Shown one piece after another: positions 1-48,285 of a stretch of 48,285 bases of DNA. Position 1 is the first letter of the stretch. Each line of letters opens with the position of its first letter. A model generated the notes under the pieces. The model was given only the letters and a program-made list of their open reading frames with translations. It was not told where the DNA came from and searched no databases. The stretch is from Candidatus Eiseniibacteriota bacterium (GTDB lineage Bacteria; Eisenbacteria; RBG-16-71-46; CAIMUX01), in the NCBI GenBank assembly GCA_903844735.1, contig CAIMUX010000128.1:1-48285 (forward strand). The letters run 5' to 3'. Both the position numbers and the translations under genes were made by a program.

Positions 1-35
1 CGGACCCGCGGACGGCACACGACAAGCTGCAGACC

Positions 36-540
36 ATGGGCGAGGAGCTGGAGATCCAGGAAATCTGGTCCCGTCTCGGCCTGGCCACGAAGTCGCCCCG
101 CCTGCTCTCGATGCTCCACGAGGCGGAGATGCCGGCGATCGCCGACTGCGCGGTGCTTGTACAAGGCGAGACCGGCACCGGCAATGAGCTGCTCGCGCGC
201 GAGATCCATGAGCGGAGCGGCCGCCAGGGGCGGCTGGTGCCGGTGAACGTCGGCGCCATCACACCCGATCTCTTCTAGAGCGAGTTGTTCGGTTCGGAGA
301 TGGGCGCGTATACCGGCGCCGACCACACCCGCCACGGGCTGGTCGTCGAGGCCGAAGGAGGCACGCTCTTCCTCGACGAGATCGGCGACATCGGCCCGCG
401 CGGCCAGGTGGCATTGCTGCGTTCCCTGGACTCGGGCGAGGTGCGTCCCGTCGGCTCCCACCGGATCTCCCGTGTGAAACCGGGCGTCGTGACCGCCACG
501 AACCGATTGCTCAAGGAGCGGATCCTGCACGACGCCATTC
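36..540 (+). pseudogene. Remnant of sigma-54-dependent activator (AAA+ domain)
   Basis: The reading frame matches the central AAA+ domain of NtrC-type activators, which remodel sigma-54 RNA polymerase using ATP. Visible landmarks in order are a Walker A-like GETGTGNE near 165-188, the ELFGSEMGAYTGA loop (family GAFTGA) around 282-320, and the Walker B region GGTLFLDEIGD near 358-390. Three defects show decay. The Walker A lysine is Asn (GTGKE expected). A TAG stop at 276-278 sits exactly where the family has the Glu of ESELFG. Similarity ends after ATNRLLKERI near 520, so the rest of the ATPase and the DNA-binding domain are missing. The start of the gene may lie left of the window, so an N-terminal part could be cut off by the edge. 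It is very unlikely to make a working activator. Confidence 0.75.
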
Positions 541-889
541 CAGCCGCTGGGAATGATCACCACGTCAGGGTGGACGACCTGGCCGGAGCCCTCCTACGTC
601 GGGATCGACGACGGGCCGAGCGCGTTCATGCCGCCATCGCCGCGTCCTTCCATTCCAGATGGTGACCCGCCTGTGCCCTGTCGGCCCCGAGAATCAGAGA
701 GTAGGTTCTCGTCAACCCAGAAGAGCATAATGGGCATCCTGTGCAGACAGCGGAAGCTGCCGTTTGCGGGCCGGCTCCGCCGCAAGTACCTACTCAGGTA
801 GCCAGAAGCCGGAAGCCGGAATTCAGAAGTCGGAGTGACGTAACCGGGCGACATGTCCGGCGGCGCCGGCTGGATCGAAGAGAGGCACG
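541..889. other. Gene-free stretch after the activator remnant
   Basis: No convincing gene is seen here. Short open frames exist on both strands but lack recognisable motifs and ribosome binding sites. The right end carries the CTTCGG-type short repeat (799-836) and the Shine-Dalgarno sequence of the glycosyltransferase gene. Confidence 0.5.
799..836 (-). repeat. Short CTTCGG-type intergenic repeat, copy 1
   Basis: On the + strand this reads as repeated AGAAGCCGG / AGAAGTCGG units. On the - strand it is CTTCTGGC/CTTCCGGC repeats of 8-9 bp. The same family occurs at 27675-27713 and 47607-47670, always between genes. Confidence 0.6.
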
Positions 890-2458
890 ATGAAACGACG
901 CTCAGGACTGGTCCTATTCGCCATCGGGTACGCCATCTTGCGGTGGGTGCTGCTGCTCCACCCCGGATACGTTGCCGACATGAATGCCTACAAGCGATGG
1001 GCACTCAGAGCCTCCCAGGAGGGAATCGCCCAGGTCTACGCCACCTGCGACATGGACTACCCGCCCCTCTACGCCTGGATTCTAGCCCCCACCGGCGCCG
1101 TCTATGGTTGGATCGATCCCCGCGCGGCCCTGATCTGGCCGGACCCCGCGGACTCCTCCGCGGCAACGGCTTCCTCCGCGGCAGAGGCTTCCTCCGCCGC
1201 AGCGGCCTCCAGGGTGTTCAACCTGCTGATCAAGTTCCCACCCCTCCTCTTTGACCTCGGCATCGGCTGGCTTCTATTCCGATTAGGGAAGCGCGTCGAT
1301 ACCGACCGCAGTCACGCACGGCCCGGCACCGGCGGCCCGCCGGAGCGACGGCGCCTCCCGTGGTCCCTCGTCCTCCCCGTCGCCTACCTCATGAACCCGG
1401 TGGTAATCATGGACGTCGCCTACTGGGGCGCACCCGACTCCATTCATTCGTTTTTTGTGCTGGCGGCATTCCTGGCCCTCGGGTTCCCCGGGCTCCTGCG
1501 GATCCGACTCCCCGGCCGACGCGCCGCCGTTGTGGCCCCGGCCGACGACGACGCTGCACGACGCCCCGGATCACTCGCCGTCGCACCGGCAGGAAGCTGG
1601 AATGAGGCGCGCTTCGCCTGGCCCGCCTGGGTGTTTCTGACCCTGGCCACCCTGATGAAGCCGCTCGGCGCTCCGTTCTTTCCGCTGCTGCTGGTGCTCA
1701 CCTTGGTTTGGTGCGGATGGCGAGGTGTCGTCATCGGAGGCCTCGCGGCCCTGGCCACCGTGTCGGTGTTCTTTGCCCCGTTCCTCCTCGCCGGACAGAT
1801 GGCCACGGTTTTCAAGCGGGTCGTGGGAGACGTCAGCCTCATGCCTTTCACCTCTTCCAACGCCCATAATCTGTGGTGGGCGCTGGGAGCGTGGAAGCCG
1901 GCCGACAACCCGGTGCTGGGGCCGTTCAGTCTCACCCACTTCGGCCTCCTCGCCTTCGGGATCGCTTACGTCGCCATCCTGGGTGCGGCGCGTCGCGAGC
2001 GAGAGGTCGCGCACGGGAAGCTCACCGGGTCGATGGGGCTTCTGCTCTCACTCGGCGTCGTCTTCTCTTTCTTTATGCTCTCGACACACATGCACGAAAA
2101 CCACCTCTTCCTCGCCATCCCGCTCATTCTCGCTCTCGTGCCGTTCGACAGGCCCGGCGAACGCGCCTTTGCTCTTCTCGCAGGGGCTCTGACGGTGGGG
2201 ATCTTTCTCAACATGATCCTCCACGACCCCGTCCTGCTGACCCGGCTCCCCCTCGCAATCGGTGGCCCCACCGGCACAATGAACCCCGACCTGATGCGAC
2301 CCTTCTACGCGGGGGAACTGGCCGCCATTCGCTTCTCGGTACTGTGGAACCTGGTCGTCTTCGCGGCGTTTCTGTGGGCGATCTTGCGCCGGGGCGGCCT
2401 CCTGGCCAGGCTCACATTCACGCCGGAAGGGGAATCTCCAGAAGCTCTGCCATCCTGA
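890..2458 (+). CDS. Integral membrane glycosyltransferase, GT-C type
   Basis: A 522-residue polytopic membrane protein that resembles GT-C fold mannosyl/glucosyltransferases, which move sugars from polyprenyl-phosphate donors on the outer face of the inner membrane. The first helix (about residues 8-24) is followed by a loop with an acidic residue (VADMNAYKRWA, Asp30) and the motif YPPLY near residue 57, both typical of this group. At least eight further hydrophobic segments follow, including PVAYLMNPVVIMDVAYWGAPD. Between helices lies a low-complexity Ser/Ala tract made by three 18-bp repeats (1154-1207). The ATG has the upstream purine run AGAGAGG. The 3' end overlaps the convergent DUF72 gene by 41 bp. 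Donor and acceptor cannot be told from sequence. Confidence 0.7.
   Translation: MKRRSGLVLFAIGYAILRWVLLLHPGYVADMNAYKRWALRASQEGIAQVYATCDMDYPPLYAWILAPTGAVYGWIDPRAALIWPDPADSSAATASSAAEASSAAAASRVFNLLIKFPPLLFDLGIGWLLFRLGKRVDTDRSHARPGTGGPPERRRLPWSLVLPVAYLMNPVVIMDVAYWGAPDSIHSFFVLAAFLALGFPGLLRIRLPGRRAAVVAPADDDAARRPGSLAVAPAGSWNEARFAWPAWVFLTLATLMKPLGAPFFPLLLVLTLVWCGWRGVVIGGLAALATVSVFFAPFLLAGQMATVFKRVVGDVSLMPFTSSNAHNLWWALGAWKPADNPVLGPFSLTHFGLLAFGIAYVAILGAARREREVAHGKLTGSMGLLLSLGVVFSFFMLSTHMHENHLFLAIPLILALVPFDRPGERAFALLAGALTVGIFLNMILHDPVLLTRLPLAIGGPTGTMNPDLMRPFYAGELAAIRFSVLWNLVVFAAFLWAILRRGGLLARLTFTPEGESPEALPS
1154..1207 (+). repeat. Three in-frame 18-bp tandem repeats (Ser-Ser-Ala-Ala)
   Basis: Three consecutive 18-bp units beginning TCCTCCGC encode SSAATA, SSAAEA and SSAAAA in the glycosyltransferase. 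The length is a multiple of three, so copy-number change would keep the frame. Confidence 0.8.
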
Positions 2459-3197
2459 GGGCATTCTGAGCCGCGTGTCCGGCGTGGCAGTTGTTGAAGA
2501 AGACGAAGGTGTCGCGGCTATGGGCATCGAGTTGGCGGATGGCCGTTGCCCACTCTGCCAATTCGCGGTCGTTATACAGGTAGTCGTAGCGGCTGGAGGC
2601 ATCTGTACCCCACCAGGCGTCGGCATTGCGCCCGTGCAAGCGGACATATCCCACCGATCCGGTCGGTCGCACGACGGGCGGGAAGAGCCCCGGCAGGCGC
2701 GGTTCGTCGACCGCGCAGAATCCGGCGCCCAGCGACTCCAGCAAAGCGAACGTCTCGCTTCGCGCCCACGACTCGTGACGGAACTCCGCGAAGAGCGGCT
2801 GCCCGGTGAGCGCTCTACGGAGGAAGCGAAGGTGCGCGTGGCTCTCATCCCCTGGCCGGAAGGAATACGGGAACTGGGCGAGGAAACCCTGGAGCTTCCC
2901 CGCCTCCTCCAGCGGCGCCACCGCGGCAAGGAACGCGTCGAAGACCGCCGGATCCCCCACGCGCTCGTGGGTGGCCGCTGCGGGAAGCTTCACCGTGAAG
3001 CGAAAGCCGGGTGGCGTTCGCTCCGCCATGCGGGCGAAGATCCGGGCCGGCGGCACACGGTAATACGTAGCATTGATCTCGACCGCAGCGAAGGACCGGG
3101 CGTAGTGCTGCAGCATGTCCGCTGCCCGGGTCCCTGGTGGGTAGAACGGGCCGACCCAGTCACGGAAGCTGTAGCCGGATGTGCCGAGGTAGATCAC
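2418..3197 (-). CDS. DUF72 (YecE family) protein
   Basis: A 259-residue protein of the DUF72/YecE family, a TIM-barrel-like group of uncertain biochemical role. Family motifs are clear: IYLGTSGYSFRDWVGPFYP at the N-terminus, INATYYRVP, RFTVKLPAAATHER, the FAEFRHESW strand, and YVRLHGRN followed by FVFFNNCHAGHA near the C-terminus. A GTG start at 3197 is preferred because GGAGGA lies just upstream and the family begins at this point. An in-frame ATG 30 bp further upstream (3227) has no good ribosome site. It converges on and overlaps the glycosyltransferase gene. Confidence 0.85.
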   Translation of the reverse strand: MIYLGTSGYSFRDWVGPFYPPGTRAADMLQHYARSFAAVEINATYYRVPPARIFARMAERTPPGFRFTVKLPAAATHERVGDPAVFDAFLAAVAPLEEAGKLQGFLAQFPYSFRPGDESHAHLRFLRRALTGQPLFAEFRHESWARSETFALLESLGAGFCAVDEPRLPGLFPPVVRPTGSVGYVRLHGRNADAWWGTDASSRYDYLYNDRELAEWATAIRQLDAHSRDTFVFFNNCHAGHAAQNALRMAELLEIPLPA

Positions 3198-3314
3198 CGC
3201 TCCTCCGCCGACCCTTCGCGAGTCCACGACCGGCCCCGTTGACAGACCCCTGAGTCCTGTCTACCTGAGTCGTTACCGTTCCTGTACATCGACAAGACCT
3301 GTGTTCGGGGAGAA

Positions 3315-4442
3315 TCAGAGGTCCGGAAACCTCCTATCCACCTCCAACGGCCGCGGACCGATCGCTTCCCAAGGGCGGAAGAATGCATCCGGAGAAACGC
3401 TCACCCAGGGCGTTGACCGGTGGGTGCGCGCCCAGTCCATCGATATCACCGGATTGGGCAGATCGAATTCCCGGAGATCGTCCAATCCGAGATCGGGCAG
3501 GAAGAACGGCAGCCTGATGCAGATCCGCGGGAAGTACCCGCAAGCACCCGCGCGCGGTCGGGCTGGGGCACGATCTCCCGCCGTCACACTGCGCCAGTGG
3601 ATCAGGGCAGCCGCCCGGTGCGTTCCCGCCCGGCGCGCATACATCCCTTCGATGTCGGTGACGGTAATCAACTCCAGCGTGTCGCCCCGGTCAATGATCG
3701 TCTCGCGCCGGGCTCGGCCGCGCACCTCAGATAGGAAGAGGAGCTCGATCGACGTATCCAAGCGGCTGCTGAACTCGACGCCGAGCGCGGGCTTCGGATC
3801 CGGTGCGTCGTCCTCCCGCACTTGGTCGCTACGGACCCGCACCGGCACACCGCCCAGCATCACCCGCTGGTCAAACGCGCCCCCCCTCGAGGCTACGGTC
3901 CCCTTCGAGGGCACAGTCCCCTCTGAGGGCACGGCGGGCAATGCGTACTGAAGACAGAACCCACCATCACCGACCAGCCCCTGCTCCAGGAAGCGGATCG
4001 GAAAGACGGCCGTGTTCGCGTACCACAAACCGAAAGGGCGCGTAAGGCAGGCCTCATTGACACGATGGACGACCGGGTCGGCGCAGAGATCCGCGAGGTA
4101 GTCGAGGGCGACGCGCGCGCGGAGCATGAAATGGGTCAGGGCCCGGGTCCGGGCGCCCTCGGAGCGGGGATCCCCGAACACCCCGGCCCGGAAGAGACTG
4201 TCAGCACGCTCCCAGGCCGAGTCGTTCGCCGCCGTCATCCGCCGGCCGAGTGAGTCCATCCCCGCCTCGCCGAGTTCCACGGAGGGGGCCGCGGCTCCCG
4301 CGGACCCGAACACCCACACAGACACCAGCAGGGCCCACTGCCAGGCCGTCCGCCGCAACGCCGCAGGTGGACGCCCACCCGACGAGGGCCGGCCCCATCC
4401 ATCCCGGCAGGACAGGCGTCGACTCAACGAACGGGAATCCAT
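3315..4442 (-). CDS. Exported protein of unknown function, coupled to dctM
   Basis: A 375-residue protein with a probable signal peptide (hydrophobic WQWALLVSVWVFGSAGAAA near residues 34-52) and no recognised domain. The start ATG lies inside the end of dctM (19-bp overlap), which argues for translational coupling and membership in the TRAP operon. The mature part is rich in Arg, Asp and aromatic residues. It includes the stretch LTHFMLRARVALDYLADLCADP, a segment HWRSVTAGDRAPARPRAG, and the C-terminus IRLPFFLPDLGLDDLREF followed by about 50 residues. Near the middle, an 18-bp repeat (3889-3942) encodes EGTVPS-like units. I do not recognise the family. Its place as last gene of a TRAP-TatT operon suggests a periplasmic or outer-membrane partner, which is inference. 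Confidence 0.7.
   Translation of the reverse strand: MDSRSLSRRLSCRDGWGRPSSGGRPPAALRRTAWQWALLVSVWVFGSAGAAAPSVELGEAGMDSLGRRMTAANDSAWERADSLFRAGVFGDPRSEGARTRALTHFMLRARVALDYLADLCADPVVHRVNEACLTRPFGLWYANTAVFPIRFLEQGLVGDGGFCLQYALPAVPSEGTVPSKGTVASRGGAFDQRVMLGGVPVRVRSDQVREDDAPDPKPALGVEFSSRLDTSIELLFLSEVRGRARRETIIDRGDTLELITVTDIEGMYARRAGTHRAAALIHWRSVTAGDRAPARPRAGACGYFPRICIRLPFFLPDLGLDDLREFDLPNPVISMDWARTHRSTPWVSVSPDAFFRPWEAIGPRPLEVDRRFPDL
3889..3942 (-). repeat. In-frame 18-bp tandem repeat in the TRAP-linked protein
   Basis: Two good copies and one diverged copy of an 18-bp unit (GAGGGCACAGTCCCCTCT on the + strand) encode PSEGTVPSKGTVAS on the - strand. Like the repeats in the glycosyltransferase and the secreted protein at 44009-45919, the unit length is 18 bp. 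Confidence 0.7.
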
Positions 4443-5737
4443 CGCAACAGGAACAGCGAGAGCTCCGGCAAGTAGGTCACGAACAGCAGGGCAACCAGCA
4501 TCATCAACAGCCACGGAATCACGGCCCGGTACACCCCCACGATCGGCTTGCGGAAACGGAAGGCGGAAATGAAAAGGTTGAGGCCCAGCGGTGGGGTCAG
4601 GTACCCGATCTCGATATTGGTCAGAAAGATGATCCCAAGATGGACCAAGTTGACGTTGTATTCCCGGGCGATCGGCACCACCAGGGGAACCACCACGATG
4701 ATCGCGGAGAAGACATCCTTCAGGCCGCCCATGATCAGCAGCAGGATGTTCAGCATGAGCAGGAAGACGAACCTGCTCTTCACGGCGCCCCGCATCCACT
4801 CCAGCATGGTCATCGGCACGCCGGCGTCGACGATGTAGTTCGTCAGCCCCATGGCCGCACCGAGGATGATGAGGATCGCCCCGACTAAGACCATGCTCTC
4901 GGTGGTGATGGCCGGAAGTTTTCGCAGCGGCACGTCCCGGTGAATGAAAAACTCCACGATGAGCGCATAGAGGGCTGTGCAGGCCGCGGCCTCCATGACC
5001 GTGAGGCGCCCGCTGTAGATCCCGCCGAAGACGATGACCGGGAGAGGCATGTCCCACCCCGCGGCACGGAGGGCGCGGAAGAGCTCGCCGAAGCGGAAGG
5101 GGGTTCGCTGAATCCTCTTCGCCCGCCCCTCGCGCACGCACAGCAGCGACAGGACCAAGATGAGAAACGCTCCGGGCACGATCCCGGCCAGGAAGAGCCG
5201 GTCGACCGAAGGGGACTCGGACGGGGAAAGGTTCAGCCCACCCGCCGCCTGGGTAGCCACAAAGCTGTAAAGGATCAGCGGCAGACTCGGCGGAAAAAGC
5301 AGGCCCAAACTCCCCGAGGTCGTGAGCAGCCCGAGGGAGAACCGCTCGGAGTACCGGTCGCGAAGGAGGGCCGGCATGAGCAAGCCCCCCATGGCCACGA
5401 TGGTGGCGGCACTCGCGCCGGTAAACGCGGTCAGCACGGCCGAGGCCAGCATCGCCACGATGGCCAGCCCGCCGGGCATCCAGCCGAAGGCTGCGTTGGT
5501 CACCCGCACCAGCCGCTGCGGCGTCTTGCCCTCGGCAAAGACATACCCCGCGAAGGTGAAGAGCGGAATCGACACCAGCACCGGGGACCCGGCCAAGCGA
5601 GTCATCTCGGAGATCACCGCGGCGGTGGAAATCCCCTGAAAAGCGAACGCCACGACCGCCGCGGCGGCGAGAACGGTGAACAGCGGTCCGCCGACGACCG
5701 CGTAGAGAACGACCCCGAGGATGGCGAGCAGGCTCAC
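4424..5737 (-). CDS. dctM: TRAP transporter large permease, DctM family
   Basis: A 437-residue polytopic inner-membrane protein with the DctM architecture of about twelve helices. Recognisable family stretches include SIPLFTFAGYVFAEG, AVLTAFTGASAATIVAMGGLLMP, LGLLFPPSLPLILYSF, IIMG-like MGGLKDVFSAIIVVVPLVVPIA, and HLGIIFLTNIEIGYLTPPLGLNLF near the end. It is the ion-coupled translocation subunit that works with the small permease and the soluble binding protein. The ATG overlaps the dctQ stop (ATGA), and the downstream exported gene overlaps its own end by 19 bp. The length is normal for the family. Confidence 0.95.
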   Translation of the reverse strand: MSLLAILGVVLYAVVGGPLFTVLAAAAVVAFAFQGISTAAVISEMTRLAGSPVLVSIPLFTFAGYVFAEGKTPQRLVRVTNAAFGWMPGGLAIVAMLASAVLTAFTGASAATIVAMGGLLMPALLRDRYSERFSLGLLTTSGSLGLLFPPSLPLILYSFVATQAAGGLNLSPSESPSVDRLFLAGIVPGAFLILVLSLLCVREGRAKRIQRTPFRFGELFRALRAAGWDMPLPVIVFGGIYSGRLTVMEAAACTALYALIVEFFIHRDVPLRKLPAITTESMVLVGAILIILGAAMGLTNYIVDAGVPMTMLEWMRGAVKSRFVFLLMLNILLLIMGGLKDVFSAIIVVVPLVVPIAREYNVNLVHLGIIFLTNIEIGYLTPPLGLNLFISAFRFRKPIVGVYRAVIPWLLMMLVALLFVTYLPELSLFLLRWIPVR

Positions 5738-6360
5738 AGGACCCTCTCCCCCACCGCGGGCATCTCATTCTCGTCGGTCGTGATACCGAAGAAAGCGGTC
5801 ACCAGGAAGCGATAGGTCAGCAGGCAGAATCCGAAGAGAAGGATGCTCTGCACCAGCCAGGTGCGCAGCCCGAGAAACGCCTCCTTGCCGAACCCATACT
5901 CCTGCCGCAAGTACGTGTACGCGCCGTTGGCCAAGACCGCGCAGATCCCGGCGGCGATGACACTGACGATCCGCTGGAGAAGAGTGCGGCGTCGCGGGGA
6001 GAGGAAGAGCGCCACGATGTCGATGGCGAGGTGCCGCGCGCGACTCGTGGCGGTCAGCGCCCCGACGAATGCGATCCAAAGGACCAGGTAGCGGGCCATC
6101 GGCTCGGTCCATAGGAACCCCGTGTGCAGGACGTTGCGCATGAAGATCTGCAGCATCGACGCGAGGAGGATACCGAGGAAGAGGACCATGAGACTCCACT
6201 GCTCCAGCACGCGACAAGAGCGGATGAATCGCTGGTGTCCCAGCTTGCGCACCGCGAGAACCCTCAGCAAGAGCGCCGCGCCGGTCAGGCCTGTCAGGAC
6301 CAGCAGGAATGGCACACCAGGGTGGAGCCACGCCAGGGGCACGGGAGGTGCGGAGTTCAT
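5734..6360 (-). CDS. dctQ: TRAP transporter small permease, DctQ family
   Basis: A protein of about 208 residues with four hydrophobic helices, as expected for the DctQ subunit that bridges binding protein and large permease. Family-like segments are LEQWSLMVLFLGILLASMLQIFMRN, FLWTEPMARYLVLWIAFVGA with the conserved Glu-Pro, and RHLAIDIVALFL. The ATG at 6360 is chosen. A GTG at 6369 in the same frame would add three residues. The gene lies between dctP and dctM and shares an ATGA overlap with dctM. It is slightly longer than average because of the N-terminal region. Confidence 0.9.
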   Translation of the reverse strand: MNSAPPVPLAWLHPGVPFLLVLTGLTGAALLLRVLAVRKLGHQRFIRSCRVLEQWSLMVLFLGILLASMLQIFMRNVLHTGFLWTEPMARYLVLWIAFVGALTATSRARHLAIDIVALFLSPRRRTLLQRIVSVIAAGICAVLANGAYTYLRQEYGFGKEAFLGLRTWLVQSILLFGFCLLTYRFLVTAFFGITTDENEMPAVGERVL

Positions 6361-6374
6361 CCCCTGCACGGCCC

Positions 6375-7535
6375 CTACTTACCGGATCCGCCGGGGACCA
6401 CGCCCTCACTGGGGGGACGCCCCCCTGCAGTGGCAGGGTGCGCGGCGCGGTACTCTTTGAGGGCCGCGAGAACCTGATCCAGAGTCGACTGATCGTAGAG
6501 CTTCCCCACCAACTGCGTGCGCACGCTCTCGCCGATCCGATGGAACGACGCAATCTCCTCGGGAGCCGGCGTGACGGCCTTCACGCCGCTCTTCGCGATC
6601 ACCTCCATGCTCTTTCGATCGTCGGCCGCCGTGGCCTCGGTCAACTTGCCGAAATAGGAATCGCAAAGCTCGCGGATCACCGGCTGGGAGGCGGCCGGGA
6701 TCCGGTCCCACGCCTCGTTGGTCACCACCACAGCACCGGTACTGAAGGTCAGCGGAATGTCGGTGGTGTAGGCCGTCCGGGAGAACCACTGCATGCCGAT
6801 GCAGGCGTACGGGGTTATGTAGACGGTGGTGATCAGGCCGGTCTGCAGCGAGGTCAGAACGTCGGTGATAGACAGCGGCACCGGAGCAACCCCGGCGGCG
6901 CGCAGGAACGCCTCGGCCAGTGGATCGCCCTCCCAGAGCCACACCTTCTGCGCCTTCAAGTCGGCAGTGGAGGCCACCGGCGTCTTGCTGTAGAGGTAGA
7001 CGAAGCCCACCTCGGCCCAGCCGACCAGCGTGTAGCCGGCGTCATGCAGCGTCCGCTCGAAGAGGGGATCGAGCTTCTCGTGGACCGCCCGCACTTCGGC
7101 GGCGTCTTGGAAAAGAAACGGGAGCTCCATCACCCGCAGGGAGGGCGCGATCTCCCCGAGCCCCACCCCGGTAAACCCGCCGCCGTGGAGTTGCCCCGCG
7201 CGGATCTTCCGCAGGACGACGAGATCCTCGCCCTGGATTCCCCCGGGGTAGAGGCGCAGTCCCACTTCGCCGTTGGTCTTCTCCCGTATCTGGGCGTCGA
7301 GTTCGCCCATCACGTTCATCCAGGTGGAGCCTTCGGGGGCGAGGGTGGCGATCTTCAGCTCGTACTTTGCTTTCTTCCGCGGCGCCTGGGCCTCGGCCGA
7401 TACAGCCCCCACCACCAGGAACGCACCCAGGCCCGCCGCTAAAGCGAGGCGCCGCCATGCCAAGCCGGTTCGGTCGGTCGCGGATCGGATCGCAGTCGCC
7501 CTCGGCAGGCGGCCACCCGCGTCAGAAATAATCAT
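6375..7535 (-). CDS. dctP: TRAP transporter substrate-binding protein, DctP/TatP type
   Basis: A 386-residue periplasmic binding protein with a signal peptide (hydrophobic core around residues 29-44, cleavage near AEA-QAP). The family opening KIATLAPEGSTWMNVMGELD, the segment GLGEIAPSLRVMELPFLFQ and the later WDRIPAASQPVIREL all match DctP proteins. In classical DctP proteins a conserved Arg in the strand after ADLKG binds the ligand carboxylate. Here that place reads ADLKAQKVWLW with Trp near residue 199. Together with the neighbouring TatT gene, this suggests a TPAT-type system whose ligand need not be an organic acid (inference). The start overlaps the tatT end by 14 bp and has GGAGAG upstream. 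Confidence 0.92.
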   Translation of the reverse strand: MIISDAGGRLPRATAIRSATDRTGLAWRRLALAAGLGAFLVVGAVSAEAQAPRKKAKYELKIATLAPEGSTWMNVMGELDAQIREKTNGEVGLRLYPGGIQGEDLVVLRKIRAGQLHGGGFTGVGLGEIAPSLRVMELPFLFQDAAEVRAVHEKLDPLFERTLHDAGYTLVGWAEVGFVYLYSKTPVASTADLKAQKVWLWEGDPLAEAFLRAAGVAPVPLSITDVLTSLQTGLITTVYITPYACIGMQWFSRTAYTTDIPLTFSTGAVVVTNEAWDRIPAASQPVIRELCDSYFGKLTEATAADDRKSMEVIAKSGVKAVTPAPEEIASFHRIGESVRTQLVGKLYDQSTLDQVLAALKEYRAAHPATAGGRPPSEGVVPGGSGK

Positions 7536-8499
7536 CGCGTCTCTCCATCAACCAGCCGGCCTTCGCCCTGGCGATCTGGTTCAGTAGTTGAAACTCCGGG
7601 TAGAGGTTATCCGGGGCACCGAGGACCTCCTTCAGGTTCGCCTCGAAGCAGGCCGTATCCATCATCTGCCGACAGTAGTACTTGGCGCATAGAACCTGAA
7701 AGAGGAGAAGCTTTCTCCCTGAAATCCGCAGCGCCTCCTCGAAATGCGCCCGTCCCTGTTCCGGGTCTCCACCGGCTATCCTGGGACGGAGCGTGAGAAT
7801 CGTTCCCTTCATGACATGCGGCATGCCTTGGAAATACTCCGGGTTCAACTCGAGAATCCGGTCCAGGAACGCCTCGATGCGAGGGAGATCGGCTACGGCT
7901 TGCGGATCGGAGACGCTGAGACTGACCAGACTCGCCCAGTTGGCCACGGTCCAGAAGAGGAGAGGTACACTCTCCCTCGGTACCCGCCGCAACGCCTCGG
8001 GTTCTGGCATCGCGCCCCCCTCGGTGTCACGGAACCAGCCGTAGCGTTGGAGTCCTTCGCGGCCGAGGCGCAGCCCTTCCCGGTAGGCCTCGCGGGCCCG
8101 CGGAGGGTCGGTGTCCTCCAGGAACCCGAAACCATAGGAATAGAACATCTGAACCGTGAGGACTCGGATCTCCTCCCGGCCCGGATCGGATTCGCAGAGC
8201 CCGCGCAGGAGGAGGAGGTTCGACGGAATCCCATCCCGCACCAGCAAGAGGTCGCGACTCCGGTATGTCGCGTCCACCGTCTCCTGGAGAATCGGGACCA
8301 TCGATCGAACCGCGATCTTGCCGGTGATCCCGCATCCTCCGAGCAGAACGGCCAGGCACGGCACAATCAGTAGGCGGGGCCGGGGCCGCGCCCGTGGGGA
8401 GATCCGCTGGGACCAGTCCTGGCGCACTCGCGGGGGATCCCAGGCTCGCGCCCCCGCCATGGGCGCACGGCGGGTGGATGTTTGGTTCGTCGTCTGCAT
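7522..8499 (-). CDS. tatT: TRAP-associated TatT lipoprotein
   Basis: A lipoprotein of up to 325 residues with lipobox LGGC (Cys56 from the chosen ATG). The 42-residue Arg-rich stretch before the hydrophobic core is long, so an internal start such as the ATG at 8460 is possible. The mature part is all-helical and TPR-like, with FGFLEDTDPPRAREAYREGLRLGREGL, LFWTVANWASLVSLSVSDP, FLDRILELNPEYFQGMPHVMKG and AHFEEALRISGRKLLLFQVLCAKYYC. These match the TatT family, whose Treponema pallidum member Tp0956 forms a complex with its DctP-like partner. First gene of the leftward TRAP operon, divergent from the SUMF1-type gene with only 55 bp between starts. Confidence 0.85.
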   Translation of the reverse strand: MQTTNQTSTRRAPMAGARAWDPPRVRQDWSQRISPRARPRPRLLIVPCLAVLLGGCGITGKIAVRSMVPILQETVDATYRSRDLLLVRDGIPSNLLLLRGLCESDPGREEIRVLTVQMFYSYGFGFLEDTDPPRAREAYREGLRLGREGLQRYGWFRDTEGGAMPEPEALRRVPRESVPLLFWTVANWASLVSLSVSDPQAVADLPRIEAFLDRILELNPEYFQGMPHVMKGTILTLRPRIAGGDPEQGRAHFEEALRISGRKLLLFQVLCAKYYCRQMMDTACFEANLKEVLGAPDNLYPEFQLLNQIARAKAGWLMERRDDYF

Positions 8500-8554
8500 C
8501 GCTCGGGATCATAGACCGGCTTGGGCGGGGCGTCAAAACCGGAGAAGGGCGGCC

Positions 8555-10610
8555 ATGGATTCGGATCGCGCTGGTCCACCCCACGTCACCAGCGTCGCCG
8601 CCGCCCAGCAATCCGGGACGAAGCTCGTCGATGTCACCTACGACCTCTACGATGCCGACGGCCACGCGATGACGGTGGCGCTCTACGTCTCGCCTGACGG
8701 AGGGGTGAGCTTCCCGATTCAGGGCGTGACGGTCTCCGGGGATGTCGGTGCGGGCATCCTGAGCGGGACGGGCCAGCACATCGAGTGGGACGCGGGGGCC
8801 GACTACCCCGACCACGTGGGAGAGACATTTGCCCCCAAGGTGACCGCCGACGATGGGCAGGCCCCGACCGGGATAGTCTGGATCCCGGCGGGCAACGTCC
8901 GGATGGGCCAGACCGGGATTGCCACGCCCGTCCACGACTTCTATGTCGATGGCTTCTACATCGACCGCCATGAAGTCTCGAACGCCAAGTACAAGGCGTT
9001 CATCGATGCCGGGGGGTACACGAACGCGGCGTACTGGAACTCGGCCGGCTGGACCTGGAGGGTGGCGAACAGCCTCACGCTGCCAGCATACTGGAATGAC
9101 CCGACCTACCACGGCGGCGGATCGCCGGTTACGAGTCGTTTCCCGTCAACGGTGTCTCCTGGTGGGAGGCCGATGCCTGCTGCCGCTGGGCGGGTGTGTG
9201 TCTGCCGACCGAGGCGAAGTGGGAGAAGGCCGCGAAAGGGGGCTGCGAGACGCACGGAGACCCCGAAACGTGCGATGCTTCCGACACCCCGACCTACCCC
9301 TGGGGAGAGGGGATCACCGGTCCGCAGGCCAACTACTACCAGAGCGGCGATCCGTACGAGAACAACGGCTGGACGACCCCGGTGGGCTGCTACGACGGCA
9401 CCAACCACGGCGGCCACCAGACGATCAACAGCCCGAGCCCCTACGGTCTCTATGACGTGGCGGGGAACGTCTGGGAGTGGTGCAGCACGAAGTACGCGGC
9501 CTACCCGTATAACCCGAATGAAGGCCGGGAGAACCCTCCGGTGTCCTACTCTGAATGCTGCCGGGTTCTGCGCGGCGGCTCCTGGGACGACGACGACGTC
9601 TACGGCCTCCGATCCGCCTACCGCAGCTACAACGGCAATCCGCTCGGTCGCACCATCGTCATCGGTTTCCGTCGTGTCAGAACCGGTTCCTCCGCGGTCG
9701 GGTGGGGGTGGGGCCGCTGTTTCAATTGGGCACGCGATTCGCCGGGGCCTGTTGCCACGACGACTACACCTGCACCTTCGTCCCCGAGGCAGAGTGTCTA
9801 AGCCCGAGTGTCTGGCACGGCGAATGGACGACGTGCTCGCCGAATCCCTGCTTCCCCGATGGCAAGTCGTATACGAATTGCCGCATCATCTCCGACTCGG
9901 GCATCCTGTTTGCCGAGAGATACTCCACAGAAGCCCCTCCCGATACGGCGGGCTTTCGGATCTTCTACGACTCCACTCGCGTGGAAATCACCAGGGATCC
10001 GGACACTCGCTTCTACATCTCGGGACGGCCGGACAGTCTCTCCCCGTGGGTCTGCGATGACGTGTTCTTGATCCATGATGACGCCACCAGTGAGGATGTG
10101 GCCCCCCTGTTGGGCCAGAGCACCACTATTGACACCAACTTCCCGCTCTGCGAGCCGATCGATTCCATCATCACGACCATCCCGGCGGGCGAGGTGACGT
10201 CCTATTTGCCGATGGGCACGAGCTGTGTCACCTTCAAGTTCGCAGACACCCAGCGCGAGATCTTCGGGAACACGGCGATCTACCTGCCGCGGCTCACCGA
10301 TCCGACCATCGGCGTGCCCGATGCAGCGCTCGATTTCCAGAAGATCCGAGTGACGCCCAATCCCACCGGCAGCGCGACGACCGTGGATCTGTGTTCCGGC
10401 AACGGCGGGCCGCATACCCCGACGATCTATGCGCCGGACGGCCGGGTGATCCGCACGTTTCCGCAGGTGCTCGTGGCGAGAGGCCAACGGCAGGCGTGGA
10501 TTTGGGACAGCAAGGACCAGGCGGGCCGGGCGGTGAGCCCCGGCGTGTACTCCTGTTCCGTCCAGACGCCGGCCGGGAGGCTGTCGGCGCGGGCGTTGGT
10601 GCTTCGATAA
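8555..10610 (+). pseudogene. Secreted-type SUMF1-domain protein with FlgD C-terminus, two frameshifts
   Basis: One gene spread over three frames. Frame one (ATG 8555, GGAGAAGG upstream) gives a beta-sandwich segment (GTKLVDVTYDLYDADGH) and the start of a SUMF1/formylglycine-generating-enzyme-like domain (IVWIPAGNVRMGQTG, VDGFYIDRHEVSNAKYKAF). Near 9113-9125 the frame slips. The next frame carries AGYESFPVNGVSWWEADACC, VCLPTEAKWEKAAKGG, DVAGNVWEW and LRGGSWDDDD. A second slip in a G-rich run near 9700-9720 leads to GACCHDDYTC and a C-terminal FlgD-like domain (VTPNPTG ... SPGVYSC) ending at 10610. Both slips equal the loss of one base. The SUMF1 end reads GFRRV rather than GFRC, so formylglycine-forming activity is unlikely. 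No signal peptide is seen at the chosen start. It could be a real pseudogene or carry assembly errors. Confidence 0.75.
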
Positions 10611-10781
10611 GCCCCAAGCCCAAAACCTGGGCATCCGGCGAATAGCTTGACGCTGCCCCCCCCCGGGGCCTATCGTTCGCCCGTCGTTGCCGTTGACAGA
10701 GTCCGGGTGCCGAGTCCCCCGCTCGTCCGAACCATCGGACCAGGGAGATGGCGTGTCCCGAACAGAGAGACCGGAGGTTTG

Positions 10782-11078
10782 ATGCCCCGACCCCGCCAGA
10801 AACAGTTCCGGCCCAAGCCGAAGCGGCCGAACCGGGGGCCCGTCGAGGAGAAGGAGAGGGCGACCAAGCCGGACGCCATCGAGGTAACCGGCACCGTCGT
10901 CGAGCCGCTGCCTAACGCCATGTTTCGGGTGGAACTGGAGAATGGCCACATCGTCCTGGCCCACATCTCCGGGAAGATGCGCAAGCACTTCATCCGCATC
11001 CTGCGCGGTGACAAGGTGACTGTCGAACTCTCGCCTTACGACCTGACCCGGGGACGCGTCGTCTACCGGTTCAAGTAG
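10782..11078 (+). CDS. infA: Translation initiation factor IF-1 with basic N-terminal extension
   Basis: A 98-residue protein whose last 70 residues are a near-textbook IF-1: [40 protein letters not shown] and [19 protein letters not shown]-1 is an OB-fold protein that occupies the 30S A site during initiation. The ATG at 10782 has GGAGG four bases upstream. A longer reading frame upstream has no ribosome site. Before the OB fold sits an extension of about 28 residues rich in Lys, Arg and Pro ([19 protein letters not shown]). The usual protein has about 72 residues. The gene stands alone between a secreted-protein gene and an ABC exporter, outside the usual ribosomal protein context. Confidence 0.93.
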
Positions 11079-11100
11079 CCGCCCGCCTGCCTGCCCCGCA

Positions 11101-11131
11101 GGGGGCCTGCCTTCGGCGGGGGCCTGCCCCC
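11101..11131 (+). terminator. GC-rich hairpin after infA, no U tract
   Basis: GGGGGCCTGCC pairs imperfectly with GGCCTGCCCCC across a TTCGGCGG loop region. No T run follows, so a role in termination or mRNA stability is only possible. Confidence 0.3.
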
Positions 11132-11271
11132 GGGAGGGAGCATGCCCCATTGTGGGAGGGGCCATCTCCAGGGATCGTGCCCCCGGGGGCGGCGAAACCG
11201 GCGCTCGGTTTCCCCGCTCGGTTCGGCCGCACGCGCCGCCCCGAGAAACCGCCGCGAACGGAGGCCATACC

Positions 11272-13086
11272 GTGCCTATGTGGGATGACGACGGCCCGAC
11301 AGAGGAAGGCCACATCCGACGCTTGAGCTTGCTCGACATGCTGCGGCGGATCCGGCCGCGGCTTCGTCCCTATCGCGGGACGTTTCTACTCGCCATCGCC
11401 CTCATGCTTCTCTCGGTGGCCACCGACCTTTCCGGGCCGCTCATCCTGCGACGTCTGATCGACGGGGTGATCCCGGCCGCCATGAAAGACGGGCAGATCG
11501 GCGGCATCCTCCTCACCGCCGGACTCTATCTCGGCCTCTTCCTGGTGGGCGCGGCCGCCGGGTACGCGCAGGCCCTGCTGGTGGCGCGCCTCGGCTTGAG
11601 TCTGGTGACGAAGCTGAAACGCGACACCTTCGAGCACCTTCTGAATCTCGGCATGGACTACTTCGACGCCAACCCCCCAGGGCGGCTCATGGCCCGCGTG
11701 GAGTCGGACGCCGAGCGGCTGCAGATGCTCTTTTCCGAGGTGGCGTTGGCGATGGCGCGCAGCTTCCTTCTGCTCGCCGGCACACTCACCGTGATGTTTC
11801 TTGCCGGGTGGAAGATCACGCTCGGTCTCTTAGGCCTCCTCTTGCCGGTGATCGTGGGCGGGCTCTTTTTCCTGGGATTCCTGCGCCGGGTATACGCCAC
11901 GGTGCGGCGACTCTACGCACGCCTCACCACCTTCGTCACCGAGTACGTGCAGGCCGTGCCGGTGCTGCAGGTGTTCGGCCGCACAGCCTGGACCTTGGAG
12001 AAACTCCGCGTGGTCAACCGAGAGCGGTACGACGCGGAGAGGCGCGCAGCCTTCTTTGAGTACGGGTTCTGGAGCTTCTTCTTCAGCCTCGAAGTGGTGG
12101 CGGTGATGCTGATCCTCCGGCTCGGCTTCGGCGCTTCCGCGGTGGTGGCGGGCATGACACTGGGGACCCTGGTGCTCTTCGTCGAATACACGCGGCGGCT
12201 GTTTTTTCCTCTTCTTATGTTCGCGGAGCAGATCCAGTTCCTGCAGCGGGCCTTTGCCTCGGCCGATCGCGTCTTCGGCATCCTCTCCACCGAGAGCACG
12301 GTGGCCGACGCGCCCGGGACCACGGACTGCCTGCCCCGCGACTGGAAGACGCTCTCGTTCGACCGCGTCACCTTCGACTACGCGGAGGGCTCCCGCGCCC
12401 TCGAGGACGTCTCCTTCACCGTGCGCCGGGGTGAAACGGTGGCGCTGGCGGGCCCGTCCGGCGGCGGCAAGACCACGGTGACATCGCTCCTGCTCCGCTT
12501 CTACGAGCCGACCTCCGGGGCGATCCTGCTCGACGGCAACGACATACGCAGCTTCTCCCTTTCTACGTGGCGCGATGCGATCGGGCTCGTCTTGCAGGAC
12601 ATTCACCTCTTCCCCGGCACCGTGGGCGACAACCTGCGCGTCTTCGCCGATGGCATCCCCGACGAGCGGCTTGCCGGCGCAATCAGCTCCCTGGGTGCCG
12701 AGGAGATCCTCTCCCGCCTTTCGAAGGGTTTGGGGACTGACCTGGCCGAGGGAGGCCAGAACCTCTCCATGGGCGAGCGGCAACTCATCTCTTTCGCGCG
12801 CGCTCTCGTGCGTGATCCGCAGATTCTGATCCTCGACGAGGCCACGTCCTCGGTCGACCCGGGCACGGAACGGAAGCTGCAGGAGAGCATCGAACGCCTT
12901 CGCCGCGGCCGCACCTCGCTGGTCGTGGCCCACCGGCTGAGCACCATCACCGCAGCCGACCGGATCCTTGTTCTGCAGCGAGGGCGCCTGGTCGAGGAAG
13001 GTACACATCGCGAGCTGTATGAGCGTGACGGGATCTACCGCGGGCTGTTTGATTTGCAGTTCGAGGCCGGGGAGGTGGTGTCGTGA
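11272..13086 (+). CDS. Heterodimeric ABC exporter subunit A (permease-ATPase)
   Basis: A 604-residue half-exporter with six membrane helices (residues about 30-310) followed by an ATPase domain. Walker A is GPSGGGKTT near residue 393, the signature is NLSMGERQL near 496, Walker B is ILILDEATSS near 518 with the catalytic Glu present, and the switch His is in VVAHRLS. A GTG start at 11272 is chosen because GGAGG lies seven bases upstream. ATG 11278 would be 13 bases away, and an upstream ATG at 11152 would add a low-complexity 40-residue leader. The signature deviates from LSGGQ, as in heterodimeric exporters where one ATP site is degenerate. It shares a GTGA overlap with the second subunit. 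The substrate is unknown. Confidence 0.92.
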   Translation: MPMWDDDGPTEEGHIRRLSLLDMLRRIRPRLRPYRGTFLLAIALMLLSVATDLSGPLILRRLIDGVIPAAMKDGQIGGILLTAGLYLGLFLVGAAAGYAQALLVARLGLSLVTKLKRDTFEHLLNLGMDYFDANPPGRLMARVESDAERLQMLFSEVALAMARSFLLLAGTLTVMFLAGWKITLGLLGLLLPVIVGGLFFLGFLRRVYATVRRLYARLTTFVTEYVQAVPVLQVFGRTAWTLEKLRVVNRERYDAERRAAFFEYGFWSFFFSLEVVAVMLILRLGFGASAVVAGMTLGTLVLFVEYTRRLFFPLLMFAEQIQFLQRAFASADRVFGILSTESTVADAPGTTDCLPRDWKTLSFDRVTFDYAEGSRALEDVSFTVRRGETVALAGPSGGGKTTVTSLLLRFYEPTSGAILLDGNDIRSFSLSTWRDAIGLVLQDIHLFPGTVGDNLRVFADGIPDERLAGAISSLGAEEILSRLSKGLGTDLAEGGQNLSMGERQLISFARALVRDPQILILDEATSSVDPGTERKLQESIERLRRGRTSLVVAHRLSTITAADRILVLQRGRLVEEGTHRELYERDGIYRGLFDLQFEAGEVVS

Positions 13087-14996
13087 AGCGGCGTAAGACC
13101 AGCATGGCGGGGGCGCCGACAACAGCCGGGCGCGGCGCCGCCGCCCCGGACGCCGCCGCACCCGACACTGCGACCAGGAAGGACGCGGCAGCCCCCGGAA
13201 AGGCCGCGCCCAGCGGCGGACTGGCCTGGATCTGGAGCTACTGGCGGCCCCATCGCGGCTTCCTCGTCTTCCTCTTCATCTTCACGCTCGTATCAAGCGC
13301 GGTCACCGTCGCTTACCCGATGGTCTTCAAGCTGGTTCTAGACCACTTAACCAAAGCCGCCAAAGAGACCGGCGGGAAGATCCCCGAGGCGGCGGTGCGC
13401 CGGGTGCTGCTTTTCCTCGGCGCCATCGCCGTGGGGCGCTTCGTTGCCGGGTTCTACCCGTCCTTCCGCGCCTGGATGAACCTCAAGATCGACGTCGATG
13501 TTCGCGAAGCGGTATTCCGCAGAATCCTCCAGAAGGACTTCCGTTTCTTCCACAAGTTCGCCCCCGGAGACCTATCGACCCGTCTCATGGACGACATCTC
13601 CGAGTACCCGAAGATCGCCTGGTTCTCCTGCTCGGGGATCTTTCGCGCCGTTGACGCGGCGAGCCGGCTGGTCTTCTGCGTGGCGGCGATGCTCCTGCTC
13701 AACTGGAAGCTGACCCTCCTCTCGCTGGTCCCTCTGCCGGTGATGATGTACGTCATCTACCGCGTGCGAGCCCGGCTGACCGAGGCGGGCGAAGCCCAGC
13801 AGAAGGCGATCTCCACGACCAACGAGATGCTCGAAAAGACATTCTCCGGGATCCGGATTGTGAAGGCGTTCAGCGCCGAACCGGGCCAGACCCGAGCTCT
13901 CGGACGCATCCTCGACGACCGTATTACGGTGCAGTACCGGTTGCAGCGGTTGTGGGCCACCATCACCACCTTCGATACGGTCGCCAGCCGCATCGGGCAG
14001 TTGGTCGTGCTGGCGGTCGGCGGCGCCCTGGCTGTGCGCGGGGAGGTCACCGTCGGCACCCTTTACGCGTTCTTTATCTACCTCGACATGCTCGTGCAGC
14101 CGATGTGGGATCTGCCGAACCTGGTGGTGACGTCCCGACAGGCGTTCGTCTCCATCGACCGGGAGGAGGAGTTGATCCGCTTCCCGGTGGAGGTGGAGCA
14201 CGGCAGGGCCGGAGCGTCGCTGCCCGCGATCGAGACGCTGGCCTTCGAGGACGTGCGCTTCGCCTACGAAGAGGGACGCGCGGCGCTCCAGGGGATCTCT
14301 TTCCAGGCCCGTCGCGGTACCGTTCTGGCAGTGGTGGGCCCGGTCGCCTCGGGCAAGTCGACGTTGCTCAAGCTGACCGCGGGGCTCCTCCTCCCCGGCG
14401 CGGGGCGCATCCTCGTCCATGGTCGCCCTCTCTCCGATTGGAGCTGGGATGACTACCGCGCTCGCATCGGCTACGCGCCACAGGACTCGCTCCTCTTCAG
14501 CGAATCGATCCGCGAGAACGTGAGCATGGGCCGGCCCGCGCTACCGGACGCAGACGGGAACGACTGGGTGCATCGGGTCCTGGCCGTGGCGCGGATGGAA
14601 GACGAACTTGCGGTCCTGCCGCTGGGAACCGAGACGGTCCTGGGACAGAAGGGGTCGAAAGTCTCCGGCGGACAACGCCAGCGCATCTCCATCGCCCGTT
14701 CCCTGTACGGGCGGCCGGAGCTGCTGCTGCTGGACGACTGCACCGCCAGCCTCGACGCGGAGAATGAAGACCGACTGTGGGCGGGACTGCGGGCGGTGCT
14801 GCCCGACGCGACCGTGCTCCTGGTCAGCCATCGGCTGGCGACGATCCGCCGCGCCGACAGGATCCTGGTCCTGGACGCCGGGAAACTCGCCGACCAAGGG
14901 ACCCATGACGAACTGGCAGGGCGCTGTCCGGTCTATCGCCGATTCCTGGAGCGCGAGGAGGAGCGGGCGAGGGTGACGGCGGCGGTCGGCGACTGA
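13083..14996 (+). CDS. Heterodimeric ABC exporter subunit B (permease-ATPase, degenerate site)
   Basis: A 637-residue half-exporter. The first 50 residues are an Ala/Pro-rich cytoplasmic arm, then six helices, then an ATPase domain with Walker A GPVASGKST near residue 418, canonical signature KVSGGQRQR near 525 and Walker B LLLLDDCTAS near 546. The residue after Walker B is Asp where the catalytic Glu is normal. This subunit's Walker motifs would pair with the non-canonical signature of subunit A. The two oddities therefore fall in the same composite ATP site, as known for TM287/288 and BmrCD-type exporters. The start GTG overlaps the stop of subunit A, so one operon with equal synthesis is expected. 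Confidence 0.92.
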   Translation: MKRRKTSMAGAPTTAGRGAAAPDAAAPDTATRKDAAAPGKAAPSGGLAWIWSYWRPHRGFLVFLFIFTLVSSAVTVAYPMVFKLVLDHLTKAAKETGGKIPEAAVRRVLLFLGAIAVGRFVAGFYPSFRAWMNLKIDVDVREAVFRRILQKDFRFFHKFAPGDLSTRLMDDISEYPKIAWFSCSGIFRAVDAASRLVFCVAAMLLLNWKLTLLSLVPLPVMMYVIYRVRARLTEAGEAQQKAISTTNEMLEKTFSGIRIVKAFSAEPGQTRALGRILDDRITVQYRLQRLWATITTFDTVASRIGQLVVLAVGGALAVRGEVTVGTLYAFFIYLDMLVQPMWDLPNLVVTSRQAFVSIDREEELIRFPVEVEHGRAGASLPAIETLAFEDVRFAYEEGRAALQGISFQARRGTVLAVVGPVASGKSTLLKLTAGLLLPGAGRILVHGRPLSDWSWDDYRARIGYAPQDSLLFSESIRENVSMGRPALPDADGNDWVHRVLAVARMEDELAVLPLGTETVLGQKGSKVSGGQRQRISIARSLYGRPELLLLDDCTASLDAENEDRLWAGLRAVLPDATVLLVSHRLATIRRADRILVLDAGKLADQGTHDELAGRCPVYRRFLEREEERARVTAAVGD

Positions 14997-15356
14997 ACGA
15001 GTCTTCCTGCTGCTCCCGTGATTTGCGGGAAGGCCGACGCGGACGGGGTCCGCAGGAACGTCGGCTCCGCACCGCCGGCGACTGCCCGATCCCCGGCTCT
15101 TCTCGCCATCTCACTGATGACGCAAGAAGGACGGCGACCGCGCCGGTCACACGCAGAGAGAACGCCCTCTCTGCACAGCGCGCACGGTCAAGACATTCAG
15201 CCGAGCCACGACTCATCATCGTGATTCCGGTTACGGATCCGTGCCCAGCCCGGATCTCCCGAGCGGAGACGGCCATCGACCTAGAAGGATTACTTCGAGG
15301 CCTACCGTTCGCTGGAGATTTGCCGAGGCCGAGGCCGGCACCAAAGTCGGCCCCAC
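14997..15356. other. Gene-free stretch after the ABC exporter
   Basis: No protein family, hairpin with U tract, or repeat was recognised on either strand. Short overlapping open frames show no motif and no ribosome binding site. Confidence 0.4.
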
Positions 15357-15557
15357 CTATGCGGCATTCGCCGCCGTTGCGGTCTCCGCCGTCGGCGTCG
15401 CCCGACGCGCCCGGCGGTACATCCTGCGGAAGTACGAGCGCACCCGGTCCCGCTCAGACGGGTAGAGCTCCGCCAGGCGGTGGCCGACCCGGCGGGACGT
15501 CTCGATGGCGGCGAGCTTCTCCACCTGGAGCAGGCCGAAGGAAGCTGCTTCGGCCAT
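15357..15557 (-). CDS. Possible small basic protein, or gene remnant
   Basis: A 66-residue frame with strong G/C preference at third codon positions, like the real genes around it, and a GAGG five bases before the ATG at 15557. The translation begins MAEAASFGLLQVEKLAAIE, continues with HRLAELYPSERDRVRSYFRR and ends in an Arg/Ala-rich tail. The frame stays open upstream to a GTG at 15611. No family is recognised. It could be a true small protein or the surviving piece of a larger lost gene, since its surroundings are otherwise non-coding. Confidence 0.4.
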   Translation of the reverse strand: MAEAASFGLLQVEKLAAIETSRRVGHRLAELYPSERDRVRSYFRRMYRRARRATPTAETATAANAA

Positions 15558-15611
15558 CAACGCCTCGGCCCGACAAGCGGCCACGGCGACGCCCCCGTGA
15601 TCAGATCGCAC

Positions 15612-15927
15612 CCTTGTCCATCATCAGCACCGGCCCGGGCATCGGCTGGTGGTCCATCCCCGGCCCCCGATCCGGAGCCGGAGATACTGGTCGCTTCCCT
15701 CCTCGAACCGGTTGACGCGCGACCGGTGGAGACCCGCCCCGACACCGGGAGGGCGAACCACCGCTTGCACGGACCATCGTTCGCTGGCACACTTGCTTGC
15801 AGGAGACCAACCGGGACAGATCCCCCGATGGAATGAGTCTCACCCCGCTGCCCCGCCACCGGCGGGACGGCCCCCGCAGTGGGGCACGGCAGATGACCGG
15901 GTGTACCGCAGACAAGGAGACGAACGC
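15612..15927. other. Gene-free stretch upstream of transaldolase
   Basis: No supported gene. The right end holds the ribosome binding site AAGGAGA of the transaldolase gene. The frame of tal is open to 15649, but that extension has no family similarity or start signal. Confidence 0.4.
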
Positions 15928-17052
15928 ATGTCCCGTAGTTCCTGCCACGCCCTGCGCGACGCCGGCACCGCCACCTGGCTGGACCAGTTGAGCCGTGATC
16001 TAATCCTCGATGGACGCCTCGCCTCCCTCCTGGACCGGGCTGCCCTCTGTGGCGTCACCAGCAACCCGTCGATTTTCCATTCTGCGATGACCACCGGCCA
16101 GTCGTATGACGCCCCCTTCGCCGGACTCGCGGCGCGCGGCCTGGGCGCCGAGGAGATCTACGAGTCGCTGGCGGTGGAGGACATCCGCCTCGCCTGCGAT
16201 GTCTTGCGCCCGGTCTACGATGCGTCGCAGGGCGGCGACGGCTTCGTGAGCTTGGAGGTTTCGCCGCACCTGGCGAGGGACACCGCGGGAACCACCGCCG
16301 CAGCGCGCCGTCTCTACGCACGCGTCGACCGGCCGAATCTGATGATCAAGGTGCCGGGCACGCCCGAAGGGCTACCGGCTATCGAGACGCTCCTCGCCGA
16401 GGGCATTGCCGTCAATGTCACCCTTCTCTTCGCGGTGGAGGCGTACGAGTCGGTAACGAAGGCGTACATCCGCGGGTTGGAGCGCCGCGTGGCCGCCGGA
16501 CAGGCTCCCGATACTCCGTCGGTGGCCAGCTTCTTCATCAGCCGCATCGACACGCTGGTAGACACACTGCTGGAGGAAGTGGCGCAGAAGGCGGCCGGCG
16601 ACACCGCCCGCGCGGAGGTCTTAGGCCTGCGCGGCCAGGCGGCGGTGGCCAACGCCAAGCTCGCCTACCGGTCCTACCAGGCCGTCTTCGGCGGCGCCGA
16701 GTTCGCCCCGTTGCGCACACGGGGTGCCAGGGTACAGCGACCGCTTTGGGCCTCCACCTCGACGAAGAACCCTGCCTATCTCGACGTCATGTATGTCGAG
16801 CCGCTCATCGGCCCCGACACCGTGAACACGATGCCGCCCGACACCCTCGAGGCGTTTCTCGACCATGGCCGCGTGGTGCCCGGCACGGTCACACAGGGGC
16901 TCGATTCGGCCGCGGCGCTCCTTCGCCGCATAGAGGGGTTCGGCATCTCCATGACAGCGGTGACACAACGGCTTCTCGACGAAGGGATCGCCAAGTTCGT
17001 GCAGCCGTATGACAAGCTGCTGGTGGCGCTGGAGGGAAAGCGGAAGGGCTGA
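15928..17052 (+). CDS. tal: Transaldolase
   Basis: A 374-residue transaldolase, which transfers a dihydroxyacetone unit between sugar phosphates in the non-oxidative pentose phosphate pathway. The long form (about 370 residues, as in actinobacteria and cyanobacteria) is evident. Motifs are CGVTSNPSIFHSAM near the N-terminus, the Schiff-base lysine in NLMIKVPGTPEG near residue 140, GIAVNVTLLF, SVASFFISRIDTLVD, and RPLWASTSTKNPAYLDVMYV. The ATG at 15928 has AAGGAGA seven bases upstream and matches the usual N-terminus (LDQLSRDLI). It stands alone with no other pentose phosphate gene adjacent. Confidence 0.95.
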   Translation: MSRSSCHALRDAGTATWLDQLSRDLILDGRLASLLDRAALCGVTSNPSIFHSAMTTGQSYDAPFAGLAARGLGAEEIYESLAVEDIRLACDVLRPVYDASQGGDGFVSLEVSPHLARDTAGTTAAARRLYARVDRPNLMIKVPGTPEGLPAIETLLAEGIAVNVTLLFAVEAYESVTKAYIRGLERRVAAGQAPDTPSVASFFISRIDTLVDTLLEEVAQKAAGDTARAEVLGLRGQAAVANAKLAYRSYQAVFGGAEFAPLRTRGARVQRPLWASTSTKNPAYLDVMYVEPLIGPDTVNTMPPDTLEAFLDHGRVVPGTVTQGLDSAAALLRRIEGFGISMTAVTQRLLDEGIAKFVQPYDKLLVALEGKRKG

Positions 17053-17171
17053 TGGGGTAGTTCCCGAAAACCCACAACGGTCTTGGAGGAACACGGGCCA
17101 GCACCGGCCCCAGATCGTCCGTCCAGCTTGTGAATCTTCATCAGGTCACACGCCACGGTCATCGCGCTACC

Positions 17172-17345
17172 CGTAGTCCGCGAACGCCTCGTAGTCCGCC
17201 TCCAGTCGGCCTTGGAGAACGCGACCCTGCGATGGCAATTCACGATCTATCAAAAGAATCAGAAGCGCCCGAAACTTCGAACCGTGGATGCGTCTTCTGG
17301 GTTCTCCTCCGCAGGCTTTGGTCGGCCATGACGGGCAAGATCGGG
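17172..17345 (+). pseudogene. Remnant of integrase-core transposase (N-terminal part)
   Basis: One frame gives LENATLRWQFTIYQKNQKRP then KLRTVD, which resembles the N-terminus of integrase-core transposases (families read like ENLALRQQLAVY...KRPKLRTVDRLFW). Just after this, the neighbouring frame continues with CVFWVLLRRLWS, the next block of the same family. A small indel near 17290 therefore separates the two. No further transposase block, terminal inverted repeat or target duplication is seen. The fragment explains most of the 339-bp gap between tal and the Gly-rich lipoprotein gene. Confidence 0.6.
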
Positions 17346-17391
17346 CGATCAGAGGACCACCCGATCTACCGCGTGAACGCCGATGACCCGG

Positions 17392-18393
17392 CTATGGCCG
17401 CGGAGGCCGCGGGGCCTTGAGGTCAATCTGTACCGTGCTGTCCCCCACCGCGAGTGTGGCGAACTGGGTACCGTTAAACGTGAGTACGGAGGTCCGATCC
17501 TCTGTTCCGTTCGGTCCCCCTTCGATCCGCTCGACGCGCGTGATCGACCCGGAGAGCGGCCAAGTCGCCTCGCCTAGAGGATGCGGCATCACGACGTCGC
17601 CGATCGTGCTGATCGCGGTCATCTTTGTGTTCGTGAAATCAAAGCCACCGGCGGGCGGGGTCAGTCCGCCGTCGGAACACCGCCCGGCGGGAGGACCGCC
17701 GTTTCCACGACCATCCGCTGGGCCACCGGGACCGCCGGGGCCACCGGGACCACCGGACCCGCCAGGGCCGTTCGCGCCGCCTGGGCCACCGGGACCGCCG
17801 GACCCGCCAGGGCCGTTCGCGCCGCCTGGGCCACCGGGACCACCAAGCCCGCCGAGGCCGTCCATTGGGGGCACTCCTTCAGTCCGTTTCGACATCGTCC
17901 CGTTCCATGTACGCGTCGTCTCCAATCCCACGCCCCCGCTTACGGTCAGGTCGTGCTCGACATGGATTGTTCCCGTGTGACCGTTCCGCGTCGGCTGGGC
18001 GTCGAGCGTGAACCGAAGCGAGATCGACGCCGTGAGGTCTTCGCTATAGCCAGACTGCGGCGCGCCCGCGGCATCGAGAAACGCGTAACTCCGTGAGATG
18101 ATGGCACCGCTCTCGTCGGTCGCCGAGGCAACGACGAACCTCCCGCTCGAGGGATCGTACGTGCCGCCCTCCGGTATCTTGTCGCTGCCTAGCGGCCCCG
18201 GGAGCCCCCAGGGGCCGGGCGGCCTGGCGCCCGGCTGGTTCTGCCCGCCTGATCCTGTCGTGTCACTGGTGATGCTGCTCGCCGTCGCGTCGCTGCTGAC
18301 CGACAGAGGTGTGCCTGTCTTCTCGCCCGAACATGCGCAGAAGACCAGACACCCCACAGTACAGACTGTGAGAAAAGCTTGGATCGGTTTCAT
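17392..18393 (-). CDS. Lipoprotein with collagen-like Gly-X-Y repeat
   Basis: A 333-residue protein with a lipoprotein-type signal (MKPIQAFLTVCTVGCLVFCAC, likely lipidated at Cys21). The ATG at 18393 has AGGAGG six bases upstream. The middle contains about sixteen uninterrupted Gly-X-Y triplets (GLG GLG GPG GPG GAN GPG GSG and so on), encoded partly by a 45-bp tandem repeat. The flanking parts are beta-rich and Thr-rich, such as SISLRFTLDAQ and RTSVLTFNGTQFATLAVGD. No enzyme motif is visible. It follows the ECF sigma / anti-sigma / Spy-like genes on the same strand after 104 bp, and may belong to their regulon. The Y position is mostly Gly, unlike hydroxyproline-type collagen, so triple-helix formation is uncertain. 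Confidence 0.75.
   Translation of the reverse strand: MKPIQAFLTVCTVGCLVFCACSGEKTGTPLSVSSDATASSITSDTTGSGGQNQPGARPPGPWGLPGPLGSDKIPEGGTYDPSSGRFVVASATDESGAIISRSYAFLDAAGAPQSGYSEDLTASISLRFTLDAQPTRNGHTGTIHVEHDLTVSGGVGLETTRTWNGTMSKRTEGVPPMDGLGGLGGPGGPGGANGPGGSGGPGGPGGANGPGGSGGPGGPGGPGGPADGRGNGGPPAGRCSDGGLTPPAGGFDFTNTKMTAISTIGDVVMPHPLGEATWPLSGSITRVERIEGGPNGTEDRTSVLTFNGTQFATLAVGDSTVQIDLKAPRPPRP
17737..17843 (-). repeat. 45-bp tandem repeat coding Gly-X-Y triplets
   Basis: Two 45-bp copies (17737-17781 and 17782-17826) differ at one position, and a partial third copy follows. Each copy encodes fifteen residues of the Gly-X-Y tract. The near identity implies recent duplication or ongoing homogenisation. 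Confidence 0.85.
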
Positions 18394-18497
18394 TACCGCC
18401 TCCTGGTTGAGGTTTCCTTCCTTGTCCGCACATGTCGTGCGGATCGGTGCCGGCTTGCACAGAAGACAGGCGGGCATATGGGTCCGTTAGCGCCTCT

Positions 18498-19034
18498 TTA
18501 TCGGGGGCCACCCGGAGGTAGGCCCTCCGGCCGAGGACCACCATGCGGAGGGGGCCCGCCCGGAGGGGGGCCACCTGCAGGAGGTCCAACCAGTGGAGGC
18601 CCGCCCGGAGGGTGTCCGCCCGGTGGAGGACCTCCGAACGGAGGCCGAGCGTCACGCAGAGGAGGCGGTTCGAGGGGCGGTTGCAGGCGATCAAACATCT
18701 TCTGCTGATCCGGCGTCAGCACGCTGCGGATCTCCGCCCGAACCGAGTCGGTCGCGCCCCGCAGACGCGGTAGAAACTGTTCGAGGATCGCATCGGCCCG
18801 AGGTCGGTTCTTCTCGAGAATCTCATGGATCTGCCGATCCTGATCGTCGGACAGACGCAACTGCTGTCGCCATGCCGGAGGGGCCCCCTGTCCATGCGGC
18901 GGCGGAAAACCCGGACGAGCTTCCCGCGCCCGTTCGATCGCCGCACCCGCGAGGGCCCCGATCAGGAAGACCACGGCAAGCAGGACGACTCCCTGCAGCT
19001 TCACGCGTCCCAGCGACTCGAGATGGGCGTTCAT
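18498..19034 (-). CDS. Membrane-anchored Spy/CpxP/CnrX-like periplasmic sensor
   Basis: A 178-residue protein with one N-terminal membrane anchor (residues about 14-34, VVLLAVVFLIGALAGAAIE). A helical periplasmic part follows with the Spy/CpxP/metal-resist pattern: LRLSDDQDRQIHEILEKNRP, a second helix, and RSVLTPDQQKMFDRLQ, where LTPDQ is the family hallmark. The last 50 residues are a Pro/Gly tail (GGPPPGGHPPGG repeated). Its ATG overlaps the stop of the anti-sigma gene (ATGA). In CnrX of the cobalt-nickel system a protein of this fold senses metal and controls an ECF sigma factor. The same gene neighbourhood suggests a sensor role here, but metal ligands cannot be assigned. Confidence 0.75.
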   Translation of the reverse strand: MNAHLESLGRVKLQGVVLLAVVFLIGALAGAAIERAREARPGFPPPHGQGAPPAWRQQLRLSDDQDRQIHEILEKNRPRADAILEQFLPRLRGATDSVRAEIRSVLTPDQQKMFDRLQPPLEPPPLRDARPPFGGPPPGGHPPGGPPLVGPPAGGPPPGGPPPHGGPRPEGLPPGGPR

Positions 19035-19402
19035 GGTTCACTCCGTTCGAGGCCGAAGAGATCTACCGGCGTTGGCTTGTCGTTCACCTGCACCCAACGT
19101 GCAACTTGACTCGGGACGCCGAAGGCTTCCGCGAGCGTGGTCTGCGTCGTGGTCGAAGGATGAACAACCATCAGGACGACCGCCGAGGCGAGCGCCAGCA
19201 GTCCCGAAGCCGCAAAAACCGGCCGCCGCCAGCGGGCCAGCTGCCCCCAGAGGCTCGGGTTGGCCTGGCGGCGCACCAGCTCGGGAGTCGCCGCGAGCCG
19301 GACCTCCCGAAGAAGCCGCTCGAAACGGGCCGTGTCCGCCCGCGGGTCGAGTGACGACAGGTCGAGGCGGTCCGGATCGCCGAGAATCTGATCATCCATC
19401 AT
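19031..19402 (-). CDS. Probable anti-sigma factor (single-pass membrane protein)
   Basis: A 123-residue protein with a cytoplasmic N-terminal half (FERLLREVRLAATPELVRR), one membrane helix (PVFAASGLLALASAVVLMVV) and a short periplasmic tail of about 40 residues. Size, topology and a four-base overlap with the ECF sigma gene are typical of anti-sigma factors that hold their sigma factor at the membrane. No zinc-binding HxxxCxxC motif is present, so it is not a ZAS-type anti-sigma. It also overlaps the Spy-like gene by four bases. The assignment rests on context and topology rather than sequence identity. Confidence 0.7.
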   Translation of the reverse strand: MMDDQILGDPDRLDLSSLDPRADTARFERLLREVRLAATPELVRRQANPSLWGQLARWRRPVFAASGLLALASAVVLMVVHPSTTTQTTLAEAFGVPSQVARWVQVNDKPTPVDLFGLERSEP

Positions 19403-19962
19403 GGCTTGAATTCCTCGAGTGCGCTCGCGCCGAGAAGCCCGCGCAACCGGCGCCTGGCCTGGAAAAGATGCTGCCGGGACATGACCTCCGAGATTTCGAG
19501 ATGCTTCGCGATCTCGCGATGGCTCCAGCCTTCGAGGTCGTGGAGGAGGACGATCTCGCGCTGGACTTCGGGCAACGCCGCGAGAGACTCGCTGAGCCGC
19601 GCGCGCAAACGCACCGCATCGAGTTCCTTCCGCGGATCGTCCGCGCCGGCCGCCGTGTCCGGCTCGAGGGGCTCAGCCGCGCGCACCCGGCGGTAGTCGA
19701 GGTAGTTGCGGGCCCGGTTGCGCACGATCTGGAGCAGCCAGTAGATGAAGCGGTCCGGCTCCCGGCAATCATCGAGCCGCTCGAGCGCACGCACCCAGCT
19801 ATCCTGGCAGACATCCTCCGCATCCGTTCGCCGGCCGAGCACGGCCAGCGCGACCGCGTAGGCGGTGCGGTAGTGTCGGCGCACCAAGGTATCGAACGCC
19901 GCCGGATCACCCCGGCGGGCGCGCGCAACCAAGACGGCATCGCTCGGATCCTTCTCGCTCAT
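19399..19962 (-). CDS. ECF-family RNA polymerase sigma factor
   Basis: A 187-residue sigma factor with the two ECF domains. Region 2 has DPAAFDTLVRRHYRTAYAVA and the core-binding DAEDVCQDSWVRAL. Region 4 has LAALPEVQREIVLLHDLEGW followed by the helix-turn-helix HREIAKHLEISEVMSRQHLF. It begins a leftward cluster sigma, anti-sigma, Spy/CnrX-like sensor, all overlapping by four bases, and then the Gly-X-Y lipoprotein. The start ATG lacks a strong ribosome site. On the - strand upstream, a GGAAAC followed after 15 bases by GCTAAC could be an ECF-type autoregulated promoter, but this is weak. The final EEFKP ends at the anti-sigma start. Confidence 0.93.
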   Translation of the reverse strand: MSEKDPSDAVLVARARRGDPAAFDTLVRRHYRTAYAVALAVLGRRTDAEDVCQDSWVRALERLDDCREPDRFIYWLLQIVRNRARNYLDYRRVRAAEPLEPDTAAGADDPRKELDAVRLRARLSESLAALPEVQREIVLLHDLEGWSHREIAKHLEISEVMSRQHLFQARRRLRGLLGASALEEFKP

Positions 19963-20139
19963 AGCCCGAAATCAAGACAGCTTGCGGAGGGGAAGTGTTA
20001 GCGGATTCTTCCCGGAGTTTCCAGCCAACATTCGGCCGACCTGGCTGTCGTCCTTCGGCAGGGGGCCCATTTTCGGTCTATCAGGAGAATTGCCATGGGC
20101 GATCCAGAATGACCTCGGGCGCAAGGGGGGAGGACCGCC

Positions 20140-22080
20140 ATGAGAACACGGGTAGAAATCGAATGCGGAAGAGGGGTTGCGTGGTACCGGGCGGGCATTT
20201 GCCGAAGCGACAGGAACGGCTGGTCACGCACGCTGCTCCTCGTGAGTCTCCTGGTAGCGCTGCCCGGGACCGCGTTCGGACAGGCGTCGAACCAGATCAC
20301 GCTGGTCAACCCTGACTCCGCACCGCAGGGAACAACCGGCCTTCTCGTGACTTTTACGCTCGACACCGACGTCCCGCCCGCGCCGCCCGCCGGGACGCTG
20401 ATCCTCTCGAAAGCCGGGGTGTTCACGGTGACCGCCGTCGGGAACCAGCCTCCCGGCATCACGCAGCATCCCCAGTCGCAGACGGTCCCTCCCGGAGGTT
20501 CCGCGACCTTCTCGGTCTCGGCCTCCGGGACCGCTCCCCTCCACTATCAGTGGCAGAAGGCCGACAGCGACATCTCCGGAGCCACGGCGAACTCCTACAC
20601 GGTCAGTCCCGCGGCCGAGAGCGATGCCGGGAGCTACCGGTGCGTGGTTACCAATGATTACGGCACGGCGACCTCGAACGAAGCGGTGCTCACGGTGGCC
20701 GAGCTCCCCACGGACGGCTATCCGATCATCGACACCGGCCAGATCAAGTGCTACAGCGATGCGACGGAAGTCACCTGCCCGCAGGCGGGTCAGGCCTACT
20801 ACGGCCAGGACAGCCAGTGCCAGGGGCACCAGCCGTCCTTCTCGCTCAGCGGCGACGGCCTGACGGTTCAGGATGCGGTGACCGGCCTCACCTGGCAGCG
20901 CAGCCCGGACACGAACGGCGACGGTACGATCACCTCGACCGACAAACTCACCTGGATCCAGGCCCAGGCACGCCCGGCGATCCTGAACGCCGCCAATTAC
21001 GCGGGCTACGGTGATTGGCGCCTGCCGACGATCAAGGAGCTCTACTCGCTGATCGATTTTCGGGGGACCGATCCCAGTGGCTTGAGCGGCGACGACACCT
21101 CCGGCCTCACGCCTTTCATCGACACGAACTACTTTGGGTTTGCGTACGGGCAGACGAGCGCGGGAGAGCGCATCATCGACTCGCAGTATGCGTCCTCGAA
21201 CCTTTACCTCGGCCCGAACTGGGGCGGCGAAGGGGGCAAGCTCTTCGGCGTCAACTTCGCCGACGGCCGGATCAAGGGTTACGGCCTCACTCTGGCCGGT
21301 TCGGAGAAGACGTTCTTCGTCCAGTGCGTGCGCGGGAACACGAGCTACGGGATCAACAACCTCGCGGACAACGGCGACGGAACGATCACCGACCGCGCCT
21401 CGGGACTCATGTGGCCCAAGACGGACAACGGCTCGGCCCTCACCTGGCCCGAGGCGTTGGCCTCGGTGCAGGCGCAGAATGCAGCGGGCTACCTCGGCCA
21501 CGACGACTGGCGCCTTCCGAACGCCAAGGAACTCCAGAGCATCGTCGACTACACGCGGGCTCCCGACGCCGTCGATCCCTCGCACCAGGGACCCGCCATG
21601 GATCCGGTCTTCACCTGCACGCAGATCACGAACGAAGCCTGCGCCGCCAACTATCCCTGGTACTGGGCGGGAACGACGCACGGCAACTATTCCGGGACAG
21701 GCACCGGGGGCATCTACGTCTGCTTTGGGCGGTCCATGGGATACATGGGCGGGTGGACCGATGTCCACGGTGCCGGCGCCCAGCGGAGCGATCCGAAGAG
21801 CGGCAGCCTCAGCAACTATACGCACGCCGACTGCGGCTACTACCACAGCATCGCCCCGCAGGGGGACGCGATCCGGATCCACAACTACATCCGTCTCGTA
21901 CGGGATGCGGAGCCATCCACGGACGTGGGTGAGGATGGACGCGACTCCATCCGGCCGGGGAACGGACTCACCCTGCGTGCCCTACCGAACCCTGCGGTTG
22001 GAAGCGTCCAGATCGGTTTCGTTCTTCCGATCGCCGGGACGGCACGGGTGGGGATTCACGACGCGACCGGACGCAAGTGA
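20140..22080 (+). CDS. Secreted Ig-like/DUF1566 protein with frameshifted FlgD C-terminus
   Basis: A 646-residue frame with a signal peptide (TLLLVSLLVALPGTAFGQ around residues 31-48). An Ig-like domain follows (PGITQHPQSQTV to SYRCVVTNDYGTA), then two DUF1566 (Lcl C-terminal) domains. Each DUF1566 copy has its hallmark, DWRLPTIKELYSLI in the first and DWRLPNAKELQSIV in the second. A calcium-binding-like loop DTNGDGTITSTD lies in between. The C-terminal FlgD-like domain starts ALPNPAVGSVQIGF and reads GIHDATGRK before the stop at 22078-22080. In the next frame the expected continuation VNLLDAGAVQAGAHQLPW to AGAYYVRLES ends at a stop at 22233-22235. Loss of one A in the AAG/GTG junction explains this. 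Without it the sorting domain is truncated by about 50 residues. GGGGAGG precedes the ATG. Confidence 0.85.
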   Translation: MRTRVEIECGRGVAWYRAGICRSDRNGWSRTLLLVSLLVALPGTAFGQASNQITLVNPDSAPQGTTGLLVTFTLDTDVPPAPPAGTLILSKAGVFTVTAVGNQPPGITQHPQSQTVPPGGSATFSVSASGTAPLHYQWQKADSDISGATANSYTVSPAAESDAGSYRCVVTNDYGTATSNEAVLTVAELPTDGYPIIDTGQIKCYSDATEVTCPQAGQAYYGQDSQCQGHQPSFSLSGDGLTVQDAVTGLTWQRSPDTNGDGTITSTDKLTWIQAQARPAILNAANYAGYGDWRLPTIKELYSLIDFRGTDPSGLSGDDTSGLTPFIDTNYFGFAYGQTSAGERIIDSQYASSNLYLGPNWGGEGGKLFGVNFADGRIKGYGLTLAGSEKTFFVQCVRGNTSYGINNLADNGDGTITDRASGLMWPKTDNGSALTWPEALASVQAQNAAGYLGHDDWRLPNAKELQSIVDYTRAPDAVDPSHQGPAMDPVFTCTQITNEACAANYPWYWAGTTHGNYSGTGTGGIYVCFGRSMGYMGGWTDVHGAGAQRSDPKSGSLSNYTHADCGYYHSIAPQGDAIRIHNYIRLVRDAEPSTDVGEDGRDSIRPGNGLTLRALPNPAVGSVQIGFVLPIAGTARVGIHDATGRK

Positions 22081-22497
22081 ACCTACTCGATGCCGGCGCC
22101 GTCCAAGCAGGTGCGCACCAACTGCCGTGGGCCGGTTCGGACGGCTCGGGGCACCAGGTCCCGGCGGGGGCCTATTATGTCAGGCTGGAGAGCACAGTCG
22201 GCATACGGAGTCAGAAGATCACCCTCGTGCGATAGGAACGCGGCCCGTCCGGTGGACGGTTCCGACGCGGCAAGGTGCCAGATCTCCGCGTGGGCCTCCG
22301 GTCGCAGCCCCCCGTCCCTCGCGCACAGTCCATCCTTCAGATCGCCCTCGCCGGTGTCAAGCCCGGCTGCCGGTGTTCGGGACAACCGCCTACTCTCATC
22401 AGCCTCGCATCTAAGCATCGGAAACGAGAATAGACGGCACCATGAACGAGCTGACCCGGACCCGGACCGGCCCACGATGGAGCACGGAGGGAGAGTG

Positions 22498-24951
22498 TTG
22501 CGGACAAGAACGGCCAGACGACGGCCGGAGGCACAATGGCCAATGGTCCCCCCTGCACCCGGCAGGCCGGCCGCAGCACTCGCGCTGGTCTTGGCGTTCT
22601 GGTGCGCCATCGGAACACACTCTGCCGGGGCCGCTCAGGACTCCCCGATCGCCCCGGGCGTCGGACGGGTCGAAGGGCTTGTCGTCGACGCGAACACCCG
22701 GGCCCCCCTGGTCGGTGCCAGCGTCACGCTGGTCGGCACCCGCCGGGGAGCCTTTACGAAGGCCGACGGAACCTATGGGATCGACAACCTGTCTCCCGGC
22801 ACCTACCGGCTCCAGTTTTCGTCGATCGGGTATCAGGTCGAGACACGGACCGACATCGTCGTCTCTGCCGGATCTCCGACGCGTGTCGATGAGGAGTTGA
22901 TCCCTTCCGCCGTCCAACTCGAATCGATCACCGTCCGACCCCAGTTTTTCGCGGAAGAGCTGGCGGCGCCATCCAGCACGACCACCCTGCGACGGGAAGA
23001 GATCCGCCGATTTCCCGGCGGTTTCGAAGACGTGGTGACGACCGTCACCGCCCTTCCCGGCGTGGCGCAGGTAGGCGGCGGGGGGCGCAACGACCTGATC
23101 GTGCGCGGGGGCGGTCCTTCCGAGAACCTGTTCGTGGTAAATGGCCTCGAGGTCCCGAACATCAATCACTTTACGACCCAGGGGACCTCCGGTGGAGCGC
23201 TGAGCTTCATCAACCTCGACTTCGTGGACCGCGTGGAGGTCTCGACCGGCGGGTTCGGTGCTCGCTATGGCGACCGGATGTCGTCCGTCTTGGACCTCGG
23301 CTTCCGCCCGGGACGAAGCGATCGCCTCGGGGGAAGAGCCACCCTCTCCGCCACCCAGTACGGCCTTGATCTGGAGGGGCCGATCACCCCGAACGGGAGT
23401 TTCGTGGCCTCGGCCCGCCGCAGCTATCTTGACCTGATCTTCAAGGCTGCCGGCGTGCCATTCGTCCCCGTTTACACCGACTACAACGTATTCGCCGATG
23501 CGGCTCTTTCCCGCACGAACCGCCTCTCGCTGTTGGGCCTCGCGGCCCTCGATCACGTCGAAACCGATCGCAGCGACGCTAAGAAGCGACGGACGATCGC
23601 GAGCCTCCTGGACAACAATCAGCGGCAACTCATCCTGGGCGCCCGGCTCCGGCACCAGCTGGCGGACGGGTACGCGCAGGCTGTCGCCGGGATCGATCGG
23701 ACCCGCTTCGATCTCAGCCAGGCTGACTCCAGCATGTTCCCCGTGGAGTTCTTTCGCACCAGCGCCATCGAGGGCGGGACATCGCTGCGGTGTGAGATTA
23801 CCAAACGAGTTGGCCTGCATCTCCTGGCATCGGGCGGAGGGGGTATCAAGTGGGTCGGCACGGACAACACGACCTCATTTGCCGACACCGTCTTCGACTC
23901 CAGCGGTCGGCGTGTCGCCCGGGACAGCCTGGGGCTGCCGTCCTCCCTGCGGCTCAACCGGATCGACCGCAAGCTGTCACTGTGGGGAGAGACGGAAACG
24001 GACCTCTCACCCCGGTGGCGCCTTACCCTCGGACTACGGGCCGACGGGTTCTCCGCCCTGCGGCACCCGTGGTCCCTCGCGCCGCGCGCCGCCCTCTCGC
24101 ATCGTCCCGGCGATCGGGTGAAACTGCAGGCCAGCATCGGACGCTACGGGCAAGCCCCCGCCGGCGTATGGCTCGTCAACCCGCGCAACCGTGATCTCAA
24201 GGCGCTGCGCTGCGACGTGGGAATTCTCGGAACCGAGATTATTCTGCGGGACGACACCTCGCTCCGCCTGGAAACCTACTACAAGCGCTACCGCGATCTG
24301 CCAGGCGGCACGGATCCCGGCTCCGATTCGACCCGCGCGACCGACTATCTCGTGCTGACCAACACCGGTGTGGGCTTCGGCGGGAGGGAGGACAACTTCC
24401 GCTCCTTCGGGTACATCGATCTCGTCTCGCGCGCAAGCGGCGAGGCGTTTGGAGCGGAGATTCTATTGCGAAAGAAACTCTCCGAGATCCCCTGCTACGG
24501 GCAGCTCAGCGTGGGCATCGGCCAGAGCGGATACCGCGCCCTGAACGGCAGATGGTATCCGGGGCAATACGACCAGCGCTTCATCCTGGGGATCTCCGGG
24601 GGATATGTATTCAACCCGCGGTGGGAATTCAGCTCGCGCTTCCGGCTGATCACGGGCGCCCCGTACACCCCGATCCGCGACCCGCGGACGAATCCGGTCA
24701 GCCCGGGCGAGACCCAGGTCCTCCCCGGGGAATACCTGACGCGGCGGCTCGGCGTGTCCCATCAGCTGGATTTGCGGGTTGATCGACGCTGGAACTTCGC
24801 ACGCCGGGCACTGGTCGCCTTCCTCGACATCCAGAATGTGTACAACTTGAAGGTCCCCCAGATCCCGAGCTGGAGCTTCGCCGATCAGAAGATCGAGGAC
24901 CGCAACACGATCGGGATCCTGCCGACGGTCGGGATCAGGGCGGAATTCTGA
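22498..24951 (+). CDS. TonB-dependent outer-membrane receptor with carboxypeptidase-regulatory-like domain
   Basis: About 817 residues. After a signal peptide (AAALALVLAFWCAIGTHSAGA) comes a carboxypeptidase-regulatory-like domain (GRVEGLVVDANTRAPLVGAS to GTYRLQFSSIGYQ). The plug domain follows (EEIRRFPGGFEDVV, NDLIVRGGGPSENLFVVNGL, GALSFINLDFVDRVEVSTGG, GARYGDRMSSVLDL). The barrel ends with the short C-terminal strand GIRAEF. Such receptors import bulky ligands using TonB energy. The TTG at 22498 is chosen because GGAGG lies seven bases upstream. In-frame GTG 22495 and ATG 22477 are alternatives. The frame is open to 22090, but that part overlaps the frameshifted end of the upstream gene. 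No TonB, SusD or transporter gene is adjacent, so the ligand is unknown. Confidence 0.88.
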   Translation: MRTRTARRRPEAQWPMVPPAPGRPAAALALVLAFWCAIGTHSAGAAQDSPIAPGVGRVEGLVVDANTRAPLVGASVTLVGTRRGAFTKADGTYGIDNLSPGTYRLQFSSIGYQVETRTDIVVSAGSPTRVDEELIPSAVQLESITVRPQFFAEELAAPSSTTTLRREEIRRFPGGFEDVVTTVTALPGVAQVGGGGRNDLIVRGGGPSENLFVVNGLEVPNINHFTTQGTSGGALSFINLDFVDRVEVSTGGFGARYGDRMSSVLDLGFRPGRSDRLGGRATLSATQYGLDLEGPITPNGSFVASARRSYLDLIFKAAGVPFVPVYTDYNVFADAALSRTNRLSLLGLAALDHVETDRSDAKKRRTIASLLDNNQRQLILGARLRHQLADGYAQAVAGIDRTRFDLSQADSSMFPVEFFRTSAIEGGTSLRCEITKRVGLHLLASGGGGIKWVGTDNTTSFADTVFDSSGRRVARDSLGLPSSLRLNRIDRKLSLWGETETDLSPRWRLTLGLRADGFSALRHPWSLAPRAALSHRPGDRVKLQASIGRYGQAPAGVWLVNPRNRDLKALRCDVGILGTEIILRDDTSLRLETYYKRYRDLPGGTDPGSDSTRATDYLVLTNTGVGFGGREDNFRSFGYIDLVSRASGEAFGAEILLRKKLSEIPCYGQLSVGIGQSGYRALNGRWYPGQYDQRFILGISGGYVFNPRWEFSSRFRLITGAPYTPIRDPRTNPVSPGETQVLPGEYLTRRLGVSHQLDLRVDRRWNFARRALVAFLDIQNVYNLKVPQIPSWSFADQKIEDRNTIGILPTVGIRAEF

Positions 24952-24999
24952 TCCCGTCAATGCGATCAGCGGACCCCACTCCCCTCGCCTGAACGGAAA

Positions 25000-25028
25000 G
25001 GGGGAGGCCACGTGCGTGACCTCCCCCC
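25000..25028 (-). terminator. Hairpin downstream of the RRM gene
   Basis: GGGGGAGGCCA and TGACCTCCCCC pair over eleven positions with one mismatch and a six-base loop. Read on the - strand it follows the RRM gene and leads into CTTTCCGTTC, a weak T-rich tail. It also lies after the receptor gene on the + strand and may serve both. Confidence 0.5.
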
Positions 25029-25081
25029 AAAGATTCCTCGTCTCCCTGAGCGCGACCTAGCCAGTCGCTACTCCGGGGCGA

Positions 25082-25399
25082 CTAGTACCGGCGCGACGAG
25101 CCTCCGCCGCCGCCACCACCGTTGCCGTAGCTCCGACCGCCGGCGCGGTCCTCGCGAGGCTTGGCCTCGTTCACGGTGAGGGCGCGACCCTTGAACTCGG
25201 CGCCATTCAGGGCCGAGATCGCCGCCTGGGCCTCGCCATCGGCGCCCATCTCGACGAACCCAAAGCCCTTGCTGCGTCCGGTGTCGCGGTCCATGATGAC
25301 CTGCGCGCTTCTGACCGAACCGTGGGCGGCAAACATCGCCTCCAGGTCAGCGTTCTCGACATCGAAGCTCAGATTGCCAACGTACAACTTGGCACCCAT
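25082..25399 (-). CDS. RRM-domain RNA-binding protein with Gly-rich tail
   Basis: A 105-residue protein with one RNA recognition motif and a glycine tail. RNP2 is KLYVGNLSF (residues 4-12) and RNP1 is KGFGFVEM (near 44-51). The tail reads SYGNGGGGGGGSSRRY. Proteins of this type in bacteria (Rbp of cyanobacteria and relatives) bind RNA and are often cold-induced. The ATG at 25399 has AAGGAGG seven bases upstream. The frame continues upstream to 25591, but that part is unlike an RRM and is better read as a 5' untranslated region within the 297-bp gap to the nitroreductase gene. A possible terminator lies downstream at 25000-25028. Confidence 0.93.
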   Translation of the reverse strand: MGAKLYVGNLSFDVENADLEAMFAAHGSVRSAQVIMDRDTGRSKGFGFVEMGADGEAQAAISALNGAEFKGRALTVNEAKPREDRAGGRSYGNGGGGGGGSSRRY

Positions 25400-25696
25400 C
25401 GTAGTCCTCCTTTGATCAGGACAGCGGATCCTATTTCTGTCTTTCCGGATCCATTGGAAAGGAACCCTGTGTGGGTCCAGAAGGAAGGACGATCGAGGCA
25501 AGGAGCGTGGGCAGATACTAAACCGCACAGACCAGACCTTTTCGGCAAACCAACTAACCGTATGATGCGCCCCGATGAAGAATGGAAGCAAGAGAATTCT
25601 GCAGCCCGGATCATCCCGGTTCCGGCGCCATTCAACCCGCTGGCATATCGGAGGATCCAGAAACCCGGCGCCTTGGAACCCGCAAGAACGCCACGG

Positions 25697-26266
25697 CTAC
25701 CGCACCCACTCGATCCGCGCCGGATTGCGCTTCGGAGGGCCATCTGGAGGAAGGGCTGGATGACCGACCACGGCCGCGGCCAGGAGCCTGTGCCCCTCGG
25801 GAATCCGTAGGCACGTCTGTATCTGCGGGCTCTCGGCCGTCATCACGAGAAACCCCATGTAGCACGTTCCCAAACCCTTGGCATGGGCCGCCAGGAACAG
25901 ATTCTCCGCGGCAAGCTGGCAGTCGATTGCCGTGGACGGCGCCTGGGCGTTGCCGGAAATCCCGATGAGAGCGGGAGCCCCGTAGAAGATGTCGGCGTTG
26001 GGCCGGCTGACCCACTCCTGCATCCCCTCCGACGCGAGAAACGGCTGCATGTGCGGACTCCGGAGGACCCCCAGCACGATCGCGTTCAATTGCCGCATGA
26101 CCTCCGAACTGGTGACCACGGTGAACGCCCAGGGCTGGGCGCCCATTCCGGTCGGCGCGAGCACCGCGAGGTCGATAAGCTCCTGGAGATCCTGTTCACG
26201 AACCGGCTCTGCCGTGTAGGACCGAACGGTACGGCGCGACTTGAGAACGCTGAGAAAATCCTGCAT
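25697..26266 (-). CDS. Nitroreductase-family FMN oxidoreductase
   Basis: A 189-residue protein of the nitroreductase fold. FMN-contacting motifs are SRRTVRSY near residue 10, LAPTGMGAQPWAF near 40, and GLGTCYMGF near 140, followed by IPEGHRLLAAAVVGHP. Members reduce nitroaromatics, quinones, flavins or enones with NAD(P)H, and the substrate cannot be predicted. The ATG at 26266 has AGGAAGG upstream. Longer starts would add unrelated residues. The gene follows the MgtC/DUF4010 gene after 32 bp on the same strand, so they are likely co-transcribed. The C-terminus RNPARIEWVR is typical of the family. Confidence 0.9.
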   Translation of the reverse strand: MQDFLSVLKSRRTVRSYTAEPVREQDLQELIDLAVLAPTGMGAQPWAFTVVTSSEVMRQLNAIVLGVLRSPHMQPFLASEGMQEWVSRPNADIFYGAPALIGISGNAQAPSTAIDCQLAAENLFLAAHAKGLGTCYMGFLVMTAESPQIQTCLRIPEGHRLLAAAVVGHPALPPDGPPKRNPARIEWVR

Positions 26267-26298
26267 AGCACCCTTCCTCTCTGAACTCCTGACGCTCC

Positions 26299-27540
26299 TC
26301 ACACAAACAGCAGCGGCACATGCAGCAAGGCCCACAGACCGAACCGCCACGCGGTGGTCCGGCGGTGACCCTTGGCGAGGAAGATGAAGTAGGCGCCCTT
26401 CGCCAGTGTGTTCCCCATCATCGCGATGAGAATCGCCTGCACCAGCACGCGGGTCGCTTCCGGCGCCCCGGCCACGAGCGAAAGCAGGAAGGGGTCGATG
26501 TCGGCAACGCCGACCACGAACGAGAGAATCAGAAGCCCTACCCCGCCGAACCAGTCGCGGACCAGGGTGGTGACCACGCCGAGGGCGACGAAGAGGAACG
26601 CGAAAAACACGGCCGGGGTCAGCTCGAACGGGTTGGTGAGAGTCGAAACCGCCGCGTTTGCCTGATGCTGCCGGTGATCACGGCGCATCGTCGCGGCCAG
26701 CACGAGGCCGACCGCGGCAAGGAGCGGCAGCTTCCAGACGAGGGGCTGGACGAAGGCGGTGCCGACGAACCCGAAGAGCACGAGGATGCGGATGTACATC
26801 ACGCTGCTGGCCAGAATCACGGCCTGGAGCGCGCGCCTCTCCTCCTGCGGGGCTTTGGCCGCAAAGCGCCCCATGGCCACCGCCACCGCAGTGCTGGAGA
26901 CAACCCCGCCGAGCACCCCGGAGAGCCAAAGCCCATAGCGCCCCCCCAGCTTCTTCACCAGGAAGTACCCGATGAAGCCGATGCTGGAAATGACCACGAC
27001 CACCTTCCAAATGTGCGTGGGGTTGAGGTTGAACTGCGTGTAGTCGCGGTTGGGCAACACCGGGAAGATGAGCAGCGTCACCACGAGGAAGCGCAGGATA
27101 GCCAGGAACTCGTTGCGCTCCAGCCTCGCCACCAACCCTTCGATCTCGGTCTTTTCGGAGAGGAGGATGGTGCTGGAAATGCCGAGCGCCAGAGGGAGCC
27201 AGATCTCGGTGAGCAGACAGAGAGCGCCCACGAGGAAGGTAAGCAGTGCCGCGACCTCGCTGGTCCAGCCGCCGTGCCCCTGGCGCTGCTTGACCAGGTG
27301 GGAAACCACGGCCAGGGCCGTGATGGCAAGCAACCCCACGGGGATCGCCGGGCCAAAACCGTTCTGGCCCAACCAGGCACACGCGAAGCCGAGGAGGCTC
27401 ACGATGGAGTAGGTGCGCACTCCGGCCTGGACGCGGTGGGAGCTGGTGTGGCCGGTGGTCTCCCGCTCGAGTCCGGCGAGAAACCCCAGCGCCAGCGCGA
27501 TCGCGAAGCGCATCTGCACGGTCAGCGCCGGAAACCCCAT
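26299..27540 (-). CDS. MgtC/SapB-DUF4010 integral membrane protein
   Basis: A 413-residue membrane protein with an N-terminal MgtC-like part (MRFAIALALGFLAGLERE, then GVRTYSIVSLLGFACAW) and a C-terminal DUF4010 part (GVLGGVVSSTAVAVAMGR, NPFELTPAVFFAFLFVAL, VGVADIDPFLLSLV, MMGNTLAKGAYFIFLAKG). Around twelve hydrophobic segments are visible. Stand-alone MgtC proteins help growth at low magnesium. The role of the fused family is not known. The ATG at 27540 matches the family N-terminus and has GGAGGGGG eight bases upstream. The frame is open to 27636. It heads a probable two-gene unit with the nitroreductase. Confidence 0.88.
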   Translation of the reverse strand: MGFPALTVQMRFAIALALGFLAGLERETTGHTSSHRVQAGVRTYSIVSLLGFACAWLGQNGFGPAIPVGLLAITALAVVSHLVKQRQGHGGWTSEVAALLTFLVGALCLLTEIWLPLALGISSTILLSEKTEIEGLVARLERNEFLAILRFLVVTLLIFPVLPNRDYTQFNLNPTHIWKVVVVISSIGFIGYFLVKKLGGRYGLWLSGVLGGVVSSTAVAVAMGRFAAKAPQEERRALQAVILASSVMYIRILVLFGFVGTAFVQPLVWKLPLLAAVGLVLAATMRRDHRQHQANAAVSTLTNPFELTPAVFFAFLFVALGVVTTLVRDWFGGVGLLILSFVVGVADIDPFLLSLVAGAPEATRVLVQAILIAMMGNTLAKGAYFIFLAKGHRRTTAWRFGLWALLHVPLLFV

Positions 27541-27674
27541 GGAAAAGACCCCCTCCGCCGGCCGCCCTGCGGACCCGAACGGCACCAGCCGAATATTCCG
27601 CAAGGCATACAACAAGATCGGCTCCAGGCCAACCAAAATCCAGCCATCATGAGATTCGGTTAGGAACGATTACG

Positions 27675-27713
27675 ACTGGCTTCGGGCTTCGGACCTCGAG
27701 CTTCAGGCTTCAG
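27675..27713 (+). repeat. Short CTTCGG-type intergenic repeat, copy 2
   Basis: GGCTTCGGGCTTCGGACCTC and GAGCTTCAGGCTTCAGC form 8-9-bp repeats of the same family as those at 799-836 and 47607-47670. The copy lies in the 331-bp divergent gap between the DUF4010 gene and the barrel gene. Nothing else was recognised in that gap apart from the AAGGAG site of the downstream gene. Confidence 0.6.
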
Positions 27714-27871
27714 CGGCCATTCACATCTCCAGCCGGCACCCGGACCCCCGAGCTCAGTGCGCTCTCGTGGCGCCAAGGGAACGGAATCGGATAGGCTGAG
27801 CTCGGCCATGGCGGCGTGAATGGCCCGTCACCCGCGGGTGGCCGCCCAGAGCGCCAAGATAAGGAGTGACG

Positions 27872-29503
27872 ATGAACGCCGGGAATGTGCGCGCACGAGA
27901 ATGCCGCGGGTCTGCTGCTGCGGTCGCGGTCGGACCTGAGCGGTCCACGGCTGTCGCCGCGACCGGGATTCGACGATCCTTTTCGGTCGTCGCGGTCGGA
28001 ATCCGGCGGCCTGCCGCGGAAGCCGCGCACTCAGTCCGGTGGTCTACCGCGGCATCTTGGACCGGAACCCGGCGGCCCGGCGCGGCAATCGCGGCCGTGG
28101 CGGCCGGCCTGCTCCTGGAATGCCTCGCTGTTCTGACGGTGGGCGCTTCCCGGCCGCCCGTCGGCCCGGGTGCGGGCACGGCAGCCCTCGCCACACCGAT
28201 TCCATTCGCCGCAGATCCTTCCGTGCAGCCTTCGCCCGTGGGCGACGATAGCCTCGAGGAGTTCGCTCCGCGCTTTGATCCCTCCGACTGGGACAGCGTA
28301 ACTGCCGCCTACGACACCTCGGTTCGTCGCGACCGTGGGCGGCGTATCGCCCCCGTCTACGGACTCCGGTTCAACAAGGCGGAGGGCTTGCACCTTGAGG
28401 CGGGTGGCAGCCTCCGGGACCTACGGCTGCGCATCACCGAGCTGGAGCTGCGCGCGGGATACGATCTCGGGCGCGAACGCCCGATAGGGGCCGTTCGCGC
28501 GAGCGTCGATTTTGACCCTCAGGGGCGCTGGGGCATCGACGCCGAGGCGGCCGACCAGGTCCGTCCGTTCGGCAACTACCAGCCATACGGAAACACATGG
28601 CTCACCCTCTTCGCCGGTTACGACGCAATGCAATACCAGCGCGAGCGTCGCTTCGGCCTCGCCGTGACGCGCAGGTTTTCCGAGGACCGTCGGGCACGCT
28701 TCGGCTGGGTGCGCCTGGAGCAGGACTCGCTGCGGACGGTGACTGACGCGCATCTATGCGGCGCCGGCGACTGGATGAAACGTAATGGAGCAGCCGAGCC
28801 GTTCACCGGCAATGGCCTGCGGCTGCACCTGCGGCGAGGCGCTTCCTATGAAGAAGAGACCATGATCGAGGGACTGATCACGGAAACCGAACTGATGGTG
28901 TTCGGCGGCGAGTTGCTGCGCGGAACGCGCGAGTTCTCGCGGCTGCAGTCGGATGCCTGGTACACGAGGTTGAACCGCCAATCGGCGGCGTTTTGCCTCT
29001 ACGGATCGGCGTCGCTGGCCACCGGCGAGGCGCCGCGGCAAGCCTGGCCCGATCTCGGCGGCGCGGCCGGTCTCCGCGCCTTTTCGCCCCGCGGCGAGAG
29101 ACCCGACCCCGACCTCGTCGACGCCCGACGCCTCTTTCTTGTCGGCACCCAGCGCCTGTTTCTCCGCGCCGAGGTCCGCAGCCCGCCCGCCACCCTTCGC
29201 GTAAAGAGGGTCAAGGCGCTGCGCAATCTCGGGCTGAAGCTCGTTCCATTCGCCGAGGTAGGAGCCGTCTGGGGTCTGAAGCCCGGCCTCATAGATCCGC
29301 TGATCCGGGAGATTCGCGAGTGGCACGACCTACGTGCGCCGCGGCGCTCCGAGGTGCACTGGGACCTCGGCGTCGGCCTGCGTCGCGATATCGGCTACAG
29401 CGGGATCCTGAGCCATGTCGAGATCGACCTCGCCTGGCCGATGGGGGCCGACACCGGATCGCCACGGATCACGGTGCAGTTCAGCCGGGATGGGCTGGAC
29501 TGA
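27872..29503 (+). CDS. Probable outer-membrane beta-barrel protein
   Basis: A frame of 543 residues. The first 70 residues are Ala/Arg-rich with imperfect internal repeats. A hydrophobic signal-like segment follows (AAIAAVAAGLLLECLAVLTVGAS), then a region of alternating beta strands that looks like a barrel: APVYGLRFNKAEGLHLEAGG, LRLRITELELRAGYDLG and RPIGAVRASVDFDPQGRWG. The C-terminal strands GLRRDIGYSGILSHVEIDLAW and SPRITVQF are also barrel-like. The FNxxEGL strand recurs in Omp85-like and DUF5686-type barrels, which is the basis for the call. The ATG at 27872 has AAGGAG five bases upstream, but the late position of the signal segment means translation might start further in. No specific transport role is evident. 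Confidence 0.6.
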   Translation: MNAGNVRARECRGSAAAVAVGPERSTAVAATGIRRSFSVVAVGIRRPAAEAAHSVRWSTAASWTGTRRPGAAIAAVAAGLLLECLAVLTVGASRPPVGPGAGTAALATPIPFAADPSVQPSPVGDDSLEEFAPRFDPSDWDSVTAAYDTSVRRDRGRRIAPVYGLRFNKAEGLHLEAGGSLRDLRLRITELELRAGYDLGRERPIGAVRASVDFDPQGRWGIDAEAADQVRPFGNYQPYGNTWLTLFAGYDAMQYQRERRFGLAVTRRFSEDRRARFGWVRLEQDSLRTVTDAHLCGAGDWMKRNGAAEPFTGNGLRLHLRRGASYEEETMIEGLITETELMVFGGELLRGTREFSRLQSDAWYTRLNRQSAAFCLYGSASLATGEAPRQAWPDLGGAAGLRAFSPRGERPDPDLVDARRLFLVGTQRLFLRAEVRSPPATLRVKRVKALRNLGLKLVPFAEVGAVWGLKPGLIDPLIREIREWHDLRAPRRSEVHWDLGVGLRRDIGYSGILSHVEIDLAWPMGADTGSPRITVQFSRDGLD

Positions 29504-29896
29504 CGCCGAGCCCGATTCCTCTCCGGATGGGCCCCGGGAGTATCCGTGCGTCGTGCATGCCGGACCGGACGGATCGGGCACGACGCACTGGCTTACAGGC
29601 CTTCTGTGATCCGCCTCCTGGCCCCCCATGCAGCCACGATCGCGTTCGGCCGAGCGATCATCATTGCGGTAACCTTTTTCTATGGAACAGGTTGAAAGTG
29701 AGTTCCGCCTGCACCCGCCTGTGCAGGGGCAGTCCGACCCGGACCGGCCGGCCCCGGCATGATGCTTGCGTCCCCATTCCCGTGTTCGCACGGAGAACCT
29801 TGCCGAGACGCTCTAGGCGCGATCCGGCGGGCCCGTCCCCGCGGCCGGCCAAGTCGCCGGACTGTACCGATCAGGTCCTGTCAAGGAGGAGGAATC
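29504..29896. other. Gene-free stretch before the DUF883-like gene
   Basis: No gene is supported in these 393 bp. A locally AT-richer stretch (about 29655-29700) could hold a promoter, but no clear -35/-10 pair with good spacing was found. AGGAGGAGGA just before 29897 is the ribosome site of the next gene. Confidence 0.4.
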
Positions 29897-30154
29897 ATGT
29901 CACGCAACCCCCAGGCGAAAGTAACGGAGGGAGACTTCACGCAGGCTCCGCTCACCACGAAGGGATACGATATCCGGCGGGCCGCCACCCAGTGGGCGGG
30001 GACGATGAAGGAGTCGGTCCGGGACAACGTAGTCAAGGCAGGCTATCAGACGGAGACGTATGTGCGCAGCCACCCGGGCAGGTTCATCGCCGGTGCGTGT
30101 TGCGTGGGACTCGCTGCGGGCTGGTTCATCAGCCGCACCACGAAGAAGCAGTAG
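29897..30154 (+). CDS. Small DUF883/ElaB-like membrane-anchored protein
   Basis: An 85-residue protein with a polar helical N-terminal half (IRRAATQWAGTMKESVRDNV) and one C-terminal membrane helix reading SHPGRFIAGACCVGLAAGWF, then ISRTTKKQ. The layout of a helical arm, a His-Pro before the helix, and a basic end is that of the DUF883/ElaB/YqjD family. Some members of that family bind ribosomes at the membrane in stationary phase. Similarity is by pattern, so the family is probable rather than certain. It has a very strong Shine-Dalgarno (AGGAGGAGGA) and is followed by a clear terminator, which points to a separately and strongly expressed transcript. Confidence 0.7.
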   Translation: MSRNPQAKVTEGDFTQAPLTTKGYDIRRAATQWAGTMKESVRDNVVKAGYQTETYVRSHPGRFIAGACCVGLAAGWFISRTTKKQ

Positions 30155-30198
30155 CTCTCCGACGACGCGAGCACCGGCTCCCGTGGGGGCCGGCAGCG

Positions 30199-30238
30199 GG
30201 CCCCGCCGATGTTCCCCCCGGCGGGGCCTTTCTTGTCT
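30199..30238 (+). terminator. Rho-independent terminator
   Basis: GGCCCCGCCG (30199-30208) pairs perfectly with CGGCGGGGCC (30219-30228) over a ten-base loop, followed by TTTCTTGTCTT. It ends the transcript of the DUF883-like gene just before sixA. Confidence 0.85.
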
Positions 30239-30254
30239 TGAGGGAGGAAATCCG

Positions 30255-30764
30255 ATGCGCCTCATCCTGGTACGCCACGCCGAAGCAGCCGATTACGACC
30301 CGCGCCTGCACCAGAATGATGGCCTGCGCCCGCTCACCCCCGAGGGGCGCCGCGCCCACACACGCATGGCGGCGGCCCTGGCCCGGGTCCAGCCCGGGGC
30401 CCGTCAGATTTTGGCGAGTCCACTTCTTCGGGCCCGAGAGACGGCGGAAATCACAGCCGGCGCCATCGGAGTGCCCGGCGGCGACGTTCGCATCCTCGAA
30501 GCCTTGGGCGATGGTTTCTCGGAGAAGGGCTTGCTGGAGGAGATACGCAGGCTACCACCCGAGGCAGTGGTGATCCTGGTTGGGCATGCTCCGACCCTGG
30601 GCGAACTGGCGGCCGGATTCCTTCACCGGGGAGGCGAAGTCGCCATCGAATTCGAGAAGAGCTCCATGCTCTGCCTCGATTTCGCGGGGTATCCTGCCGC
30701 AGGTGCGGCCACGCTCCGCTGGTTTCTGACGCCCAAGAGCCTTCCCGGCGGCATGGCAGGCTAG
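30255..30764 (+). CDS. sixA: SixA-type phosphohistidine phosphatase
   Basis: A 169-residue histidine phosphatase. The catalytic motif is LVRHAEA at residues 6-12 (His8 as nucleophile), followed by LTPEGRRAHTRMAAAL, the LASPLLRARETAEI block with the conserved Arg, and VILVGHAPTLGEL with the second His. E. coli SixA removes phosphate from histidine on phosphorelay or nitrogen-PTS proteins. The compact length and absence of the cap insertion fit SixA. The ATG has GGAGG six bases upstream. The gene lies just after a strong terminator, so it needs its own promoter or read-through. Confidence 0.9.
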   Translation: MRLILVRHAEAADYDPRLHQNDGLRPLTPEGRRAHTRMAAALARVQPGARQILASPLLRARETAEITAGAIGVPGGDVRILEALGDGFSEKGLLEEIRRLPPEAVVILVGHAPTLGELAAGFLHRGGEVAIEFEKSSMLCLDFAGYPAAGAATLRWFLTPKSLPGGMAG

Positions 30765-30795
30765 GAGCCGTCCGAGGGCTTCCTCCGGAGATGCC

Positions 30796-31251
30796 TCAGG
30801 CGCCGGAAAGCAGCTCGCGATCCTTCTCCTCGTGGTCGATCAGATCCTGCACCGTGGCGGAGAGGTAGATTCTGAGCGCCCCGGCCATGGAGCCGGCGTC
30901 GTGCCCCGCCCGCAGTTCCTCGACAACGCGTCGACCGCTCTCCTGGAGTGCCCGCAACTCGCGGACCAGCGGCTGGTGCTCCCCCAGGAGCGCCTCCCCG
31001 GCCTGGAAAGCTTCCCCGTGGTCGTCCAGGTCGAACTGCGAGTAGAAGAACCGCTGTTCGCGGGCAAAGTGCGCGGTCAGCTCCGGAAGCAGCCCATCGA
31101 TCTCGTCGAGACAGGAGATCAGACAGCTTACCGCCGTGGGAAACCCGGAGTCGGGGGACGTGAACCTGCGCAGACGCAGGAGACGCAGGCGAATCCGCCG
31201 GTGTTCCTCTAGGAAGACCTCGTCCTGCAATATAGGTAGGGCGGGCGTCAT
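30796..31251 (-). CDS. Hemerythrin-like HHE-domain protein
   Basis: A 151-residue all-helical protein of the hemerythrin / HHE cation-binding family. The spaced ligands of a di-iron four-helix bundle are visible: EEHRRIRLRL in helix one, LTAHFAREQRFFY in helix two, LLGEHQPLVREL in helix three, and LIDHEEKDREL near the C-terminus. Such proteins bind oxygen or nitric oxide, or protect iron-sulfur clusters. No fused signalling domain is present. It converges on sixA with a 31-bp gap and starts opposite the NfeD-stomatin genes. Confidence 0.85.
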   Translation of the reverse strand: MTPALPILQDEVFLEEHRRIRLRLLRLRRFTSPDSGFPTAVSCLISCLDEIDGLLPELTAHFAREQRFFYSQFDLDDHGEAFQAGEALLGEHQPLVRELRALQESGRRVVEELRAGHDAGSMAGALRIYLSATVQDLIDHEEKDRELLSGA

Positions 31252-31550
31252 GACTCCACCTCGCTTTCATCGACTCGGCTCTTGTCGTCACCCGTTAGAT
31301 GCGGCCCCGGCCAACCGGGTCGGAGATCTTTGTTCCCCTCGGGGGCGACTCCCGGCACCGACCTGAAGGCCGGATCCTGCCTGAATCTCGTCCCCATGTC
31401 ACCATTATACCGCAGAAGCACAAACCGGTTCACATCAGATCAGGCCTTCGGAAAACATTCTCGGGGATTTGGAGTAGGCTTCGGGCTCCTTGCGCGGCGG
31501 CGGGGGTCCGGCTAGGATCCGGCGGGCTCACGATCCGCCGGGAGGTAGTC

Positions 31551-32033
31551 ATGGAGAAACCGATAAGCTGGATCCTTGTCGTCCTGGGCGCCGCCCTGAT
31601 TCTCCTGGAGATCCTACTCGGCGCCGTCAGCGGGTTCGATTTTCTCCTCATCGGCTCGGCGGTCTTAGCCGGCGGGGTGGTCGGGCTTCTGACCGGGCAG
31701 TATGTGATCGGCCTGGTGATCGCGGGGGTCCTCTCGGTGCTCTACGTCGCGTTCGGGCGGCGGAGCCTGCGCGCCCGGCTGAAGCGACCCGGCATCCCCT
31801 CCAACACCGACGCCCTCCTCGGACAGGAGGTCCTCGTGATCGAGAAAACCGGCTGCGATCATGCCGGTCTCGTCCGCCACGAGGGCGACGAGTGGCGCGC
31901 GCTTCTCGACGACCAGGAGTGCCCCGGCGCTCCGCCGATCCCCGCGGGCCGGCGCGTGCGCGTCCGCCGCATCGACGGCGTCACCGTATTCGTCGTACCC
32001 CTGGCCGGGGACGACACCGCGAAGGAGGCCTGA
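31551..32033 (+). CDS. NfeD-family membrane protein
   Basis: A 160-residue short NfeD protein. Three hydrophobic segments (ISWILVVLGAALILLEILLG, FLLIGSAVLAGGVVGLLTG, YVIGLVIAGVLSVLYVAFG) precede a soluble OB-fold domain (LLGQEVLVIEK, DEWRALLDD, IPAGRRVRVRRIDGVTVFV). NfeD proteins pair with SPFH proteins such as stomatin to organise membrane microdomains. That partner follows after two bases. The ATG has GGAGG upstream. The short form lacks the serine protease domain of long NfeD. Confidence 0.9.
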   Translation: MEKPISWILVVLGAALILLEILLGAVSGFDFLLIGSAVLAGGVVGLLTGQYVIGLVIAGVLSVLYVAFGRRSLRARLKRPGIPSNTDALLGQEVLVIEKTGCDHAGLVRHEGDEWRALLDDQECPGAPPIPAGRRVRVRRIDGVTVFVVPLAGDDTAKEA

Positions 32034-32035
32034 CC

Positions 32036-32968
32036 ATGGCACACACACCCCCGGCGATGGTCTTTCTGATCATCTTCGCCGCTTTCATCCTGCTCATCAT
32101 CCTGGCCCGCAGCGCCCGCATCGTGAAGCAGTCCGAGAAGGGGTTGATCCTCCGGCTGGGGAAGTACCACGCCACCGCCGGCTCAGGCCTCAACTTCCTG
32201 GCTCCGCTGATCGACGAAATCGTGAAGGTCGACATGCGCGAGCAGGTGATCACCGTCGAGCCGCAGAAAGTGATCACGCGCGACAACGTCTCCGTCGTCG
32301 TGGACGCGGTGATCTTCTACCGCGTCGTCGACCCGGTGCGGGCCGTCTTCGAGGTGCAGAACTTCGCGCTGGCGGCCACCACCCTCGCCCAGACCAACCT
32401 CCGAAACCTGATCGGCGACAAGGCGCTCGACGAGACGCTGACCGCGCGCGACGCCATCAACACCAGCCTGCGAGCCGTGCTCGACGAGGCCACCAACACC
32501 TGGGGTGTGAAAGTGACACGGGTCGAGGTGCAGAAGATCGACCCGCCGGTCGACATCACCGAGGCGATGAGCCGCCAGATGAAGGCCGAGCGGGACAAGC
32601 GCGCCAGCATCCTCGAGTCCGAGGGAGTACGGCAGAGCGAGATTCTGCGAGCCGAAGGACTCAAGCAGGCCGAGATCCTGAAGGCCGAGGGTGACGCCCA
32701 GGCGAAGCTCCTGCGCGCCGAGGCCGAAGCCAAGGCGATCGAGATGGTCTCGACGGCGGCGGAGAAGTTCTTCCAGGAGCGGGCAGCGCTTTCCAAGCAA
32801 CTCGATGTCCTGCGTGAGGTGCTGCCGCAGAACTCGAAGTTCATTATCCCGGGCAACGCTGATCTGGTTACGGTGCTGGGGCTCGATCACGGGACGGCGC
32901 CGAACTTGATCCCGTTGAAGCGGGGGTATGAGCCGCCTCCGGTGGGGGGGTTGCATCCGAAGGGGTGA
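32036..32968 (+). CDS. SPFH/band 7 stomatin-like protein
   Basis: A 310-residue protein with an N-terminal membrane helix (MVFLIIFAAFILLIILA), an SPFH domain (EKGLILRLGKYHATAGSGLN, RDNVSVVVDAVIFYRVVDP, ATTLAQTNLRNLIGDKALDE) and a helical C-terminal part. That part repeats the pattern LRAEGLKQAEILKAEGDAQAK, a coiled coil used for oligomer assembly. It matches the paraslipin/QmcA group. It forms a two-gene unit with the NfeD protein (GAAGGAGG at the junction), a pair known across bacteria as a membrane microdomain module. The C-terminus after LGLDHG is short and Pro/Gly-rich. Confidence 0.93.
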   Translation: MAHTPPAMVFLIIFAAFILLIILARSARIVKQSEKGLILRLGKYHATAGSGLNFLAPLIDEIVKVDMREQVITVEPQKVITRDNVSVVVDAVIFYRVVDPVRAVFEVQNFALAATTLAQTNLRNLIGDKALDETLTARDAINTSLRAVLDEATNTWGVKVTRVEVQKIDPPVDITEAMSRQMKAERDKRASILESEGVRQSEILRAEGLKQAEILKAEGDAQAKLLRAEAEAKAIEMVSTAAEKFFQERAALSKQLDVLREVLPQNSKFIIPGNADLVTVLGLDHGTAPNLIPLKRGYEPPPVGGLHPKG

Positions 32969-33084
32969 GCGCCGATTCGCGCGGCTCTTTGGGGGTCCGC
33001 CGCGGCGTCCGGAGAGCCCATGGACCGAGAGAGATACGAACATGGCGACTTCCATCTTGGTCGCTACGGAGAAGGCGATGCATG

Positions 33085-33386
33085 GGTTGGCCCGCGGCGC
33101 TCCTCGACCACCACCAGATCTCGGGCGGGACGCGCACGGCCGACGGTCGGCGCGACCCTGCTGAGCAACTCGTGCCCGCGTGTGGCCTTCAGGCCGAGCG
33201 GCATGCCCTTGGCGGCCAGGCGACATCATCGGCCGTTCGTTGGTCGCAGGGAGCGGCCGCGACCTCCAAGCTGTTCCCTCAGCACCCGATTCTCGTCGAT
33301 CAGATAGCTGGTGACCTGGGCTTGCCGGCGAGTCACCAACGGGCGAACGTCGCCAGGAGGAGTTGGAGATAAATTGCTTCGACCAT
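33085..33386 (-). pseudogene. Remnant of integrase-core transposase (N-terminal part)
   Basis: Read on the - strand from an ATG at 33386, one frame gives MVEAIYLQLLLATFARW. The next continues VTRRQAQVTSYLIDENRVLR then EQLGG, and after a TGA stop RLAAKGMPLGLKA. Further on VPPEIWWWSRSA fits the block VTPDTILRWHR seen in this transposase type. These are successive N-terminal blocks of one integrase-core transposase, interrupted by at least two frameshifts and a stop. The catalytic DDE core is absent and no inverted repeats were seen. Confidence 0.65.
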
Positions 33387-33597
33387 TTCAGGACGTTATC
33401 AGAGTAAACATCCGGGCGCGTAACCCAATTGACAGCATGCCGTTCGAGCTTTCGAATACTTCGCCATTGTCGCTGCAGAACGGGTAAAAGGTCAGGCGAC
33501 TTCAGGCGACCGCGGGCCCTGGCGCGGTCAACGCGGTCGGCGGCGGCTGGAACTGGCGCGGTCGACGACGACCTGCGCGCACCGCCTCTGCATTCCC
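33387..33597. other. Non-coding rest of the 32969-33597 gap
   Basis: Together with 32969-33084 this surrounds the transposase remnant. The right side has imperfect direct repeats around GGCGCGGTCAACG and GGCGCGGTCGACG. No gene or terminator is supported. Confidence 0.4.
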
Positions 33598-36500
33598 CTA
33601 CAACCCCGCCACCGCCGCCTTCCGCCGCAACTGCAGCACCAGCGCATCCGGATCAACCACCAGCCGCTCCGGCTTGAAGCCGCAGGCGATGACCACCTCC
33701 CGCTCCTCCCCCGCCCCCGGCTCCACCGTGACCCGGGCCTCCCGGTAGTCCGGTGACGCGCTGCCGTCCTTGGCAAACCGATCGCCGGCCACCGCCGCCA
33801 CCTCCACCGGCATCGTCCCGGCGCCGGTGTTGCGCAGTCGCGCCGACGCGCTCCAGGAACCGGCACCGCCCTGCGCACGCTGCGCTCCGTCCAGACTATA
33901 TTCCGGCATCTTCACCTCGAAGAACCACTGCCGCACAAACGCGTCGTACGCGGTGGTGTCGGGCGCAAACGGCCGCATCTCACGCGTGAAGTCCTGCAAC
34001 ACCGGATAATCCGGACCGTCCTTGTACATCTCGATGAAATGCCGACACCCGGCGAGCATCGGCTCGCGTCCCATCCGGTGCAGCAACATCCAGAAGACCC
34101 AGCCGCCCTTGTCGTACATCACGCTCTCGTCTCCGGGCTTCGAGCCATCGATCTTGACCAGGGGCCGCTCGGAATCGACTTGGCGTGCGTCGCAGTAACT
34201 CGACTCGATCCGCTTGAAGAACTCGATCCGCCCGACCGGCCCCTTGACCTGGTCGAGTAAGAGAGCCGTGGAGAAGTGGGCCATCCCCTCGGACAGGATC
34301 TCCGCACCCGGGCCGTCGCCGGGAGTCAGAATGTTCCCCCACCACTGGTGGGCCGACTCGTGGGCGGTGATCACGAAGGCCGCCTCGCCCTTCTTGTCGC
34401 TCTTCGTGAGGAAGCCGATCCCCTCGGAGAAGGTGATGTCGGTGGGAAACCCCTGCGCGTACTGGGCCAAGGCGGGGAACTCGCTCAGCTTCAAATCCTT
34501 CCACGGATATGGCAGAAACCACTCGGAGTAGTACCGCCGTGCGGATTCGAGGCCTAAGCGCATCTCCCCGACGTTGTAGCGGTGCGACGGGTGGTAGAAG
34601 ACGGAACTCCCCTCGCCGCGCTCTTCCTTCCAGCGCCCGGCCACGACATTGAAGAAACGCACCCCCTGGTCGCTCTCCCAGGTCACGGTGCGGCGGCCGT
34701 TTGTGACCGTCTCCGCCGTCTTCATCCCCACGGAGTTCGCGGTGTACGCCTCCGGGGTGTTGACGGTGACCTTCGTGGTGTACGGGGTGCCGGTGCCAAA
34801 CGCCGGCTTGGTGATCCCTTCATAGAAGTCGTCCGGATAGACGCGCGGTTCGTACCGGTTGTCCTTCTCGACCCCGATCTCCTCCATGTAGCCGAGCACC
34901 GGAACGAAGCTCGGCCGGAAGCTGGTCAGGACCACACCCGACGGGAGAATGAACTCCGGCGCGCCGCCCCCGTTCTTCGTGATTCCTTTCGGATAGCGCC
35001 CATGGTAGGTGAACCCGATCCGCAGAGTGTCGCCCGGCGCCAATGGCGTGGGCGGCGTGAAAACAAAGAGGCGCGTACGATCTTCCGGCTTGTACGTAGC
35101 ACCGTCCATCGTCCACGCGATCTCCTCCCAGTGAAAGCCGCCCGTAAGCGGCACCCGCGGGAGAGGCTTGTCCGAACGATTCACCAGCAGGTAGGAGCCA
35201 TCGGTGCGGAAGGATCGCCTGGCCGGATCGAGGTCGAGGTTCACCTCCACCCGGGTCAGGGCCGGAAGGGCGACACCCTTCCACGTGGCGAGATTCTGCT
35301 TCCAGTAGTCTTTCGCCTGCTTCTCCGCGGCCTTTCCCTGGAAACCGCGGTCGACCAGGACCCAAAGCGTGATAAGCGATACGATCGGAACCATGGCGTA
35401 GGGAAGCGTCCGGAGCACACTCCGAGCGATCGCCCCGGGAGCAAGCCGGTGCACTGTGCGCGTGGCGTCCCGGTCGCGCCTGGGAAAGATCTTCACAGTG
35501 ATCGCCACAAAGAGCACCGCCAGCCCAAGAACGGCCACCCGGTTTAGGACCAGCGCCGTCCGATTGAGCTCGAAGGTCCCCAGATCGCTCCAGCCCAGCG
35601 TGCTCCAAAGATCCCAATTGCCCACCCAGGTCATCTTGCCCCGCATCTGCATCCAGCCGGTGAGGGCCATCGAGGCCAGGGCGAGGCCATACGTAGTGTA
35701 CCGGTTGCCGGTGGCGGCAAAGAGGAGCATGACGAAGGAAGTCCAGGCGATGAGTGTCGGGACTAAGAGCAGCCCCCACGTCACGAGGAACGGCCTCAGG
35801 TCCAGCGCCACCTTTCCCTGGATGAGAATCGCGATCGCCCCGCCGACGAAGGTCCCGAGCGCCACCGTAACCCCCACGACGCTGTTCGCCAGCACCTTGC
35901 CGAACAGGATCGAAGCGGTCCGGGCCGGGGTGGCGTAGTAAACCTGGAACAGTCCGGTGTTCCGCTCCCGTCGCAGCGACTCCACCATGTAGAAGAGAGT
36001 GAGAAAGCAGGTCAGCAGCGTGAGGGTGTTCATCGCCCGCACCGCGATCGTACCCGGGGTGACCAGGACCGACGTGTCGAACGCGCCGTAGGCGGTAAGG
36101 GTGGTGCCCAGGGTCTGCAGCAGGATCAACGGCACGAAGAGGTATAGCCCGGGTTGGCTTTTCAACTCCCGCAGTTCGAAACGGAGCACGTGAAGCATGC
36201 CCAGCAGAAGCCCCGGCGGGGTGGCCGGAATCTCGAGCCGGACCGAGGAGCGCAGGGCCGAGGCGCCCGGGACAGCATCGTGTTCGGCGAGAGCGCGCGC
36301 GAGGGAATCAATCGCTGCGGATTCGTGCCCCGCGGAGGCATCACGAACGAGGTGGCCCGCGCGGGCGGTCCCGGCCGGCATCTCCGCCTCCGGAGACTCT
36401 CCAGCCGAAGCATCCTCCCCAGCGATGACGCGCCCCGCCCGCCTATGGGTCACGCCTCGCAGATTAGCCGCGAAATGCCGCCCGGCCAGCACCACGGCCC

Positions 36501-37305
36501 CCAGGCCGACGGCCAGAAACCCCAGCCGACTGAGCAGAAACGGCGTGTCGAGAATGACGCGGGCATGGTTGTAGAACTCGACGCCGCGGTCGACTTTCAG
36601 CCAGGTCTCCGTCAGCCAACGTACCCCGGCGGGATCGACGAGCATGAGCAGACGGTTGATCCGCGGGTCCAGCCAAGACGGCGCCCACCCCCAGATAAAG
36701 AAGGCACAGAAGAGCACCGCCGCCATCGGTGCGAAAAACACGAGGATCGGTTTGCGTGTCCTCTCACCCACCGCAAACGTAGTGCCGGCGAAAAAGACGA
36801 TGGTGGGCAGACCGAAAGCGAGGGCCGGCCAGAGGTAGTTCCGCAGCGCAAACGGCCCCCGCACCTCGATCGCCTTGGGGTTCGGAAGGAGGTGGTTGAA
36901 GAAGACGGTGAGAAGGAGGTCCAGCGCCAAAACTCCGAGGAACGTCGTGAGGACCGACAGGAACTTGCCCCAGGCGTATTCCGCGGGCCGCAGGGGCGTG
37001 GCGTGGAGAACCTCGCCCACCTTCAGTTCGTCGTCCTGCATGATCGCCATCCCGGCCGCCACGGCAAGGAAGAACGAGTAGAAGAGAAAGACGATCATGG
37101 AGAGGAGCTTCGCGTTGTTGAACTCCGACGTGATCCAGGCCTTGGTTCCGCCGACGGAGCTGTCTCCCGAAGATATCCGGACCTCTCCCCGGGAGAGCCC
37201 CCACGCGGTCAGGGCGAGCATGATGATCAGGATCCAGATCAACGGCCGGGCCGTTTGCTGTTTCAGGTCATGCCGATAGACGAGACCGAGCCGGCGGAGG
37301 CTCAT
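33598..37305 (-). CDS. ABC-2 type permease fused to M1-family metallopeptidase
   Basis: A 1235-residue fusion. The N-terminal 650 residues contain two ABC-2-like permease halves. The first has LIWILIIMLALTAWG, MIVFLFYSFFLAVAAGMAI and GEVLHATPLRPAEYAWGKFL. The second has AMNTLTLLTCFLTLFYMVES then LFQVYYATPARTASILFGKV. A linker of about 100 residues between them is Ala/Glu-rich. The C-terminal part is an M1 aminopeptidase-like domain on the outer side: ITFSEGIGFLTKSD, zinc-binding HESAHQWWG near residue 978, and LSEGMAHFS supplying the third ligand Glu. The spacer between HESAH and that Glu is 19 residues, one more than in classical M1 enzymes. The ATPase gene lies directly upstream with an ATGA overlap. 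The fusion type is known, but its substrate is not. Confidence 0.9.
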   Translation of the reverse strand: MSLRRLGLVYRHDLKQQTARPLIWILIIMLALTAWGLSRGEVRISSGDSSVGGTKAWITSEFNNAKLLSMIVFLFYSFFLAVAAGMAIMQDDELKVGEVLHATPLRPAEYAWGKFLSVLTTFLGVLALDLLLTVFFNHLLPNPKAIEVRGPFALRNYLWPALAFGLPTIVFFAGTTFAVGERTRKPILVFFAPMAAVLFCAFFIWGWAPSWLDPRINRLLMLVDPAGVRWLTETWLKVDRGVEFYNHARVILDTPFLLSRLGFLAVGLGAVVLAGRHFAANLRGVTHRRAGRVIAGEDASAGESPEAEMPAGTARAGHLVRDASAGHESAAIDSLARALAEHDAVPGASALRSSVRLEIPATPPGLLLGMLHVLRFELRELKSQPGLYLFVPLILLQTLGTTLTAYGAFDTSVLVTPGTIAVRAMNTLTLLTCFLTLFYMVESLRRERNTGLFQVYYATPARTASILFGKVLANSVVGVTVALGTFVGGAIAILIQGKVALDLRPFLVTWGLLLVPTLIAWTSFVMLLFAATGNRYTTYGLALASMALTGWMQMRGKMTWVGNWDLWSTLGWSDLGTFELNRTALVLNRVAVLGLAVLFVAITVKIFPRRDRDATRTVHRLAPGAIARSVLRTLPYAMVPIVSLITLWVLVDRGFQGKAAEKQAKDYWKQNLATWKGVALPALTRVEVNLDLDPARRSFRTDGSYLLVNRSDKPLPRVPLTGGFHWEEIAWTMDGATYKPEDRTRLFVFTPPTPLAPGDTLRIGFTYHGRYPKGITKNGGGAPEFILPSGVVLTSFRPSFVPVLGYMEEIGVEKDNRYEPRVYPDDFYEGITKPAFGTGTPYTTKVTVNTPEAYTANSVGMKTAETVTNGRRTVTWESDQGVRFFNVVAGRWKEERGEGSSVFYHPSHRYNVGEMRLGLESARRYYSEWFLPYPWKDLKLSEFPALAQYAQGFPTDITFSEGIGFLTKSDKKGEAAFVITAHESAHQWWGNILTPGDGPGAEILSEGMAHFSTALLLDQVKGPVGRIEFFKRIESSYCDARQVDSERPLVKIDGSKPGDESVMYDKGGWVFWMLLHRMGREPMLAGCRHFIEMYKDGPDYPVLQDFTREMRPFAPDTTAYDAFVRQWFFEVKMPEYSLDGAQRAQGGAGSWSASARLRNTGAGTMPVEVAAVAGDRFAKDGSASPDYREARVTVEPGAGEEREVVIACGFKPERLVVDPDALVLQLRRKAAVAGL

Positions 37306-38207
37306 GACCGACCTCCGGCGGGGGCGCTTCCCCCATTCGCCCCCGTGCGCATCATCACGAGGTAGGCGTCTTCCAGCGTCGGCGTCACCGGCAGGAACCC
37401 TTCCGGTGCTTCCCCCTGTGGCTCATAGACACGAACGCGGTTGCGACCCTCCACGAGAATGGCCTGGGTCACGCACCGGCCCGCGTGCAGCTCATCCAGC
37501 CCGGCCGGGGTGGTCTCCCCTTCGAAGATCATCCCCTCGATCGCCGCACGGGCTCGAGAGGGCGAGGTCTCCGCCACCAACCGCCCCTGCCGGATCACGG
37601 CGAAGCGCGGGCAGAGAACACCGACATCTTCCACGATGTGGGTAGACAGCAGAACAATCCGGTCCTCGGCCAATTCGGCGAGGATCCGATAGAGGCGCAG
37701 ACGCTCCTCGGGGTCGAGGCCGGCGGTCGGCTCGTCCACGATGATGAGCCGTGGCGCCCCGGCGATCGCCTGGGCAATGCCGAGCCGCTGCCGCATCCCG
37801 CCCGAGTACGACTTCACGCGACGGCGGGCCGCGAAGGTGAGATTCACCCGTTCCAGGAGCGACGCACACAGCGCCTTCATGCCACCTGGCGAGTTCACGC
37901 CCTTCAGATGGAGAAGGTAGGCCAGCATCTGCTCGCCGGTGAGGTGCGGATAGAAGCCGAACTCCTGCGGCAGGTATCCAAGCTGCTCCCAGGCGCGCTC
38001 GGGACGGCCGAGGATGTCTTCACCGTCCAGTGTCACGTCACCGGAGGTCGCCTCGAGCAGCCCGGCCACGATCCGCATGAGCGTGGTCTTGCCCGCGCCG
38101 TTGGGGCCGAGCAGACCGAACATCCCATTCCCGATTTCGAGACGGATCCCCTGCAGCGCGGCCACGGGGCCGGGATAGACCTTCACCAGGTCGCGGATGA
38201 CGAGCAT
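37302..38207 (-). CDS. ABC transporter ATP-binding protein partner of the permease-peptidase
   Basis: A 301-residue ATPase of the CcmA/DrrA type. Walker A is LLGPNGAGKTT, the Q-loop is GYLPQEFGFYPHLT, the signature is SYSGGMRQRLG, Walker B is LIIVDEPTAGLDPEE, and the switch His is in LLSTHIVED. The C-terminal 70 residues form the small extra domain usual for ABC-2 systems and end VTPTLEDAYLVMM. GGGGAGG precedes the ATG. The end overlaps the permease-peptidase gene by four bases, so the two form one transporter. The 206 bp between this gene and the crp/fnr-type gene hold nothing recognisable. Confidence 0.93.
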   Translation of the reverse strand: MLVIRDLVKVYPGPVAALQGIRLEIGNGMFGLLGPNGAGKTTLMRIVAGLLEATSGDVTLDGEDILGRPERAWEQLGYLPQEFGFYPHLTGEQMLAYLLHLKGVNSPGGMKALCASLLERVNLTFAARRRVKSYSGGMRQRLGIAQAIAGAPRLIIVDEPTAGLDPEERLRLYRILAELAEDRIVLLSTHIVEDVGVLCPRFAVIRQGRLVAETSPSRARAAIEGMIFEGETTPAGLDELHAGRCVTQAILVEGRNRVRVYEPQGEAPEGFLPVTPTLEDAYLVMMRTGANGGSAPAGGRS

Positions 38208-38413
38208 GGCACCTCCCCAGAAGAGCTTTTCAGATGGACCGGGACCCTAGCGGTCCGCGGGACGAAGGAAAAATACGAAGGCGCGCCCCTGTGGGTTGCC
38301 CTGAACGCCTGCCCAAGTCCCAGCCGGAAACCCCCGCCGGGGAGCGCTGCCGGGAAACCCCTCCAAAGGCCCGTCCGAACGCCGGTGAGCCCCATCGACA
38401 TGGCGCGCTCTGC

Positions 38414-39109
38414 CTACCCCAGCTTGCGCATCCCCTCGGCCAGAGCCCGCAACGCGCCCCGGTCGTGGAGCACGATCGCACGAGGGCCGTCCGTGGCCGC
38501 AATCTTTTCGCGAGACAGACGGCCGAGGATCCTCGACAGGGTCTCCGGGATCGTCCCGATCAGCGCGGCAAGCTGCGTCTTCGGCATATCCAGCACCACC
38601 CGATCCGCACCTTGCTGCCGCTCTGAGAGCAGGAGCAGAAACGCCGCCAGGCGCCCCGGCACCTCGCGGAGCGTGAGCGATTCGACAAGTCCCGCCAACC
38701 GGCGCAGCCTTCGCGATAGCAGCGTTACCAGAGCCAAGGCGAAATCCGGATCGCGGCGGATCTCGTCGATCAAGCCGGCGCGGGGGATAAACAGCGTCGT
38801 GGTGGGCTCCATCGCCTCGGCGGTGGCCGGGTACGGAACGTCTTCGAACGCCGCCGCCTCGCCGAACGGCTCCCCCGGGCCCCAGATGTGGAGAATCTGC
38901 TCCTTTCCCTCTGGCCCCAGTTTGTACACCCGGACCCGTCCGGTGCGAACGACATGGAGTCCGACGGACGAATCCCCTTCGGAGAAGACCGTCGCCCCGG
39001 CGGCGTAGTTGCGCCGAACCGCCAGCGCCGCCAGCGTCTCGATGTGGCGCCGGGCCAGCCCCTCGAAGGCAACCACCCCGCGCAACGCGGACAGCTTCGT
39101 CGTGCCCAT
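38414..39109 (-). CDS. Crp/Fnr-family transcriptional regulator
   Basis: A 231-residue regulator with a cyclic-nucleotide-binding-type beta roll (YAAGATVFSEGDSSVGLHVV, VRVYKLGPEGKEQILHIWGPGEPFGEAAAF), a dimer helix (ALVTLLSRRLRRLAGLVESL) and a winged helix with MPKTQLAALIGTIPETLSRI then LGRLSREKIA. No N-terminal Cys cluster is present, so it is not an oxygen-sensing Fnr. The Glu-Ala of the roll (GEAAAF) is kept, but the cAMP Arg-Ser pair is not evident, so the ligand is open. The ATG at 39109 has GGAGG six bases upstream. It lies 85 bp after livF on the same strand and may be the last gene of that operon or regulate it. Confidence 0.9.
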   Translation of the reverse strand: MGTTKLSALRGVVAFEGLARRHIETLAALAVRRNYAAGATVFSEGDSSVGLHVVRTGRVRVYKLGPEGKEQILHIWGPGEPFGEAAAFEDVPYPATAEAMEPTTTLFIPRAGLIDEIRRDPDFALALVTLLSRRLRRLAGLVESLTLREVPGRLAAFLLLLSERQQGADRVVLDMPKTQLAALIGTIPETLSRILGRLSREKIAATDGPRAIVLHDRGALRALAEGMRKLG

Positions 39110-39194
39110 GCGAACCTCCCCCAGTCGACACGACCCCACCCAGGGCGCCCAGGCCGCGCGGATCCCGCCGCTGGTCATGCCCGGGCACACATCC

Positions 39195-39899
39195 TCAGAC
39201 GCCGAGATAAGCCTCACGCACCCGCGGATCCGCGGCAATCTGCTTGGCGGGACCCGAGATCGTGGTGTAACCGACCTCCAGGACATACGCAAAATCGGCG
39301 ATGTCGAGCGCCTCGGCGGCGTTCTGCTCAACGAGGAGAACGGTGGTGCCCTTGCGGTTGATCTCAACGATCTTCTCGAAGATCTCTTCGACGAGCACCG
39401 GGGCCAGTCCCATCGAGGGCTCATCAAGAAGAAGGAGGCTGCCGCCCGTGACCATCGCGCGGCCGACCGCCAGCATCTGCTGCTCGCCGCCGGAGAGCGT
39501 GCCGCCGAGCTGGGAGGCACGCTCCTTGATCCGAGGGAAGAAAAAGAAGACCTCTTCCATGCGCCGAGCCACTTGCTTCTTGTCCTTGATCGTCCAGCCG
39601 GCGAGCTCGAGGTTCTCCCGGGCCGTCAACGTAGGAAAGATCCTCCGCCCCTCGGGCACGTGCGAGATGCCCAGCGGCACGAGCCGGTGCGCTTCCATAT
39701 TGGTGATCTCTTTCCCCTGGAAAAACACCGTACCGCCCGTGGTCTTCTCCAGACCGCTCACCGCCCGCAGGGTCGTGGTCTTGCCGGCGCCGTTCGCGCC
39801 GATGAGGGTAACGATCTTCCCGGAGGGAACCTCGAACGAGACGTCCTTGATCGCCTCAATGCAGCCGTAGCTGACCTTGAGGTTCTTGACACTCAGCAT
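39195..39899 (-). CDS. livF: Branched-chain amino acid-type ABC transporter ATPase LivF
   Basis: A 234-residue ATPase of the LivF type. It opens MLSVKNLKVSYGCIEAIKDV. Walker A is LIGANGAGKTTTLRAVSG, the Q-loop region has GISHVPEGRRIFPTLTAREN, the signature is TLSGGEQQMLAVGRAM, Walker B is LLLLDEPSMGLAP, and the end is AADPRVREAYLGV. Length and all signature blocks are standard. It pairs with LivG to power import by the LivHM channel. It follows livG after 72 bp. Confidence 0.95.
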   Translation of the reverse strand: MLSVKNLKVSYGCIEAIKDVSFEVPSGKIVTLIGANGAGKTTTLRAVSGLEKTTGGTVFFQGKEITNMEAHRLVPLGISHVPEGRRIFPTLTARENLELAGWTIKDKKQVARRMEEVFFFFPRIKERASQLGGTLSGGEQQMLAVGRAMVTGGSLLLLDEPSMGLAPVLVEEIFEKIVEINRKGTTVLLVEQNAAEALDIADFAYVLEVGYTTISGPAKQIAADPRVREAYLGV

Positions 39900-39971
39900 G
39901 CCAACCGCCCTATCCCGAGGACGCCGTGGGGTGTGACAGCGGAAACCGAGACCTGCCTGGTGCCCATCAGC

Positions 39972-40742
39972 TCACGCACCCCTCCTGCCGAGATAGGCCT
40001 CAAGCACCTTAGGGTCTCGGCCGACCTCTGCCGGAATGCCCTCGGCGATCGTCTCGCCGAAGTCGATGACCTTGATGCGCTCGCAGATGCCCATGACCAC
40101 CTTCATGTGATGCTCGATGAGAAACACCGTGACCTTGAAATCGTCACGCACCCGCTTGATCAGCTCCATCAGGTCGGCGACCTCCTTGGGGTTCATGCCG
40201 GCGGCGGGCTCGTCGAGGAGGATGAGCTTGGGTTTCGTGGCGAGGGCCCGCACGATCTCCAGGCGGCGGAGCTCGCCATAGGGAAGGTTCTTGGCCTGCT
40301 CCTCGGCCCGGCCTCCCAGGTGCATGATATCGAGGAGCCGCATCGCCTCGTCACGCACTTCACGCTCCTCCCGGACGAAGCTCGGGAGACGGAGCAGGGA
40401 GCTGACCAGGCCGGAGCGCACCCGGAAATGCCGGGCGACCCTGACGTTGTCCAGGACCGTCATGTTGCCGAAAATGCGCAGATTCTGAAATGTTCGCGCG
40501 ATGCCTTGGTGCACGATACGGAACGGCTTGTGGCCGGTGATCTCCCGATCCTGGAAAAAGACCCGGCCCTCGGTCGGGCGGTAGATACCGGTGATGAGGT
40601 TAAAGGCCGTCGTCTTGCCGGAGCCGTTCGGGCCGATGAGGCCGTAGATCACGCCCTCGGGAACGTCGAAATTGAAGTTCGACACGGCCTTCAGACCACC
40701 GAAGTAGTGCGACATGCCCTGGATGGAGAGCAGCACGCTCAT
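39972..40742 (-). CDS. livG: Branched-chain amino acid-type ABC transporter ATPase LivG
   Basis: A 256-residue ATPase of the LivG type. Blocks in order are MSHYFGGLKAVSNFNFDVPE, Walker A LIGPNGSGKTTAFNLITG, GIARTFQNLRIFGNMTVLDN, the LivG-specific insertion with long helices, signature NLPYGELRRLEIVRALAT, Walker B LILLDEPAAGMNP, and FLIEHHMKVVMGICERI. The signature is LPYGE, as is usual for this family. The ATG overlaps the livM stop by four bases (ATGA). The frame stays open far upstream inside livM, but that part is a shadow of livM. Confidence 0.95.
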   Translation of the reverse strand: MSVLLSIQGMSHYFGGLKAVSNFNFDVPEGVIYGLIGPNGSGKTTAFNLITGIYRPTEGRVFFQDREITGHKPFRIVHQGIARTFQNLRIFGNMTVLDNVRVARHFRVRSGLVSSLLRLPSFVREEREVRDEAMRLLDIMHLGGRAEEQAKNLPYGELRRLEIVRALATKPKLILLDEPAAGMNPKEVADLMELIKRVRDDFKVTVFLIEHHMKVVMGICERIKVIDFGETIAEGIPAEVGRDPKVLEAYLGRRGA

Positions 40743-41812
40743 TTCTTTCTCTCGTCGATGACGAGGAGTTTCGCCTCGCGCATCCCCATGAGGCCATCGG
40801 TGCGAAAGAGCATGACGAGGATGAGGAGCAGCGCGTAGATGACCATCGTCCACTCCGTGCCGACGGGAATCCCGACCCGATCCCTGAGCTGGTCGATGCC
40901 GACGCGCAGAGCCTCCGTGAGGAAGGTGAGGAAGAACGCCGCGATGATCGAGCCCGTCAGGGAGCCCATGCCGCCGGCGTAGACCATGATGAGGACCAGG
41001 GCCGAGGCGTAGAAGCCGTACTGCGTCGGGTGCGCGATCTGCAGGAGGTGGGCCAACAGGCCTCCGGCGACGCCCGCGAAGAAGGCGCCGATGGCAAAGC
41101 CCATCACCTTGCCGCGGGTCGTGTTCACGCCCGCGAGTTCCGCCGCCATCTCGTTCTCGCGGATGGAGAGCAGAGCCCTCCCGTAGGAAGACTGCACCAG
41201 ATTGCGCAACGCCACGATGGTCAAGAACGTGAAAACGAAGATATTGGTGAAGTTCGAGAACTTCGGGATCCCGAGCAGGCCGCGGGGGCCGCCGACGACA
41301 CTGATGTTGTTGAGAATCGTCCGGATGATCTCGCCAAATCCGAGCGTGACAATGGCGAGGTAGTCGCCCTTCAGACGGAGCGAGGGGAACCCGATGAGGA
41401 AGCCCACGACGGCCGCGGCGAGGCCGCCGACGATGATGGCGATCACGAACACGATGTTGCCGCCGATCGACGCGACCTGCTCGGAGGTATACATGAAGAT
41501 CAGCGTCGTGATCGAACCCGAGACATAAGCGCCTACCGCCGCGAAGCCCATGTGTCCAAGAGAAAACTGGCCCGCGATTCCGTTGATGAGGTTGAGGCTC
41601 ACCGCCAGGATGACGAAGACGAGCGAACGGTTGATGATGATCATGAAGTAACCGTTCAGGATGCCGGTCCTGCTCAGCAACTGAATGACAGCGTACAACA
41701 GCACAGCAACGGTCAGCAGGCGCGGTAGTGGGAGATTCCCGCGGCGAGATCGCCACGCGCTTAGGGCGAACGCGACGACGGTCACCAGGCGGGATGATCG
41801 GAGATTGCCCAT
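40739..41812 (-). CDS. livM: Branched-chain amino acid-type ABC transporter permease LivM
   Basis: A 357-residue permease with about ten helices. Family blocks are SLNLINGIAGQFSLGHMGFA, YLAIVTLGFGEIIRTILNN, LLSIRENEMAAELAGVNTTR (the coupling loop for the ATPases), and YAGGMGSLTGSIIAAFFLTF. The C-terminus is short. It forms the channel with LivH. The start is 10 bp after the livH stop, and the end overlaps livG. Confidence 0.95.
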   Translation of the reverse strand: MGNLRSSRLVTVVAFALSAWRSRRGNLPLPRLLTVAVLLYAVIQLLSRTGILNGYFMIIINRSLVFVILAVSLNLINGIAGQFSLGHMGFAAVGAYVSGSITTLIFMYTSEQVASIGGNIVFVIAIIVGGLAAAVVGFLIGFPSLRLKGDYLAIVTLGFGEIIRTILNNISVVGGPRGLLGIPKFSNFTNIFVFTFLTIVALRNLVQSSYGRALLSIRENEMAAELAGVNTTRGKVMGFAIGAFFAGVAGGLLAHLLQIAHPTQYGFYASALVLIMVYAGGMGSLTGSIIAAFFLTFLTEALRVGIDQLRDRVGIPVGTEWTMVIYALLLILVMLFRTDGLMGMREAKLLVIDERKK

Positions 41813-41822
41813 GCCGCTCTCC

Positions 41823-42731
41823 TCAGATCTTATCGGCGGTCTTCTCGCCCAGCAGACCGGTCGGCCGCACGAGGAGAACCAGGATGAGTATCACGAAGGC
41901 GATCCCCTCGCCGAGGAGAGAGTTGTAGGAGGTGGCGAAGGTCTCGGCGAGGCCCATGATGTAGGCGCCGAGAACGGCGCCCGGAATGTTGCCGATCCCC
42001 CCGAGGACAGCCGCGATGAACGCCTTGATCCCGGGGAGAATGCCCATGTAGGGCTGGATCCGCGGGTAGGTCATTCCCGCAAGGAGCCCGGCCGCACCGG
42101 CGAAAGCGCCCCCGATCAGAAAGGTCGCGGAGATGATCTTCTCCACGTCGATGCCCATGAGCCTGGCCGCGTCCTTGTCCTGGGACACGGCGCGCATCGC
42201 CTTCCCGAGGGCCGTGCGCCGGATGAGCAGGGTGAGCCCGACCATGAGGACGGCTGCGACGGTGATGTCGATGACCACGTAGTTCGAGATCTCGGCGGAC
42301 CCGACCGTGAACATCCGCTTCGGGATGATCTCGGGAAAACCGCGCGGGTTGGGGCCGATGACCGGAAGGGCTGAGAACAGGTATTCAAGGAACATCGAGA
42401 CCCCGATGGCGGTCACCAGTGAGGAAAGCCGGGGCTTGTAGCGCAGAGGTTTGTAGGCCAGCCGGTTCGCGAGCTGGGCGATGGCGGCGGAGGCGGCCAT
42501 GGCCAGAATGAGCACGACAAACGCGAGCACACCGCCGGACCCGAGGTAGGCGTTGAAGAGGTAAAACGCCCCGTAGGCGGCGAAGGCGCCGACCATGTAG
42601 AAGTCGCCGTGGGCAAAGTTGATCAACCTGACGATGCCGTAGACCATGGTGTAGCCGAGGGCGATGAGCGCGTAGATCGACCCGAGCTGAAGGCCGTTGA
42701 CGATCTGCTGGGCGTTGATGACGGAATCCAT
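41823..42731 (-). CDS. livH: Branched-chain amino acid-type ABC transporter permease LivH
   Basis: A 302-residue permease with eight or so helices. Family blocks are NGLQLGSIYALIALGYTMVY, LINFAHGDFYMVGAF, MRAVSQDKDAARLMGIDVEK (coupling loop), and FIAAVLGGIGNIPGAVLGAY. An insertion of about 15 residues (NPRGFPEIIPKRMFTVG) lies between helices, as in many LivH proteins. AGAGGGG precedes the ATG. It lies 131 bp after livK. Confidence 0.95.
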   Translation of the reverse strand: MDSVINAQQIVNGLQLGSIYALIALGYTMVYGIVRLINFAHGDFYMVGAFAAYGAFYLFNAYLGSGGVLAFVVLILAMAASAAIAQLANRLAYKPLRYKPRLSSLVTAIGVSMFLEYLFSALPVIGPNPRGFPEIIPKRMFTVGSAEISNYVVIDITVAAVLMVGLTLLIRRTALGKAMRAVSQDKDAARLMGIDVEKIISATFLIGGAFAGAAGLLAGMTYPRIQPYMGILPGIKAFIAAVLGGIGNIPGAVLGAYIMGLAETFATSYNSLLGEGIAFVILILVLLVRPTGLLGEKTADKI

Positions 42732-42862
42732 GTGAACCCCTCTGGGAGCTCGGGGGCATAAAAACCCGTTCCCGAGCCGCGTGCCGCGGGCCGGCCCGCA
42801 CGAATCATGAGCGTTCTGCTACGATACCGGGGCCGCCGGCATCCACGGCTTCTCGCTTGCCC

Positions 42863-43990
42863 CTACGGATAAACCGTGGTGCGGTAGACTTGCTCCCCGC
42901 CCTTGATCTCGATGATGACCGCGGACTTCACCGGGTTTCGGTTCGCGTCGAACTTGACCCGGCCGGAGACGACTTCCAAGTCCGTGCTCGCAAGGGCATT
43001 CTTGATCGCGGCGCCGTCGGCCGTGCCGGCGGTCTTCACCGCGTTCAACATGATGTAGGTGGCGTCGTAGGCGAGGGCGGCGAGGGCGTCCGGATCGGCA
43101 TTGTACTTCGCCTTGAACTTGGCAACGAAGTCCTTGACGATCGGCCGGATGTCATCCTTCGAGTAGTGGTTGGTGAAGAACGTGCCCTCCACGGCCGCGC
43201 CGCCGATCTTCGTGAGCTCGGGCGAGTCCCAACCGTCCCCGCCGACCATCGGGCCCTTGAAGCCGAGTTCCCGCGCCTGCCGGGCGATGAGGGCGACGTC
43301 GTTGTAGTAGTCAGAGCAGTAGATGACATCGGGCTCGGCACGGACCATCTTCGTGAGCTGGGCCTTGAAGTCCGTGGTGCCGGTCGCATGCCCCTCGAAG
43401 GCTACGACAGAACCGCCGAGTTCCGTGAACTTCGTCCGGAAAAACTCGGCCAGGCCCTTGGGGTAATCATTACCGACGTCGAAGATAACCGCGGCCGTCT
43501 TCGCCTGCAGGTCAGAATAGGAGAACGCGGCGCCGACCGTACCCTGGAAAGGATCTATGAAGCAGGCCCGGAAGATGTAGTCGCCGACGTCGGTGACCTT
43601 GGGGTTGGTCGAGGCTGTGCTGATCATCGGGATCTTGTAGCTCTGGCAGATCGGGGCGCCGGCAAGGGACACCTTGGACATGACGGTGCCGACGATGGCG
43701 GAGACCCCGTCCTGCTGGATGAGTTTCGTGTAGACCGTCGCGCCCTCGGCGGGATCGCCTTTGTCGTCGGCGAAAGCCAGACGGATCTGCTTGCCGAGGA
43801 CCCCACCCTGAACGTTCCACTCCGCGACCGCCATCTCGATCCCTTGCTTGGTGGAGGCGCCGAAGGTGGCGGCCTCACCGGTGACAGGGCCGACACCACC
43901 CAGCTTGAATACCGGGGGGCCGCCGGAACACGACAGGAAGATCCCTCCCACGATGACTGCCGGGACCATGATCGAGGCGAACCGTTTCAT
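42863..43990 (-). CDS. livK: Branched-chain amino acid-type ABC transporter substrate-binding lipoprotein
   Basis: A 375-residue binding protein (type I periplasmic fold, Leu/Ile/Val family) with a lipoprotein signal and lipobox LSC (Cys21). Family blocks are VFKLGGVGPVTGEAATFGAS, IEMAVAEWNVQGGVLGKQIR, FADDKGDPAEGATVYTKLIQ, AIVGTVMSKVSLAGAPIC, PMISTASTNPKVTD, and YIFRACFIDPFQGTVGAAF. A lipid anchor is more usual in Gram-positives but occurs in diderms. AGGAGG precedes the ATG. The ligand could be branched-chain amino acids or another small amide or amino acid. The gene starts only 18 bp after the secreted protein at 44009-45919. Confidence 0.92.
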   Translation of the reverse strand: MKRFASIMVPAVIVGGIFLSCSGGPPVFKLGGVGPVTGEAATFGASTKQGIEMAVAEWNVQGGVLGKQIRLAFADDKGDPAEGATVYTKLIQQDGVSAIVGTVMSKVSLAGAPICQSYKIPMISTASTNPKVTDVGDYIFRACFIDPFQGTVGAAFSYSDLQAKTAAVIFDVGNDYPKGLAEFFRTKFTELGGSVVAFEGHATGTTDFKAQLTKMVRAEPDVIYCSDYYNDVALIARQARELGFKGPMVGGDGWDSPELTKIGGAAVEGTFFTNHYSKDDIRPIVKDFVAKFKAKYNADPDALAALAYDATYIMLNAVKTAGTADGAAIKNALASTDLEVVSGRVKFDANRNPVKSAVIIEIKGGEQVYRTTVYP

Positions 43991-44008
43991 GCGACCTCCT
44001 GACTCCTC

Positions 44009-45919
44009 TCACCGGATCACGACAAGGGGAACACTCCCCACGCGCTCATCCACCTCGAGCCGAATCCAGTAGACTCCGGTGGCAAGGTCGCGGGTCCCCT
44101 CGAAGGTACTCGAATCCCGGACCATCCCCGATGAAGGAAACGTCCCGGAAGCCAGGCGGCGTCCCGAGGGGCTCACCACCGTCCAGCAGACCGGCTCACC
44201 GCTAGGGGGCGGCAGGTCCCAAAAGATCTCGCGCAGCCCGGGGCCCGGGTTCGGCGCGAGCCGGAAGGTCAGGCCGCGTCCGGCCAGCGAGCCCAGCCCC
44301 TCGCCCCCCACATCCATGATCGGGGAGTACACCTCGATGGTGCGACGACTCCAGCGGGTCAGCGTACCGAAGGCGTTCGCCATCACCCTTTCGATGTCGC
44401 CTGCGGGATCGGCGATCCATTGATCCCAGAGCAGTTGATCCTCCTCCGGCGTCTGCCCCGGATCCACGAGCCCCCCGGGCACACCGACCGGAAGCACCGG
44501 CAGACGGAAGGAAAGGTCGCCTGCGGGCACCCACGCCTCCCAGAGAGTCCGAGGGGTGACCGCCGGATCACCCGGAGTCGATGCTGCCACGCGGAAGGTG
44601 GCGATGGCCCAGGTCGGCGCAGGTGTGATCCCCGGGCGCAAGACATCGGACCAGTGCCAGCTATCACCCTCCTGGTGGAGCGACGGCAGCAGGAAGAACT
44701 GCCCTAGATTGCGCGAGGCCGGCAGCGTCAAGGGGGACCGGTCGACACGCCCCGCCTGATAGAGGTTCGCCACCGCGCTGTCGCCATAGTACCCCGCCAC
44801 GTAGGGCACCTCGTCGGCGAGATCGCCCGCCGGGTTCAGCCCCGACAAGTGAAAGCTGCCCAGCGTGTCGCGCAACGCCGACTTGGCGTCGAAGAACAGG
44901 CTCCGCGATCCGCCCTGCAGATCGGCCACCGCGGTGACAAACACACGGGAGCCGCCGGGCGCCTCGGCCGCAGACACAGTGAGAGTGTGCGCCAGGTTGA
45001 GATCAGCGGCCAGGTTCAGGGTCCGGGTGCCGTTGACCGCCATGCTCAGTTCGGCCCCGATCTCCCGCATGGTGAGCTCGTTCAACGGCAGTCCGCTGCC
45101 GCCCAGCGCTGACAGCGGGAGGCGCCCGGCCACCACGAGGAACTCGTACGTCTGCCCATCAGGGACGAAAAAGCGGTAGGTCGGTTTCGAGAAAGTCACG
45201 ATGAAAGACTCGGTCTGCGTCGGCACAACCACGTTGCCCGGTAGAACGACCGGTCCCACGACCGGAAAGCTCACCGTGTCCGACGGGACCTCAAACGGAA
45301 GCAGGCGGGTCGAGAGGAGGTCACTTAGCCGCACGGCGGGGTAGACGACGCCGATGTCGAGGTTGCCATCGTTGGTCTGCATGGCAATGCCGGTCACTGT
45401 GCCGGAGATCTCGGCCTTCGGCGGCGGAAGGCTGGACGGCGCAACCTCAGGGTGCAGCGCCATGGCAATCGAATCGGCCGCGGCGCGGATCACCGTCAGC
45501 CGCGCATGCCCGGTCGCGGCCGCGGTCACCGTCTGTGATCCCGAGATCTTCGGGTTGACGAAGCTCACCCACCCCAAGACGTCGGCCAGCCCCGAGTTCG
45601 ACGGAAACGGATCGCCGGGAGAAGGGCCGACCTGGACAAACGCACCCGGGATCGGCAATCCGGTCATGGCGTCGGTGACCCGGACCGAGAGCAACCCGGT
45701 GCGCGCGGTCCCCACGGCGGGAAAGACCGCGGCGACCGTAGCCAGGAGGAGCAAGACCGCCGGAACGCGCAGCGCGGCGCTGCGCCGGGCTGGAGCGCGT
45801 CGCAGGGCCGAGGCGGATCGCCGGGCCGGAGCGGATCGCCGGGCCGGAGCGGATCGCCGGGCCGGAGCGCTTCCACGGACCGGGGCGATGGCGGGACAAC
45901 GGCCGACGATCATCGGCAT
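44009..45919 (-). CDS. Secreted beta-rich protein with FlgD/Por-type C-terminal domain
   Basis: A 636-residue protein. The N-terminus is an Arg/Ala-rich arm of about 50 residues with the repeated unit SAPARR, then a signal core (VPAVLLLLATVAAVFPAVGTA). A carboxypeptidase-regulatory-like segment follows (LLSVRVTDAMTGLPIPGAFV). A large unassigned beta-rich region contains MAVNGTRTLNLAADLNLAHT and EVPYVAGYYGDSAVANLYQA. The end is an FlgD/Por-like domain starting FRLAPNPGPGLREIFWDLP and finishing LATGVYWIRLEVDERVGSVP. GGAGG lies before the ATG at 45919, and a second ATG is two codons on. It is 18 bp upstream of livK on the same strand and divergent from glnA. Function is unknown. Confidence 0.75.
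   Translation of the reverse strand: MPMIVGRCPAIAPVRGSAPARRSAPARRSAPARRSASALRRAPARRSAALRVPAVLLLLATVAAVFPAVGTARTGLLSVRVTDAMTGLPIPGAFVQVGPSPGDPFPSNSGLADVLGWVSFVNPKISGSQTVTAAATGHARLTVIRAAADSIAMALHPEVAPSSLPPPKAEISGTVTGIAMQTNDGNLDIGVVYPAVRLSDLLSTRLLPFEVPSDTVSFPVVGPVVLPGNVVVPTQTESFIVTFSKPTYRFFVPDGQTYEFLVVAGRLPLSALGGSGLPLNELTMREIGAELSMAVNGTRTLNLAADLNLAHTLTVSAAEAPGGSRVFVTAVADLQGGSRSLFFDAKSALRDTLGSFHLSGLNPAGDLADEVPYVAGYYGDSAVANLYQAGRVDRSPLTLPASRNLGQFFLLPSLHQEGDSWHWSDVLRPGITPAPTWAIATFRVAASTPGDPAVTPRTLWEAWVPAGDLSFRLPVLPVGVPGGLVDPGQTPEEDQLLWDQWIADPAGDIERVMANAFGTLTRWSRRTIEVYSPIMDVGGEGLGSLAGRGLTFRLAPNPGPGLREIFWDLPPPSGEPVCWTVVSPSGRRLASGTFPSSGMVRDSSTFEGTRDLATGVYWIRLEVDERVGSVPLVVIR
45819..45871 (-). repeat. 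In-frame 18-bp tandem repeat coding SAPARR
   Basis: Two exact copies of CGCCGGGCCGGAGCGGAT (45819-45836, 45837-45854) and a partial third, with diverged copies to the left. They encode the Arg-rich stretch just before the signal core of the secreted protein. Confidence 0.85.
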
Positions 45920-46066
45920 GGCTGACCTCCGCATAGAGGACCTCGGCACCACGAGCCAGAGCGAAGGGGACTCTCCTCGCCCTTGGATCGACCGCGAACG
46001 GGCAGTATCGCACAGAAAGCTCGCTCCGACTATTCCGAGATTCGGAGTAGACCCACCGTCTGCCGC

Positions 46067-46095
46067 TTGGCATCTGCCCCCAACCGGGGTATGCT
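46067..46095 (+). promoter_or_regulatory. Sigma-70-type promoter of glnA
   Basis: TTGGCA (46067-46072), a 17-bp spacer and TATGCT (46090-46095) match the -35/-10 pattern well. The expected start site is near 46102, giving a leader of about 40 bases before the glnA ATG. Confidence 0.65.
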
Positions 46096-46139
46096 ACGTT
46101 TTGTTTCACTGCGTCTGGGTGTGGATGGGAGGCAACCGC

Positions 46140-47603
46140 ATGCTCCGTAATCAGCAGAACTCCGCCATGAACGACCCTGTCTCCGGCGTCTTCCAGATGG
46201 CCGACCGGCACGAAATCGTCATGATCGACCTGAAATTCTGTGGCCTGCTTGGCCGCTGGCACCACGTCACCCTGCCGGCCTCTCGACTCAGCCCCGATCT
46301 CTTCAAGGAAGGAGTGGGCTTCGACGGCTCCAGCGTCCCGGGGTTCGCCGCGACGGAGTCCAGCGACATGCTTCTGCTTCCCGATCCGACTACCACTTTC
46401 CTTGATCCGTTCTGGGAGGCTCCCACTCTCTCCATGATCTGCGGTATCCACGACGGGCGCAGCGGCCAGTCGGTTCGGCGCGACCCTCGGTCCGTGGCCG
46501 CGCGCGCCGAGGCGTACCTCCGCGCCACCGGGATCGCAGACCGGGCCGCGATGGCGCCCGAATATGAGTTCTACGTCTTCGACACCGTCCGTCACTCCTG
46601 CGACATCAATCACGCTTTTTACAACATCGACTCGGTGGAGGGGGCCTGGAACACCGGCAGCGACCGGGACCAGACCGACCTGCCGGTCCTCGGCATGCCC
46701 ATTCACGGCGGCTATCACGCTCTTCCGCCCAACGACCGGCTGTACAACCTCCGCGCGGAGATGACCGCACTGATCGAGGGAGCCGGGGTCGCGGTGAAGT
46801 ACCATCACCACGAAGGCGGAGGCCCGGGCCAGTGCGAGATCGAGGTTCTGCCGGTGCCGCTGCTTCTGGCCGCCGATCACGGTCTGCTCATCAAGTACTT
46901 TGTCCGCATGGCCGCCGATCGCGCGGGGAAAGTCGCGACATTCATGCCCAAGCCGCTGTACAACGCGGCCGGCTCGGGCATGCACGTGCATCAGACGCTC
47001 TTCCAGGGCGAGAACAACCTCTTCTGGGACGAGCAGGGCTATTCGGGACTGAGCGAGACGGCGCTGCACTACATCGGGGGCCTGCTGGAGCACGGTCCGG
47101 CTCTCCTCGCGCTGACCAACCCCAGCACGAACAGCTACAAACGACTTGTCCCGGGGTTCGAAGCACCGGTGAACCTCATCTTCGGCCGCGGCAACCGCAC
47201 CGCCGCGGTACGCATCCCCGAAGAGGGGCGCACCGCCGAGACCAAGCGGATCGAGTTCCGTCCCGGGGACGCCACCGGCAACCTCTACCTCACGCTCGCC
47301 GCGATGCTCATGGCCGGGATCGACGGCATCAAGCGGAAGATCGATCCGCGCGTCGAGGGATTCGGCCCGTTCGAGGTCCCGCTCACCCGGATGCCGGAAG
47401 AAGAGCGGAAGCGCATCCGCAGCCTGCCGTTCACCCTCGGCGCCGTGCTCGATGCACTGGAAAAGGATCACCAGTTCCTGCTGGCCGGCGAGGTCTTCGA
47501 CGAACCTTTGATCCAGGCGTGGATCGATCTGAAAAGGAAGGAATCGCTGGACGTGCGGAGCCGGCCGCATCCCCGGGAGATCTCGCTGTACCTGGACGTT
47601 TGA
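46140..47603 (+). CDS. glnA: Type I glutamine synthetase
   Basis: A 487-residue glutamine synthetase that makes glutamine from glutamate, ammonia and ATP. Motifs are FDGSSVPGFAATESSDM, APEYEFYVFD (metal Glu), YHHHEGGGPGQCEIEV, PLYNAAGSGMHVHQTLF, NPSTNSYKRLVPGFEAPVNL then IFGRGNRTAAVRIP, and RIEFRPGDATGNLYL. The C-terminal region where adenylylated enzymes carry NLYxLP reads GFGPFEVPLTRMPEEER with no Tyr, so control by GlnE-type adenylylation is unlikely. GGGAGG lies seven bases before the ATG at 46140, which matches the family N-terminus. The frame is open far upstream only because of GC richness. It diverges from the secreted-protein and liv genes, which fits nitrogen assimilation next to amino-acid uptake. 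Confidence 0.95.
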   Translation: MLRNQQNSAMNDPVSGVFQMADRHEIVMIDLKFCGLLGRWHHVTLPASRLSPDLFKEGVGFDGSSVPGFAATESSDMLLLPDPTTTFLDPFWEAPTLSMICGIHDGRSGQSVRRDPRSVAARAEAYLRATGIADRAAMAPEYEFYVFDTVRHSCDINHAFYNIDSVEGAWNTGSDRDQTDLPVLGMPIHGGYHALPPNDRLYNLRAEMTALIEGAGVAVKYHHHEGGGPGQCEIEVLPVPLLLAADHGLLIKYFVRMAADRAGKVATFMPKPLYNAAGSGMHVHQTLFQGENNLFWDEQGYSGLSETALHYIGGLLEHGPALLALTNPSTNSYKRLVPGFEAPVNLIFGRGNRTAAVRIPEEGRTAETKRIEFRPGDATGNLYLTLAAMLMAGIDGIKRKIDPRVEGFGPFEVPLTRMPEEERKRIRSLPFTLGAVLDALEKDHQFLLAGEVFDEPLIQAWIDLKRKESLDVRSRPHPREISLYLDV

Positions 47604-47606
47604 TCG

Positions 47607-47670
47607 TTCCGGCTTCGGACTTCTGGCTTCGGGCGCCGGGCGTCGGGCTTCGGACTTCGGACGTCGTCCG
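47607..47670 (+). repeat. Short CTTCGG-type intergenic repeat, copy 3
   Basis: Directly after the glnA stop, units such as GGCTTCGGACTTCTGGCTTC and GGGCTTCGGACTTCGGAC repeat with an 8-9-bp step. It is the longest of the three copies in the window. Confidence 0.65.
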
Positions 47671-48007
47671 CGGTCGCTCAGGCGCACCGGGTCCGCGCTG
47701 TGTGCAGCCAGGAGGGATCTCCCGGCCGTCCCCGGGAGGCGCCCCCCAGTAGGGTGCCAAAACTCAACAGATGTTAAGGAAACGTGCGGATGCGCCGAGG
47801 CTCACAACTTCCGGCACGGAAATGGACCGACGACCACGCGCATGGTCGTCGATAATCGGCTGCGTGCTCGCCCGTTCGGCTCAGCTCGCTCTTGGCGCAC
47901 GACACGCTCTCCCGCGCGCCCCCCGTCCAACTAGCGTCCCGGGAGCCGGCCCCGCGCCGCTCACCGGCAAGATCGCCCAACAGCGAGCCCATTTTCGCCG
48001 CCAACCA
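47671..48007. other. Gene-free stretch between glnA and the 42-bp array
   Basis: No family is recognised. A - strand frame is open from the right edge to 47774 and includes HFRSLNWLAAKMGSLLGDLA, but its third-position G/C bias is weaker than in the real genes and it has no ribosome site within the window. It is left uncalled. Confidence 0.35.
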
Positions 48008-48274
48008 GTTCAGAGATCTGAAATGTGAGATTCCGCCCGGAAAACACCAGGTCACAGCGCCCCACCCCCGACTTCGGCCGTCCGGACCCGGTACAGAGAT
48101 CGGAACCGCCTTCCCTAAGAGTTCCCACGGGAGTTCACAACTCCGTACGAGTCGCCGCTGAATCCCGACGCGCGTTTCGAATCTCCGTACGGCCGCACAG
48201 GAAAAGCCGACAGCGGGTACAGCGTTCCGTACCGGCCTTCGGTCCGCGGAATCCGCCGGTTCAGAACGCTGTAC
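48008..48274. repeat. Array of 16-bp quasi-palindromic cores with 42-bp period
   Basis: Cores of the form GTWCNGAAYNCYGTAC, in either orientation, start at 48091, 48133, 48175, 48217 and 48259, exactly 42 bp apart. Weaker copies start near 48008 and 48050. The best pair is GTACAGCGTTCCGTAC at 48217 and GTTCAGAACGCTGTAC at 48259, which share an 11-base stretch in opposite orientation. The 26-bp spacers differ. The array reaches the window edge and may continue. The period is 14 codons, and one - strand frame (right edge to 48118) reads repeated Y-G units, so a coding repeat is the alternative. Confidence 0.6.
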
Positions 48275-48285
48275 GACCCTCCGGC

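What the first reader, a model, noticed from the sequence alone, without database searches (positions are those of the whole stretch)
3315..8499. TRAP-TatT transporter operon with a coupled exported protein of unknown family
tatT, dctP, dctQ and dctM overlap or nearly abut, and a fifth gene overlaps dctM by 19 bp. TatT-linked TRAP systems are known mainly from Treponema (Tp0956/Tp0957). The fifth protein has a signal peptide and no recognised domain, so it may be an extra periplasmic or outer-membrane component.
Basis: partly seen in the sequence, partly recalled or inferred. Interest (0 to 1): 0.6.

Follow-up and report, generated by a model that had tools for sequence, protein, structure and literature searches.

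The report
Uncharacterised fifth protein of TatT-TRAP operon
A bacterial uptake-pump operon of the TatT-TRAP kind carries a fifth, exported protein of a previously unnamed family that sits in the same place in a second, unrelated phylum, so it is probably a real extra part of the pump, although what it does has not been shown.

Summary
tatT, dctP, dctQ, dctM and a fifth gene (ORF5, 3315-4442, minus strand) overlap or abut, and the fifth overlaps dctM by exactly 19 bp. The window is from a Candidatus Eisenbacteria genome. ORF5 matches no Pfam, NCBIfam or PDB family. A profile nevertheless finds true relatives in 15 of the genomes searched, from four phyla. In 8 of the 15 the gene lies directly after dctM on the same strand: all 3 Eisenbacteria genomes of the window's family, and all 5 held genomes of a second, unnamed phylum. 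In a ninth it lies beside a tatT-dctP pair of a different lineage. All 11 ORF5 genomes tested for TatT have it (about a quarter of sampled genomes outside Eisenbacteria do). None of 40 further TatT loci carries ORF5 after dctM, so it is a clade-specific accessory, not a core TatT component. Copies outside the operon carry an N-terminal CxxC motif (9 of 9 readable); operon copies lack it (0 of 8), which suggests specialisation. Two low-confidence structure models show a curved beta-sheet core; the fold is unresolved. Best reading: a soluble periplasmic accessory of a hydrophobic-ligand TRAP system. Coupling is well supported; the ligand-handling role is inference.

The parts
7522..8499 (-). tatT: TRAP T-component, predicted lipoprotein (LLGGC lipobox), TPR-like
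   Evidence: PF16811 E 1.1e-56; PDB relatives 8g52 E 6e-12 and Tp0956/TatT 3u64 E 2.5e-5
6375..7535 (-). dctP: TRAP substrate-binding protein of the TatP(T) kind; Trp at the position of the usual organic-acid arginine
   Evidence: PF03480 E 9e-36; Tp0957/TatP(T) 4di3 E 4e-21 is the second-best PDB hit, and the aligned KxR is KVW here
5734..6369 (-). dctQ: small TRAP membrane subunit
   Evidence: PF04290 E 9e-24
4424..5737 (-). dctM: large TRAP membrane subunit
   Evidence: PF06808 E 4e-73, TIGR00786 above its cut-off
3315..4442 (-). ORF5: exported protein of an unnamed family, overlapping dctM by 19 bp
   Evidence: relatives in 15 genomes; no known family
3883..3932 (-). 18-bp tandem repeat inside ORF5, an in-frame insert absent from the aligned relatives

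Best explanation
The locus is a TatT-type (TPAT) TRAP import operon with a fifth gene that encodes a soluble, Sec-exported periplasmic protein of an unnamed family. Shown here: the five-gene order and overlaps, the TatT and TatP(T)-like identity of the first two genes, the export-type N-terminus, conservation of the fifth gene directly after dctM in two phyla, and genome-level co-occurrence with TatT. Inferred: translational coupling gives the fifth protein together with the transporter. Because TatT and TatP(T) handle hydrophobic or amphipathic ligands (Tp0956/Tp0957; the sterol-binding relative BstC), the fifth protein most likely works with them in the periplasm, by binding or presenting such a ligand or by holding the TatT-DctP complex together. 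DctP would then pass the ligand to DctQ/DctM for import driven by an ion gradient.
For: Gene anatomy. TatT and DctP hit Tp0956/Tp0957 structures and DctP lacks the usual organic-acid arginine. dctM-ORF5 arrangement in 3 of 3 family members and 5 of 5 genomes of another phylum. On the ORF5 tree operon copies fall in two separated groups; well-supported branches force at least two changes. ORF5 is beside a tatT-dctP pair in G195, whose DctP falls outside the group holding the operon DctPs. All ORF5 genomes tested have TatT: 10, G386 locally; outside the phylum 6 of 6 against 83 of 338, hypergeometric 2e-4 by genome, 0.014 by family. The CxxC motif splits exactly by operon membership. One unlinked relative (G009) stands divergent from an RND transporter that resembles HpnN/BstA lipid transporters.
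Against: No functional or structural annotation: both models are of low confidence (mean pLDDT 55 and 58) and no fold match is convincing. Forty-three of 47 phylum genomes lack it, including TatT-bearing order mates, and 40 further TatT loci do not carry it, so TatT systems usually work without it. Six ORF5 genomes show no TRAP linkage within the fetched distance. Genome counts are not independent events: there are about four lineages.
Confidence: 0.5

Rival explanations
1. ORF5 is a periplasmic enzyme that modifies the transported compound before or after binding. It is coupled to the operon for the pathway rather than as a part of the transporter.
For: Invariant polar residues (N73, H275, Y303, D322) and a GxHxxxAxxxW motif; other TatT operons are followed by exported enzymes, for example a PNGase F-like protein (L168) and an S41 peptidase (L133).
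Against: No enzyme family is matched at any useful level; several invariant residues are G, P and W, typical of structure.
Confidence: 0.2
2. ORF5 is an envelope protein with its own role (stress, redox or metal) that was twice placed behind dctM for co-expression and has no contact with the transporter.
For: Seven or more copies have no TRAP neighbour within the fetched distance; these carry an N-terminal CxxC where the N-terminus is readable, and in G463, G388 and G219 thioredoxin- or peroxiredoxin-like genes lie near.
Against: All 11 genomes tested carry TatT, the operon form is conserved in all genomes of two clades, and ORF5 also adjoins a tatT-dctP of another lineage.
Confidence: 0.22
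3. ORF5 is an outer-membrane or surface-exposed component that admits the ligand.
For: The modelled core is antiparallel beta; TatT lipoproteins are thought to act near the outer membrane (PMC5812351).
Against: A helical N-terminal part precedes the strands in both models, and the C-terminus is a conserved PD motif rather than an aromatic barrel signal. No barrel predictor was run.
Confidence: 0.07
4. Chance adjacency or a spurious ORF.
For: None beyond the missing family match and the 18-residue insert.
Against: Cross-phylum homologues with 23 (nearly) invariant positions and a repeated operon position.
Confidence: 0.01

Closest known systems
TPAT (TatT-associated TRAP transporter) of Treponema pallidum, Tp0956/Tp0957
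   Same: TatT T-component lipoprotein and TatP(T)-like DctP encoded side by side, DctP without the usual arginine, followed by the TRAP membrane subunits (PMC5812351)
   Different: dctQ and dctM are separate genes here and a single tatQM gene in Treponema; a fifth exported protein is added, of which the papers read make no mention
BstA/BstB/BstC sterol transport set of Methylococcus capsulatus
   Same: BstC belongs to the TatT superfamily and binds a hydrophobic ligand (PMC10942540); the RND protein beside one ORF5 relative (G009) resembles BstA and HpnN
   Different: The Bst set uses an RND pump and a phosphonate-type binding protein, not TRAP; ORF5 has no counterpart there; the RND match is far below the BstA cut-off
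DUF3108 proteins found beside TatT-TRAP genes in other phyla
   Same: Occupies the slot right after dctM in G053 and G047, and the slot before tatT in G374 and G100
   Different: No homology to ORF5: profile comparison probability 0.1%

Membership tests
TatT-TRAP (TPAT) transporter | T-component protein of PF16811 | tested here: met
   E 1.1e-56, 192 bits against a cut-off of 26.5
TatT-TRAP (TPAT) transporter | T-component is a lipoprotein | tested here: met
   Lipobox LLGGC in the translated sequence; lipidation itself not tested
TatT-TRAP (TPAT) transporter | Substrate-binding protein related to TatP(T), without the organic-acid arginine | tested here: met
   4di3 and 3u65 are hits 2 and 3; KVW where other TRAP binding proteins have KIR
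TatT-TRAP (TPAT) transporter | DctQ and DctM membrane subunits in the same operon | tested here: met
   PF04290 and PF06808
TatT-TRAP (TPAT) transporter | TatT-DctP complex with aligned hydrophobic pore and cleft | not testable with these tools
DUF3108 (PF11306), for ORF5 | Profile similarity | tested here: not met
   No Pfam match for the 11 members scanned; hhalign probability 0.1% against the TatT-linked DUF3108 set
START / Bet v 1 (SRPBCC) fold, for ORF5 | Helix-grip fold | tested here: inconclusive
   Z 2.2 to 3.0 to PR-10 proteins for one model, mixed beta folds up to Z 4 for the other; both models of low confidence

The most novel reading that the evidence does not exclude
ORF5 defines a five-gene TRAP class in which a third soluble periplasmic protein receives a hydrophobic ligand and hands it to TatT and DctP. 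It would have been recruited from a CxxC-bearing free-standing family that lost the motif each time it joined the operon.
Probability: 0.25. Interest if true: 0.65.

Novelty: new variant of a known kind. Interest (0 to 1): 0.45.

Why it matters
How TatT-TRAP systems get water-poor ligands across the periplasm is an open question, and no partner beyond TatT and DctP is named in the papers read here. A protein family tied to these operons in two unrelated phyla gives a concrete candidate to test. The loss of the CxxC motif in operon copies offers a natural contrast between the free-standing and the transporter-bound form.

Tried and rejected
(1) Family assignment of ORF5 by Pfam, NCBIfam and PDB, single sequences and profiles of up to 16 members: nothing. 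(2) Two structure predictions from 4-row alignments: low confidence; Foldseek gave no match below E 0.27; VIA-align listed PR-10/Bet v 1 proteins at Z up to 3.0 for one model, and OspA, PUR-alpha, avidin and fatty-acid-binding folds up to Z 4.0 for the other. Treated as undecided. (3) Homology to DUF3108, which fills the same slot in other phyla: rejected. (4) A weak extra hit in G037 (E 0.0145): the frames there read as a DnaK-like and a glycosyltransferase-like protein, rejected. (5) The 18-residue insert as a genome-wide mobile repeat: the pattern occurs nowhere else in the genome. (6) Conserved linkage of ORF5 to MMPL/RND transporters: seen in G009 only. (8) PDB 8g52, the best TatT hit: no paper on it found in the library.

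Full report
What is there. The whole window is contig C128 of a genome of 5.4 Mb in 142 contigs. Two of the three named records of its nearest ORF5 relatives are Candidatus Eisenbacteria MAGs (the third is titled only 'bacterium'), and these share its family or order. On the minus strand lie tatT 7522-8499, dctP 6375-7535, dctQ 5734-6369, dctM 4424-5737 and ORF5 3315-4442. Neighbouring genes overlap by 14, 4 and 19 bp or are 5 bp apart, which is what translational coupling looks like. ORF5 encodes 375 residues with a hydrophobic export segment and an A-x-A type end, and no later hydrophobic stretch that looks like a membrane helix. The start codon is the least certain point.

The first four genes are a TatT-type TRAP transporter. 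TatT is far above the Pfam cut-off and matches the T. pallidum Tp0956 structure. DctP's second and third best PDB hits are Tp0957, TatP(T). In that alignment ordinary TRAP binding proteins read KIR where this DctP reads KVW, so the arginine that usually holds a carboxylate (established knowledge of SiaP-type proteins) is missing, as it is in Tp0957. This agrees with the published view that such systems move hydrophobic compounds (PMC5812351), and with the sterol-binding TatT relative BstC (PMC10942540).

ORF5 belongs to no named family. A single-sequence search of 99 genomes found good relatives only in Eisenbacteria, and a pattern scan of 84,980 species gave three loci. A profile of four members, run on 385 genomes, then found strong relatives in six genomes outside the phylum (E 1e-61 to 1e-111). 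Follow-up in the phyla of these genomes added two genomes in one phylum (5 of 5 positive), none in another (2 of 3 positive) and three in the last (4 of 80 positive). In all, 15 genomes from four phyla carry the family; the three phyla outside Eisenbacteria are unnamed in the collection used.

Genomic position was read from fetched DNA. tatT-dctP-dctQ-dctM-ORF5 on one strand is present in the window, G002, G112 and G383 and G386. G385 shows dctP-dctQ-dctM-ORF5 on a contig that begins in dctP. G253 shows dctQ-dctM-ORF5 on one contig, and tatT-dctP running off the end of another. In G001 one contig ends in the last codons of dctM and another begins inside ORF5, with the downstream gene order of its relatives. 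G001 and G253 are therefore inferred joins. In G003 the order runs dctM, dinB, DUF72; in G001 it is ORF5, a dinB-like gene, DUF72: the neighbourhood is the same with and without ORF5.

Elsewhere ORF5 is not in the operon. In G195 it lies on the opposite strand 1.6 kb from tatT-dctP, separated by a mannosyltransferase-like gene. In G219 one copy is about 12 kb from a full tatT-P-Q-M set and another is on a second contig. In G009 it stands between a divergent HpnN/BstA-like RND transporter and metH. G333, G388, G461 and G463 show no TRAP gene within the fetched distance.

Co-occurrence. All ten ORF5 genomes searched for TatT have it, and G386 has it locally; G385, G388, G461 and G463 were not searched genome-wide. 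TatT occurs in 107 of 385 genomes overall; outside the phylum my count is 83 of 338. Six of six has a probability of 2e-4 if genomes are taken as independent, and 0.014 for the three families they belong to. The converse does not hold: 40 further TatT loci were read, and none has ORF5 after dctM; most are followed by unrelated genes. ORF5 is therefore a lineage-specific accessory. Two other loci carry DUF3108 in the same slot and two carry it in front of tatT, so TatT operons seem to collect accessories of different kinds. DUF3108 and ORF5 are not related by profile comparison.

Evolution. On the ORF5 tree the operon copies fall in two separated groups, and well-supported branches force at least two changes of state. 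The G195/G333 branch lies inside the Eisenbacteria family group, while G195's DctP does not group with the operon DctPs. ORF5 thus met a tatT-dctP pair of another origin. That placement has a long branch and moderate support.

Conserved features. Over 17 or 18 rows, 23 positions are invariant or nearly so, including N73, G273-x-H275, W283, Y303-x-P305, L315-P316, D322-L323-R324 and P373-D374. Between the signal and the first helix all nine non-operon copies with a readable N-terminus have CxxC; none of the eight operon copies does (two Eisenbacteria copies keep only the second Cys). On the tree this means several parallel losses. This was noticed after the fact and needs an independent sample.

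Structure. Two AlphaFold2 runs on 4-row alignments gave mean pLDDT 55.1 and 58.5, with a helical N-terminal part and a core of several antiparallel strands. Fold searches gave no reliable match. A ligand-binding beta fold is compatible but not shown.

Mechanism. Shown: operon structure, transporter class, export signal, recurrent linkage, co-occurrence. Inferred: that ORF5 acts in the periplasm with TatT and DctP, most simply as a ligand carrier or an assembly partner. The main rivals are an enzyme acting on the substrate, and an independently acting envelope protein that is merely co-expressed.

Verdict. The finding is real and more conserved than a lone hypothetical gene would suggest. It is a variant of a known transporter kind with a new component family. 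Function and fold stay open, hence the moderate interest score.

Noticed in passing
window 3883-3932: 18-bp tandem repeat adds 18 in-frame residues to ORF5 between two predicted strands; absent from the aligned relatives, and the pattern is found nowhere else in the genome.
   Followed up: partly
window about 8600-10610, plus strand: A formylglycine-generating-enzyme-like (PF03781) protein divergent from tatT appears to be spread over more than one reading frame, suggesting frameshifts or assembly errors.
   Followed up: partly
L053 11021-12481, L054 4953-5564, L150 10081-11595, L164 467-1972: DUF3108 proteins (three of them with TPRs) sit directly after dctM or directly before tatT in TatT-TRAP loci of other phyla: another candidate accessory of these transporters.
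   Followed up: partly
ORF5 family N-termini; for example L076, L080, L082, L129: An N-terminal CxxC motif occurs in all readable non-operon copies and in no operon copy.
   Followed up: partly
L129 4663-5181, L127 5796-6925, L080 11920-12456: Thioredoxin- or peroxiredoxin-like genes lie near several CxxC-bearing free-standing ORF5 copies, judged from sequence motifs only.
   Followed up: no
L011 1278-4049: HpnN/BstA-like RND transporter divergent from the G009 ORF5 relative; a possible lipid link, but seen in one genome only.
   Followed up: partly
L009 5368-7460: DprE1- and DprE2-like genes lie directly downstream of ORF5 in G002, on the same strand.
   Followed up: no
window 20140-22080 and 22090-24951: A protein with an Ig-like and an Lcl C-terminal domain lies directly before a TonB-dependent receptor.
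   Followed up: no
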